NCBI GenBank assembly: GCA_019054805.1
Contig: JAHQIY010000010.1
Location: forward strand, 2,277,501-2,341,500
DNA length: 64,000 nt
Reading direction: 5' to 3'
Source of the DNA: Brachionus manjavacas
Lineage: Eukaryota > Rotifera > Eurotatoria > Ploima > Brachionidae
Below the pieces are notes generated by a model, which was not told where the DNA came from, did no database searches, and saw nothing but the letters and a program-made list of their open reading frames with translations. Both the position numbers and the translations under genes were made by a program. Positions 1-64,000 of the stretch are shown here, piece by piece (the first letter of the stretch is position 1; each line of letters opens with the position of its first letter).

Positions 1-94
1 GTGTGTATATAAAGGTAATTTTATATACATATGTAAACAAAAAATGTCCACTCAAATTAAAAGAAAACCTTTGTCATTAGAAGAAAAACTTGAA
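1..94 (+). mobile_element. Left half of a pogo/Tigger-type transposon, N-terminus of transposase
   Basis: An ATG at 44 opens a reading frame beginning MSTQIKRKPLSLEEKLE, the usual start of a pogo/Tigger (CENP-B-like) transposase just before its first helix-turn-helix. The frame ends abruptly where the terminus of the 16.2-kb insertion begins. The missing continuation (NDLKKNNLTVTELVKKYN) is found in the same orientation at 16,303, so this is the left half of one interrupted copy. The two halves are not in the same frame, so the copy was probably already dead when it was hit or has decayed since. Its 5' inverted repeat lies outside the window. Confidence 0.75.
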
Positions 95-1363
95 AGAGGA
101 ATACAGGATTTATATTGAAATTTTGCCCCTAATTTAATTTTGAACCCAAAGTCACTGAATTAAAATTTAAGCTACAAAATAATTATATTTTTGAGCTTTT
201 TTTGAAAATAAAATTTAAAAAAAATCTAATAAATACATAATATTGTAAATTGGTTTAAAAGTTTTAATAAAATAGCAAAATTAATATAACATTATTTTAA
301 AAAAATATAAATTTCAAACAACACGGTTTCAATACTAAGCAAAATTGAAAAATTGGATTAAAAATATATTCAAAAAAAACTCACAAAATTTTTTATTTTT
401 AATGCGTGCTTTTTATTTTTCTTATGTAGTATTTAGTTTTTAAGTCTTAAAAAAAATTTGTTTCTTATTTATAAAAATTTTTATTTGAAAAGCTTCGATG
501 CTTAAAAATAAATTTCTAAGTTAAAGTTTTTCTTTTCTTTTTCTCTTAGACTTAAGCCAAAAACTTTTTATAAATAAGAAACAAATTTTTAATCCAATTT
601 TTCAATTCAATTTAATGCTTAAAAATTAATTTTCTAAGTAAAAATTTTTCTTTTCATTTTCTCTTAGACTTAAGCCAAATCTTTCTATCATCAGCTTTTC
701 AAATAAAAACTTAATTATATAAATTAAAAAAAAATTTATCTTTTTAGATGTCAAGCGGCTTTGACCTATTCGTTAATCAAATGTGGACAACAAAACTTCC
801 AACAAGCAGTGCTCCATCAAAATTATTAGCCTTGATATTAGCTCACCCAAAAACTCTCTCCTCCAACCCTTCTGGATACCAATTAGAGCAAATCGATGAA
901 AACGAAACCCCAATAATGCTAGAGTCCAAAATTCAAAATAATTTTGAATTTTGGACTCGTATTTTATTCCACAAAAATTTTTTTTGGATCAGTTTGACTT
1001 TTTTTATGTTAATTTTTTTTTTGATTGTTTTCCTTGCTTATTTTTTGAAAAAAAAAGTATTTTACCAAAAAGTTTGTAATCTTTCCAACAATTTGGTTAA
1101 TGAAATTGATTATTCCTCAAGAGCAACAAGGAGCAATAAGTCAATTCCGCAATTCGTGGAAGCCTACGTAATTTTTTTATAAATCAATTTTTTTTTAACT
1201 AATATTCTTTTTCATTTTAAAAAAGTATGTACAAGAAATGAAGACCTTTAGTCCAAAATTAAGTCCAAAAATAAATGATAAAAAAGAAACTAGTAAATTA
1301 GAGAATGATAGTGATGATGACTTAGAACTTAAATCAAGTCAATCATTTGATTTAAAGATTTAA
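95..1363 (+). repeat. Left long inverted arm of the 16.2-kb element
   Basis: After the near-perfect tip (95-135) the arm shares short blocks, in inverted collinear order, with 14,690-16,302. The blocks are the cttcgatgctt block near 490, ttagacttaagcc (545 and again near 665, a local ~115-bp tandem duplication), aaatgtggac near 780, and a 21-base identity at 1225-1245. The arm contains the whole two-exon membrane-protein gene at 748-1363. Confidence 0.65.
748..1363 (+). CDS. Small single-pass membrane protein, two exons (748-1167, 1226-1363)
   Basis: Unrecognised protein of about 186 residues. Exon 1 encodes a Ser/Pro-rich N-terminus without a classical signal peptide, then one strong hydrophobic span at about residues 77-97 (FFWISLTFFMLIFFLIVFLA), then a basic stretch. 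A 58-nt intron (gtaatt...aaaaag, 1168-1225) joins in phase 0 to an acidic, Ser/Lys-rich tail ending in FDLKI. I prefer the spliced form because the unspliced frame stops within the intron, while the spliced tail is open for 46 codons. The gene lies in the left inverted arm, and a diverged copy of it is present in the right arm on the other strand. It therefore belongs to the element rather than to the host. Function unknown; an anchored one-pass protein with a cytosolic or luminal tail is all that can be said. Confidence 0.6.
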
Positions 1364-1399
1364 GTCTCTTATCAAATCGCTTTTCGTTGTTTGTCATTT

Positions 1400-1995
1400 T
1401 TTTGCGTTTTTTAAAAGACAGTTTTTTTGGTCACAGCATTTTTGGTCATAGCATTTTTGGTCACAGCATTTTTGGTCACAGTTTTTTTGGTCACAGCATT
1501 ATTCGTCACAGCATTATTGGACCCAGTTTCTTGTTGGCAAGTTTTTTAAAGTTTTGCATTTTTTTGCGTTTTTTTAAAGACAGTTTTTTTGGACACAGAA
1601 TTTTTGGACCCAGCATTTTTGGACCCAGAATTTTTGGACTCAGTTTTTTTGGTCACAGCATTATTGGTCACAGCATTATTGGTCACAGCATTTTTGGACC
1701 CAGTATTTTTGGACCAAGTTTTTTTGGTCACAGCATTATTGGTCACAGCATTATTGGTCACAGCATTATTGGTCACAGCATTATTGGTCACAGCATTATT
1801 GGTCACAGTATTATTGGTCACAGCATTTTTGGTCACAGTTTTTTTGGTTACAGCATTATTGGAACCAGTTTTTTGTTGGCAAATTTTTTAAAGTTTTGCA
1901 TTTTTTTGCGTTTTTTTTAAAGAAAGTTTTTTTGGACACAGAATTTTTGGACCCAGTATTTTTTGACCCAGTATTTTTGGACCCAGGATTTTTTG
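1400..1995. repeat. 15-bp minisatellite with higher-order structure
   Basis: Tandem 15-bp units of the form attattggtcacagc and the variants atttttggtcacagc and atttttggacccagc run from about 1425 to 1990. A longer block (tttttgcgttttttaaagac) recurs at about 1401, 1566 and 1907, so the array is made of two larger repeats. Since 15 is a multiple of three, three frames stay open by chance through the array on both strands; I do not regard these as genes. Confidence 0.9.
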
Positions 1996-2599
1996 GACCC
2001 ATTATTTGATACAGTTCAGTATAGTGCCAATGGTTTGGTATGGACAGGACACTTTAACTAGTGGAACTTGCTATTGGACTCTTAATAGAAGAATTTCGAA
2101 AGAAAGTGATTGAAGAAGCAAAAAAATGTAATTAATAAAAAACCCAGTTTTTTTTACAACAGTTTTTTTGGCTACAGTTTTTTTGGACACATTTTGTTAT
2201 TTTTTGTATTTAAATTTTAATTGTAAAATAAATTAATTTATTTTTTGACACCCAAATCAATAAATATTTTTTTATAAAATTTTGCATTTTTTTTTTATTA
2301 ATTTAATTATCAAATAATAAAATAAAACAAACAAATATATAAAAATTAATGTGACATTTGTTTTTAAAAATTTCAAAAAGTTTTCGAAACGAATTTAGCA
2401 TTTGTTTTAAAAATAACTCAAGAGCTAAGACCTGAAACTTATTACCTTACCTTAGCTTAGACTTTATTTTTGAAATTTCAAAGACAAAATAATCAAATTA
2501 ATTCAATGGAGCCTGGTTCTGAAGTTATTTTTGAAAGAACAAATGGTTTATTTCTAATATTTATTTTGATTTTCTGTTTTGACTTTTTATTAAGAAAAA

Positions 2600-2917
2600 A
2601 TGCAGAAGGGAAGAATCCTTAAAACTTCAAAATCGAGATGCGTGGTGACATGGATTGAGAATGGCGTTACTCGTGCAAAAATTGTAAACAAAACCAAAAT
2701 TATTCCATGCGCCCGTTGGTCATCTTGCTGTTTTAGTACTATAAAAATATTATATAATGGTTTGGTACAATTACCTTTGCTATTTTTAATGATTTTTGGT
2801 ATCTTGTGGGATAAACTGATATGTCGAACTGCTTTACTTACATATGGAATTATTTTTTATTTGAACGGAATATTTTCAAACTATCTGGCTCTGGAAAATA
2901 CAAATAGTAAATCATAG
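2600..2917 (+). CDS. Hypothetical membrane protein, 105 residues
   Basis: Not recognised. The N-terminal 40 residues are basic and polar (starting MQKGRILKTSKSRCVVTWIE), followed by a Cys-rich hinge and two closely spaced hydrophobic segments at about residues 50-68 and 78-95. It could be a hairpin membrane protein of the 16.2-kb element. The segment CVVTWIENGVTRAKIVN looks like a structured small domain. The ATG is preceded by an AT-rich leader and the frame is the only open one here. No intron is needed. It is followed by a dispersed repeat shared with 5885-5972. A chance ORF cannot be excluded in such AT-rich DNA, but the balanced amino-acid composition argues against it. Confidence 0.4.
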   Translation: MQKGRILKTSKSRCVVTWIENGVTRAKIVNKTKIIPCARWSSCCFSTIKILYNGLVQLPLLFLMIFGILWDKLICRTALLTYGIIFYLNGIFSNYLALENTNSKS

Positions 2918-3004
2918 TGAGTGAATCGTCCGAATTTTTAAAAATTACATATAATCTGATTGGTTGAAAAAATAAATTTGATTGGTTGAATTTGGAGTGA
3001 ATGA
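2916..3004 (+). repeat. Dispersed ~85-bp repeat, copy 1
   Basis: gtgagtgaatcgtccgaa, a TTAAAAATT core, ttgattggttgaa and ggagtgaatgat recur in the same order at 5885-5972. The first part recurs inverted at about 6020-6062. All three lie between genes inside the 16.2-kb element. Confidence 0.6.
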
Positions 3005-3110
3005 TTTTTGTTAAAAAATCAAATTTTTTTATTCAAAAAAAGGAACGTATAAAATATGAAAAAAAAATCACAAAAAACAGCCAAATAAAAAAAAAACAAA
3101 ATTTTAAAAG

Positions 3111-4915
3111 TCAAACAATTTCTTTAAGATAGTTTAAACGACACTGTTTTAATAGTATCTGTTTCAAGCACGTATCAGCTCGATTAGATGCTCTAAAATA
3201 ATATGAGGTGGTGAAATCGTTGAATTTCTCTAAACCTTCTTGGTTAAAATGATTTACATTTAAATTTTCTTTATAAAATTCATGCAGATGATTGACAAAA
3301 GAATGCATATATGGAGTAATATCGGTTTGATGATAGACTTTTAAAAAATAACTTAACCATTTCTCAGTTTTTGTTTTAATATCATGCGATTTTGGCGGCT
3401 TTTCCGTTTTCATGCTTAAATAAATTTGAAAAAAATATTTCCAAATTAAACTGATAAATTCTTTTGATTGTAATCTATCACTAAAAATATTAAATTCTAT
3501 TTTTCAAATATTTTGACTCTTTTGAATGCCGGCAGCTTATTTAGAATTGATGAAAATGAATTTTTCTCACCGTTATAAAAACTAATTGAAATCCCGCAAT
3601 CTTCTTTTAAAAAATTACGCATTTTATTTAGTGCACGGTGTTTATTTTCGTTAAATATTGAACTGTCGCTAAATTTGTCAATTCTACATAAATCGTGAAT
3701 TAGTAATTCAAACAATGTATCACTTATTCTTAAAAACAAATGAAGCGAATCAATAATAAAATTCTTAAATGGCATCTCCGGCAAAACAGGCTCGACTTTA
3801 TATCCTAAATGTAGAAATTTCGAATTTTTTTTTGACTTTTTGATTATTTCGGAACCCTTTTCATTTGATCTTTTTTTGGAAATTTTAGTTGAAAATAACT
3901 GTTCTTTAGGACATTCACACCACAGACAAGGAAAATTTGAATTTGCACTGTAAAGACCCAAAACAATTGACATCATTTTCCAATCAGATGAAAAATAATA
4001 TACAATAGATATTATTTTGTTCTGAAAACAAAATGTTGTCATTGTCTTTATTTCATCCCATAATGCTCTTAACCAAGTTTTGACACTTACATAATCCTCT
4101 TTTTCAACTCTAAATATCCCTAAAGGATAAACACCATTTACTCCAGCTGCTTTTTTCCCTTCATTAATCACACTAAAGCAAAAGTTTATAACCTTTGTAG
4201 TTCTTGAAAATATGGTTCCGTCGGCTGTTAACTTAATTTTGACCGTATCGCCACTCAAAATTTTTCTATCATAGAGAAATTTGAGCTTGTTTGATATTTG
4301 GCCACATGGGTTTACATAATATCCTTGCTCTATTTCATAAACTAAAAACATAGAGTTTAGACGCTCTCGTTCTAAGCGAATATGATGTAAACTTGGAACA
4401 TTAAGTTTGAAGTCGGTTTTTAATGAGCTAAATGTTTTGTCAGATAAAAGATTCCTATCTTTATAATACAAAAAAAATTCGGTTGATTTGTCTTTTCCGA
4501 AGTCAGAAAAGATCTCTAATTGATAATTTGTATTTTCCAATTGAGATTTTTTTTCTTTTAGCTTAACTTTGTAAAAGTCTAATTGAAAACTGTTAAGAAA
4601 AGGAACAATTTCACCTAAAACTGACCGAATTTTTAGATTCAATAGGCTTTTTTGACTTTTACGTAATTTGAAAAAATCCTTTCTTTTTCTTATATTACCA
4701 AAGAGTCTTTTTTGAAAATCCTTAATTTTTAGTTCTCGAGCAAGCAATTGGTCTTTGAGCTCTTGATTTTGTTTATTTAAAAAAAAATTGTAACAACTCA
4801 GCTTCTCAAGGCTATAATTTTTAAATATGACCTCAAAATTTAATTGATTAAGTTTGTTAATTAATTGATTATAATAATCTGTAGATAAAGTTATAGACAT
4901 TGTGATGAATAGCAA
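3111..4915 (-). CDS. CxxC transposase-like protein of the 16.2-kb element
   Basis: Two frames (4915-3497 and 3480-3111) read as one protein of about 600 residues if a single A-run differs by one base, possibly an assembly error. Order of parts: N-terminal coiled-coil region rich in K/E/L (about 40-150). Then a catalytic-looking core with LTADGTIFSR (about 228), a PLGIFRVEKEDY strand, and FSSDWKMMSIVLG followed by NSNFPCLWCECPKEQLF, a Cys-rich knuckle. Then DSLHLFLRISD, and a C-terminal part with TPYMHSFVNHLHEF and FNQEGLEKFNDFTT. I recall this arrangement from uncharacterised multi-copy proteins in many invertebrate genomes. The D...D plus CxxC pattern resembles transposases of the CACTA/Transposase_21 type, but I cannot assign a superfamily. 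It is transcribed opposite to the DDE gene at 11,310. Confidence 0.55.
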
Positions 4916-4934
4916 GACTAGTAATAAAGGATCT

Positions 4935-5165
4935 TAAGTTAATGAATTTATTGATATAAGTTAATTTTTACAAAAATATCTACTCCCAATGGCAAACAAG
5001 CCCAATTTCGCAAAATGAAGCGAATCAATTTTTTAAAAATGTGAGTTGAAAATAGCTGTTCTTTAGAACTATCACACCACAGACAAGGAAAATTTGAATT
5101 TGTACTGTTCAGATCCAAAACAATTTCCAACCTTTTCCCACAACATTTTCCAACCTGAAGAAAAA
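4935..5165 (-). pseudogene. Partial, internally deleted duplicate of the adjacent transposase-like gene
   Basis: On the minus strand this stretch encodes NSTNSNFPCLWCDSSKEQLF, nearly the same as the CxxC knuckle of the gene at 3111-4915. It then jumps to a piece matching its IDSLHL region. Duplicated blocks of the neighbouring gene lie just upstream of that gene's start, so this is a local tandem remnant. Confidence 0.6.
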
Positions 5166-5223
5166 TAATTAAGAATAGATTTAAAAATAAAATAAAGAGA
5201 AATTTATTGACTTTGTTTTAAAA

Positions 5224-5739
5224 ATGATAAAGATCAGGACAAGAAATAACGAATCATATAAACCCGGTTTCTATTTATTTAAATCAACCAAGTCAATTGA
5301 ATCAACAAGTTCAATTCCCAAATATCGGTCAAACAAGTCCAAATTATCGAAAAATCCAAAAATAAACAATGAATTAGAATTTTTTTTTAAAAATATTAAT
5401 TTTCAAATCGGCAAACTTTTAAAAAATCACCGTAAAAGTTCACCGCTAAAGGGGTTTAAATTTAATATTTCTCATAATTGTTTCAATATTTTAAAAAAGA
5501 AAATTGGGATTAGTACAAAGTATCAAGATGCGTCGTGTTTATTTTTAGAAAATCAATTGTTAAATCAAAGATTTTTTAATGAAACTGACTACTCCGAAAT
5601 TGAAAATAACTTATTAGAAATAAAAATCTCAAAACCAAAAAAATTAAAAATCTTTTCAAAAAATTTAAAAGAAGAAAATTTGGAATCTTCTGCTCAAGCT
5701 TTTTTTAAATTTGTTGTTAAAAAATGTAAATTAAATTAA
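5224..5739 (+). CDS. Basic hypothetical protein, 171 residues
   Basis: Not recognised. It is intact, very Lys/Asn/Ser-rich and strongly basic. The N-terminus (MIKIRTRNNESYKPGFYLF) is followed by a low-complexity Ser/Lys tract and then a more ordered middle (about residues 55-130). The C-terminus is Lys-rich (FFKFVVKKCKLN). There is no signal peptide or membrane span. It could bind nucleic acid, judged only by charge. It is divergently arranged with the transposase-like gene (start 4915, minus), with the ~300-bp gap between them partly filled by the duplicated fragment. Confidence 0.45.
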   Translation: MIKIRTRNNESYKPGFYLFKSTKSIESTSSIPKYRSNKSKLSKNPKINNELEFFFKNINFQIGKLLKNHRKSSPLKGFKFNISHNCFNILKKKIGISTKYQDASCLFLENQLLNQRFFNETDYSEIENNLLEIKISKPKKLKIFSKNLKEENLESSAQAFFKFVVKKCKLN

Positions 5740-5884
5740 ATTGTCTTTGTATTGTTAATAAAATTTTTTTAAATTAAATATTTCATTTTTCTTATAATAA
5801 AATTTACCTTAAATTGCATTTTTTTAATTTAATATTGAATAAATTATTATAATTTAATTTATGGTCTATTAAAAAATACTTAAC

Positions 5885-5972
5885 ATAGTAAGTGAATCGA
5901 GTGAACTCTTAAAAATTTATCCAAAATTTGATTGATTGAAAAAATTTTGCAATTTTGGAGTGAATGATCGGA
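5885..5972 (+). repeat. Dispersed ~85-bp repeat, copy 2
   Basis: Same order of blocks as 2916-3004: gtaagtgaatcgagtgaac, TTAAAAATT, ttgattgattgaa, ggagtgaatgatcgg. An inverted part copy follows at about 6020-6062 (aaaattcggacgattta, then attcactca). Possibly a regulatory or replication dyad of the element. Confidence 0.55.
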
Positions 5973-6179
5973 TGAATAATTATAATTTTATTTATATCCA
6001 ATAAAAAATGGTAAAAAGAAAATAAAAATTCGGACGATTTACATTGAATTCACTCAAGATGTGTGAAATATATAAAGAAATTTTCTCAGATTTATTGCGA
6101 TATTGGCTCCCAGAATGTAAAAGTTATTCTGTTTGGACTGTAATTTTTTTTAAAATTAACAAAATACCAAATAAATTTA

Positions 6180-6356
6180 TTAAAAGGCCTTTCTTGTGAC
6201 CAACTTGGATATTTTTCGGTTTTTTGGTTCATCGATTGGCATTTTCATCAACGGTTTTCTCCAAACTGTAGTGTAAGGATTCGGATTTTTTGGACAAATA
6301 AAAATTTTCTTAGCAATTTTTGGTCTGGTTTTATTTTTTTTATTTAGTTTTTTCAT
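6180..6356 (-). CDS. Small basic protein, 58 residues
   Basis: A short intact frame runs from an ATG at 6356 to a stop at 6180. It starts with a Lys/Asn-rich stretch (MKKLNKKNKTRPKIAKKI), then FICPKNPNPYTTVWRKP and LMKMPIDEPKNRKISKLV. The Pro/aromatic-rich middle is unusual for a chance frame in AT-rich DNA. Not recognised. Possibly a small DNA-binding or accessory protein of the 16.2-kb element, or an exon of a longer gene. Confidence 0.35.
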   Translation of the reverse strand: MKKLNKKNKTRPKIAKKIFICPKNPNPYTTVWRKPLMKMPIDEPKNRKISKLVTRKAF

Positions 6357-6529
6357 TTTTTATCTTCTTATTCAAAAAAAATAATTACAAAACTCTTTTT
6401 TATTTTTTATTTTTCAAGTTATAAAAAATTTTTTTGAAGATAATTTTGTTTTTTTTGTTAAAATAAAGTATTAAATTCTATCAATTTTAATTTTATAGTT
6501 TTAATACTAAAAGAAAGAAATGGTTAGTC

Positions 6530-8420
6530 TGGAAATACTCGCCTTAACTCACAAGTGATCACCACGACGCTTGGCATTTTTCCTCAGCCTTGAGCATGTT
6601 CATGACTTTTGTGGTCATATTGACTCTGAACGATGGAATCATATCAAATAAATATCGCAACTAAATATAAGTGTTATAGCTACCTTAGATAATGACTCGT
6701 ATCATGCCACCAATTTCGATGTTTAATAATTTTTTTTGAATTTTTTTTTGTCACAACTTGTTTTTGTACTCAGAGGTACGCTCAGCAAAAACGACTCTAG
6801 GTTTTATTCAATTAAATAAATAAAAGAAAATTGATTTTTTATAAAATTTATTTTTTATTAAAATAAATATTAAAAAAATGTTTTTTATTTAAATTAAAAA
6901 TATATAAATTAGTTTAAAAAGGAATTGTCATCGGGAATTTTGTCATAGAAACCAATGAGGTAGAACTCACAATGGCACTTGGGCACAATCAATTGAAGTC
7001 GACTCTCTTTTGTTCGGTCTTCTATTAGGTAATTTTGTGGCATGTCTTTGGGCGGATAGATCAGCTCTTGACTCAGCCAGAACTCAAAGTTCGTGTTGGT
7101 GTTGTTCAAAGTGGCAAAGTACTGCATGTTTTCCAAATGACCGCTCCACGATATTTTTTCCAAAAAGCGCTGTGACTTGCAGACTGGCTTGTGCAAATGT
7201 TGTTCTACATTGGCTCTGACTGCTGATATGATCACGTACTCTTGCTGCTTGTCGGCGCTGGGCACTCGCTTAGGATTGGGTATAAAGCTCAAAAAGGACT
7301 CGTCACTGTGCCAAGAGTCGTCCAAGCTCAGCTTAATTTGGCTTTTTATCAACTGAATGGACACATTTTAGCTGACAATGTCGCCCATTCGATTCGTTGA
7401 ATGAAAACCATAGATCAAGTTGTCAAAGTGAGGATTGGATTGATTGGGCGGCATGTCGCCGCAGAGCACATGTGAGTTGAGGTTTTTCGCTGTCCAATTT
7501 GTTGAGTAGTTCTTCGAACTGGTGTTCGCCACTTTGGCCAACTTGACTCTGTTCTCATGATTGTCCAGTGCTCAATTCACTTGATTTTCTGCTCAATTTT
7601 TGCCGATTTTTGTACTGAGACAAAATGTGGTTTTGCAAAAGTTGATCAGTGAACAAATCGTACTGCTTGAGAATGTGTGCCGACAAATTTTGTCTCATCA
7701 TATTTGTCTTGTTGTATATTTCGAACAAAATGTACACAACATCCTTATTGACCGTGTTCCACTTTTCTTTTAGATTTCGAATGGACAAATTGTGTTTTGG
7801 ACAATTGGTGATCTGAATGGACACTTGACTTGACATGGACATGTTGGTGAGTGCGTCGTTGGCAGACTCGTTGCCAAGTCTTGGATAAAAACTGCACTGG
7901 CACGACTTTTCGCGTTCATACTCTATGCAGTCAATTTTCATGAAAAAATTCCTCACCGCCGGCTTTGAGTCCAAAAATTTGATGGACCTTTCGTTCATCT
8001 CGAGCATGAACAAGTCTGTTTCACTTTGGTTGGCAACTTTTTCACAATTGCCGCCTCCTGGCGACATCAAATCCATGCTAGTCTGCTTGACACCGAATTT
8101 CATCAGCTCTATGTTACTGGCTCTCCGGCCTGGCTCTCCGCTTCAGCTTGTCTCCAAACGACACCAAGTCAAGCTTGAGACACGAGTTCATCAAAAAGTC
8201 CTCGCTGTTCATCTGTATGCCGTACTGTTCGCTTGCCGAATACCAATAGATCACATTTATCATTGGCAAATCGAACTTGAAGCTGACTCGCTTGAAATGT
8301 CTACTCAAAATGGTTTTTCTTGGTCGAACATTGGCGAACAAACTGCCTCGATTGATGGGACGAGTTGTGGCGCTGAGTAAATTTTTGATTTTCTGCAAAA
8401 AACGTGATGTATCTTGGACC
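6530..8420 (-). pseudogene. Decayed fragment of a large host gene inside the 16.2-kb element (possibly bridge-like lipid transfer protein)
   Basis: Base composition is clearly higher in GC than everything around it. Minus-strand frames at 8398-8114, 8103-7555, 7364-6909 and a short piece at 6650-6530 read as successive parts of one long protein, in order and broken by frameshifts and stops. Pieces include NVRPRKTILSRHFKRVSF, LPMINVIYWYSASEQYGI, RNLKEKWNTVNKDVVYILFE and IPSFRVNMTTKVMNMLKAEE. The style recalls very large chorein-like lipid-transfer proteins (BLTP1/tweek type), but this is a guess from memory. It has no intron-like gaps in the best parts, so it may be a reverse-transcribed or captured exon block. 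It is dead, unlike the element genes around it. Confidence 0.5.
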
Positions 8421-8685
8421 AGAAAAAATAGCTAAATAAAATTTGTCATTTTAGATGAATATTTATCAAAATAAAGCATTAAATAATTAAATAAGGATAA
8501 AACTCACTATGTGATTCTGCTTACAAATACTTTCTAAAAAAAATTATAGATTTTTTATAAAATGAAACAAAATTTTTTTGCATGTACATTTATTAGAATG
8601 AAAAAATTTGGATCACATTTTAAAATTTTAAAATAAGGCTCAATAAATTTTAATTTTTAGCCAATGCTTGACTGCTAAGAATACT

Positions 8686-9234
8686 TTAACAGTTACTTAA
8701 TCTATTTTTTTGCGCATATCTTTGATCGGTGAACCATTTGGCAATTTTTTTCTCCGTGGCATTGATTTTCGTAGCTAGAATAGAGATCTCATTTTTATTT
8801 GGTCTATCATTAATGTTTAAAAAAAAATCTCTTAATATATTCTTGTTTTTACACGAAAAAACATCATTAACCTTTATTTTTGCATTTCGCTTCTTTAGCT
8901 GGGTTCTTTTCCAAACAAACCAATGATTAATTTTTTTTAAAGTTAAGTTTGTTTTATTTGAAAGCATTATTTTTGATTCCAAAGAGGGATATGGATTTTC
9001 TAAATTTTCGTTGAGCCATTTTTCTAAAATAAATTTACATTTGATGTCAATATAAATTTTAGGAATCTTTTTTTTCCTGAAATTATAAACTTCTATAGAT
9101 TTCATAATTTTTGTAAAATAACTTTTTATCCATTCTATAAATAAATAAAAGACTTCTTTAATGATATTTTTATTTCGAATGATTTCTAAAATTTTTTTGC
9201 AATCATTTCTTTTTCTTTCCATTTCTAAAATCAA
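8686..9234 (-). CDS. Double-homeodomain protein (TALE-like plus typical homeodomain)
   Basis: An intact frame of 182 residues. Residues about 70-120 look like a TALE-class homeodomain: NPYPS, then helix residues LTLKKINHWFVWKRTQ, where the family has N-x-W-F-x-x-x-R; the key Asn of the recognition helix is present as NHWF. Residues about 128-180 look like a second homeodomain: RDFFLNINDRPNKNEI, ILATKINATEKKIAKWFTDQ, with KWF in the recognition helix and Lys where Asn is usual. Both end in basic residues. Known homeodomains bind DNA as transcription factors. Here the gene sits among element genes between the host fragment and the foldback cluster, so it may be captured cargo or an element-encoded regulator. 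The start could be ATG 9234 or the internal Met at 9222. Confidence 0.55.
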   Translation of the reverse strand: MILEMERKRNDCKKILEIIRNKNIIKEVFYLFIEWIKSYFTKIMKSIEVYNFRKKKIPKIYIDIKCKFILEKWLNENLENPYPSLESKIMLSNKTNLTLKKINHWFVWKRTQLKKRNAKIKVNDVFSCKNKNILRDFFLNINDRPNKNEISILATKINATEKKIAKWFTDQRYAQKNRLSNC

Positions 9235-9414
9235 AAAATATAATTTTATATTTATTCTGTTTATTAAAGGAAAAATTTTAAATAAAAGAATTCTAAAAGA
9301 AACATTGAAAAAAAAATTTAAAATATTGTGATAGACTACGTAATTAATCTACTTTACCGATACTTCTATTTTTAAAAAATGATAAATCTATACTAAAAAT
9401 AAAAAAGATTTGCG

Positions 9415-9482
9415 ATTTATTTCAGAAAATCGAAAAAGTGAATTGAGTGAATCTTTTCACTCAATTTTTCTATATTTTAAGT
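9415..9482. repeat. Direct flanking repeat with internal palindrome, copy 1
   Basis: gtgaattgagtgaatc, then cactcaatttttctatatt, preceded by tttcagaaaat, is repeated almost exactly at 10,180-10,250. The gtgaattgagtg/cactcaattt halves form a hairpin. The two copies bracket the three-armed foldback cluster. Confidence 0.7.
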
Positions 9483-9514
9483 TTTTTCAATTCTTTGCAA
9501 AATAATATCGTAAT

Positions 9515-10090
9515 TCTGTACGAATTATAAATTTTTTAGATAAAAAATATTTCTAACACAGAATCTCGTTATTTTCCTTTTCTTTTTCGATCAAAATTTT
9601 TATTTATTCCTTTTTTTCTTTAAAAAAATAATGTATTTTTTTGACCTAGAATCCAGCAGATGTTTTTTCAATGTGCTTTGAATAAAGTCTAGGTCAAAAA
9701 TTAACATTTTTTTTAAAAGAAGTTTGAACCAGACTTTATCCAAAGCATATTAAAAAAATCTGCTGGATTGAAGGTCAAAAATATACATTAATTTTTTAAA
9801 GAAAAAAAAGGAATAAATAAAAATTTTGATCGAAAACGAAGAGTAAAATAACGAGATTCTGTGTTAGAAATATTTTTTATCTAAAAAATTTACTATTCGT
9901 ACAGAATCTCGTTATTTTACTTTTCTTTTTCGATCAAAATTTTTTATTTATTCCTTTTTTTCTTAAAAAAATAATGTTTATTTTTGACCTAGAATCCAGC
10001 AGATGTTTTTTCAATGTGCTTTGAATAAAGTCTAGGTCAAACATTATCATTTTTTTTTGGAAGAAGTTTGAATAGAAAATAAGAATGATA
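9515..10090. repeat. Three-armed foldback cluster (arm, inverted arm, arm)
   Basis: A ~185-bp unit occurs at about 9515-9705, inverted at about 9720-9897, and again direct at about 9898-10085. Each arm contains acagaatctcgttatttt, cgatcaaaattt and a smaller hairpin made of gacctagaatccagcag and aaagtctaggtc. Adjacent arms can form long hairpins in two alternative pairings. No protein is encoded. Confidence 0.85.
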
Positions 10091-10179
10091 AAAAAAATGT
10101 ATTAATATCGAGTTTCTGTGTTTTTAATGCTTTATTTCTGAAAAATTTCTCAGCACTATAGATTTACGATTTTTTTTCA

Positions 10180-10250
10180 GAAAAGAAAATCGGAAAAGTG
10201 AATTGAGTGAATCATTTCACTCAATTTTTCTATATTTTAAGTATTTTCGA
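10180..10250. repeat. Direct flanking repeat with internal palindrome, copy 2
   Basis: Second copy of the 9415-9482 unit with the same gtgaattgagtg hairpin. It ends just upstream of the secreted-protein gene at 10,345. Confidence 0.7.
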
Positions 10251-10344
10251 TTCTTTTCAAATTTAATTTTGTGTTTTTTCAGTAGGTTTTCACTAGCTTT
10301 TCTATAGAAATTTTTTATTTTGTTCTCTATACAAGGTCATTCAA

Positions 10345-10961
10345 ATGGAAAATTTTTTGTGTTTCTTCTTTCTTTTTTTAAACATCGAATTTCATTCACC
10401 CATGTCAACTGCACAAATACTAGCATCAACAAAACAGAATTTTTATTCACAGATTAACCCTTCATCAGGTGACATAAAAATTGACGAGGTAGCACACGGA
10501 TTTGCATGTGACTCAAACGATCGTTGTCTGAGAATCAAAGAATTTTTTATTCCGGCAAATTACAGTAATAACTGTTATGAGAAAAATATTCCAATTCAAT
10601 TCGGAAATAGCCCACAAACTGGATATTATCCACCAGATGGAGATTTGATTGAGACAATTCAAATAAATTATGATCACTGTAGAAAGATTAAAAAGTAATT
10701 TTTCTGCTTTTCAAATAAAAAATTTGGTTTATATTAATAAATTAATGCAGATTTCTAATAAAATCAAAAAAAATTTTGATAATTGTTGGTGAAAATATTG
10801 CCTTTTCTCCAATCAATGATATAGATGACACAGTTGGATGGCTTTTGATAAAAAATTTCGATTTAATCGATTTTGTTTTACATAAATTTAATTGGCTTGA
10901 TGAAAATAAAAACAAAATGAAATTTATGATGGCTTCAAAGGTATTTTTATAAATTTTTAAT
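10345..10961 (+). CDS. Secreted Cys-containing protein, at least two exons (10345-10694, 10751-about 10941)
   Basis: Exon 1 begins MENFLCFFFLFLNIEFHSP, a good signal peptide. It continues with a Cys-bearing domain (FACDSNDRCLRIKEF, NNCYEKNIPIQFGN, GYYPPDGDLIETIQINYD). A 56-nt intron (gtaattt...atgcag, 10695-10750) joins in phase to an exon encoding IIVGENIAFSPINDIDDTVG and LIDFVLHKFNWLDENKN. The 3' end is uncertain: reading on past 10,941 gives a stop at 10,961, while a further short exon after 11,025 is possible. About 185-195 residues. Family unknown. It is co-directional with the DDE transposase gene downstream and lies within the 16.2-kb element. Confidence 0.55.
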
Positions 10962-11309
10962 TAAATATATTTTTCAATATAGAATTTTAAAAGGATGCTA
11001 CAAAGCTTTTGATGTTTATTTTTAGAAAGATATTTATTTTATATAGATGCTTTCTAATTTTGATTGAACAAAACAAAAAAATCGAACTTGAAGAAAAAAA
11101 AAAGTCGAAAAAATCAAAATAAGAATTAAGTGAAAAAAGTTTTATTTAAAAAGAATATAAATAACTAAAATTAGAAATTTTTTAATTTTTTAAACACATT
11201 GTTATTAATTTTTTAATTTATTCTTAAATTTTTATAAAATATTATTTTAAAAATTTAAAAGTTAGATTTTAAATAAAATAAAATAATAAATTTAGAAAAA
11301 AAGATAACG

Positions 11310-14300
11310 ATGGCTTCTTATCGAAAAATCAAAACTGCTCGTTCATCGCATCGTTTTTGTTTTGTGTGCCTTAAAAAAAAATTCGTCTTTACGCTTGAAA
11401 TTATTAAATTTTGAATCAATTGTATATGGTTATAAAACTCATCAAATTTTTATTAAGAAAGGTTCGAGATGCTGTGGAATTCATTTAGAGAATGATTCTA
11501 ATTTAAAAAAAGACCTTTTTAAAATTATACCTACTAAATTAATAGAACATGAAAGACAAATATTTGACATGTTTGAGTATCTAGAATTAAAAGAAAAATC
11601 AATTTTCGAAAAATTTAAAGACATATCAACTCTGGATGAAAAACATTGCAAAGAAATCACTGGATGGTCAAAAGAAAAATTCATTTCTTTCTCAAAATAT
11701 ATAACAAGTGTGAATGATAATTTACAACGATCCAAGGAACAATTAATATTACTTTATCGTTATTGGTTATCAACAGGATCCAATCAAAAAACGTTGGCAT
11801 CACTGTTTAGTAAAAATACGACACAAGTTCAAATTAGCAATTACTTGTCAGTAATAAGAAATGCTATACACAAAGAATTTGTTCCTTATTTTTTGGGTTC
11901 AAAAAAAAAAAGAGAGTTCTACTTGAAAAATAATAATATTATGGTAAAAAAACTTCATAATTTAGAAGAAGATGTTTTGGCAATAGTTTGCGATGGAACA
12001 TATACTCGTTTAGAAAAAAGTTCTAATAATGGTTTTCAATATCGTTGTTGGAGTTCACAAAAATCGGACTCTCTTTTAAAACCTTTCATTATTTGTTGTG
12101 CAGACGGATGGATTATTGATTGTTATGGGGCATTTCAAGCAAGCGATAATGATGCTGTAATTCTAAAATATATATTAAAAACAGATTTCGACTTAAATAA
12201 CCTCCTTCTCCCAAATAAAACTATCCTTTTCCTTGACAGAGGTAACTATATTAATAAAAAAAAAATTTAATATATAATTCAAATTAAAGGCTTTCGTGAT
12301 ATATTTAAATTTTTAAAAGAAAATTATAAATTCGAATGTAAACTACCAACTTGTCAACAGATCGAGGAAAGAACTGATCAGACATTTTCAAAATCAAAAC
12401 AATTAACTACTGAACAAACAAGTGATACAAAACTTGTCACAAAAGTAATAATAAATCAAAAAAAATTTTTTTTAATTTTTTTAAATAAGTGTCGGTTTAT
12501 TGTAGAGAAACAAATAGGTATTTTAAAAAATAAAAAGGCACTTGACAATATTAGAAATTCAGAAGCAGGTCACATAATGATTGACTATAGAAATTGTTGC
12601 GCAATGATTAATTTTGATTTTAAACCTAGCTGTTCTGATGGAGTAAATGCAGGAAAAATAGCAAAAAGGATATTAAAAAAAATAGAAAAAAAACAAAACA
12701 ATCTTGAATTCTTGCTTGGTAAACAATTGGATACTAAAGAGATTGTTCCAATCAATTTCTCAGAAATAGATGATTTTCCTGTTTTAAAACGTAAAACAAT
12801 GCATAATAAAATTTTTTTGGGATCTTTTCAATTAAGGCAAGCTAAAAGCTATATAAGCGATTTAGCATTAAATCCGACTGCTTTTATTGTTAAAAATGAT
12901 TTAATTGGTAAAAAATCAGAAAATATGTATTCCAAATTCAAGGGGACAAAAATTATTTCAGTAAAATTACCTTCACGACATAAGCGAGGCAAAAAGAAAA
13001 ACATTAATTCTCAAAGTGAAAATCGTATCGACTCATTTAAAAATTCATATAAAGTTTTTGTTCAATATACACCTAAGTTAGATTGTTCTAAAGGAATTAA
13101 TTGTAAGACATTTAAATTTTTTTTTCTCCTTAAGATTTTATAAATAATTGACTTAAAATTAAAGCATACATTTGTAGCTGTTTGTCTGGTCGGAAAGTTG
13201 CTGGTTGTTGTAGTCATGTTGCAGCATTAATATACTATTTTGCTTATGCAAAACACAAAGAAATTTTTTCACCTGCAGAAGGTCTAAATAATATCCTAAT
13301 TAAAATGGACAGTAAAACTCCTCCAAATGACCCAATATATTACAGAAATAAAAGAAGAAAGTTACATGTTTCAAGTAGCTCAGATTCATCATGTAGTAGT
13401 GATGAATCTGATGAAAATCGTTCTGAAATTGAAAAAAGTAAAGAAATTGGACAATATGTAACAAACAAATACAATTTGGATAAAAAACAAAACAGTGATT
13501 CAATGAAATTCATTTGCAAAATTAAAAAATCAAAAAATGATCAAAAAACAGAGAACGAGAGTGGATCATTTGTTTTACTCGGTATTAAATTAAAAGATTT
13601 TGAAAATCATGTTCCCAAATGGTCTGCAATAATAGAGTATCATGGTCTTAAAGATGTTTATGTAAAGGATACGTGTACTTTTGATTATCATTTGTTAGCA
13701 CTTTGGTATTTTTCAATTATTAAACCAAATGGAATGATGAATTTAGATTCTGGTATAAAAAACATTTTAGATAATATTTTAGTTCATATAAATAACTTAA
13801 ATTGGGATAAGGCAAGAGAAGTTTGGATAAACTGTATTATAGAATATAAAGAAAGGCCATTTAAAAGAGACATGATATATCAATTATCATTATATGGAAG
13901 TGAGGTAGAATATTTTGTTAAATATATGGTTAATCATCAAAAACATGAATTATGGCAGAAATGCAGTTCAAATTGTATTAACAATCTTAAAATAATAATA
14001 AGTTACGATTCAGAACTAATTTTTTTTAAAAAAGAAAATGATATGATCAAGATCTATTCTTGCTATAGCGAAAAATGCGCTCAATGTAGATTAAGTATAA
14101 TTCCAGAAATAAGATTTATCAAAAGGCCAACTTATGTTTATATTCAGTCCATTAATAACAACATTTACGTCGAAGAATTACCGAAAATAATTACTATCGA
14201 AAATTGTAAATACCGATTTTTATACTCAACTGTTCATAAACCAGGACACTTTTTAGGAATTTTTGAAATTAACAATAATCTTTACTCCGTGGATGACATA

Positions 14301-14420
14301 ACAAAAAATGTGAAATATTTATGTTCTTCTAAAAAGCAATTAAATCAAAAAGAAAGTGAGAATTATTTTTATAATCAATTAGCAACTACCATTTCTTTTT
14401 ACTTTTTAGTGGAAAATTAG
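11310..14420 (+). CDS. DDE transposase with N-terminal Zn motif, SWIM finger and cysteine-protease-like C-terminus
   Basis: Four exons (11310-12241, 12290-12444, 12490-13102, 13165-14420) with three 45-62 nt GT-AG introns in matching phases give about 984 residues. One A-run near the start is a base out, possibly an assembly error. Parts in order: a Cys/His motif (RFCFVCLK ... GSRCCGIHL). A helix-turn-helix region (YWLSTGSNQKTLASLF). A DDE_Tnp_4-type nuclease core with D in VCDGTYTRLE, D in LFLDRGFRDIF and E in FIVEKQIGILK, as in Harbinger/ISL2EU transposases. A Lys-rich linker. A SWIM zinc finger CSC-x9-CCSH (residues about 570-590). An acidic Ser-rich linker. Finally a papain-like pattern with DTCTFDYHLLALW (Cys box) and HKPGHFLGIFE...YSVDD (His/Asp box), as in ubiquitin proteases. 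All catalytic residues are present, so it may be functional. It is the best candidate for the mobiliser of the 16.2-kb element, though it could be a nested transposon. Confidence 0.75.
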
Positions 14421-14689
14421 ACTTATAGTAAAAATTTAATTTTTTTGTAATGATATTAATAAATAAATAAAAAATTATTTTAATTAAATTTTGATTATTT
14501 GATGAAAAAATTAAAAATTTTATATTGATAATTTAAAAATAAAACATTTAATATTCTGAAGAATTGAAATTGCAATTCAAAATCAAAATTCTACTTAATT
14601 TTTTTTTGATTTTAATTTATTAATTTAAAATACAAAAGGAAATTAATTTATATTCGCAATTTAAATTTAGGATCAAAATATTACTTAAT

Positions 14690-16302
14690 GGTAATTAAAT
14701 AAAAAAAACACAGACTTATTAGAACATTTTTAATTAATCATCTTGGGACTTGTATTGAAGGTCTTCATTTCTTGTACATACTTTGAATATAAAAAAAATA
14801 AATGGTTTTGCTATTTTGTTCAACTTTTGAATGGTATCTAAAAAGCTTGGAACTTTGAGCTAATATGAATGCTAAAACTTCGATAAACTACTATTTGTGG
14901 GAATCAGCGTTGAATACTTGCAGGTCGTCCACATTTGACCAATTCTCAAAAAGTTTTTAAAAAATTATTTTAATTAAGTTTATATTTAAAAAATGAAAAA
15001 AAAATATTTAGCTTAAGTCTAGATTTAATTAAGAAAACGAGAAAATAAAAACAACGCTTTAAATAAAAATATTTATTTTTAAAACATTGAAGCATTTAAA
15101 ATAAAAATCTTCAATAAAAAAAAAATCTTTAAACTTACAATTTAAAATTAACTACATTAAAAGAAAAAAAGCACACATTTACAAACATTTTTTTTAACTT
15201 TATTGAGTTTGTTCATTTTTCTTGAAATAACAAAATTTTTCATGACAAACAAAGTATCAATTTTAAAGGGAATAATTTCGTTCGTATTTTCACCATATGA
15301 AATTATGTTTCAAAAATATATTTAAATGCAAAAAATCGTTCAAAGTATGAAAAATTTTTCAATTTAAAAAAAAATTCTTTAATATTATAAGTCATAAATG
15401 CTCATATAAAAACTTATAAAATGAATGAGTTCGAAAGTAATAAATAATTTTAAATTTGAATTGGATCAATTTATTTACTCAATAGATTTATAATGAGAGT
15501 AAGGTTAGAGTTTAATTAGAGTTAGAAGGCAATTTAAAAATACAAAATTCTCAAAAAATTATCTATTAATATTTGAAAAGTTTAATAAAAGTAAAAATTG
15601 TGTGAGAAATTTTGCAAATATATTAAAGCAGTCCACAGTTAACTCTTAACCAAATTAATTTTTGGTTTAAAACATTTAGGTCTTAAATAAGAAACGTGGT
15701 TAGTAAACAAGTGACTTTTTTCTTGTCAATGACCATAAAGAAGACATTTTTATAAACTCTACGGTGCCACCATCTCAAAAGCTCAGCCGCTTGTCCACAT
15801 TGTGCACCAATAGCGCGTCGAGCAACTACCATATTTCGTTGCCGATGGAATCGGGCAGCTCGATAGACATGGCCACTTTCATCTTGCCTGTTGTCTGAGA
15901 GCTTACGCAACTTAAATATCATGTAGCCGAACGAGAACTTGTCTCTTGAACTAGAATTTTGGAGAGAGTTTCATATTTTTTTAAATAAAAATCTAAATCC
16001 TAAATTCCTAAAACTTAGACATCTTATAAAATAATATTGAAATGCTTTTAATGTAATTTTTTTTTTGCTTAGTTTGATTCAAAATTGAAATAAAAAAAGA
16101 ATTTATTGTTAAGTAAGATTTGTCAAAAGAAAAATTTTATTTTCCAAATTGGAAAACTTTGGAACAAAAATTGAAAAAACATTTTAAATATTCAAAATAA
16201 AGTTTAAACAAGGTATCTATATTGACAAAAATAAAAAATTTTGAGTAATCTAATCAAATACAAAATAGGGGCAAATTTTCAATGCAAATCCTGTATTCCT
16301 CT
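14690..16302 (-). repeat. Right long inverted arm of the 16.2-kb element
   Basis: The inverted counterpart of 95-1363. It shows the 21-base identity at 14761-14782, gtcgtccacatttgacc at 14924-14940, tagcttaagtctaga near 15010, a cattgaagcat block near 15090, and the terminal tip at 16262-16302. It contains a degraded minus-strand copy of the membrane-protein gene of the left arm, with most of exon 1 missing. It is about 800 bp longer between tip and first internal block than the left arm, partly through a GC-richer patch at 15,690-15,960. Confidence 0.6.
15690..15960 (-). other. GC-richer patch, possible host exon fragment
   Basis: A ~250-bp stretch has a base composition unlike its AT-rich surroundings. 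On the minus strand two broken frames carry protein-like stretches (MSIELPDSIGNEIW, ALLVHNVDKRLSF). No family recognised. It may be a second captured or inserted host fragment within the right arm. Confidence 0.3.
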
Positions 16303-16973
16303 TTTGAATGATTTAAAAAAAAATAATCTCACTGTCACAGAACTTGTGAAAAAATATAATACACCTCAGAGTACTGTTTCTTCTATTCTTAAGGCAGAGA
16401 ATCAAGAAAAGATAAAAAACTTATATGAAAATAATTTAATCAATCCTAGCTCTAAAAGAATGAGGGGTTCTAATTATGTTAAAATTGAAGAGGCCCTTGA
16501 TCACTGGTTCAAATCAGTTATGGCATATAAAAATATTACTCTTAACGGTCCTTTGATTCAAGCCCAGGCTATTAAATATGCAACTATGTTAAATCATACT
16601 GATTTTAAAGCTAGCAATGGATGGTTAAACGGGTTTAAAAAAAGGCATAATATTTTATTACTAATATACGATTTAGGCATAATATACGATTGTATTTTGC
16701 CCAAAAGAACGTAAAACGGTCCTTTATTCATTAATCAGTTGTCTAAAATGGATCAATTTTGTAGCGTCGATCAGTCTTTTCAAAGTAAAATTAATAAATA
16801 TTTTTCCTTTTAATATATTTATTATTTTTAAATAAACAATAATTCCTTTAAAAAAATTTATTTTCAATATTTTTCTTCCCATCCTCTAACATGCAAATTT
16901 GATTAATACGATATTCGTTTATACGATGTCCTTTTTTTCCGCCCAAACACATCGTATTATCCAGACTCGACTG
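16303..16973 (+). mobile_element. Right half of the pogo/Tigger-type transposon, internally deleted
   Basis: The frame continues the N-terminal transposase: a first helix-turn-helix (LKKNNLTVTELVKKYNTPQS, TVSSILK) and then a CENP-B-type second one (GPLIQAQAIKYATMLNH, ASNGWLNGFKKRHNI). The DDE domain is missing. A short piece of the C-terminus (LSKMDQFCSVDQSFQSKINK) follows directly, so this is a deletion derivative. The element ends in cacatcgtattatccagac and tcgactg (16948-16973), the typical pogo terminus CAGTCGAGTCTGGATAATAC read on the other strand, followed by the TA target dinucleotide. Confidence 0.85.
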
Positions 16974-17189
16974 TATAAGAATTTCTAATATTAAAAGACA
17001 GTTGCTATGTCATTTATTTGAAATGAAACACTTTAACTCCTCCCAACCTCATATACAAATCTTTTAACATGGCGAAGATTTTTGCTCAAATGCAACCATT
17101 AAAAACCTGAAAAGTATTTTTTATATATAGTTGTGAACTAGCAAATTTTTTACACAAATTGAATTTTGGATCAACAGTCGAACCTCCAT

Positions 17190-17480
17190 AAAACGAACCC
17201 CAATATTTCTTAATTTATTTGTTTTCTAAGCCGAGCTAGAGCTCCCTCAGAATAAATTTAAAAAAAAGGTTTAATAAAATTAGCTAAAAAAGATGTAAAG
17301 AAAATTAAAAAGACAAATATTGCAAAAGGTTACATGAGACAGATGTTTACATAGTTGAAGCTTCAGAAAAAAAAAAGGAAATAGTACAATGGAGTTGGGT
17401 ATTTAATTTCGAAACCTGCTTCGTATTCTTCCACTAGTCTGACAAATGATGGAATGGAATAGAATAACTCAGTCCTAATC
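17190..17480. repeat. Interspersed repeat, copy 1 (paired with 62,300-62,640)
   Basis: tatttgttttctaagccgag, ctagagctccctcagaataa, gatgtttaca and attcttccactagtct recur in the same order and orientation at 62,310-62,620. The gagctag...gctcc block resembles the 3'-end hairpin of the CR1-like LINEs in this window, so this is probably an old retroelement tail. No gene is evident from 16,980 to 17,800 otherwise. Confidence 0.6.
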
Positions 17481-17807
17481 TTGCATCGATTTAATTGCAA
17501 TTGTATTCTGTAATTACTGGCAACTTTAAGTTTCTGATCAATCAAGTCAATGACTTAAAATTTTTTTTCCATTGCTTATTACTTACGGTTTGTTGATCTC
17601 CTGCTGCTTTTTTTTTTAATTTTCAAAAATTTTTAAATTTTTAAATAAAATAAAGCTCTTTTATTGGTCTAGGAACAAAATTTATCTAAGGCTCTATTTA
17701 AATTTATATTATTTTGGATTAATTAAAGAATCATATTTATTTTTTAGCTTTAAAATCAGAAAATTAATTGACTTGACTTAACTTCACTAAAAAAAAAAAT
17801 TTTTAAG

Positions 17808-18161
17808 TCATAACTTTGACTTAAATTTTTGTGACTTAGACTTAAAACTGTGACTTAAAAACAAGTCTGCTTTCAACTTGTTCTGTCCCCTCTGCCATCG
17901 AGCACTCTTCGTTCCAGACCTCTCCTCTCTCTCTTCTGGCTTATCAAGATTGCTTTCTGTTTGCTGCTCTTGTTTAACCTGACTTTGCTTGCAAAACAAA
18001 ATGTCATGCAACACTCGCGATCCTTGAGTCTCACTTCCTCGTTTTACATTTATTTTTATAAAAGAAGAGTTTCTTACTAATACACAAGCATTACGTTCTA
18101 GTGTGACCATTGAACCATCTTTCTTATCTTTTCTTATCAAAATTAAACTTACTTTTGACAA
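17808..18161 (-). mobile_element. LTR-retrotransposon pol C-terminus, fossil fragment (tentative)
   Basis: A short open frame has a segment (DGSMVTLERNACVLVRNSSF) that resembles the last part of Ty3/Gypsy-type pol proteins, followed by a charged tail. No LTRs or other domains are near it. It reads as an isolated old fragment. The assignment rests on memory of the motif only. Confidence 0.3.
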
Positions 18162-18289
18162 AACAAGTTCACTTTTGCTTTTTTGAAACTCTCAAATTTC
18201 TTTCAAGAATAGTCTCTTTGGCATATATGTATTTAATAAATCCATATTTGATAAAGTAGTTGCTTCCAAATTCCTGGCCGTTAATCTTC

Positions 18290-19290
18290 ACCTATGTACT
18301 CTGTAAATTTTTATAAAAAAATATTGATAAAATTTTTTGTGCAAGTCATGACTTTGACTTTAGTGGAAGGTGTTTATACTTTTCCTGTCAGATTCACACA
18401 TCCCCCAAAATTCACTTCCGTACATCAGTGTTGCTTTTACTACACTGTTGTATATTTTAAGTTTTGTTTCCTTACTGTAGCTGGTTGACTTCCATACTGG
18501 TTTGAGTCTTGCGAAGGCGCTCTTTGCTTTAGAAAGTCTATTCTTAATGTCTCTGTGGGTTCCCATCAATGGTGCTTTCTAAATATGTGAATTTGCTTAC
18601 ACACTCAATTTGTGTACCATCGATGGTGATCAGGGTATCGAATTTGGTATTTATGCACATAACTTTGGTTTTGGCTACATTTATTTCGAGCCCGATTGGT
18701 TTAGCGTTGTTCGCCAACTCTTGTGTCTTTACATGCATATGTGCTTCTGCATTAGATATAAGTCTTCAAGCTTTGCTGTTAATCCCCATTGTATACCCCT
18801 CGCACTGGCAGTTGTTTTCTTCATGACATAGTCAATCAGTATTAGGAATAGTGTCGGAGAGAGAACGCACCCTTGTCTGACTCCTGTACACACTTTGAAG
18901 CTCTCAGATTGTCTTTTTTCCAGAATCACGCTTCACTCGAATTTCTCATAGAAGAGTTTTATCTTCTGTGGCAGGCCATAGGATCTTAATATAGCCCACA
19001 AGGTTTCTCTGTGTATGCTATCAAAGGCTTTCTTGAAGTCAATGAAGTTAAGATATACGGGGCTATTCCATTTCAGACTTGTTCTATGATGTTCCTAAGT
19101 GAAAATATCTGGTCTATGCATCCTCTAACTCGTCAAAATCCTTCTTGTTCTTGTCTAAGTATAACATCCAAGGAGTTCCTTATTCTTTCCAGTGTTATGC
19201 TGCAGAACGCCTTGCTTGCTTTTGGTAACAGTGTTTTTCCTCCCCATTTGTCACAAACCATTTTGTTACCTTTCTCAGGGAGCTAGTACT
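18290..19290 (-). mobile_element. RTE-like LINE fragment (reverse transcriptase region)
   Basis: On the minus strand several frames form one truncated, frameshifted reverse transcriptase. From upstream: VCDKWGGKTLLPKASKAFCS and LERIRNSLDVIL, then TGVRQGCVLSPTLFLILID (motif around RT4) and MKKTTASARGIQWGLTAKLE. Then IGLEINVAKTKVMCINTK and SKFTYL (RT6-7), SKAKSAFARLKPVWKS, ETKLKIYNSVVKATLMYGSE. This order and wording fit RTE/BovB-type elements. The YxDD motif region is lost in a frameshift. Both ends are truncated; there is no tail or target duplication that I can see. Confidence 0.8.
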
Positions 19291-19299
19291 ACTAGTAGT

Positions 19300-19765
19300 T
19301 AGGAAAAAGAAAAAATTTGATCACTTTAGTCAAGTCAAATTTTCTCGACAATACTTATCAAAGACCATTAGAATTATTTTTTAATTTTTTTTAATAAAAT
19401 TTGATTTTTCTAAGAAATTTTTTCTTATACACGCATTTTTTAAGGGCCGATTTGAACATCGGGTCGAGTGAACATGATGCTATTTAATTAAATAATTTCA
19501 AATGAATTCGTTATTCCATATTTTTTGTCATGTTATTTATATTAAAATTATTTTTTTAATTTTTTTCCTTTATAGTTTTTTAATGATTATTTCTATTTAA
19601 AAGAGATAAATATAGCGCAATTAACTTTTAAAACAAAGTTTTATTTATCACTATTTTAAACTCTAAAGGTTTTACAAATAAAAAAATTCAAATTAGAATA
19701 CATAATTTAAAAGTAAATTCAAAAAATTTTCGGAAAAGTAATTTTTTTTCGAATTTCAAGTACAA
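19300..19765. other. AT-rich spacer, nothing recognised
   Basis: Poly-A/T-rich sequence 3' of the DEG/ENaC gene. No coding frame, repeat pair or RNA gene is recognised. Confidence 0.5.
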
Positions 19766-21318
19766 TTAAAAAGGTTGAACTTTAGTTTGTAATGTGTTGG
19801 TTTGATTTTTGACCATAAAGATTTCGCAAGCTAATTCAATGATAAACCCTATCGGTTCCATTAGAGTAAGAACCGAACATCCTAAAAATAAGCCCAATAG
19901 ACCACCTTAATTTTTTTTTTATTTGTCGAACTTTATAAAATTAGGCAAATTACCTATCGATGAAACTAAATCTTCAAGACGAATTAACTCAGTCTCTTTT
20001 ATAAATGTCGAAGACAGCTCCTGATAAAAAACATTGACCATCAGAGTACTTTGTTTAAATAAATCAAAGGTTAAATTTTCAAATTTATTTTTGACATTGT
20101 CCTGTCTTTTGATGACCTCATAGTAATATTGAGTCGGATAGTCCGAATAAGATTTTTGATAAGTGTATTCCATTGTGTTACAACTCACTGGACATTCTTT
20201 GTCACAAGTAAATGACAAATCTTCAGAATCGAATTTTTTTCGGACTTCTTCAATACAAGTTATTTGCTTAATAGTTTTACAAAAACCGACTTTTGCATTA
20301 GTCGTGGAAATTTGTGGGTCAGTGCAGTTACATTTTGGAATAATAAATTTAAATAGTATACAGAATTCGAAGCATTTTTTTCTTGTATAACTACCCGACA
20401 AAACTGTTTGTTTGTATGATTCTGGATCAGTTTCTTTCGTTTCAGCAGCATTTTTGACACATTTGCTATAAGGTTCACTTAGTTTTCTATAAAAAGTTCT
20501 TTTGATTCCAATTTCTGCTGATGTGCCAACAGGTAATTTGATGCCTTCAAAACTCATTGCTGGTACAGCACTATTATTGTGCACCACCAAGTAAAGTCCT
20601 CTTTTTTCAACAAATAAATTTTGTTGTCCAGGATTTCCAGTAAATATTTCCAACATGAGTCCACTTTCTGGCCCAGTTTTACTTGTTCTTTTTAAACCAC
20701 TTGAGTCATTGGATTTTTTATTGAAAGTAAAGCATTGACCATATCCAAAAGCGAAAAATCTTTGAAAATCTTTTGTATCACACTTTTGACCATTAAAATA
20801 GCAACTTATTACTAAATCTTCAAAATTATTTGCGATTTTAATGTCACTTTGAAAATTTCTCGCCCTTAAATCATCCAGAAAATTAGTCATCAGCAACTTA
20901 AAAGCTCGACGAACTTCAAATATTGCCGGAGATTGACTTGAAGGAATTATTTCTAAACTTAAATTACTCATATTCAAAATTTGACCAAAAAAAACTTGAG
21001 TTTTTTCATCGGTTGTATCAAAAGGATTTAAATTACAAATGGAAACCGCAGGAAAATCATCCAGATATGATTCATAGATCTCAACACGTGTTGAATATGG
21101 ATACGAGTAGTAAGTTCTGATTGACATTAAAATCACTTTAAATAAATACAATTTTAGATTTAATTTTTTTAAATTTTGAGTCAATTTTAGAAAAAATAAT
21201 AATTTGAAGATACAGTTACTCAAATTGAAAAATTAAAAGATAATTCATAAATTTGACTTTAAATTTTTATTTAATTAAGTTAAACTAGCAAATTAAGTTA
21301 AAGTACCAATTCGGTGGT

Positions 21319-21358
<40 letters not shown>

Positions 21359-24300
21359 GGCCCCTGCGCAAGGATGACACGCAAAACCATGAAGCGTTCC
21401 ATATTTTTTTCTCTCCTCTCCAATAGTAAAATGTTGAACCAGTCAAACCTAGAATCTATTCAGGAAAGATGCAAAAAACTTGCCAACAACTATCTCACCA
21501 GAGCTCTTAGATCAAATCCTCTTATAATAGATCTTGTAAAATTTTACAACATGGCTACGAAAATAAGCGAAAGCTGGGCTAGATAAGGAATTCTTAGACC
21601 TACTCCAATAGGTATTCTCCAGAAGCCCTAGATAATTTGTACATACTGTAAATACCATATAGTTTAGCTTATTTTGTCCATAATTTTCATGACTAATGCT
21701 TGGTCTATAATTGTCTTAACCAAATTGATCCACAAAAAACAAAAAAAAGAGAAAACAAAACAAAATATAAAAAAAAAATTCATTTTCCGTGCATTATAGA
21801 ATATAAACTTTAGTTTGATTTAAATTTCTTTTTTTTCAAATCTTCTCCCCACACTGGACCTCCGAGCCTCTCTCCTATTCGCACAAAAAAAGGTAGGTTG
21901 TATGAGGCCTTGCTTCGGAACAACCTCGAGAGTTCATCTCTCTAAAACTAAATATCTCTCTCTCACATTAAGTTAAAATTGTATTTTAATAAAAAAAAGA
22001 GCAGTAAAATAAAAAAAGAAATCATTTAATTTTCTAACAAAATGCATATGCATTAAAATTATGATAAAAAAAATTGTCAATCTTTATTGTTTCTTGACTC
22101 ATGTTGTGCATTAAATCATTCAAAAGAAACTTATTTCGAAAATGCCCTTTCGGAATAACATGTAGTAGAAGGAGTTCTCAGGATCCAACTTCCGACCGAA
22201 CACAAATTTCGTCATTTTTATTTGCATCAAAAAAAAATAAAAAAAAAATAATCTGTCTCAAGAAAAAGCTCAAATATGTTCGAAATATGCTATAAACAAC
22301 TCTGATTAGGACTAGGTCGTTATCAATTATAAAAGTGTTTAGTAGATCTACTAAACAATTAAGATAATCGATCGATTATCTAGCTTATTTTTAAATTTGA
22401 AGATTTTTGAAAAGTGGGCCTGAACGGATCAGCATTGAAGTCACCTATTATTTATTTATTTATTTCAATTTAATTAACCTGCTTCAGGAAAAGTAAAAAT
22501 AAAAATTAGAAGAAAAGAGTTCAAAAAAAAAAAAAGTATTTATATATATAAAAATATTTGAAAATATTACAGTTGTATGAAAATGAAAAGGAAGATAATT
22601 TCAATTGAACTTTTTGGACCTCAAGTTATGAAATTCATTTAGGCCTTATTAATTCATTTAAAAATATACGATAATCTTTAAAACTTATGTTGCCTAGACA
22701 CATTTTAATAGAGTTAGAAATGCCATCACTGATGAAAAAATGCCTTTTTAACTCTTTTTAAACTTACTTATATTACATAAAAGTGAAGGAAAATCTACAT
22801 TAAAATGGTTAATCAAAAGTTGAATATCTGTTTCAAAAGAGTTATTTGACTTTGATGGGCAGATAGTTACGTTTTGTTTAATGCACTCAAAAATACTAGA
22901 TGCTAATGAGTTAAATCTTATCGTCGCAATAAATGATAGTTTTGAAAAAAGGTAAAGTTGATCAAATTTTAAAATTTTAAGAACTTTTAAGACCCCCGAC
23001 ATGTGACATGTATAACGAAAGTTGAACATTTGTCTTATTAAATTGTTTTGATTAATATTTAATGTATTAATCGTTGTTTTATTAAGTGTTACTATTCCCA
23101 GACCATACGTAAATTGTGATAAACAATAAGTTTTATATATAAAGGCTTTAATAGATGGAGTCATTATACTAATTTTCCCAATTAAGAAGGAGGACGAGAA
23201 AAATGATTTTTGAACCTTTTTAAAGTTCATTATTGATATTCTATTAAAGTCAAGATCTGAATTTAAATTAAAACCCAAATTTTGGAGTTCCTTAACTTTG
23301 TTTAATTTAAGATTATTTAGATAAAAATCATTTCTAAACAAGAGATGACCAAAATCAATTATATTTGACTTTTTAGAATTAAATTTTAGTCTCCATTTAG
23401 TACCAAAATTCTCACAAATATCTTATAATCTATTATGAACAAAGGAATATTTCTTCTTAAAAAAATTTTCACATTTAGCATATATTTATTTAGCTATCGA
23501 TTCAGTCTATTGCTTATTATTATAAAAGGGTAAGTTTAAACTCCAAAAATTACAAATCCTGACCCTTGATTTTTAAATGGACATACCTCGAATGCATATA
23601 TACATACTTGAAAAATACTAAGTGTTAAGTATGAGTGTAATTGTAACACTAACAATTAATATTCAAATTTAAACATTGGTAAAATTAAGTATTACATTAA
23701 GATCTTACATTTGAAAGCTAGAATTTTTCTAGTGTTACACTTGGTTTTTATTTTTGAATACTTAATATTATCAAGTGTTAAAGCTGACAATAAACTTTTT
23801 TGTTATTCAAAAAAAAAAAAATTCTAAATAAAAATAAGTTTTATCCTAAAAATTTTCAATTTATCAAATCATTCAATAAAAGCTGAAGATGCTGGAATTG
23901 AAAACAACTTTTTCGCCATTTTAAGTCAAAGTTTACGAAAACGAAAACAGATAAAATCAATTCTTTAGAGCGTTTATTAAGGCTTATGAAACAAATGCCG
24001 ATAGAACTAGACTTACAAACTTTGATAAATTAGCCGTGAAAAGCAAATATTCATGGACCTTTTAAGAGATAAAACTGATTTACAGAAATCTACAAAAAAA
24101 TTTTGAAGCGCAAATTCTACCAGAATACATAATTTTGTGAAAAAGCAAAAAAGTTGTTTTCAATTCCAGCATTTTCGGCTTTTTTTGAACGATTTTACAG
24201 CATTTGCGGTGTTGTGAGTAGTAAAAGAAACTAGAACTTAAATATGTTTGCAAAACTCCTTTGAAAAAAAATTTTGATCTGATTTAAAAGATTTTGTTTA

Positions 24301-25861
24301 ATTTTTTTTCAAAACTTCTATAAATTCTATTCTATATAAATTAAATTTTTTGAAAAATATTATAAACTTCTCTTATTATTTAAATAATTAATAAAAAATA
24401 ACTTATTTTCAGCTTCAACACTTGATAAATTTGAGTATGTATTATCTAAGTGTAATATTTAAATTTACCAAATTTTAAATTTTGAATGTTAGTTGTAAGT
24501 GAACAATTACACTCACACTAAACACTTTTTTCGGTTTTTTTCAAGCATGTATGTATGCATTTGAGGTATGTCCATTTAAAAATCAAGGGTCAAGAAATGC
24601 TCGAATGTCTATTAAAAAGTCAATATCAATCAAATCACAAGAGTCATCAAGAAATCAACATTGGCCACCATAAGCTCGTCTTGAAGATATGATTTTATGC
24701 CTTTTTCAAAAAAAAATTTGTGATATAAACACAAAAATCAGGTTTGCTTTACGTAATGATTTTGTAAGCTGTTGAAAAAGAAAATGTTTTAAAAAAAAAT
24801 AAAGTTTCTTTGGCATTTTGAAGTTTAGGATCAAAAAAGTCAGATAAACAAGTATTTTTTTGTTTTCGTAATAAATAAATTTGTCATTGGTTTCAATAAT
24901 TTTGCACCCCTTTTTTTTTTAAATATTTGTCATTATTTTGTTGCTACTTTTTGTCATAAAAAAAAATGTTTGTTATCATTATAAAAAAAATTGTCAGTAG
25001 CTTCCATAATTTTGTTTTCCTTTTCATTTTTATTTTTTCAGTAAATAAAAGAAAAATTTGTCTTATACTTTCTATAAATTTATCATATAAATAAAATATA
25101 AGCGTTTTTTTATTACTTTTAAATGGTATTTGATTAAATCTCTCTGCAATATGCTAACTAATGCAAATAACAATTTCAAGCCAAAGTTTACTAAAACCCT
25201 TGATTTTTCGATAAAAAAAACGATTAAACATCCTTTTTAAAAAAAATAAAAATGTTTAATCGCTTTTGGTTACAAAATAAACTAACAATAATTTTCAGCA
25301 TTGCAGGAAAATGTACGTCAGTAAACTGCGTAATTTAATAGCAGAGTTTTTGGAGAGCCTTATCTAATATTTAGCACGTTTTTTAAGTTAGATAGCTTTT
25401 TGCAGAGAAATTTAATCAAATACTATTTAAAAGTTTAAAAAAATTCTTTTTTATCTGATTTTTTTGATCCTACACTTCACGATGTCGTTTCTTTCTATTT
25501 TTTTTCGATTAATAAATTAATTTGAAAAATTTTTGCCTAAGTAAATTTTAAGATCATATTCAAAATTTGACAAATAATTGAATAATATTTAATTTATTTT
25601 ACTTGTGATTGCACCAACGATCCCGATCGAAAAAATAATGCTCCATATAATTCTAATTCCCAACAAATCACTTCCAAATATTCTTGGCAAACCGTGAGCG
25701 GTAGAATCGGCACATTTTTTTTTAAAAGAATTTACAATAAAATTAAAATAAGCTGGCTTCTTAATTTGATTTTTTCCATTTGGGACCATATTATAAGTAT
25801 TTAAAAAATCTTTTAGATTAAATTTTTTCAAACCTTTTATAGAAAAAATTATTCTGAGCAT
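19766..25861 (-). CDS. DEG/ENaC-family sodium channel subunit, three exons (25603-25861, 19954-21135, 19766-19905)
   Basis: A plasma-membrane cation channel subunit of about 526 residues, a normal family length. Exon 1 gives the cytosolic N-terminus with the gating motif ([12 protein letters not shown], residues about 53-64, His-Gly conserved) and TM1 ([16 protein letters not shown], completed by exon 2). Exon 2 carries SYPYSTRV, the family signature [14 protein letters not shown], and the Cys-rich ectodomain ([37 protein letters not shown]). Exon 3 carries TM2 with the pore segment [18 protein letters not shown]; the family selectivity filter is G/S-x-S, here GCS. Phases fit at both junctions (1 and 1). 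Intron 2 is 48 nt, but intron 1 is 4,467 nt and full of transposons. The order HG motif-TM1-FPAVSIC-TM2 makes the assignment firm; the subfamily (FMRFamide-gated, ASIC-like, other) is not determinable here. Confidence 0.88.
21303..21409 (+). ncRNA. U6 spliceosomal snRNA sequence, retrocopy
   Basis: It is nearly identical to conserved U6 over the whole RNA: a 5' hairpin gtaccaattcggtggtac, then the ACAGAGA box (gatacagagaagattagc), the AGC triad and catalytic ggcccctgcgcaaggatgac, then the 3' part cgcaaaaccatgaagcgttc and a T-run. In the 3' stem the usual cgtg is catg, which weakens the pairing with cacg. It is joined without a gap to a LINE 3' end (21,410-21,780), the structure of a template-switch chimera. 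It is therefore more likely a retropseudogene than the working gene, although it is a good sequence. Confidence 0.85.
21303..21780 (+). mobile_element. U6-LINE chimeric retrocopy
   Basis: Full-length U6 is followed directly by the last codons of a non-LTR retrotransposon ORF2 ([19 protein letters not shown], then [20 protein letters not shown], stop at 21,584). A ~150-bp 3' UTR and an A-rich tail (21,735-21,780) follow. U6-LINE chimeras of this order are known in mammals, where the reverse transcriptase jumps from LINE RNA to U6 RNA. It lies in the large first intron of the DEG/ENaC gene, antisense to it. I could not see a clear target duplication. Confidence 0.8.
21880..21940 (+). other. Unassigned GC-richer hairpin
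   Basis: ggttgtatgaggccttgc then ttcggaacaacc forms a stem (GGTTGT/ACAACC) with an inner GGCC-containing loop, in an otherwise AT-rich intron. It is not a tRNA that I can fold. It may be the end of an unrecognised short retroposon. The rest of 21,780-22,440 holds nothing recognised. Confidence 0.25.
22445..23460 (-). mobile_element. 5'-truncated LINE 3' end (Jockey/CR1-group), C-terminal ORF2 region
   Basis: The minus strand encodes the end of a reverse transcriptase protein: [16 protein letters not shown], then [51 protein letters not shown], ending at 22,748. It has the same arrangement as 49,243-50,019 of the two-ORF LINE (KSNLISFG, FIYKQFCQSIFRYGLEFYYL), so both belong to one clade. A ~300-bp 3' UTR ends in an (AAAT)n tail near 22,445. 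It lies inside the first intron of the DEG/ENaC gene in the same orientation as that gene. Confidence 0.8.
23556..24597. mobile_element. Foldback element with long inverted repeats (~1.04 kb)
   Basis: The left end tgacccttgattttt, aaatggacatacctc, aatgcata and acatacttgaaaaa is mirrored at 24,500-24,597. Matching inverted blocks continue inward through caattacactca and caagtgttaaagctg to gctggaattgaaaacaac (23,891-23,910 with 24,153-24,172). The arms are ~350-440 bp around a ~230-bp loop with no coding capacity. Flanks acaaatcc and agaaatgc agree at 6 of 8 bases, so an 8-bp target duplication (hAT-like) is possible but weak. Confidence 0.8.
24790..25495. mobile_element. Second inverted-repeat element (~0.7 kb)
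   Basis: gaagtttaggatcaaaaaag followed by tcagataaa near 24,820 is mirrored by the same blocks near 25,470. aatggtatttgattaaatct near 25,130 is mirrored near 25,420. At the centre cgattaaacat/atgtttaatcg forms a small hairpin. The left arm holds extra degenerate tandem copies of tttgtcattggtttcaataa-type units (24,885-25,090). No coding capacity. Confidence 0.7.
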
Positions 25862-25869
25862 TTGAGAAA

Positions 25870-27085
25870 ACTTCTAAAATCGGAAAATATTTAACAGGAA
25901 GAAAATTTTAAAAATTTGGTAAAAGGTTTATCCCGTCACGTTTCCTTATCAAAAACATTTTTTAATAAATACTTTTGGAATTTTATATAATTTTTGTTTT
26001 TTTTATTTTTATTTATCCTAGATAAGCATTAGTTGAATTTATATAAAATTTAAAATATTCTCAGTAAAATTTTTTGGGTGTTAATTAATCGATCATTTGG
26101 CAAATTGAAAAATTATATCATGATTTTTTATCATTAAAACTTAAAAATTATTCAGTTTCTAGTAAGAAACCAGGATTTAATCTAGTAAAAAATTTTCAGA
26201 AAATGCAACCTTGTGCCGTTGGTTTAAAAGAAATCAAGTTTATCTTTGTCCTCCAAGCAAGTTGATAAAAATCTTACATATGCAACGAAAAAATGTTCGC
26301 TTTAGGTTACGGTTTCGGTAAGACAACGAAACTGGAAAAAGAACCTACCATAGCGGATTAATTTCTGTGAATACCGAACAGCGAACTGCTTTTATAACAA
26401 TTCTTCAGAATTTAAATTCTCTTTTTACTAAAAATTTATTTAAAATAAAGCTTTTTATTACAAAATTTTGAAAAAATTGTAAAATTAGTCTTACATATAA
26501 TTATTTATTATTATTAGTTTCAGGACTGTAAAGTTTAACACTAGGCAGAAGCTGTCCAGCCATTTATTACCACTACTACTACTACATTTAAATTTAAAAT
26601 TTACATATTTTTAAAAATAAAAAAAAAAATTAAATTCATAATATTTTATTAATTGAAAAAATTTAAACATGAATAATCTAATTAAAATGTAATTAAAGTG
26701 TGTCCTGAATAATCTGATCCTAAATTGTCAAAGTCTAAAACCAGTGAAAAATTAATCATAATCAGAATTTAACTGATGTTTTTATTCTTTTTAAAGTTAG
26801 AAAAAAAAATTTTTATTTTTTTATTTGGTTCAAAGAGCCAAAAGAAAATCAAATGAAGAGTTTTATGTTCTAATGTAAATAAACGTTCAGTTAGATCCTA
26901 AATTGTATTTGAGACTTTTTGTATTTGAAAATTTTTTTAGGATCATTAGTACTTCTATTCTACATTAAAATCTTTAGAACTTAGAAATAAACATGTTTCA
27001 TCCTAACAAATCAATGGAGGATTTGAACTTCTTCTTTCATTCTCGATTTTTTGGTCAGCCTTTAACTCTCCGAGTAGGGACAGGT
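25870..27085. other. Intergenic region upstream of the DEG/ENaC gene
   Basis: AT-rich sequence with no supported gene. It should contain the promoter of the channel gene just above 25,861, but no element is recognisable. A tRNA-like stretch near 27,000-27,080 was considered and rejected. Confidence 0.5.
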
Positions 27086-27339
27086 TTAAATTAGCAACAA
27101 GTCAAATCAAATTAGATAAATTAAGCAAAAAAATAAAATAGCAAAATTAAAGTAGCAAATTTATTTTAGCAAATCACTTTTTTTTCTTAGCAAATAAAAA
27201 AATTTAATCAATTAAGCAAAAAAAAAAAATCAATCAATTAAGCATTTTTTTTGAACCAAAATTAATAATCGAAAATTAAAGATAAATTTTCGTAAAATTA
27301 TCAAAAGTATCCAATGAATATCGGTTTACAACTTCTTTT

Positions 27340-27577
27340 ATTCTTTAGTCCAATACTATATAGTTTGGTTTTCTTTTATATTTAACACCAGTTGATAATT
27401 GTACTACTAAGTCTTCACTTTTTTTTTGCTCATACCTGAACTTATCGACCAATGGATAGACAAAAGCTAAGACTTGTGGAACTTTTAATATTTTTCTATA
27501 TTCTATTAATTTTTCATATGGTACACTCAAGCCAAACTCTTGGATTTTACGCCAAACCGCTTGTATGAAATGGAAAA
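27340..27577 (-). pseudogene. MULE transposase, C-terminal region
   Basis: The minus frame reads HFIQAVWRKIQEFGLSVPYE, then EYRKILKVPQVLAFVYPLVD. The HF-x-Q-A-x-W-R-K-x-Q motif with the LALAF-like block after it is the standard piece just after the third catalytic residue region of MULE transposases that carry FLYWCH fingers. The frame starts directly at the edge of the inserted 5.7 kb, whose other edge follows the N-terminal half at 33,290. It ends with a premature stop at 27,345. Confidence 0.75.
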
Positions 27578-27640
27578 AACACCCAACGAAAAAACAAAAA
27601 ACATTTTAATTGATAGTGGTGCACCACTACTAAAAAAAAC
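27574..27640 (+). other. 16-bp perfect palindrome beside a retropepsin-like trace
   Basis: tagtggtgcaccacta is a perfect palindrome, flanked on both sides by copies of aacaaaaaacatttt. The plus frame over it (ILIDSGAPLL) looks like the active-site strand of a retroviral-type aspartic protease, a fossil trace too short to assign to any element. Confidence 0.3.
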
Positions 27641-27757
27641 AAAAAACATTTTTAACATAAATATAAAACATTGAAATGTTAAGGTAAAATTAAATATAAA
27701 AACAAAATTTTTTGAATTACAAATCATTTAACCAAAATAAAAATACATTATTGACAT

Positions 27758-30700
27758 ATAATAATAATAATAATGAATAAGCTATGACGTGGTAAACCAC
27801 GCGAAGTGGGTTTTTAAGGCCCACTGTAATAGCTTTCTAAAACTAGTTTATGATTATTGTCTAATTTATTTTTAAATTCATTAACAGTTTTTGTATTGAC
27901 AATTTCATTTGGTAAACGGTTCCATTGTCCAGATATTCGATTGGTAAAAAAGTTGTGTCGCTGTTGATTACTACGAACAAGTTGTCTCTCAATAACGAAA
28001 TCATGGAGTCTGGATCCATGACGAAGTTCATTAGATGAGTCTCTTTTGAAAATAATTGGATTATACCAGTTGATTTTGTCAAACCCTTTCACTATCTTGA
28101 ACATTTGAATAAGATCACCTCTAACTCTTCTAGTGTCAAGTGTTGTTAAGTTAAGTTTTTCTAATCTCTTTTCATAACCCATTTTGCCTAGACCTGTAAC
28201 AAGCTTTGTGGCTCGTCTTTGAACCGATTCGATCGCGTTAATATCCTTTTTTAAAGTAGGCATCCAAACTTGTACTCCATATTCTAATAATGGCCTGACG
28301 AAAGATTTGTAGAGCTTGCAAACAGATTCTTTGTTGTGATATTTGAATGTTCTTTTTATTAATCCTAGTCTCGAGTTTGCCTTTTTAATACACGAGTTAA
28401 TTTGGGCTGTCCACTTCAAGTCGTCTGAAATAAGGATCCCTAAATCCTTTTCAAGACTCGATTTTTCAATATTCCTATCATTTAATACATAGGTATGATG
28501 GGGATTCTCGTTTCCGATATGTATTACTTTGCATTTATTCTCATTTAAGGAAATTAACCATTTCTTGGTCCATTCATCAATGATATCCAGATCGTTTTTT
28601 AATATTAAATGCTTATCATCCTGGTCTAGAATAGTACCAATCTTGGTGTCATCAGCAAATAGCTCACAAGGACTAACTATTTTATCAACTAAATCATTAA
28701 TGTAAATAATAAAAAGTATTGGTCCAAGCACTGATCCTTGTGGAACACCACTTGATACATCAACCCAGCTAGATACCTGCTCACCCAAAACGACTCTTTG
28801 TTTTCTTCCTAATAAAAAAGCGCTGATCCAATTTACTATTGTATTTTCTAGGCCATAATATCTTAATTTTAATAATAGTCTCTTGTGAGGTACGGTGTCA
28901 AAAGCCTTTGCAAAGTCGAGATACACAAGATCGATTGGAAAACCACGATTAAGGGCTTCTGTGACCATGTCTAAAGTTTCAAGCAGATTTGTTACACATG
29001 ATTTATTGCCTACAAAGCCATGTTGTCTGTTGGAAATCAGTTTATTAGATTCCAAGTGATCAAAAATAGGTTTTTTAATTAATTTTTCCATCACTTTGCA
29101 TACTATTGAGGTCAAGGATACTGGTCGATAATTCGTTGGTAACAATCTACTACCTTTTTTATGCAAAGGGGTAACGTTGGCCTCAAGCCATTTTCTTGGG
29201 ACTTGACCAGTTTGAAATGATTTTATAAAGATGAGGGACAGTGGTACGGATATTGGTTTAGACGCTTTTTTTAAAACCATTGGGCTCACTTTATCTGAAC
29301 CCATACTTTTAAATTCGTTTAAATGATTAAGTTCTTTTTCGACATTGTAACTTGAAAAAGTATGGATTGGATCTATTAAAAGTGTCTTGTCTGTGCGAGT
29401 TTCCATCTCTGGCATACTGGTTTCCTCATCCTTAATAAAAACAGCTTCGAACTGGTCATTTAAAACTTTACAAATGTTCGAGGGATCAGAAATGGTTTGG
29501 TTGTTCTCATCAAAAATTACTTTGATTTGGTTCTTGACTTTAAGTTTCGAGTTTACGTACGAGTAGAATAATTTCGGATTTGATTTACTTTTTGAAATTA
29601 GGTTTTTCTCATAATTTATTAGGTCATTTTTTATGGCTTTATCAACAACTTTTTGATTGTTCCTGAATTCCAAAAGTAACTCATGTTTGTTAGTTCTTTT
29701 TGCCGAAACAAATTTAAACCAAGAATTCTTTTTCTTTTTGATTAGCTTTTTTGTATTAGAAGTCAGCCAAATGAGCGATTTGTTGGTCGAAAAAGTCTTC
29801 TTTGGAATAAACTGGTCACAACAACGGTTATAAAAGTCGATGAATACGTTGTAACAATGGTCCACATCCTTTTTATCAAATAGTTGGTTCCAGTCCATTC
29901 GATTGAATTTATCTGAAAGTAAACCGTACTTCCCCTTCGAATAGTTGTATAATCTATTGTCGTATATTTTGCACGATTTACTCGAGATAAAGTATTTCCA
30001 AGTAAGGATATGATGCCCTTTTTCTAAAGCACCTAAACTTGGTTTATTAATTAGATCAGTGGCCCTGAAGGGACAAGATGTTAGAACTAAGTCTAAAATA
30101 TTCGTTGTTTCACCATTCATGTTTTGAAACGTAGGTCTCTCTACTATTTGTTCTAGAAAGCAGTCATGCATGTTGTCTACGAAAATTTGACTGTCAATGT
30201 CAAAAGGGATTATTTCAGGAAACCCGTTATCCGACCATTTGATGGCTGGATAATTAAAGTCTCCAACGACTATTAAACTTGTGAATTGATTACTAAAGAC
30301 AAGCTTACTAGCCTCCAACATTAGCAAATTGATTCTAGTGTTGACGTCTCTTGGACTCTTCGGTGGGCGATAAAAGCAAGCTACTAACAATCTCTCATCG
30401 CCTTGACGTATTTGGCACCAAACATGTTCAACTTGATCATCCTTAAGTTCTGGAATACTAATTTCAGAGGATTCAAGGTAGTCTTTGACATATATACATA
30501 CACCACCTGCTCGTTTACCTCTGTCGTTTCTGAATAGCGAGTATCCTTTAATATTTACGACTGAGCTATCATGGAACCAAGTCTCTGAGACTAAGATAAT
30601 ATCTGGGTTTTCTGTCTCTATTTCAGCTTCCAGAAGGTGCATCTTGTTATCAAGAGAAGTTGGATTAGTATACCAGAACGAAAGAAATTTATTGTTTTTT

Positions 30701-30790
30701 TGAACGACATTTTCTATTTGTTTGTTTGGTTTTTTTGTTGATTCTAATTCGTTTAAATATTTAAAGTTATAAATTATATCTTCTCACCAT
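27758..30790 (-). mobile_element. CR1-like LINE, 5'-truncated, inserted in the CACTA-like gene
   Basis: It covers ORF2 (below) and a short 3' end. The 3' end has two adjacent hairpins (agtgggcc/aacccact and cgtggtttaccacg) and an (ATT)n tail near 27,758-27,775. Its upstream edge at about 30,790 runs straight into CACTA-like transposase sequence, so the copy lost any ORF1 at insertion. A second, more decayed copy of the same group lies at 55,405-56,905. Confidence 0.85.
27814..30642 (-). CDS. CR1-like LINE ORF2: apurinic endonuclease plus reverse transcriptase
   Basis: An uninterrupted frame of 942 residues from the first ATG; it stays open upstream to about 30,785 without a Met, so the true start is lost. 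Residues 1-230: endonuclease/exonuclease/phosphatase domain (PDIILVSETWFHD, ACFYRPP, VVGDFNYP). Residues about 230-440: linker. Residues about 470-740: reverse transcriptase with NYRPVSLTS, YLDFAKAFDTVPH, SSGVPQGSVLGP, the catalytic LFADDTK and LGILISDDLKW. C-terminal: YKSFVRPLLEYGVQVW, VQRRATKLV and RISGQWNRLPNEIV. It nicks target DNA and copies its RNA in place. All catalytic residues are present, so it is a young copy. No RNase H domain, as expected for CR1. Confidence 0.93.
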   Translation of the reverse strand: MHLLEAEIETENPDIILVSETWFHDSSVVNIKGYSLFRNDRGKRAGGVCIYVKDYLESSEISIPELKDDQVEHVWCQIRQGDERLLVACFYRPPKSPRDVNTRINLLMLEASKLVFSNQFTSLIVVGDFNYPAIKWSDNGFPEIIPFDIDSQIFVDNMHDCFLEQIVERPTFQNMNGETTNILDLVLTSCPFRATDLINKPSLGALEKGHHILTWKYFISSKSCKIYDNRLYNYSKGKYGLLSDKFNRMDWNQLFDKKDVDHCYNVFIDFYNRCCDQFIPKKTFSTNKSLIWLTSNTKKLIKKKKNSWFKFVSAKRTNKHELLLEFRNNQKVVDKAIKNDLINYEKNLISKSKSNPKLFYSYVNSKLKVKNQIKVIFDENNQTISDPSNICKVLNDQFEAVFIKDEETSMPEMETRTDKTLLIDPIHTFSSYNVEKELNHLNEFKSMGSDKVSPMVLKKASKPISVPLSLIFIKSFQTGQVPRKWLEANVTPLHKKGSRLLPTNYRPVSLTSIVCKVMEKLIKKPIFDHLESNKLISNRQHGFVGNKSCVTNLLETLDMVTEALNRGFPIDLVYLDFAKAFDTVPHKRLLLKLRYYGLENTIVNWISAFLLGRKQRVVLGEQVSSWVDVSSGVPQGSVLGPILFIIYINDLVDKIVSPCELFADDTKIGTILDQDDKHLILKNDLDIIDEWTKKWLISLNENKCKVIHIGNENPHHTYVLNDRNIEKSSLEKDLGILISDDLKWTAQINSCIKKANSRLGLIKRTFKYHNKESVCKLYKSFVRPLLEYGVQVWMPTLKKDINAIESVQRRATKLVTGLGKMGYEKRLEKLNLTTLDTRRVRGDLIQMFKIVKGFDKINWYNPIIFKRDSSNELRHGSRLHDFVIERQLVRSNQQRHNFFTNRISGQWNRLPNEIVNTKTVNEFKNKLDNNHKLVLESYYSGP

Positions 30791-30802
30791 TTGTTGATAA
30801 CT

Positions 30803-32954
30803 TTAAACTTCTCCTAGCCTCCGCAAAATTTGCCGGAGTGTACTCCTTACTAAACTTGAGGTTAAGTTTGGTCTCTTTTCTGATATAAAATCTGTTGCAG
30901 CAAGGATATTATCATTGAATTCACTTAACATTTTTTCAGCATTCCTGAATGCCCAATCATTCATCGATGGGATAAAATAGGACATGATTTTGCCAAACAC
31001 AGACGTTGCACTTATACTACTATTTTCAAGCAAAAAGTCTATTCCTTTTTTAAACAAACATTTAATCTTTACACTCGGATATTTTGAGAATTTAATATCG
31101 GATGAAAATATTGCAGGTCCTCTAAATAACATTTTCCTTTGATTCCTTTATCTCCGATAGTCAAATTTTTCTTCGAAACTTTTTCAACACTCTTTGAATA
31201 ATTAAATTCATTTCTTCGAACAATTGCTTCGGTAAAAGGGTAAATGTGAACATTCCCACCTAAAAAAAATGAATATTTGTAAGTTACTAAAATTTATATT
31301 GGTTTTTAAAAGTCTCATTTTTTAAATTGTTATTTTTTCAAATTTTTGGACGAATAAAAATAAAATAAAGACTCAAAAACTTTCAAGCTTTAGATAAAAA
31401 GAAAATTATTGTCCTAAAATATTAAAGGTTTTAAATTAAAGACTTGCAGAATTTTATCATTAAAATAAAATTGAGAAGGCATTGCCACGACTTTATATGG
31501 TGGAACAATGTTTGTATCAGATGATACAACTTGAAAAACAATTTTTAGACTCATAGTAAAAAAGTTATTTTGTTTTAAGATTTTTGTTTTTGGTCCTAGT
31601 TCCAAAATTCACAATGCCAATTTTTTTGAAATAAACTAGATTCAAATTTACCTTTTTTTGTTCTTAAAGTTTTTCCTGGTTGCAAACATTTTAAGCAACC
31701 ATAAAATCCTGTTGAATTTTTTATGTTCAAAACCATTGCTCTAGCTGGTTTATCATAAACACCACTAAGTAAAAAAAATTTAACATTCCTGTATTTTTCT
31801 GATCTTGCATTAAAAGCAACTCCGAATTCCAGCTTTTTCAAATTTTGCACAACATTATTGATTAGATATTCAATAGCTGGTTTCCCATTAGAAACAGCAA
31901 TACCTTTTTTTTAAAAAAGATTACTTCAAAATAAAATTCAAAAGATTATTGAATAATCTCCAGCTTGACTTTATCATAATTATGAAAATATTTTCTTTCA
32001 ATTTTTTTTAAATAAAAGTTAAATAAATTAGGTACCTGCGATAATAGTGTTTTCTATGCAGAAACGATTTTGAATTGGGAGTTCGTTTATAACCAAAATT
32101 ATAGGCCAAATCGACAAATTTGACTTCTCACAAATATTGATTCCATCGGTACTAAATGAGAGAGAAAGACATTCACCACTCAAAAATTTTTCTTTATTTT
32201 CGTTCATAAACTGCTTGTTTATTTCACCTGAATAAAAATCTTCTATTGAATCATTATTAAAACTCTTTTGATTTGTAAATCGATTTCAAGAACGTAATTA
32301 ATTTGAAATCTAAAAAAAAATTTTTTATATTTTTTTTTAAATAGAAAAATATACCTGACTAAGCAGAAATTGCATACTCGGTTTGATTTTTCAAACGGTT
32401 TAGTCAATAAACAGTTTTTACAAAAAAAAAATTTTTTAAATTTTATTGAATCTTCACAGTGGTCAAGAAGAATTTTAGCACAACTATCAAAATCTTTGGC
32501 TAAAAACTGTTGGGAGGATAAAGCATTAATTCCTTCACATGTGAGCTTTAAAGCACTCTGTGATAATTTGCCACTGAAAAACAAGGTTAAGAATAAAGCA
32601 CAATATTCTAGATTTTTTTTTTTTTTGATCAATATTCTCAGTTGAATTATTAATAGAATATTTAATCAGATTTGTATTAAATTCTGAATTTAGTTGCCGC
32701 AATGTGTCTTCAGTTGAAGTCCTCGTATCTTCTATGTTTAAAGAGCTTGTCGAAAAATGTTCCTCTGTGTAATAGCTTGGGTCATCTGTCATATTATTTT
32801 TCTCTCCAAATGTCGAACTTTCCAATAATGAAACGGATTCTGTTGTTTTTTCCGATTTCATTCTCATTTGATTGAGCTGACGTCTAATTAGCTGTCTTGA
32901 CTTAAGACCTGTTCTTAAATAGCTAAATTTCGATCGGTATAATTTAGAATCCAT
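30803..32954 (-). mobile_element. CACTA/Transposase_21-like transposase gene, broken (copy A)
   Basis: Minus-strand exons with short introns. The N-terminus (MDSKLYRSKFSYLRTGLKSR, then a low-complexity acidic tract) is followed by KLSQSALKLTCEGINALSSQ and a Cys knuckle (FCKNCLLTKP...VCNFC). Next exon: LSLSFSTDGINICEKSN, SIWPIILVINELPIQNRF. Next: FLLSGVYDKPARAMVLNIKN, STGFYGCLKCLQPGKTLR. The DG...WP..LV.NELP...R block and the ARA...GC-x2-C knuckle are the core of the Transposase_21-type family as I know it; exact superfamily is tentative. Several frameshifts. The frame 31,132-30,803 appears to be its downstream part, cut by the LINE. It sits inside the MULE. Confidence 0.6.
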
Positions 32955-33289
32955 TCTAAAAAAAATTTGAAACTTTGAATAAAAAAAATCTCAATTAAAT
33001 TATTTCTCAATTAAAAGCTAGACTATAAAAATACATGCATGTTTTATGAAATTATAATTTAGTTAATTATTCATGTACACAATTTTCATTTTTAAGCAAG
33101 TAATAATTGTAAGCAAAGAAAATTTAAAGTTCAGGAAAAGTTCATAATCAAGCTCCACCCTTACTAATTTTACTATTTAATAATTGAATAATTGTAAGTC
33201 ATCGGTTATTCAGTGAATCTAATGATTATTCTTCAATGAACTTCACTGATTCATCGAAAAAGCATTACTTAGGATTAAACTGGGTGGAG

Positions 33290-34083
33290 CAGATAAATAA
33301 GGAGAAATAACATTTAAAACTTTGACATACATTTGATCAGTTTTTCTTGGTAATAAACAATAAATCAAAGGCACACAACGTCCATGAACCAAACCATGTA
33401 TGGTTTATACTTGGTGAAATAAGCGAGGCGCAATACTTCAAGTACCATCGGCAAAAATGTGAGAATTTTCTATTAACTTTAAATTGTCTGTTGTTGAAAA
33501 AATTAAAAAATCTTTCATCGTCGATTTCACCTGAATCATAAAGTAAAAAATCTTGATCACTTAACGTCAATTTTAGAAAATCAGTTATGACAATATCTGA
33601 TAATTTTTTTGGTTCTGGTGGAAATTCAGGTTGAACTTGTTTCTTATAGCGGTCGACAGCTTGTCGATCAGCATCATTCGTAGCCATAAAAGCAACAGCT
33701 TCTTTTGAACGAACTTCCTAATTGAATTTTGTGATAATTTTCTTAGGTGGAATGTTTGGCGTAATTTTGGCAATTGCTTTAGTACTTTCTTTGATTTTAC
33801 GTCGTTTCTCCATCAATTCAAAGCGTTTTTGGTTAGGACCATGATTATGTATTTCATGTGTAAATTTTACTGTGTACTCTTTACCTATAACTTCACCATC
33901 TGTTATACACTTAGCTTTACAAGCTTCGATACATCTCCACTTTACAACACCAGCATCAGAAGAATAAACACGGAAAAAAAAACCATTAATGAATAATTGA
34001 GGACAGTCTTGTTGAGACATTGTTACGGTTCCGATTTGAATGTTTAAATTATTAAAGTCATTAACCAATTCATTTACAGCCAT
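33290..34083 (-). pseudogene. MULE transposase, N-terminal FLYWCH finger and start of the nuclease domain
   Basis: Starts MAVNELVNDFNNLNIQ. A FLYWCH-type zinc finger follows (residues about 27-75: FINGFFFRVYSS, VVKWRCIEACKAKC, TVKFTHEIHNHG, with Cys-Cys-His-His). A Lys-rich linker leads to QVQPEFPPEPKKLSDIVI. In a shifted frame the first catalytic strand is recognisable (FADGT), then PRLFHQV and RCVPLIYCLLPRKTDQMYVK, typical of MULE DDE cores. One frameshift and internal stops make it dead. It breaks off near 33,260, where the 5.7-kb insertion begins. Confidence 0.8.
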
Positions 34084-34669
34084 TATTAATTAGTTTTTCA
34101 AAAACGCGCTTTTTAAGTTGTGTGATTTTTTTCTATACTATATTTTATTCTTTTTTCTTAATTGCTATTTTTTTGCTATTTTTTTTTGTTTTTATTTTGC
34201 TATTTTTTTGCTGAATTTTACTAACTTAATTGCTAATTTTTTTTCTTACTATTTTAAATTTGCTAAATTAATCGTGTTCAATTAACCTTGCTAATTTTAC
34301 CAGTGCTAATCTAATACATAGCCTTCCGAGTCGCATCTTTGCTGTGTCATCGGAGTGAAAAGTCTCGATTTTGGACTTTAAGGATTTAAGTAGGGTCGTT
34401 AATTGAAGTTTCCAAATTTCGAAATTTTTTGAAATTTTTTTATTTGAATCAAAAATTTCAATTTTGAGCTCTAGATTTTTGTTAAATTTTTTTTTCATAA
34501 TTGAAAATTTTGATTATTTAAAAATTTTATTTGTCGAAATTTATTAAATCAAAATTTTTGAAGTAGAAAAGTTTGAGTCTAAAATATTCGAATTAATATT
34601 AACTAAAATTAAAAATAATTTATATAAAATTTAAGAATTTGTTCTAATAATAAAAAAAACCATATTCAA

Positions 34670-35060
34670 CGCGAATGGTTTCTATTCGATTTCTTGACTC
34701 ATTTTTAACTGACCCGCTGAACTAAACAAATCTTCAGATAGGACTGCATATACAAATCTACATATCTTACCTAAGCTTGGAATTTGTTTTTGATGATGTC
34801 GAATAAGATCCAAAGCACTATATAATTTATTTTCTGAACTTGTTATGAAATATAGTTTCATAAGTCAAAAATTCAATATCCAAATCAGTAGTTTATTCTT
34901 GAACAATATTTTCTGAAAGCTGGTTTTTGTCTCTTTTTTTGTTAATCTGCTTAAAATGTTTGAATCAGATGAGCTCGATTCTATTAATGGAGAAATTGAA
35001 GAAGCCGATATATCGGTACAGTTTCTTACGTCTGATTCTGAATTAATATAAAGACAAACA
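34670..35060 (-). mobile_element. hAT transposase C-terminal (dimerisation) fragment
   Basis: The minus strand reads IPSLGKICRFVYAVLSEDLF, then SSAGQLKMSQEIE and LNMVFF. This corresponds to the hAT dimerisation block (P.L..L....L..PA.S...ERVFS.AG......R..L......L). The segment upstream is Ser/Asp-rich and broken by stops. No ends seen. It is on the strand opposite to the larger hAT fragment downstream. Confidence 0.6.
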
Positions 35061-35159
35061 ATTATTTGACAGTCGATTTCGCTTTATCTATTATTTCGGT
35101 TCTTCTTAACTCATCTTTGATATAGCCAAATATATAATTATAATTAGTGTTGTAAATAA

Positions 35160-35335
35160 AGAGCATTTGAATTTACTCTTGACTAATTAAATTTATTTCT
35201 AAATTTAAATTTGAATTTAAACAAATTTTTTATTTAAATTTTAAATTTAAACAAATTTCTTATTAGAATTTGAATTTAAACAAATTTCTAATTTGAATTT
35301 AAATTTTAACAATTTTCAAATTTGATTTTTACTAT
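35160..35335. repeat. Degenerate AT-rich tandem repeat
   Basis: Units of about 40 bp built on aaatttgaatttaaacaaat are repeated four times with changes. Confidence 0.75.
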
Positions 35336-35606
35336 AAACCCAGAAAAAAAATGAACTCAAATTTGAAACATAAAAGAATAAAATTTTGAATATAAAATAT
35401 AAAACAATTAAGCTTTAATTTGAAAATCGAAACAATAATTTAAATTTGTTTTGATGTATTTTGAAATAAGTGTATTAATTGTAAATTATAATTAAGCGAA
35501 TAAATTCTTTTTCATATTTTTTCTTTTCCAATTAATTAAAGATATTTTTAAAATAATATAAAAAATTGATTTTTTTATTCAATTAAAACCAACTTAATTT
35601 TTTAAA

Positions 35607-37367
35607 GTGAGTCAAACTCATGCTTTTTTAGAAACACCCGTTACTACTCAATCGATTCACAAAAAGCGATACAAAAAAAGTTCTCTTGTCCACAATCATT
35701 CAATTATAGTAATTGAAGGTGAATATAGTAAATTAAAATGCTGCTTTTGCACTGTTGAGTATAGTAATATAATTTCCACAAGCAATATGCTTGGACATTT
35801 GTAAAAGGAGCACGCTTTGGAATTGGGATATCAGCATAATAATAATCATGAATTCGCTCACGAAGATGATGAAAATGATGTACCGCATAAAAAAATTCAT
35901 GGCTTCGTCAGGTTTGCTCGATTTAAATCTTATCCAGTTTGTTGTCTCAGCAACCTTGCCATTCTCAATTGTGGAAAATAAATATTTTGCCAATCTCGTG
36001 AATAGCCTTAATCCTTCCTATACGCTACCATCACGTTATATTTTAACATCAAAAATTTTAAATGACCAATATGACAAAATTACTGTTTCAATCCAAAATG
36101 AGTTAATGGATGCCGAACATGTAGCAATAACACTTGATTGTTGGACTTCTTTACAGGGTTATCCTTACTTAGGAATTACGTGTCATTTTTTCTCTTCTAT
36201 CTTAAAACTCCTAATTTGTTAGAATGCCACTTACCAGGCAGTCACTCATGTGAAAATATTTCAATTGCTTTATTGGATATATTGAAAAAATGGCAGAATT
36301 CTAACAAATTATCTAGAATTGTGACAGGTAATGCTAAGAATATTTCAGTTTCCGTAATTGAAGCTTTAAGACTGATCCAACATCCATCAAAAAAATTAAA
36401 GCAAATTGGCTGTTAAGCTCATATTTTAAATCTAATTATATTAATAATAGGTAAACTTTCTCAAACGTCAAAAGATCAATTTATTGGCTCAAATCTTGAA
36501 ACTGTTAAAGAATTAAATGAGGAAGATCACCATTTAGATTTAATTTCACAAAGTCAAGAAATATAATCCTTGAATCTGTTAGGAATTTAATTGTCAAATG
36601 TATCAAAAAAAATCTACTTTTCATCAATCAACAATTTTAGCTGAGATCTTAACAACTAAACAAATTTCTGCAAAAGTAAAACAACATAAAATTATTCAAG
36701 ATGTTACAACGCGGTGGAATTCAACCTTCATAATGATGGAACGATTTTTGGAACAATTCGAGCTAATAAATGAAGCATCAAACGATTGTCAATTTAAAAT
36801 AAATATGAAAATTCTATATTTGATAATAATGAAGAAAAAATGATGCAAGAAGCTGTTGAAATTTTGCAACCTATTTACGATGAAACTTTGGAATTATACG
36901 GTGTTAAATTTCCTACTATTTCAGTCGTTATACCGATTTTTACTGGCTTAAAAGTTCTTTTTGAAATTCAAGAAGAAGATTCCTTATTTGAAAGAGTAAT
37001 GAAAAAATTTGTTTTATATTTTACAAATCACTATATTGAAAAATATTCTATTTTTAGAATTGAATATTATATTTCATCAACATACTTAGATATACGAACA
37101 AAATCATCTGGGAGATGTAATGAGAGACAGAAAAAAGAATATGTTTCAAAAGCAAAAGCTACTATTATAGCTATAGTTAAAGATTTGCCAGAAAATTTTA
37201 AACAAATGTTGAAAACCTTTGATACCACATTAACAAACACCGTAATTGATGGTTTGAATCTCGAATCCAATCAAACAAGTCACGAGAAAAAAAAAGTCTT
37301 TAAATATTTGATTTCCAAAAAGAATTTAAATCAAAAAAAAATAAACAAAAATGCACAATTTAGATAA
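35607..37367 (+). mobile_element. hAT transposase, degenerate, plus strand
   Basis: Successive plus-strand frames. A BED-type finger (KLKCCFCTVEYSN, TSNMLGHL) is first. Then SLNPSYTLPSRYILTSKILN, VAITLDCWTSLQGYPYLGIT with the hAT first-Asp block (T.D.WT). Then LARL-like pieces including GNAKNISVSV and CAHILNLIIL, RWNSTFIMMERFLEQFELIN (RWNS...ML block) and EILQPIYDETLELYGVKFPT. The C-terminal dimerisation domain is missing. At least four frameshifts or stops, so an old copy. Terminal repeats were not found. Confidence 0.8.
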
Positions 37368-37369
37368 AG

Positions 37370-39090
37370 AGTTATAAGTAGTTTAGGTATATATTTATCA
37401 GGATTTTCACTTCACATAATTTTACTTTAATTTTAAGTGTACCATTTATTATTTAATATTTAACAGTATTGTCATCATTTTCAGCACACATTCATAAAAA
37501 GTATTCTTGTGACTAGCCACAGTTGTTGGATAATGAAGTTAACTACCAAAAGAAACAATACTAGGACACTCAACAGTTTCAATGCTCAAATTGATAAAGA
37601 ATACTCAAAGTATATTCATAAGGGCTGCGATAGCCTTAATCCACTAAGCTCAAATTTTGATGTGGTATAAATCTTTATACTATAGGAACTACTATTAATA
37701 CACTTTCTTAACATTTTCGATTTCATGCGTTTTCTTTTCTTTTTTCTATAGATTCTGGATTTTGATACTCGTCTTCATCCTCAGATCTTTAATTTTAATT
37801 ATGATTCGGCCTTATTTTGTTCTAAAATTTCCTGAAAAATCAACTTGAAGGTCTGTATTTTTTTTATTTTTAAGTTTTTTTAGCCTTAAGTTGCTTTTTT
37901 GCTATTTTAAGTGAAATTACTTTTTATTAAAAAAAATTTTATCTTGTAGAAAATTTTTTAAATTTAAAATTTTTTTTGTCTGATTTTTCGGTGCAAAGCA
38001 ATTAAACTCACACTCAAAATCACCTTTTTTCGCTTTAGTTTTTAAACTTTAAATTTATATTATTTCTATTAAGATTCTATTTTGTTGTGTTCTTTCACGA
38101 CAATTCGTCATTTTTTCTTAAAATTCACAAAAAATTCGAAAATCATTTTTTTGTTTAAACAAAAAATTGCCATTTTTTTTTGTTTAAAATAGTTTTTTAA
38201 TATTTTACCATTTTTTATTTTTTTAATCTGAAGGAGCTTTTGCTCATCACAGAAATATAAATAACGTAATTATCCGAATTGAACGACATGTCTTTAAAAT
38301 AGAGTACTATTTTAGTGACACGCTGTTATAAGATGTAAAAGATTTTTTAGTGACAAGTCTCTTAATTTGGAAAGTTAATTTGAATTTAAAAAACTTTGTG
38401 ACATATAGCTTATTTTATTTCATTAAGGCTAAAGTATTGCAGTTGTGTTTATTATCTTGAGCATGGGATTTGTAAGCATTTTGTAGCTTTAAGTCGACTG
38501 ACTTATACTCCATTAGAAGATGATGTTAGAGAATACCACCGAAATCCAACAATGGAGCATTATCAAAAAAATAATTTATTGACTATTTAAATTAGATAAA
38601 TTTTACTTTAGATAGGATTTATTTTACTTTAAAAGAATAATTTACTTTAATGAAAAACAGTTTCCTTTATTTAAGATTAATTTTACTTTAACTTAATAAT
38701 ATTTGTCTTTATTTAAAAAATAAACTATTTAATTTCGTAATTTTTTACTTTAAATAAGAAATTTTTTTCTTTAGTTTAAATAGTAAGCCATTTTCTATGG
38801 CTTAAAGCTTTAATCCATTTATATCTTCATTTTTTGACTTAATCGGAAGATAATTTTAGGTTTTTTGTTTTTGACGAATTTTTGTCCAAAATTTCACAAC
38901 ATTTTGACACACAACAATCAAAGATCTAATTCAATTAGATCTTTAGAGTCTAATAATTAAAAAAATAATACTTTTGAATTTTTTAATCTAAAATAAAATA
39001 ACTTTTGTTAATATATTTTTGCTTAATTTTACAACTTAAATTCTTTAATTAATTTTAACAAAATCTAAAAAAATTTCCGCTATTTTATTT
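37370..39090. other. Intergenic, with a short coding-like remnant
   Basis: Mostly AT-rich. At about 38,460-38,590 a plus frame reads HFVALSRLTYTPLEDDVREY and then HRNPTMEHYQKNN before a stop, protein-like but not recognised. At about 38,235-38,260 ctgaaggagcttttgctc resembles the 3'-end hairpin of the CR1-like LINEs. A run of tttactttaa motifs (38,590-38,790) is low complexity. The promoter of the cyclophilin gene must lie near 39,000, but no motif stands out. Confidence 0.4.
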
Positions 39091-39098
39091 TTTCAAAA

Positions 39099-40824
39099 AT
39101 GCCTGACACACACAAAGCCAATTCATCGCTGAATCAATCGATGAGCTCAGGAGCGGAAACTGAAAAGACCAAGAGACAAAAAATAGTTCGCACCAAATGT
39201 TTTTTCGACATGGAATTCAACAAGCATCCCGTGGGTCGAATCATATTCGAACTTCACAATGAACAATGTCCGAGAACCTGCGAAAACTTTCGTTCCTTGT
39301 GCACTGGTGAACGAGGCCTAGGCATCACAACAAACAGAAGACTGTACTACAAGGGATCACCTATTCACAGAGTAGTCAAAAATTTCATAATTCAAGGTGG
39401 CGATTTCACCGAGGGAGATGGAACTGGTGGTGAGAGCATTTACGGTGGATGTTTTGCTGGTAAAACAAATCAAGCATTATTTTTCCATTGTATACCTTTT
39501 TTTTTAATTCTAGATGAGAATCTTGAAGGCAAACATGAAAAAGCGTTTCTACTTTCTATGGCAAACCGTGGCAAAGACACCAATGGCTCTCAGTTTTTTA
39601 TGTAAATATTCATGATTAAAATAAAAGAAGAGACTTTTTATCAGTTTTATTTAGAACTACGGCTCCGGCCCCGCACCTTGACGGGTACTTATTTTTAACT
39701 ATTATCATTATTATCTAATTAATGAAAAAATATTTTTTTGTTTAGAAAGCACGTGGTTTTTGGTCATGTGATAAAAGGTCATGAAATTTTAAAGCTTATT
39801 GAAAATATGCCAACTAATGAACAGGACCGTCCGCTGACCAATGTGGAAATATCCCATTGTGGCGAGTTAATTTTGCGCATAAAAAGTAAATTAAAAAATA
39901 AAAAAAATTTAAATTTTTTTTAAAATTTGATTAGAGAAAAAAAAAAGTAAGAACTCGTCTTCATCTAGTTCCAGCTCATCTTCTTCATCACCTTCTGATT
40001 CTGATGAAAATGAAGGCAAAAAAAAAGAAAAGAAAAAAAAAGCTGATAGAGAAAATGACATAGAAAGTCAAATATCTGAAATGAAAGCTAATGCAACAAA
40101 AGCCGATGATTCGGAATTTTGTTCAGTTCGTCCTGAGGAAGTGCCACCGGTGCCTGAGAACAAATTTCTAAAAAGACACACAGACGGTCCGACAAATATT
40201 CAGCCAGAGCGCAAAAGGTCTAGGTCACGTGATTGGTACAGGGATGCTGCAGGTCGTAAAGTGAAGGGCCGAGGTGTTCTCAGGTACACCGGAAGAAGCC
40301 GGTCAAGGTCTAGGACCCCACCGTTATGGAGAAGAGTGACCAATGAGCGGAGACACCTGCCCGAATCGAGAGATAGGGAAAAGAATATAAAAAACTATGA
40401 AAATTTTGTGAGAGAAAGACGACCAAGAAGACTGAGTGCACCAAAGAGGCATCGATCCAAGTCACGTGATCACAGTCGTAAGTCAAGGAGTTTGTCGCCT
40501 AAAAAGGGTAAATCTAGAGAACGATCTAGGGATAAAAAAAGGAGTAAGAGCCACGAAAGAGAGGGGAGTGGAAAAAATGATCAGACTGCGATTGTGGAAA
40601 AAGAAAAATCAGTGGAAAAATCTTCAAAATCGAAAGAGAATGTCAAAGAGAAGAAAAGTAGAGAGCGAAGTAAGCCGCGCAATTCAAGTTCTGATAGATA
40701 TTCAAAAAGATTTCGAAGGAAAAAAAGCCATTCAAGAAGATCGGCATCGTCTGGTTCACGGTCATCTCCTAGTCACTCAGGACATAAGCATTATCATCAT
40801 CGAAGATCCAAGTCAAAAGATTAA
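39099..40824 (+). CDS. PPIG: Nuclear SR-type cyclophilin (PPIG/NKTR-like), five exons
   Basis: Peptidyl-prolyl isomerase tied to the splicing machinery, about 502 residues. Exons 39099-39459, 39514-39601, 39655-39684 (a 30-nt micro-exon), 39746-39885, 39935-40824; the four introns of 49-61 nt fit GT-AG and phase. Residues about 33-200: cyclophilin domain ([81 protein letters not shown]). Catalytic Arg (HRV) and His (KHVVFG) are present; the usual Met before CQGG/VQGG is Ile, and the position of Trp121 in cyclophilin A is His, as in other large nuclear cyclophilins. Residues about 205-502: poly-Ser acidic tract, then an RS domain with [26 protein letters not shown], a motif shared by PPIG and NKTR. 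Which of the two is the orthologue is not settled. Confidence 0.9.
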
Positions 40825-40829
40825 TCATA

Positions 40830-41065
40830 CTCTTTTTGATTAAATTTTTTTTAAATACTACTTTATTGTTAATAAATTTTGACAAATATTAATATTTTCG
40901 TTTTTATAAAAAATATAAAATTATAAAAAATTTCAAAAAAACATTACGGTCTTATAAATTTGTTTCTGATAAGATAAATAAAATATTTTCATTTTTAGGA
41001 TTTAAAAAGGTTTTTTTATTTGGAATTCTTGTTTTCGTATAATTTCATTAAATTTGGTAATATCT
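40830..41065. terminator. 3' end and polyadenylation region of the cyclophilin gene
   Basis: AT-rich sequence after the stop codon with several AATAAA-like signals (attgttaataaattt near 40,870, aataaaatatttt near 40,980). The exact site is not determinable. Confidence 0.3.
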
Positions 41066-41069
41066 GGTA

Positions 41070-41610
41070 TATTTACATTTCGACAAGTTAATTTGGAAAA
41101 GGTAGTTTTCGACAACTTAATTTCGACAATAAAAAATTAAGAAAATCAATTTTCGACGAAGCAAATAGAACTCGACAAATTAATTTTCGAGTTCTATTTG
41201 ACAAAACTTGACAAGATTTTTTTGCGTGTGTTTTTTTATTTTATTTTATTATGAATGATTTAGTGAACTCAATTAATAACTTAAGCCGTGATACATTATT
41301 TTGGAAGAACGCATAAATCAAATTTTAAATGATTATAATGATCAAGATATTTATCAATACTTAACTAATTTATCTAAATAAATTAATTACTATTAATTTT
41401 TTCTATATTTTCGATTTTTTCATTTTCAATTAATTTTTCTTTATAAATATTTTTGTCTAATCTTTATTTGCCCAATTATAGGACGTTTGTCGAAATAATT
41501 AACATCGAAATATTATTTTGCGAAAATGGTTGTCTAATTAACAATCTTGTCTAATTTATCTTGTCGAAATTTACCTTTACGAAATTTACTTATCGAAAAG
41601 TAGCAGATTT
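41070..41610. mobile_element. Miniature inverted-repeat element, ~0.53 kb
   Basis: The left end tacatttcgacaagttaatt, ggaaaaggtag and ttttcgacaac is mirrored with changes at 41,550-41,605. Internal hairpin gaactcgac/gtcgag-like near 41,170. A short frame inside (MNDLVNSINNLSRDTLFWKN) resembles the start of the MULE transposase at 34,083 (MAVNELVNDFNNLN), so this may be a MULE-derived non-autonomous copy. Confidence 0.55.
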
Positions 41611-42769
41611 GTAATATTTACTAAAAAAATTAAAATTAATTTCAAAATTCTCGCAATTTCTTTATTTAGGTTTTTTTAATTTCTTTTTTAAAAGTTTGAT
41701 TTATCTCAACTATCAAAAAATTCGTATCGGATCATACTTTGAAATTTAATGAGCAAGGTAACATAGAAAAAAGAGAAGAAAATTAAAAATTTAGACAAGC
41801 TCCTTAAAAAAAGAAGACGAAAATCTGGACTAATAATTAAACTGGCGCCAGTTAGATCAACCGAAAAAATTTCTTCAGATTTTATTAATATCATTAAATA
41901 AATTTCAAATCATCTTTTCTGATCTTTCTTACCATAAATATATTTTTTTATGTCTAAAAAAAGAAATATATAGTTTTGTTTGTAGAGAGATGAAGAAAAA
42001 AACATATTTAATGAAAAAAAAGATAAATAAAGAGAATCACACATACTTTTTAATTTAAAAAAAATGATAAAATCACCTAAATTGTAACTAATTTTTATTA
42101 GTTGATAAATTTTTTTCCTGATTTTACCTAGGATAGTCTAATTTATCATATTATTATTATTATTTATTTCAATGAACGCCTTAAAGGCGATGTTAATAAA
42201 AATTTAGAAAATAAAATGTAATAAATAAGACAAAGTTTAAGTGTTTTCTAAAAAATTTAAATAAAAATTGAATAAAATATTTAATTTAAATGTTAATTTT
42301 GTTTTTTTTTTCTTTCTGCTTTTTTAATTTCAATAATTATTATTCATTTTATACATAAATATATTGATAATAAATTAAAATTATATTTCAACACTCTTCG
42401 TGCTCACTGTTTATGGGTATCGATTGAAAAAAAAAAAAGTTTGACTTCGGAGTTTAATTTTGTTATATAGTCTGTATATATCCAATTGAAAATTCAATTT
42501 TTTTTCTATTTTAAAATTTTAGTTCAAAATAATTTTTGTTATTTTCTCACTTTTTTCATTTTTATGTACGTTTTATACTGCTTTTAAAAAAAGCTCCAGA
42601 ATCGGCTAAATTACATAATTTTACATTATTCTTTGTAAGCTTATGTAATGAGTATGCATCCGTACATTTTAATAATTTTTAAATTTTATTTTTTTTTTAA
42701 AATTGAAGAATCTTTCTCTAAATACAATCTTGTAACTATATTTTGGAAATTTTCTATTTATCTTTTTCT

Positions 42770-42870
42770 TTACCTGTAATGGCTTCCGAGTAAGCCATCT
42801 CCGCAAGCTCGCTTGCTGAAGCTCTTTATTACTATAATAACTTTAATATTTAAAGATATCTAATTTTTGG
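42770..42870 (+). mobile_element. LINE 3'-end remnant
   Basis: ttccgagtaagcc, cgcaagctcgcttgctgaag and a short tatta tail resemble the 3' hairpin and (ATT)n tail of the CR1-like LINEs at 27,758 and 56,900. No coding part remains. Confidence 0.4.
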
Positions 42871-42999
42871 AAATAAAGTATATTGAGAACAAAATTAAAT
42901 TTTTCTTCGTTTTACTTTATATCCGAACGACTTAACTTAAGTCTCTCGTTAAACGAAAGGAAGCCTGAAGAAGTCATCCAGAGTTCCGAATGAGAACTC

Positions 43000-43310
43000 A
43001 AATCTTTTGATACTTCAATAAGTATCTTTAGATAGAACTAGTTAGTTTTACTGCCTCTAAAAGGTTCCGAATAGGTGACTCTATAATCGGAACCAGCTGG
43101 AATAGTTACTTCAAGTCGGTTGCTGAACAACAGACTTTAAAAAATAACCAACTGATTGGTTTTAGGCTCTGGCTGCAAACGCCACCAATACGGGGCTGCA
43201 TAAGTCTCATAGAGTTTATTAAAGTTAAGGTAAGGCGCCCGCATACTCCCACAATTAAAAGCGAATATTGGATCATTTTTAACCCCATTTTGATTTTGAC
43301 AGATAAAGGT
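43000..43310 (-). pseudogene. Unrecognised coding-like patch
   Basis: On the minus strand, GC-richer sequence reads DPIFAFNCGSMRAPYLNFNK, LYETYAAPYWWRLQPEPKTN, then after a stop LEVTIPAGSDYRVTYSEPFR. The composition is protein-like, and the patch is clearly different from the surrounding AT-rich DNA. It could be an exon of a gene or a fragment of a transposon. No family recognised. Confidence 0.35.
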
Positions 43311-43619
43311 AAAAGCAGTTTATTTAAAAAAAAAATAATTTAGTTTAAAAAATTAAATTATATTCAGTTTAGTTAAATTATGGCAATTAAAATTTTTAAT
43401 GATCCATTTAATTTATTTTGAGCTTAAAAAATGAAGCAAAAAAAAAATATTGATCATATTTTCAGTTGTGAAAATTTTTTAAATTTTTAAACAAAATAAT
43501 ATAAAAAATGTCATTCAAAAAAATTTAAATATATATTTTGTGTGTTATTTTCTGCAGTTCAAAATTGATCATGTGAAAATTACTAGAAGAAAAGAAAAGT
43601 TTTTTTTGTACTACAGTGC

Positions 43620-44510
43620 TGATACGATATTCGAATTCACCATATTTTACGTAAATTATGGTAAATTCACGATATTTTACCATATTTACCGTAAAATATG
43701 GTAATCTAAAAAAGGGTATTTTTCGTAAAATAACGATAATTATCGGAAAATACCGATAATTATTGTAAAATTCAGTGAAAAAAAATTACCAAAATTTTTC
43801 GAAAAAAACCGATTTTCATGAAAAAAGTTTTTTTTTTTGAATTTTTGATAAAGGAAAAAAAATAAAATTTTATTTAATTTTGTGACAAAAATTGACGTAA
43901 ATTTTATTAAATTTTTTTATTATTTCTTTCGTGAATTATTGTGTGAATTAAAACGAATTATGAAAATTAATTTTTAAACATTATTTACAAAATAAATTTT
44001 ATTTTCTAGATTTTTTTGCTTTTAAGCTGTTGGCTGCCTTGTCCCAAGCTTCTTTGAATTTGGATCCTTTTGGAATAAATTTTACAATTATTTGTTTCCC
44101 CAAATCAGTATTTGAAAATATTATGTTCGAAAATGTTAAATTATTTTCTAATATCCGGAAATTATCAAAAATCATTTATATAGAGCTCTATAAAAAAAAG
44201 ATATCCAAACAGAATTTAATGATCTGACCAGTCACCATTTCTTTCAATTACAATCTTAACAACCTAGAAAGGTTTTATTTACCATTATTTAACCTTTTTT
44301 TACAAAAATTTACCAAAATTTACGTCAATTTTTGTCACAAAATTCAATAAAATTTTTTTCATTTCCTTTTTCAATAATTCAAAAAAAAAACTTTTTTCAT
44401 GAAAATCGGTTTTTTTCGAGAAATTTCGGAATTTTTTTTTCACTGAATTTTACAATAATTATCGGTATTTTCGGATAAATATTGTAAAATTCTATGCATG
44501 TGGTGATCTA
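43620..44510. mobile_element. ~0.9-kb element with ~200-bp inverted repeats and a Myb/SANT-like remnant
   Basis: ataattatcggaaaatacc, taattattgtaaaattcagtg, ccgattttcatgaaaaaag and tttgtgacaaaaattgacgt (left, 43,725-43,900) are mirrored at 44,310-44,490. Near the left tip are many short cgtaaaat/accatattt dyads. Between the arms the minus strand reads LGKQIIVKFIPKGSKFKEAW, then DKAANSLKAKKSRK, close to the zeste-type Myb/SANT domain encoded by PIF/Harbinger elements. So it is probably a deleted Harbinger copy. Its outer end (accacatgca/atctaatcc) resembles 60,905-60,930. Confidence 0.6.
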
Positions 44511-45754
44511 ATCCAACTACACAAGTTACAACACGGTCATGATCGGGTGACATTCATTAATAGGGATCAAAAGCTGGCTTCGGAACGTTTCGTTTCGTAG
44601 GATATATCTATTTTCAAAATACTCGTCCGCCAGTTCTGCCTTCAATCGATAAAATTGATTCAAAATTTGCTAATATTGAAAGAGATATAACTTAAAGAGA
44701 TTAAACAAAATATTTCATTTTTTTTTTCGCTCGAAACCACACTTCATGTTAACGAACTATGAATTGTATTTCTTGATTATTGCTTGAATTTTTTCGAAAG
44801 TGATCGAAATAAGAAGAATTATAATGGTTGTTAGACAATGTAGCAAAAAATTTTTAATAAATATTCAACATCCATTTTAAAACAGAATAATTTGGCTGAA
44901 AACTCTTTAAGCAAATTTTTATTCTATCTAAAATTATTTTTAAACATTTTTATTTAACTTTATAATTATTAATTTAATAAAATTTTTAATAGAATGTTTA
45001 TTAAATAAATATTTACTTTTATTTATTTATTTTTACATATTTGTCTAAACAAAACCTTACTCTATTAGGGTTAATTTTTTTTCAATCGGTAGCGTGAGGC
45101 TCGCAGCCTCTCTTGCAGGGATAAGAATGTGGATTAAGTGTGTTATCTATGCTTTTATTAATGTGTTATAATTCTCTAAATAAAAATTTTTTCTCTTTAA
45201 AAAAATTATATCCCAATTAAATCAAATAATTGAATTATCGACATATTCGAAAAGGTAAATGAGTAAAAGGGAAAATTGCAGATAAAAGAATAATTATCTA
45301 AAAGAAAATATCGCCATTAGTCACTTCATAAATTCAACAAAGTAACAATGATTTTAACTAATTTTTAAAAAAATATTTTTATTTTTCAGAAGTTTTTTTT
45401 TTTTTTTTATATTTTTCATTATGAAAAATTAAATGCTATATTTAATGGGCTTTTTAAAAGTATAAGAGTCAAAAAGATATCAAGGTTTCTAATTAAAACT
45501 TAATTGAATAAATTTTACTTTAGTTTTCAAGATATTTTTAATTTTTATTTGATCCTTTTATGAAAAAGTATTATATGTATTGAATTTTTTTTTTTTTTAA
45601 ATTGTAATTTGCGTGAAAATAAATGAAATTGAATACAGGTAAACGAAAAAATCTATTTGTTTTCGGGTAAATTGTGTGAATTAAAAATTATGATTTTTAG
45701 AACAATTAATTAAGTTAGTTCAGAAAATTAATCGGGCTCACGGTTTTTCCACAA

Positions 45755-45892
45755 CAATTTCACACCTGGATGGTTTTCAACAATTGTGTCATATTTTTTT
45801 TAATTTATCTAACCGAAAAAAAAAGGTGGAGTAGGAAGTGAGAAAAAATAATAAAAAAGTGTGACAACGTTGTTGAAAACCTTCTAATTTTA
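45755..45892. mobile_element. Short MITE, ~130 bp
   Basis: ggttttcaacaattgtgtca on the left and its mirror tgtgacaacgttgttgaaaa, then cc, on the right, enclose ~80 bp without coding capacity. A separate hairpin gaggctcgcagcctc at 45,096-45,110 may be another retroposon end. Confidence 0.6.
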
Positions 45893-46009
45893 ATAAATAT
45901 TAATAATTTATATATTAATATTTATTAGAATAAAGAAGATGAAATTATCTTGCTTGAAATTGAAATTTTGAAATTTTTGAATTTTTTATTGCAAAACTTA
46001 CTTACTTTC

Positions 46010-46115
46010 TCAAACCGAGAATTGGACCATTGACTCTGGTGCCAAATGGACCTCGAACAAGTCCAACCAATGTTTCTGCCAGATCAGACTCAAAAACCAT
46101 TTCAATTTGGACCAC
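46010..46115 (-). other. Exon-like minus-strand stretch overlapping the LINE ORF1 start
   Basis: The minus strand reads IEMVFESDLAETLVGLVRGP then FGTRVNGPILGLRK, followed directly by the donor gtaagtaag. It looks like a host exon, yet the plus strand also reads sensibly as the N-terminus of LINE ORF1 (MDLEQVQPMFLPDQTQKP). Only one can be real. No acceptor fits the upstream edge in this frame, which weakens the exon. Confidence 0.3.
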
Positions 46116-47848
46116 AAATTAATGGATTCTATAAATATAATAACCCTATGGCATAAACAAATCATCACGTAGTGAACGGTTTTTGCTACAACCCGAACGT
46201 AGTGCAGAATGGATCATACTTATCTGGTAACATTGAACACCAAGTGCAAAATGTGAATAATGTGAATAGCTTGAATCAAATGAAAACATGGAAAGATCTT
46301 TTAAAAGACAACTACTCTTTAGATGACCTAATAAGAAATCTAAGTGAAGTAACGCAAGTAAATCGAGTAATTTTCGTTAAATTCTTTAAAGAGGAAGCTA
46401 ACGAGCGTATAAATACAAAACAAATGAAAAGCAAAATTAAATCATTGAGAGATAATTTATTCAAAAATTATTTAAATAATGTTAATTTCAAGCAAGACAA
46501 AATTTTCCCAAGAGAGAGAACCTCATTAGAAATGATTGAGGATATTCATGTGTTATCATGTTGCATTGTTGATAAAACAATTAATCTAAATATATTGAAC
46601 CTATTCAATGGAGCAAATAAAGAAGATGAAAATTTCTCAAATGAAATGAAAAAACTATTGGACGAACAATACAAGCAAATTTCTGAAATGTAAAGAAAGA
46701 AAACGGAATAATATTAAATAGAATAGGCGGAATTGAAAAACATCTAGCTCTTATTTCTCAAGGTTCTGGAATAAATTTCACAAATCTTAAAGAAAGTATA
46801 AACGAATTAAAAACGAAAATATATACCAAAGAAACCGAAAAAACAGCAAAGAGTAATATTGAAGAAACTTATTCAACGGAGAATCGCAAAAGAACTGAAG
46901 AACAACCGGCTAAAGAATCAGAATCACATCAAAAAAGACTGAAAAATAATCAGGAACAAGAGCAGGAAATTGAAATTCAAACTCAAAATAAAAACTCAAA
47001 CAATGAAAAATTAGTTCACAACCAAGGAGATCATCAACCTCAGTAGCGATCGCAGGAGAAATCGAATGAAAAATTATTGGAAAAAGAAGAAAATCAACAG
47101 AAACCACACCAGAAAACACGACAGCAACAGCACCCAGAACAAAAAAAAGAAGCGGAAAATGGCTACAAGAACGCACTAATAAAAAAACCATCAAACATTA
47201 AAATTCAAAATATGGGAATCGATCAAAGTACTACTGGTAGTGGTCAAACTAAAATTATGAACACAAATCAATCAAAGGATAAGAATAGATGGGAAATTGC
47301 AGGGAATAAAAAAAAGAATAAAACACAGGAACATAATCGTTACAAAAAGAAAATTATAGGTTCAGCTGTAAGTGACGTAAGAGGACTAAGTGCTGCTTCA
47401 AAGCCGTTTTCGTATTACACAGGACAGTGGAGTCCAAAAGTAGATCCACAAAAAGTGTATGCTTTAGTCTCGAACTTTGCTGTAATAATTAAAATGGTTG
47501 AATTAAGCCCAAATATACCAAACAGGTATTATCGCTTTTAAAATAACAGTGGAGTCTAATTATGCAAAAGCTATGACTGATGGAGCTAACTGGCCAGCTG
47601 GCATTCAAGTGTCAAAATGGAACATTAGAAACAAACAAAATGATAAATAAACAAAAGTGAATTTACCAGTAAACAATAAAGCTGCCTTAAGAAACTCAGC
47701 TGATGAAGGAGATGATAGAAAGGAAGAGAATAATTCATCAGAGATTAAAGAAGTGGAGTATGAAGATCCTGAAGAGGATAATTTTGAAGAAGTTGAACAA
47801 GTGGTGGACATGAATGGAACTCCTGGTGGAGATTCCAATAATCAATAA
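46046..47848 (+). pseudogene. LINE ORF1 (RNA-binding/gag-like protein), degenerate
   Basis: Read from ATG 46,046 with in-frame stops and shifts. The Asn/Pro/Gln-rich N-terminus is followed by a helical domain (about 46,270-46,690: MKTWKDLLKDNYSLDDLIRN, then FFKEEANERINTKQM). Then a coiled coil (LNRIGGIEKHLALISQGSG) and a long Gln/Lys/Glu-rich hydrophilic stretch. Near the end, KITVESNYAKAMTDGANWPA followed by GIQVSKW resembles the C-terminal RNA-binding part of Jockey/Crack-type ORF1 proteins, ending in an acidic tail. It is followed after ~40 bp by the endonuclease frame of ORF2. At least three breaks. Confidence 0.7.
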
Positions 47849-47890
47849 GTTTAAGTAAACGATTTTTATTCCAGTTATACATATTTCATT

Positions 47891-50019
47891 ATGCAAATTA
47901 CAAATATCAATCAAAATATTATCCATAATCAAGTAAATACATTATTAAATAATCCTAATACTATTAATCTAAATTTTATAGCATACAATTGCTATGGTTT
48001 TAAATCGAATTGTAAATTATTAATAAATTAATCGATAGTTATGATGTGTGTTTCTTTAGTGAACACTGGCTGGCAACTGAGGAAGAAAACCTCTTTAAAA
48101 AAATCAATTCAACTCACAACTTTTATTTTAAAGCAAGTTTTAGTCTAGAGGAGAGAAATAGTGGGAAAAGATAAGAGGGTAGGCCGTTTGGCGGTTTATG
48201 TTGGGCTGTGAGAAAGAATCTTGTTGTACAAAAAATCGATTTTTATGAATATGATGTTAGTTCTCTAATTGTTAAAATATTTGATTCGAATGTATACTTT
48301 CATGGTGTATGGTTACCATTTGACAATCATAAGAATGAACGCTTTATGAATTTTAATTCTGATCTTTCATTATTAAAATGTCTCATCAAGGATAACAACG
48401 AAAGTGTGAATATTTTATTAGGTGATTTTAATGCGTCATCTAAAAGAGACTCACCAACCAAATTTGATGCTGAGTTTAGAGAATTTATTAGGTCTAATCA
48501 AAAATGGAGGCATTATGTCTCAATGATTTTTGCTCCGACCAAAATCGAACTGTAAATGAGAATGTTGAACAAAACTTAGAGAAGCTTAGTAAATTTATGC
48601 TTAAATGTGCACGTTTAGCTGAGAAAGATTCAGAGAAAATTAATGCAATTTGTCAAAGTAGAGGCTCTCATAATGAACAACTCACTCAACTGATAAGAGA
48701 AAACAAGCTCTCTAATGTTTTTTATAAGTTTAAAAAAAACGAAAGTAGAAATTTTCGGAAAAAAATGCGCAAAATAAATCGAACGAAAGCTGCGACGGTT
48801 TTTAAACGAGATTATGTACGTATTGACAAATTGCTAGATCTTAAGAGCGATGACTTTTGGAGAAAAATAAAGAATTTTAAAAAAATGAATTCAGTTAATG
48901 AACCCTGTAACAAGCTTGATATTAATGAATTTGGCCTCTTTGGATTTGGAGAGCAATAATTTCGTATTATTTACAGTCAAAAATAATAGTTAAAATTAAA
49001 AATAAACGCTCTGAAGTATTCGAAACATCTCAAGGGGTCAAACAAGGCGGTAAACTTTCTGGTTTTTTGTTCAATTTTTTTTTTAAATGAATTAATAGAG
49101 CAATGTCTAGAGTTGAATATTGGTGGAAAAATTGGGCAAACAAATGTCTCTATAGTTGCATATTGCGATGATATTCTGCTCATAAGTCCGACTTTTTTCA
49201 CTTGAACATTTTAACTAATGTCTGCAATGGATATGCTGAAAATTGAAAATGGAGTTCAATCCTTTGAAATCGAATCTAATTTCGTTTGGTCAAGATTGTT
49301 CTGAGAACAATGTTAAAATGAATGATAAATTTATACCTCGAAGTAATAATATGGTCTACTTAGGTTTTCCAATTGGAGATAATGATTTTATCAATCAATT
49401 TATTGAAAAGAAATTTAAAAAAGTAGAAAGGAGCTTTTATTCATTATACACGCTTGGGTGCAAACCAAATGGATTGAGTCCAACGACGATCAGTTTTATA
49501 TATAAGCAATTTTGTCAGTCAATTTTTCGCTATGGTCTGGAATTCTATTATTTGAACAACAAAATGATTGATTCACTTAATATACGACAAAATATACTAA
49601 TAAAGCGATCGATTGGATTGAGTAAATATGTCAGAGCAAAGCCTCTGTTTAAATGTCTGAGGATTGAAAGTATTGAGAGTTTATACCTAAAACATAAAAT
49701 TTTTCTATTCAAGCAAGTAAAAATGAACTTATTTACACATCAAATTTATAAGGAATTAAAAATAATTAATAGTCAAAAAGTATTACGAAGTGATAATGCT
49801 ACTCTTTTTGAGCAGCTGAAAAATGTAAATAAAAAAATTAACGTGAGTGACTGTACAATAGATGTTGTAAAAGCAATTAAAATGATAGAGTCTCTCACAG
49901 AATGTCTAAATCAAGGGTTGATTGACTCAATTAATTTCGTTTTAAATGACTCAATAAATGGCCTAATGTATGATAAAATTAGAGTGTTGGCTGGCTTACT
50001 TAATAATGGTTTTACTTAA
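47891..50019 (+). pseudogene. LINE ORF2: endonuclease and reverse transcriptase, broken
   Basis: An endonuclease domain starts at MQITNINQNIIHNQ and NLNFIAYNCYGFKSN, then VCFFSEHWLA, SLIVKIFDSNVYFHGVWLPF and ILLGDFNASSKR. A linker follows (48,504-48,959, helical, basic). The RT core is then truncated to its second half: SQGVKQGGKLSGFLFNF, then VAYCDDILLISPTF with the catalytic YxDD as YCDD, and WKMEFNPLKSNLISFG. The C-terminal thumb continues open to 50,019 (QNILIKRSIGLSKYVRAKPL). Several frameshifts and a deletion remove the first RT motifs. Confidence 0.8.
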
Positions 50020-50351
50020 TTACATAATTAATTTTTATTGGTTTACTTTATTTACTTTTCTTTTTATATAAAGAATTTTGTTTTATTTTTTTACAACCTG
50101 AGTCTATGAGACTTAGTGTATATTTTTAAATAAATAATAATTTATATAAAATTATCCTAATTAAATTGCAATAATGAAGTATTGCAATTGGTGATATTTT
50201 TGATTAAAAAAATTGATTGATCAACACTTGCTAATAAACACTTAGCATAAAACTCATTAATTTACTAAATTTGTAGATTAATTGAAAATTGTGACATTTT
50301 AATTTATTTATAAATGATCTCAGGTATAAACATTTTTTATCATTTGTTAGA

Positions 50352-51472
50352 ATGGAATTTGAATACGTTCCAACCACCAAAGGCAATCCTATGATTTTTT
50401 ATAGAGGCTTTTTATTTCAACGCTTAAAAAAAACAAATATTGATGGTACTGCTACTTGGCGTTATAAAAAAATTATAATTTAAAATGTAAGGCTTTAAAT
50501 ACTAAAAATGATGAAGTTAAGGTTATTACAGGCACACAAAATCATCCTATTTTAACAAAAAGTGAGGTAGTTTTCAGTAAAACCCAAGATGTTATTAAAA
50601 GAAAAGCGACTAATACCACAAGCCCTTTAAAGAAGTTGTTTGAAAATGAAGTCAATAAAGCAATACGCGATAACCAGTTATCGTTTGAAGAAGCCTCTAG
50701 TTTTGCCCCTACTTTTCGTGCCTCAGTCAAACATTTGAGGAAACTAAGGAAACAAAATTTGCTTCCCTTACCTAAAGCAAAAGAAGAAATTACATTTGAA
50801 GAAGAATATTGTAAATACACTGACTTGATGTCCAAACAAAAGTGCAAGCACTCAGCATATTCAAAATCAGCAATCAAAGCTTTAGTTTTATTAAGGCTTA
50901 CATTAATGAACATGGTTATAGACTTTTTATTTTAACTAAAAATCTGCGTAAATTTTCGAATATATCTTGGTACAATGGTCAAATTTTTGATACAAATCAT
51001 TATCCAGTTTTGTACAAGTGGAAAATGTCAAATGTAGTCACTTTGAATACAACGGCAGATGGAAATTGTTTGTATCATTCGATTTCAACTGCAATTAGCG
51101 GAAAAGAAGATTTATGGAAAGATATCAAACTTGGCATTGTATTTATGTTTTTTGAGTATGAAGACTTTTTCAAATTATTGTCAAGAGCTTTTGGTTTGGA
51201 TTCAAGTTTTGAAGAAATCGTGGAAGAAGTATCAATTTGTTGGCAATAAGTTTGTTGTTAATGAGAGCAGTTTATGTTTACGATATTGGCTTAGGTCATT
51301 TGTTTCAGATATTCCTTGTCAAAATTATTGGCCTATCTATTTATCATTAAATAATGCTCATTTTACCCCTATTATTACTTTCAATAATCCTTTTTTTATT
51401 CCTATTCCAAATGAGAATCATTTAGCCCATTTCAAGCATAATTTACCTAATTTGCAATTTTATTTAGATTGA
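50352..51472 (+). CDS. FLYWCH-finger plus OTU-type cysteine protease protein, frameshifted
   Basis: Begins MEFEYVPTTKGNPMIFYRGF, then LFQRLKKTNIDGTATWRYK, CKALNTKND and ITGTQNHPILTK, a FLYWCH-type finger with the second Cys and His retained. A helical linker follows (LRKLRKQNLLPLPKAKEEIT). Downstream, in another frame, LYKWKMSNVVTLNTTADGNC and LYHSIST carry the OTU signature D-G-N-C with catalytic Asp and Cys. After another shift, WPIYLSLNNAHFTPIITF supplies the His box and the frame ends in NLPNLQFYLD. OTU proteases remove ubiquitin. FLYWCH plus OTU on one chain is typical of transposon-borne genes, so I regard it as a mobile-element gene that is probably dead (at least three frame changes). 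Confidence 0.6.
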
Positions 51473-51589
51473 ATAATTATTTTTTTTTGATTGTTTTTTT
51501 TTTTTTAATTCTTTTAGCAAATAGAAATTTAGAATAATAAATTATAATTTTTAAATATTTCCGTTGTAAAAAACCTATTTCACACTTAC

Positions 51590-51688
51590 CTTTTCTTTTT
51601 TACCGATTTTATTTTCCGCCGGTATCACAAAGCGTTGTGGAAAAACCCCTAGGCCAATTGATCTTGTCGAATTCCGAAACTTCAGACC
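51590..51688 (-). CDS. Host exon, 33 codons, gene unidentified
   Basis: On the minus strand an acceptor (ctgatttttag) and a strong donor (gaaaag|gtaagtg) bracket exactly 99 open nucleotides encoding GLKFRNSTRSIGLGVFPQRF then VIPAENKIGKKEK. GC content is higher than the flanks. This looks like one internal exon of a minus-strand host gene whose introns are stuffed with transposons. No family recognised. It may belong with the exon-like stretches at 46,010-46,115 and 57,041-57,154. Confidence 0.45.
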
Positions 51689-51926
51689 CTAAAAATCAGA
51701 TTATCAATTTATATTAAAATAAATTCATTTTTTATTTAAATTGATTTTTAGCTTTTGGTTTTGAGTTTGATTAATGTTTAATCTCTTTTACAATTCTTGA
51801 CCGAGACCTAGAAATTTGTCTTATTTTCAATATTTAGAAAAATTTTTTTTCTAATTAAGATTATTTTTATTTCAAAAGTTAGATCCAATCAATTTTGATT
51901 TGTAAATTGTATATTTTGATGCAAAA

Positions 51927-52127
51927 TTGAATTTAAAAATCAATATCTTCACAATCATTTCATCTTGCAATCACCCATTGATTGAATCTTCTACAAAAAA
52001 TAATAAAACTTGTTATGCATGTGCAATAGATGCAAGTAATGCATTTAATAAGGTAAATAGAACAGAACAGAAAATAAAACTTTGTAAAGAAGTTGAATTC
52101 AAACTTTTATGCAAAAGCACTAATTAA
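51927..52127 (+). mobile_element. LINE reverse-transcriptase scrap
   Basis: KTCYACAIDASNAFNKVNRT matches the RT motif around the first catalytic Asp (xxxDASKAFDKVNR) of non-LTR elements, followed by KLCKEVEFKLLCKS. Only ~200 bp remain. Confidence 0.65.
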
Positions 52128-52679
52128 TAGATTAATCGAGGAGAACAAAGGAAACGAGCAAAAATACAATCTTAAGTGAGCTAGAAAATTTCTTATCATG
52201 AAATTGGAAAAACCCAAGAAGTAAATCAAAGAAATGCACTAAGAGAGAGAGAACCCAGTCAAATCAAAAACTGAAAAAAAATGAAAAGTTTTCGAAATTA
52301 ATTTTCGAAAAAAACATCAAAGATGGCCAAATATTTCGAAAATTTTTTAACAATTATTTTTCGAAAGCGATTCGTAGGGGTACTTAAAACTTAATTTTTT
52401 TAATCATTAGATAAATTTTAAAATGATTTATAAAAAAATATATATTAAAATTTAAATTATTAATTTAAAATTTTTAATCTGTTTATAAAAAAATATTAAT
52501 ATTAAATTTCAGTTTATTTCTTTTCGGTTTCAGTCTCGCATTCCGAACAAATCCCATGTAGAACTAGTTTGTAAATTGATTCATTGAATCCAATTTTCTG
52601 ATCAAACAAAAAATATTAAAAAAATATAATCATTGAAAATATTAGTTCCAAAAACTTTGAAAACTTCTTACCTCTTGCA

Positions 52680-53549
52680 GCCCTTAAGTTATTCTGATTA
52701 TTCTGGTCTATTTTTTGATCCTGTACTTTTAGTACAAACATCAGTATCAGGAATAAGTGCTTTGGCCATTACTCGAAATATTGATGTGCCACTTTGCTAC
52801 TGTTCAATCATTATTTTAATCCGATTAAACAAGTTTTGATTCATTTTCTTAATATAGATTCCTTCGTAGCTAATGTGAATAAGTATTACTGTAGTGTTCG
52901 TAACAAATTTCCTTATCTCTTCAAACTCTTTTTCAGAGCCTACATATTTTAATATTTGCACGCACAATGGTAAAATATTTTGAATGAATTAAGGATTTTA
53001 AATTTTAAAATGGATAAAAAAAATATTAAATTTGAAAAAATTTTAAATTTACCCGTCAAATGTTTATATGTATCTATTTTTTATCAATTCTTTGTTTTCC
53101 CTTTCCTTGTTTTCTAGTTTTTTGTTTAAGTCATTTATATATTCATCTCTTTCATTTAGTTTACTATCATTTTCATTATATATTGATGTTTTTTTAAAAT
53201 TATGATGTAACTCAACTTCATCTTCAATTTCATCAAAGCTTACATTTTCTTTATGGCCATTTTTTAGGTAACTATTTTAATACGACGCATTTTTTTTTAT
53301 ACGTTCATTATTTTGCCTACTTACACTAATATAGCTCTTATAAGTGCTTTTTTTTATGTTTTTATGAGGACTGTATTTTTTATAAGTTCTTATCTTAGTT
53401 TAATTTTTCTCACACATATTTTTAGGGCCTATGTACTTTACTATTCCTGAACTTACATCGGAGCCTTTCTTCTTTTTAAGCTTAAACCGATACGATTGTT
53501 CAATCAAAATTTCCTCATCATCATCATTAAGAAAAATATCATTGATCAT
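52680..53549 (-). pseudogene. BEN-domain-like gene, broken
   Basis: The minus strand starts MINDIFLNDDDEEILIEQSY (ATG 53,549), then a Lys/Asn-rich region with SDVSSGIVKYIGPKN and a coiled coil (DSKLNERDEYINDLNKKLEN). After a probable intron near 52,960-53,060 comes EEIRKFVTNTTVILIHISYE, GIYIKKMNQNLFNRIKIMIE, then TSIFRVMAKALIPDTDVCTK and STGSKNRP, ending near a donor at 52,668. The last block has the spacing of a BEN domain (short conserved GIYI start, later FRVMAKAL and TGS...P), a DNA-binding fold; this is tentative. Several in-frame stops. Confidence 0.35.
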
Positions 53550-54199
53550 GATTACATAAATAATTTTTGTTTATTATCTTGATATTGTACAGCACATGCG
53601 TTTTTTATATAATGTTTGCTATTTTTTTTATATTTTCTTTATGTTTTTAGATTAATGATAAATTTTTAAAAAAAATTTTTTATTTTATTTTCAATTTTAT
53701 ACAATAAAAAATTAAAGATTGGTTTCTTTAGTTTCTCTTTTTAAAAGTACCACTATACCCAATACTAATTCATGATATGAAAAAGTAAGGAAGGACGTTG
53801 CTTACTTGAAAAAAAAAATATGAAGCCTTCATTACAATCAGATTTTAGGTTCATAAAAGGATTAAAATTTATGTTTAGGCTTTTTTGATATAATTAGTCA
53901 GTTAATTATGAACTTTTTATATTTTTAGACCTAAGTGATAAATAAAATTGAATTAAAATGAGAAATTTTCCGACTTTATAGAAATTAATTAGTTAATAAA
54001 TTTTTTTCTAGATAACATAAAAAAATGAAAGCTTAAGAAAATTAATATCTATCAAATTGCTTATTTTATTATCCATTAAAGAAATTAATTCAATTTTAGT
54101 TTTAATTTATCTTTAGTCCGAATTAACTAAAAATATTAGATGTTTTCATTTCACAAACATAAATAACGTCTTTGGCATATAATAGTTATCATCGAACAT

Positions 54200-54900
54200 T
54201 CAACAGGCAAAAAAATATTTAAGCTCATCTAAAATACAAGAACCTTTAACACCACGAAATGCTTGATTATTTGTAACTACATGTATTTGATCCTTATGGT
54301 AAGAACTTTGTGAACGTAGTGGTCCTTCATGAATATAATTTTGGTAGGGAGATACATGGACCATTTTTTTTAGTAGATAAATTCTGTCCTTTTTGATAAC
54401 ATTTAGTACAAACATAATTTCCATTAAATTCTTAAAATTTATCAACGGTGATCGAGTTGGTTTAACTACTACAGCATAAGTTAAAAAAAAATTTCACAAG
54501 ACTTAATTCATATTTAATCTTTATTACCTCACCTTTTTCTAAGCTCTTAATTTCATTAATTATTGGTTTTAGATAATTTAAAAAGCAGGGCTTATTTTGG
54601 CATACGAAAATACCTGCTAAAATGATATTAAAAAATTTAAAACTATACTTAATCTAGATTTCATTTATTACTAAATAAATAGGCCAAATACATGTTTTAG
54701 ATGATTTAAAAGGACAAATGCCATCAGTATCGAAAGTAAAAGTAAAAAACTCACCTTTTTCTTGAAATATGATTTTTGAATATATCTTAGAATGAGTGAT
54801 GGTTGATTTAGTAACAGCTTGCAAGGAAAAAATGTCAATAAACAACAAATCCAAACAAAACCAAACATGTTATGCCATAACATGTAAAGTTACATTAAAA
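54200..54900 (-). mobile_element. CACTA/Transposase_21-like transposase gene, broken (copy B)
   Basis: Minus-strand exons separated by short introns: FTFTFDTDGICPFKSSKTCI then WPIYLVINEI (54,654-54,760), AGIFVCQNKPCFLNYLKPII followed by NEIKSLEKG and a gtgagg donor (54,538-54,625), and NNQAFRGVKGSCILDELKYF (54,200-54,445). The same blocks in the same order occur in copy A at 30,803-32,954 (FSTDGINICEKSNLSIWPII). The third exon has the GVKG...L..L.YF motif that usually follows in this family. Short and decayed. Confidence 0.55.
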
Positions 54901-55404
54901 ATATTTAGATTAAATCAAAGATTGATTTTTATATCTTAAGATAAACTCTTTGAATTGAAATAATATTTTAATGTTTACATTAGTACGCTTGGGCCCGTCT
55001 ATCCGACCTTGTCGTAAGACGTATTGGAGCAGCTATTTATGCTCCTTGTTAACTTTAACGCTCATGGTTAAGTTAATCAACTTTCCAGTGATATCGACAA
55101 AGATGTCGCTATATCACAGATATTTTGAATTGATCATCAACATCAATCAAGATGCCGATTATTTTAAAAATTGTGTACATTTATTTAATAATTGCGGTAT
55201 TATGCTAAAAAATTGGGCAATCGATTTTTATAGGCCTCAAAATCAACTGTTCTTTAAGTGAAAAGATTGTAAACTTTTTCAAGTTTCAAGTTTAATCAGC
55301 ATACTAATGCCCTTGTCAATAATGACCAATTTAAACTTATCGATTCAAATTTAAATTTAAATTTAATAGATTTAAAAAAATAAATTGAAATTTAGTTAAA
55401 TCTC

Positions 55405-56905
55405 AAAAATATTCGTCGAATCTATTCGAAGCGGTAAATTACCAAACAAATGGCGCGAAGCTAATATAAGTCCAATTTTCAAAAAAGGCAATAGAACAGA
55501 TCCTGCAAACTATAGACCAATATCATTGACTGCAATACCTTGTAAAGTAACGGAACGGATGATTAAGAAAGTAATGGTTAAGCATTTAAATGACAATAAC
55601 TTAATTACAAAACTTCAGCATGGATTTGTCACATGTAAATCATGTGTTACCAACTTAATCGAATCACTCGACCTAATAACAGAAACAATTAATCAAGATT
55701 TTGCGATTGATGCAGTATTCTTAGACTTTATGAAAGCTTTCGACCTCGTACCGCATCCAGAATTAATAGTCAAGCTGGAAGGATATGGATTTAAAGGCAA
55801 ATTATTAGCATGGTTAAAAGCGTTTCTATCTGAAAGAAGACAAAGAGTTGTCATCAATGGAACAGCATCCGAATGGAAGGAGGTCCTCAGTGGTGTTCCA
55901 CAAGGTTCGGTGCTAGGTCCACTTTTATTCATTATCTTCATAAACGACATGCCTGGGAATCTTTATTACTTGTGTAACCTTTTTGCTGATGACAGCAAAC
56001 TATTGGCTATAATCAGAAACTCCATAGATCAAGACAGACTTCAAGAAGATTTAAACGAAATACCCAAATGAACTATCGAATGGGACTAAACCTTAATAAA
56101 TGTAAAGTAATGCACTTAGGAAACCCCAAAATACATAACGATAGACTGTACTCACTAGACCTCGATATTGACACTGATAATAAAGTAACTTATATTCTTG
56201 AAAACTCAACCTCAGAAAGAGATCTTGGCATAATTGTGAAGAACGATCTTAAATGGTCAGATCATATTCAAACTATTGCATCTAAAGCAAACAGCACTCT
56301 AGGCAGAATAAGAAGAGCATTTAAAAGATGGGATCAGAAAACATTCAAGCTACTTTACACAACATTCATTTTGTAATATTGATCATCAGCTTGGAACCCA
56401 TATCGAAGGCAAGACATCAAAATGGTTGAAAAAGTCCAAAGAAGAGCTAGCAAGTCGGTTCCTTCACTAAGAAATAAGAGGTACAACGAAAGATTAAAAA
56501 TACTTGGCCTCACTACACTCGAAGAACGGAGAAAAAGAGGTGACTTAATTTAATTTTACAAATCAGAAAAGAATCTCAATATAATAGATTGGTATCATCC
56601 ACTGACAACAACACCGAATATGAATGCTTCTGGTCCGGCAGGTTCAACAAGAGGGCAAAACAAATTATACAGGCAACTTGTTAAAAACTGTTCAGTCAGA
56701 GACAACTTTCTTTCTAATCGTATCGCTCAAGACTGGAACAACTTAACGTATGAAATAAAAAATGCAGAATCAATCAACTCATTCAAAAACAAATACGACA
56801 AATTTGTTCAAAACAAAATGATGGAATCTCAGCAAAATTTATCTGCTATAGCGAGGTACTGAGTTACCGAGCTCCACGGGCAAAAGCTCGTTGCAGATTA
56901 AATAA
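55405..56905 (+). mobile_element. CR1-like LINE, 5'-truncated, lightly broken
   Basis: Begins inside the reverse transcriptase: ESIRSGKLPNKWREANISPI, NYRPISLTAIPCKVTERMIK, FLDFMKAFDLVPHPELIVKL, LSGVPQGSVLGPLLFIIFIN, catalytic LFADDSK. It continues after a short gap to LNLNKCKVMHLGN, DLGIIVKNDLKWSDHIQ, the C-terminal FLSNRIAQDWNNLTYEIKNA, and a stop at 56,862. The 3' end has a hairpin (gagctccacgggcaaaagctc-like, 56,868-56,890) and an (ATA)n tail. A deletion near 56,068 and a few stops break it. Related to, but distinct from, the copy at 27,814. Confidence 0.88.
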
Positions 56906-57040
56906 TAATAACAATTTTATATAAAAATAAAGAAAATCGTAAAAATTAAATTGATAACGAGTGAGTCATAATGTTATGGACAAATTTTAAAGTTATAAAA
57001 AAATGAAAGGATAATCGGAGAAGGCTGAAAATTTACATAC

Positions 57041-57154
57041 TTGTTTACTAGCTCTTCTAGTTAATTTTTTTGTTATTGGTTTTGACTTGTGTATACTTGG
57101 ACTTTTCTCGGGCCAAAAACGTAACTGATATTCTTTGAGCTCAGTGTCCCAGAC
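57041..57154 (-). other. Exon-like minus-strand stretch
   Basis: After an acceptor (aaaattttag) the frame reads VWDTELKEYQLRFWPEKSPS then IHKSKPITKKIN and stops; a donor-like caa|gtatgt lies 114 nt from the acceptor. GC-richer than the flanks. A second patch at about 57,545-57,595 reads ERNPYDQDRLRELVL. These could be terminal exons of an unidentified host gene on the minus strand. Confidence 0.3.
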
Positions 57155-57199
57155 CTAAAATTTTTTTTTTGAAAAAACAAACAAAATAGTCATATTTTT

Positions 57200-58555
57200 A
57201 ACAGTTTTAAATGATGAATGATCTTAAGATCATTTTTTTATCATTTTTCGTTCATAAGATATTCTTTAAAATCCGTCAATAATAACCTATTTTTTAGATT
57301 TTCAAAAAATTCGTAAATAAGCAGCTTTTTATCGATTTCTTTCGATAGGAATATCCTATTTTTATGAAATTTTGCACAAATGTACATTGATATGAGTCAA
57401 TTGTGCCCTGCTAATATTAAGCAGATCCGAGGTTGCATTCGACTTCTAGAATAAAATTTCTAGTTAAAAAGCATATAATGGTCAGATTGAAATTTCTTTT
57501 TAAAAGCATAGGTGAAAAAGGATGATTTTATGATTTTTATAAAGCTTAAAGGACGAGCTCTCTTAGTCTATCTTGGTCATAAGGATTCCGTTCTTTTTTT
57601 TTGAGAAAACTAAAACTCAACTTCTGTAAAAAAATTTATTTATGGTAATATTCTCAGTTTGCTAATTCAACTGCCCTTACCTTTTAATTTATTTTCTTCA
57701 AAAATATTTTTTTAAATCAGTTCGAGTAGATTCTCACCATTCCTAAAATTAAAACTAGTGGGGAAGTCAAATCATTTTCCTTTTCCATTTTCCATTTTCC
57801 ACTAAAGAGGATACTCCAAATTTACAGGCCTGACGCATTGTCAAGCGCTGAACTATATGCAAAAGCGAATTAAAAAATAATAAAATTAAAACAAAACTGT
57901 GAAACAGGAATCTCTTATCCGAATTCTTTGTTATTATAAAAATAAAGAGATAAAATTAGAATCAAATTTTAGTAAAAAACTAACTAAGAATCGGAAGAAA
58001 ATACTCTAAAGAATTCTTTCTTTGACAGACTTTTGAACAAAATTTTTTGTTTAAAAAACATTTAATTTAAACGAAAAATTAAAATGTAAAAGAAAAATAA
58101 ATTCATTTTTTGAATAGTTAAATTGGAAAGGTGCTTTTGCTTTTTAAAATATTATAATGGAATATATTATTAAAATGTGAAAAAAATTAAAAGAATTAAT
58201 AAGCAAAGTCTGTGTTTTTTTTTTAATCAAAACCACACATTTATTTTATTTAGGTCCTTCACTTAATTTTGTTAACTTTAAGCCTGGAATAACTTTTTTG
58301 AGCCAGTGAGCCAATGCACTTCATTTAGCGCTAACCTTTTTTTAACATAATTTTGGTCACAGAGCCACAGTCAAATATTAGGCAAAAAAAATTAAAATTT
58401 ATCAAGAAACAAAATTTTCTTTTATCAGCCATTCTTTTTATATGCTGACTTTTAATTATTTAAACTATTCCCTGCATTTATTTTATATGTTCAAACTCTT
58501 TACTGAAATTTAAAATAAAAATTTTTAAAAGCTTTTTTTTCTAGAAAAAATCCCA
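57200..58555. other. Intergenic, nothing recognised
   Basis: AT-rich, with a short ttttccattttccatttt repeat near 57,780. No coding frame or repeat pair apart from the patch at 57,545. It should include the promoter of the DOMON/b561 gene. Confidence 0.45.
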
Positions 58556-58566
58556 TCATCGTTCCA

Positions 58567-60202
58567 ATGAATCAGTCGTTTGGTTTTATTATTTTGTTAT
58601 TTTTTCTAATAAAAAAATCTTTAACATCAGTAAGGTGAAATTTTAATTTCTTTGGCTAAATTTATTTTTTCAAGAGTGACGATTGTGGGACAAAATATGG
58701 CTGCTTCAAAATTCCAAGTGACTGTCAGGATTTGAACTGTGATTACATTGTCAAATGGCAAGAAAATGGCACATATACACATTTTGTGATGCAAACAAAA
58801 CCAATGCAGTCTAGTTTCTACTTGGCTATAGGTTTTTCCTACAACCGCAAAATGGGAGAAGATTGCGTGGTAATGTGCAAGTACAGTACAAGCGGTAGAT
58901 CATCAATCGAGCATTACTATAATCCTAGAAAGGAAAAAATATCTGAAATACTCGATCCGAATAATCGATCAATAGGACTAACGCAATCAAGTATAACAAT
59001 TAATGAGAATTTTTTAACTTGCTCCTTCAAAAGATTGAAATCCATTAAAAATGTAAGGGAATACTTCGATCTGAATGAAGCGTATTATTTGTTGATGGTT
59101 AAGGGATATCTTGATCCAGACAGTAGGAAAACATTTTCTCATCTTAAAATATTTAATTTTTTTCAAAAGATGAACCTACAAATCATAAAAAAAATAAATT
59201 TGCCAGTTCCGATGAGATAAATTTTAATTTTATTACAGAGGAAGTAAATAATTCAAGTTTAAATTACATCAAAGTACATGCTATTTTGATGACTTCAATT
59301 TGGATGATTTTGGCCACTTTTGGCGTCATTTTTGCAAGTAATTTAATTCAACAGCTAGAAAACTTCTTAATTTAGAGAAAAATTTAAAAGGATATTTCAA
59401 ATTTTTAAATTGGTACTGGAGCTTATTTGGTACCGAGTTGTGGTTTGCTGTGCATCGAGCCTTCATGACCCTAGTGCCAATGTTAGCACTAATTGGCTTA
59501 GGCGCAATATTCTATGCAAAAGATTTCGAATTTATACAACCAAGTCTAAATTTAAATTTTGCTCACTCTTTACTCGGGTTTATCACCATTGCTTTTTCCA
59601 TAATTCAAGTAAAAATTTAAATTGAAAGATTTTTGTTAATTTTTTCTATCAAGCCTATCTATGGAGCTTTGAGACCTTCCAAGAATGCAGAAAACCGATC
59701 GCGTTTTAATTTAATTCACCGAATTTTCGGATTCATAACAATTTTATCTGCAAGTAATTTAATTTTTTTAAATAATAACTTTATTCAGTTTTTTTGAATT
59801 AGTGGCATCGATTGCAATGGGATCAATAATTTTCTTTAATAATGAAAAATGGGTTATTTTTTCTGCATGGATGGGTTGGTTGGTTGCTGTTGTATTTCTT
59901 CTCGAGTTTGCCGACTACAAAATAAAAAATAAAAACAAAGATGGTAATTTTTTTTTATCAAATAAAAAGAAGAATTAAATTTTTAATTTTTAAAAGAACC
60001 TTTGATCGAGACAGAAGACGAAGAAAGTCGTTCTTACCACACTTTGGTAAAAGACAATTATTATTTTCGAACATTTTTTGAAAATTCCTTTAAATTTAAG
60101 TTTGATGAAAAATTTAAATTGCTTTTGTTGATGACCCATGCAATGGCATCCGTTATTATGATCGGTTTGATTAATCTTTTTATTATTATTGAAGATAAAT
60201 AA
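58567..60202 (+). CDS. DOMON plus cytochrome b561 protein (FRRS1/SDR2-like ferric reductase), seven exons
   Basis: Integral membrane electron-transfer protein of about 452 residues. Exons 58567-58629, 58675-59122, 59170-59337, 59376-59608, 59654-59753, 59803-59943, 59997-60202; all six introns are 38-53 nt, GT-AG and phase-consistent. Residues 1-21: signal peptide (MNQSFGFIILLFFLIKKSLT). About 25-190: DOMON domain (NCDYIVKWQENGTYTHFVMQ, FYLAIGFSYNRKMGEDCVVM). About 200-450: b561 core with the four haem-ligand His in HAILMTSIWM, ELWFAVHRAFM, FAHSLLGF and LIHRIFGF, and several membrane spans, the last near the C-terminus (MTHAMASVIMIGLINLFIII). The family passes electrons from cytosolic ascorbate across the membrane to ferric iron. 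The reeler domain found at the N-terminus of vertebrate FRRS1 is absent. The model is very secure because every junction keeps frame. Confidence 0.9.
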
Positions 60203-60479
60203 GAGGGAATTAAAGTTAAAATTTTATTAATAAACTTGTTGCTTTACCATAAGTCTTTTTTTTCTTAATGGTTTTAATTTGAGTTTTAAAACAACACAAA
60301 AATTTTTTTTTAGACAATTTGTCAGTTTAATTTTAAAAATTTAAGAAAAAAAATTAAAAAAATGTTTGAGAAATAGCTTAGAAATTTTTAATTTACAAAT
60401 TGAATTAACTTTTATTTTTTAGTTTAATAATTTTTAAATAAACAAAAACTGACTGTCTCTTATTTACAATGCCGGAAAT

Positions 60480-60665
60480 TAACTTATCACATCATATCAT
60501 ATGATGTAATTTGATATCAGATGATACGATTTTATATCAACTGATATAAGCTAATATCTGGAAAAAAAATGATTTACAAATTTTTACATATAAAAATTCA
60601 AATTTTAATTCACCTGATATTATTTGACATCAAATGATAAAAGCTGATGTCAGCAGAAATGAGGA
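60480..60665. repeat. Palindromic dyad cluster
   Basis: Several diverged short dyads follow each other: catcatatcatatgatg, tgatatcagatgatac, atatcaactgatataagc, and after a gap acctgatattatttgacatc and aagctgatgtcag. They can fold on themselves or on each other. No coding function. Confidence 0.6.
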
Positions 60666-60769
60666 TAGTATTTAAAATAGTTTTTTTTATAACAATTAAA
60701 AAATAACTATTTTTTTAACCAATTTATGAAAAAAAAAGACATCTTTTCAAAAATTTTGAATTTTACCAA

Positions 60770-60930
60770 ATTTAACCAAAATTATCTCAAAATCCTAAAA
60801 ATTTACGCAATTTTTCGTAAAATACCTCTTTCTCACTTTTCGGATTTTACGTTAATTTACGTAAAACTTTGTTAACTAACGATATTTTACGTAATTTTTC
60901 GTAAAATACTGTTATCAAATCACCACTGTA
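60770..60930. repeat. CGTAAAAT-type inverted repeat, related to the 43.6-kb element
   Basis: Runs of tttacgcaatttttcgtaaa and ttacgtaatttttcgtaaaa and the end atcaaatcaccactgtac resemble the termini at 43,615-43,720 and 44,490-44,515. Probably one end of the same non-autonomous family. Beyond it, 60,930-62,290 holds no supported gene except a doubtful 63-codon Lys/Leu-rich frame at 61,734-61,925. Confidence 0.45.
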
Positions 60931-62299
60931 CATCTAAGCTAGTAAATGAATTGCTGATTAATATGTAAGTTTGATTTTAAGCACCTTTTTACCAGTTTTT
61001 AGACAGGTTTTTAAAAATACAAAAAACTCAATATTCAAGAAAAAAAAAATTTGGAAAAAACTAATTTAATTTTAAAAAAAGTCCATAAAATTCCTAACTA
61101 AATGACACGTTAAAGCTTTAAATTTTTGCTCTCTAATAAGTGGGTCTTAGGAAATTTTTGAAATTTGAGTTTCAGTGTTTTAGTAGGACCCTAATATCAT
61201 CTAAAAAAATTGCAAAATAAAACAACATTTAAACAAGGAATATATAATTTAATATACTAATATATTGAATGTATATAATTTAATACCCCTTTACCCCAGA
61301 TATTCACATCATTAAAGATCACCAGCTTTTTTATTGACTGATGTCAAGATTTTATTTTTATTTGGATCCTTAGCTTTAGATAAGTTAGCAGTCTAATTGG
61401 GTAGGTTGAAATCAACTATTTTCTTGTTATAAAGCATCCGTAATCAATTTCAAAATTTGACCAAATCTCAATAATTGCCCCTGGAATTTTTTAAGCTTAA
61501 AATTCGCCCTTAAGATGATAAGCAAATATCATGCAAAAGCAAGCTTTTTATCTACGGACCACAAATTATTTAAATATTCAAAAAACTTGTAATCATATTG
61601 TAGGAAATGCATATTATTTTAAATTAAAGAATTTTTAAAAGTATGGATGAACACCATAACCGAATGGTTTGCGTGTCAAGAAAAGGACCAATTTAACTAT
61701 CAAGGAAAAGAGTTTTAATTTTAAGACAAAAATATGCTCAAACTATCTAATCGTCTGAAGAAAAAGTTGGGGAAGGAGGGTCCCAAAAAACGCTGGGACC
61801 TGCCTAAAATCCGCGAGATTCTAGTTTTTGTCCTAAAAGTTGCACTAAGAAAATTAAGAAAATTATTAGAATTTTTGTTAATCGTTAAAAAAAATAAAAG
61901 TTTTATATTTAATGCTTATATCTAAATAGATTAGTGAAGATAATTAAAATTAAGTGACGAATTTTTAATGTTATTTTTCTCTTTTTTAACTTTTTATTTT
62001 TGCTAGTGTTTTAGGGAAACAAATAAACCAAACTGAATTATTTATTTTTAATTTATTTGTATCAAAATTAACCTTCATTGTGGAGAAGTAAAAATTAAAG
62101 TCGACAAAAGTAAGAAATCAAAATAGAAATATGAAAAATGTAAGAATAAAAATAAAATAAAAGATCAAAAGACCAAAAAAAAATTAACATATAAAATAAT
62201 TTTTTCCAAACTGTTAAATTAAAAAATGTGGACCAAAAGTAAATTTAGTTAATTATCTATTTGTTTTATTTTCTTTAACTGAATAAGGGCTGACTATTA

Positions 62300-62640
62300 T
62301 ATATTTATTTATTTGTTTTCTGTACCGAGCTAGGGCTCCTTCAGAATAAATTTAAAAAAAATCAAAATCAAAATAAAAATAAAATTAAAGTTGATAAAAT
62401 GAGATAAAAAAAAATCAAAATAAAGTAAATAAGCTAAAAAAATGAAAGTTTTAGAAGACATAGATTGTTACGTGTGGCAAATGTTTACAGAGTTCAGGTT
62501 TCAGGAAAAAAGGAGGAAATAGTAAGGTACCAATTACACAATGGAGTTGAGTATTCAATATATCTCGATTCGAAACCTTTTTTGTATTCCTCCACCAGTC
62601 TTACAACCAATGGGATAAAAATTTGGCTGACCGGTGGAAT
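62300..62640. repeat. Interspersed repeat, copy 2 (paired with 17,190-17,480)
   Basis: Same blocks and order as copy 1: tatttgttttctgtaccgag, ctagggctccttcagaataa, aaatgtttacagagtt, tattcctccaccagtctta. Copy 2 continues without a visible boundary into the retroelement fragment downstream. Confidence 0.6.
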
Positions 62641-63145
62641 GACCGCGGGTCAGCTGGTTTTATTAAAAAGAAAATTGGGAATGAGTTCGAAAGCTGTCGA
62701 TTCATTCGGAGCAGCCCGTATTTATAGTCGCGTTGAGCCCGGAAGGCGTGTCAGCTGGATTGTCGGCAGATGGCACGACGGCGATAAGCGACGGCGATGT
62801 TGTTTTTGTCCCGGAAGTAGTTTACCATGATGACGAGGGAGAAGAACCTGTGCATGTTCTCTCGTCCACTCGTGTAAAACCGAGTCCATTTAGCCCGTAC
62901 CCGCTTCCATAATCCAATGACGGCTTGATTGTCGATGTGGAGACGGATGTCCCCTGGCGTCGGATCTAAAAGAAAAGGAATCAGCGAGGCTGCTGCCTCA
63001 TTAAAAAGAATGGAGTCGGTTGAGGCGTTGATTGAGAGTTCCCTTCCCGAGCCACCTTCAAGTTCCCCCACTTGATACTCAGAGGCGGCCGAGAACCAGA
63101 CCTTTTTTACTTTGGGGTATTTCCTAAACTTGAGTCTGTCCATAG
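62640..63145 (-). mobile_element. Retroelement RNase H-like fragment, fossil (DIRS/LTR-type kin, tentative)
   Basis: GC-richer DNA. The minus strand carries a reading frame with VKKVWFSAASEYQVGELEGG, FNEAAASLIPFLL and DIRLHIDNQAVIGLWKRVRA, the look of an RNase H domain of DIRS- or LTR-type elements (S-D/E-AS...E...IDN.A). Only this part is present. No repeats at its ends were found. It is an old isolated piece. Confidence 0.5.
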
Positions 63146-63149
63146 AAAG

Positions 63150-63600
63150 GAGCAGGCTAATTCAAATAACTGCAGGTGTTCCTCAAGGCTCGGTAATTAG
63201 TCCTCTTTTATTTTGTATATATATTAATGACATCCCCAAAAGATACAAAATTAATAATGAATACTCTCTGCTTTTTGCAGATGATCTAGTTACATTCTTC
63301 ATTTATAACAAAAAGGGGAACCTAGAAAATAAGATAAATAAATACACCAACGAACTAGAACAATGGCTTATTAAATGGAAAATGAAGATATCAGTTGAAA
63401 AGTCGTGTTCAGTAGTCTTCTCTAGGTACTAAAAAGAGAGTGATAATCTAAACTTAAAAATTTATGGAAACAGAATAGTGAGCCAAAAAGAAATCAAGTT
63501 TCTTGGTATTAAATTTGATTCTCAGTTAAATTTGTATATACTGGTAGACGAAATCAAAGAACGCTGCAATAAAAGGTTAAATATTATTACAACGAACTTA
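63150..63600 (+). mobile_element. LINE reverse-transcriptase fragment (R1/Jockey-like)
   Basis: IQITAGVPQGSVISPLLFCI, then INDIPKRYK, SLLFADDLVTFF with catalytic FADD, LEQWLIKWKMKISVEKSCSV, and after a stop KEIKFLGIKFDSQLN. This is a different lineage from the CR1-like copies. It ends abruptly near 63,600, where a CR1-like fragment begins. Confidence 0.8.
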
Positions 63601-63604
63601 TTAG

Positions 63605-64000
63605 GGTTTATTGATACAGTAACATACGAAATCGAAAACGGAAATTTCGTTGACATCATTTACACATATTTTTCAAAAGCCTTTGACAAAGTGTCACAAA
63701 GAAAATTGCTGGTTAAATTTAGAGGGTATGGTAAAGTCGAGGAGCCGTACGAATGGATAAAATCATTCCTTTTAGGTAGAACACAAAGAATAGTCCTTGG
63801 TAATGTAACATTAAAGTGGGAGGAAGTTTCAAGTGGTGTTCCACAGGGATCGGTCTTAGGTCCCATTTTGTTCGTTTTGTACATGACCTATTAGAGTTGA
63901 TTCAAAGTCCGATTCTCTCTTATGCAGACGATTTAAAGATTCTATGGATTTCAAGTAAAGTTTAAACAGGATCAATTCAGTTACAAGACGATTTGAATGT
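63605..64000 (+). mobile_element. CR1-like LINE reverse-transcriptase fragment, runs off the window
   Basis: FVDIIYTYFSKAFDKVSQRK, WIKSFLLGRTQRIVLGNVTL, VSSGVPQGSVLGPILFVLYM, then after a stop SYADDLKILW. Closest to the CR1-like copies at 27,814 and 55,405. It begins in the middle of the RT domain directly against the previous fragment. Confidence 0.8.

What the first reader, a model, noticed from the sequence alone, without database searches (positions are those of the whole stretch)
95..16302. A 16.2-kb element of unknown class interrupts a pogo transposon
The two halves of one pogo transposase frame lie 16.2 kb apart in the same orientation, and each abuts an inverted copy of AGAGGAATACAGGATTT...TTTGCCCCTA. 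A 6-bp near-duplication (cttgaa/tttgaa) flanks it. Between the ends are mostly open genes with introns. Its size and ends recall Polinton-like giants, but no polymerase, packaging or capsid gene is visible, and its DDE_4/SWIM/protease gene is unlike theirs. It may be a new class of large cargo-carrying DNA transposon.
Basis: partly seen in the sequence, partly recalled or inferred. Interest (0 to 1): 0.92.

Follow-up and report, generated by a model that had tools for sequence, protein, structure and literature searches.

The report
Large multi-gene Spy-like rotifer transposon
A 16-kilobase jumping DNA element, apparently from a Brachionus rotifer, sits inside another transposon; it resembles the normally small Spy transposons but carries extra genes, including a homeodomain gene and a protease fused to its transposase, which suggests that this kind of transposon can grow large and complex.

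Summary
In detail: one insertion (96-16301) splits a pogo copy whose own two ends lie either side. A related uninterrupted pogo on contig C6 gives the empty site ...CTTGAAA|TTTTGAA.... AAA^TTT targeting without duplication is the mark of Spy transposons (PHIS superfamily), and the transposase is DDE_Tnp_4. So it is not a new class and not Polinton-like, but a strong variant: published intact Spy are 1.2-5.9 kb with one ORF, in three other phyla. Here the element is 16.2 kb. Its transposase ends in a USP-fold protease, and a set of homeodomain gene, gene A and transposase recurs in divergent copies (many of these are duplicates of each other). Part of the length is later load: a nested 3.15-kb transposon and a 1.5-kb hobbit-gene piece. 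Weak points: one empty site; no second copy read end to end; no Spy reference for a tree.

The parts
96..16301 (+). the inserted element (16,206 bp), between AAA (93-95) and TTTT (16302-16305) of pogo
   Evidence: uninterrupted related pogo at C6:734670/734671, exact join
96..143 (+). left terminal inverted repeat, GAGGAATACAGGATTT...
16254..16301 (-). right terminal inverted repeat
   Evidence: the right 363 bp have 34 matches in the genome, this one included
748..1363 (+). two-exon gene for a small protein with a hydrophobic stretch (exon ends and membrane nature by eye); only other copy found is C30:73086-73471
   Evidence: no Pfam match
2913..6061 (.). nested 3.15-kb DNA transposon (later insertion); its ORF 3497-4933 (-) has a sub-threshold DUF1258 match
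   Evidence: long matches of 95-98% on C4, C7 and C5 and many short derivatives; uninterrupted at C30:160371
6920..8408 (-). piece of a hobbit/BLTP2-family gene in several broken frames, probably captured
   Evidence: one continuous 87% match to C8:2972853-2974345, the only other copy listed; Pfam Hobbit E=2e-10 for ORF 8114-8431, sub-threshold 5.8e-4 for 7555-8142, none for 6909-7367
8686..9222 (-). homeodomain gene with two homeobox stretches, the first TALE-like
   Evidence: Pfam Homeobox_KN 5.7e-16
10345..10940 (+). gene A, unknown function, exons 10345-10694 and 10751-10940 (a further exon is possible)
   Evidence: no relative of similar length found
11310..14420 (+). transposase gene: cysteine/histidine-rich N-terminus, DDE_Tnp_4 domain, weak SWIM match, USP-fold protease; exons about 11310-12241, 12290-12444, 12490-13102, 13165-14420; reading frame broken once in an A-run of exon 1
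13572..14417 (+). C-terminal USP-fold cysteine protease domain

Best explanation
It is a cut-and-paste DNA transposon of the PHIS superfamily that behaves like Spy, grown into a large multi-gene element. Shown: its ends start at GAGGAATACAGG (or AGAGG, see report); it sits exactly between AAA and TTTT of a pogo copy with no duplicated base; it holds a DDE_Tnp_4 transposase gene; that gene and gene A, and in part of the family a divergent homeodomain gene, recur together elsewhere in the genome. Inferred: the transposase binds the ends, cuts flush at GAGG/CCTC and joins them to a flush cut in the middle of AAATTT. The fused USP-fold domain would strip ubiquitin or SUMO from the transposase or from chromatin and repair factors. 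The homeodomain protein would regulate the element's genes or bind DNA as an accessory factor, as the Myb-like partner does in Harbinger. The element enlarges by nested insertion and by picking up host DNA.
For: Exact empty site without duplication inside a pogo with both TIRs. AA precedes AGAGG at 15 of 21 termini, P=2e-6 against base composition; 12 of 18 without the window's two and one duplicate, P=7e-5. DDE_Tnp_4 E=1.2e-10; DDE residues present by eye. 28 of 31 other gene-A loci lie within 2.5 kb upstream of a transposase match on the same strand; 7 of 16 other homeodomain matches lie divergently beside gene A (6) or a transposase (1). USP fold, Cys invariant in 6 of 6 rows and His in 5 of 5 rows that reach it. 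Transposase relatives in Hydra, wasps, a butterfly and a mussel, i.e. in the phyla published for Spy. C11 holds part of the left side (1494656-1495311) and the right end (1520147) in one orientation, 25.5 kb apart.
Against: Only one empty site. No second copy was read end to end with AAA/TTT at both sides. The three termini on C6 make no clean unit; two of three lack the AAA flank. Six of 21 termini lack AA. Many of the loci that share the gene order are near-identical duplicates (same scores), so they are not independent, and the homeodomain matches in them are weak (E 3.5e-5 to 7.7e-4, 26-33% identity). The C30 relative shows no gene A or transposase in the 12 kb read. Spy membership by tree was not testable. 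Published Spy have one ORF. cgSpy loses about 12% activity per added kb, so a 16-kb unit should move poorly. The transposase frame is broken in this copy: dead, or a homopolymer error.
Confidence: 0.78

Rival explanations
1. A small ordinary Spy-like element inserted in pogo and swelled in place by nested insertions; it never moved as a large unit.
For: At least 4.6 kb is later or captured load: nested transposon 2913-6061 and hobbit piece, both absent from the C30 relative. Known intact Spy are at most 5.9 kb.
Against: Gene A and transposase, in part with a homeodomain gene, recur together elsewhere. Left-side DNA recurs at 88-89% at C30:73067-74617 and C30:160371-161372; left side plus right end recur on C11. 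Without nested transposon and hobbit piece about 11.6 kb remain.
Confidence: 0.2
2. A composite moved in trans: two Spy-type ends that happen to enclose unrelated genes and a decayed transposase.
For: Transposase frame broken; termini mostly found without a partner within 1.5 kb; C6 looks rearranged.
Against: The transposase family and gene A are repeated as a pair in the genome.
Confidence: 0.1
3. A Polinton/Maverick or virus-like giant.
For: Size and inverted termini only.
Against: No polymerase B, ATPase, capsid or retroviral-type integrase match in the 14 of 25 ORFs of at least 80 aa that were scanned in Pfam; no 6-bp duplication.
Confidence: 0.01
4. Assembly artefact joining two pogo copies.
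For: Reads were not available.
Against: Both junctions are flush with the two inverted termini and, put together, give the uninterrupted pogo sequence exactly; the contig is 3.66 Mb.
Confidence: 0.02

Closest known systems
Spy transposons (PHIS superfamily)
   Same: insertion within AAATTT without duplication; DDE transposase; terminal inverted repeats; relatives of this transposase occur in the animal phyla listed for Spy (passages of PMC4482050 and PMC11304231)
   Different: 16.2 kb instead of 1.2-5.9 kb; several genes instead of one ORF; C-terminal USP-fold protease; rotifer host (one search lists Arthropoda, Cnidaria, Mollusca)
ISL2EU
   Same: same superfamily; Repbase files Spy under ISL2EU (passages of PMC12730594)
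   Different: makes AT duplications and carries a YqaJ exonuclease ORF; no duplication here and no YqaJ match in the ORFs scanned
PIF/Harbinger
   Same: DDE transposase plus a second, DNA-binding gene
   Different: 3-bp TWA duplications and a Myb/SANT partner; here no duplication and a homeodomain protein
Ginger1, Ulp1-bearing Mutator elements, DUB-bearing Helitrons
   Same: transposition protein carrying a ubiquitin/SUMO protease domain (passages of PMC2836005 and PMC9741609)
   Different: other transposase superfamilies and other protease families; PMC2836005 also notes one Trichomonas protein with transposase_11 and Peptidase C19, the nearest architecture seen
Pack-MULEs
   Same: host gene fragments between terminal repeats
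   Different: plant Mutator elements, none over 7 kb in the study cited by the review PMC6431247 (passages)

Membership tests
Spy | insertion between AAA and TTT without target duplication | tested here: met
   one empty site; AA before AGAGG at 15 of 21 termini
Spy | PHIS-type DDE transposase | tested here: met
   DDE_Tnp_4 41.7 bits, cut-off 24.8
Spy | transposase falls in the Spy clade | not testable with these tools
   no Spy reference sequence held; the tree only groups the window with Brachionus rows
Spy | terminal inverted repeats | tested here: met
Spy | one ORF, 1.2-5.9 kb (descriptive in the papers read) | tested here: not met
   16.2 kb with several genes; hence called a Spy-like variant, not a typical Spy
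ISL2EU | AT duplication | tested here: not met
ISL2EU | YqaJ exonuclease ORF | tested here: inconclusive
   no such match in the 14 of 25 ORFs scanned
PIF/Harbinger | 3-bp TWA duplication | tested here: not met
PIF/Harbinger | Myb/SANT second ORF | tested here: inconclusive
   no such match in the 14 of 25 ORFs scanned; a homeodomain gene is there
Polinton/Maverick | 6-bp target duplication | tested here: not met
Polinton/Maverick | polymerase B, integrase, ATPase, capsid genes | tested here: inconclusive
   none in the 14 of 25 ORFs scanned
USP (C19) proteases | USP fold | tested here: met
   (predicted model)
USP (C19) proteases | Cys-His-Asp and peptidase activity | tested here: inconclusive
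   residues conserved (roles recalled); activity not testable here

The most novel reading that the evidence does not exclude
Rotifers host a lineage of large, self-contained PHIS transposons with a recurring gene set (homeodomain protein, gene A, DDE-SWIM-USP transposase) that insert blunt into AAATTT and gather host DNA: a multi-gene, cargo-carrying branch of a group described so far as single-gene elements under 6 kb.
Probability: 0.6. Interest if true: 0.72.

Novelty: new variant of a known kind. Interest (0 to 1): 0.62.

Why it matters
Cut-and-paste DNA transposons of eukaryotes are thought to be held small because activity falls with length (review passages; cgSpy data). A DDE element several times the published size of its group, with its own regulatory-type gene and a deubiquitinase/deSUMOylase-type domain fused to the transposase, makes two questions testable: what lets such an element stay mobile when large, and why unrelated transposons repeatedly acquire ubiquitin/SUMO proteases. 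It would also extend Spy-type elements to Rotifera.

Tried and rejected
6-bp target duplication: rejected, it is already in the uninterrupted pogo. C6:726236-747643 as a second clean copy: rejected; both ends are right-type, outer flanks AAA and ACA, and a third terminus at 767017 has ATA. C33 trio at 49626/64137/80980 as a related 14.5-kb element: rejected; the sequence outside the motif is identical too. Short-MITE reading: not supported. The 3-mismatch terminus search is near its control (76 against 41) and is not used for counts. Protein search with gene A: 46 candidates, none at E<=0.001 (proteins of very different length are not candidates there). Sequence search of the protease domain in the PDB: nothing useful (best E 0.47); the fold search decided. 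The original Spy paper is not held, so Spy features come from later papers. No paper joining Spy with rotifers, or a homeodomain gene or USP domain with PHIS elements, was seen in the listings; the library holds open-licence papers only and most listed papers were not opened. For one search I entered 50 of the 107 other transposase rows (rows overlapping or next to entered ones, and weak ones, were left out) and 31 gene-A loci made from the 50 other rows (19 second-exon rows of the same loci merged); one flank was mistyped there (CC for CA at C3), which does not change the count.
Full report
WHERE IT IS. The window is G000:C10:2277501-2341500 of an unnamed 114-Mb assembly in 61 contigs. The element's proteins find their nearest relatives in Brachionus: one B. 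plicatilis protein is 98% identical over 28% of the transposase query (P0014). The host is therefore taken to be a rotifer of or near the B. plicatilis group; this is inference.

THE INSERTION. Inverted termini of 51 nt, 86% complementary, stand at 93-143 and 16254-16304. Outside them are the halves of one pogo copy. Its right half encodes a Tc5-type HTH domain (HTH_Tnp_Tc5 E=3e-17; CENP-B_N only 0.031). Its right terminus ends at window 16973, and a left terminus with 4 mismatches in 24 is at C10:2277207, 294 bp before the window; both have TA outside. A related uninterrupted pogo lies on C6: 346 bp left of the join match at 96%, 234 bp and 297 bp right of it at 99% and 97%. The empty sequence is CTTGAAA|TTTTGAATG; the filled one is CTTGAAA + GAGGAATACAGG...CCTGTATTCCTC + TTTTGAATG. 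Every base of the empty site is present once: no duplication. If the ends were read as AGAGG...CCTCT, two target bases would be lost instead. GAGG is preferred because nothing is then lost and the site is the AAA^TTT of Spy; the copies cannot decide, since the search pattern contained that A (one of 21 has G there).

THE TERMINUS IN THE GENOME. The 17-mer AGAGGAATACAGGATTT occurs at 21 places with at most one mismatch, control 0. The two bases before it are AA at 15 of 21 (AAA before GAGG at 14 of 21); leaving out the window's own two and one of two C15 loci with the same flank, 12 of 18 have AA (P=2e-6 and 7e-5 against the window's base composition). The six failures are CA, AC, AT, TA, TC and AG. 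The right 363 bp have 34 matches, the left 306 bp 8, self-matches included.

KINSHIP. Insertion in AAATTT without duplication is what PMC4482050 gives as the mark of Spy, against AT for ISL2EU and TWA for Harbinger (passages). PMC11304231 gives intact Spy as 1165-5910 bp with one ORF, in Arthropoda, Cnidaria and Mollusca (passages) and about 12% loss of activity per kb of cargo for cgSpy (section 10 read). The spliced transposase of the window (985 aa) matches DDE_Tnp_4 at E=1.2e-10 and SWIM only weakly (E 0.098, under its cut-off). Its relatives include Hydra, Phymastichus, Colias, Eretmocerus, Mytilus and Rotaria proteins (69 listed of 7992 scored candidates). In a tree of 44 DDE cores (the window and the 43 fetched proteins that cover at least 80% of the core) the window groups with P0014 (100/98) within 21 rows at 100/100 that hold the Brachionus rows named in the tree. 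No Spy reference could be added, so the clade is untested.

THE NEIGHBOUR GENES. Gene A (10345-10940, two exons read by eye) has 31 other loci (50 rows, second-exon rows merged); 28 lie within 2.5 kb upstream of a transposase match on the same strand (the three without are C4:37253, C11:1514566 and C24:751160). In the 20 fetched transposase loci, the window's included, gene A is found in 15; of the five without it, L050-L053 have long open frames of 512-1073 aa. Two B. plicatilis predicted proteins run gene A and transposase together (P0001; P0014), so the neighbourhood exists in a second genome. The homeodomain gene (8686-9222, minus strand; Homeobox_KN 5.7e-16, two stretches) has 16 other matches: 6 lie 1.2-1.5 kb from gene A and one 0.6 kb from a transposase, in divergent orientation as in the window; two lie on C11 in the decayed relative; the other seven stand apart and may be host genes. 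The seven match at 26-33% identity with E 3.5e-5 to 7.7e-4. Several of these loci are duplicates of one another (equal scores), so the number of independent cases is smaller than the counts; the ends of these copies were not read.

LATER LOAD. 2913-6061 is a nested transposon: C4 has a full-length match at 95%, C7 covers 1-2761 of 3149 at 95%, C5 two pieces at 98% and 96%, and some 30 loci carry short derivatives of about 330 bp (40 of 52 candidates were scored); the C30 relative has the uninterrupted sequence. 6920-8408 is a piece of a hobbit-family gene, one continuous 87% match to C8:2972853-2974345, its only other copy listed, and absent from the C30 relative. That C8 is the host gene and the window piece the copy is inference. 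Without both, about 11.6 kb remain.

OTHER COPIES. C30:73067-74617 and C30:160371-161372 hold parts of the left side at 88-89%. C11 holds part of the left side, a split homeodomain gene, a gene-A exon in the opposite orientation and the right end at 1520147, over 25.5 kb. C6:726-767 kb is a rearranged cluster. None is a clean second unit.

VERDICT. The unit is real; its integration is Spy-like with good support; the recurring gene set is supported by repeated neighbourhoods; movement as one large block is likely but not shown.

Noticed in passing
window 2913-6061: Nested 3.15-kb DNA transposon with long 95-98% matches on C4, C7 and C5 and some 30 short derivatives; termini CAT..TGAGTGAA and an apparent duplication of one T at the C30 comparison site (by eye).
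   Followed up: partly
window 1424-2007: Minisatellite with a 15-bp unit (TTTTTGGTCACAGCA, about 30 copies in the main array).
   Followed up: no
window 9424-10262: Nested inverted and direct repeats (arms up to 126 nt, 91%) between homeodomain gene and gene A; also on C30:156932-157621 at 87-90%.
   Followed up: partly
L050-L053 (C1:123971, C9:1583452, C9:1609724, C23:707561): Related transposases with long open frames (512-1073 aa) and the protease domain but no gene A within the fetched flanks.
   Followed up: no
window 15270-15650: Stretch with about 70% matches on C8, C5 and C10, of unknown nature.
   Followed up: no
G000:C33:49626-81000: Three identical copies of a GAGGAAACCAG motif with identical outer flanks in alternating orientation, a separate repeat.
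   Followed up: partly
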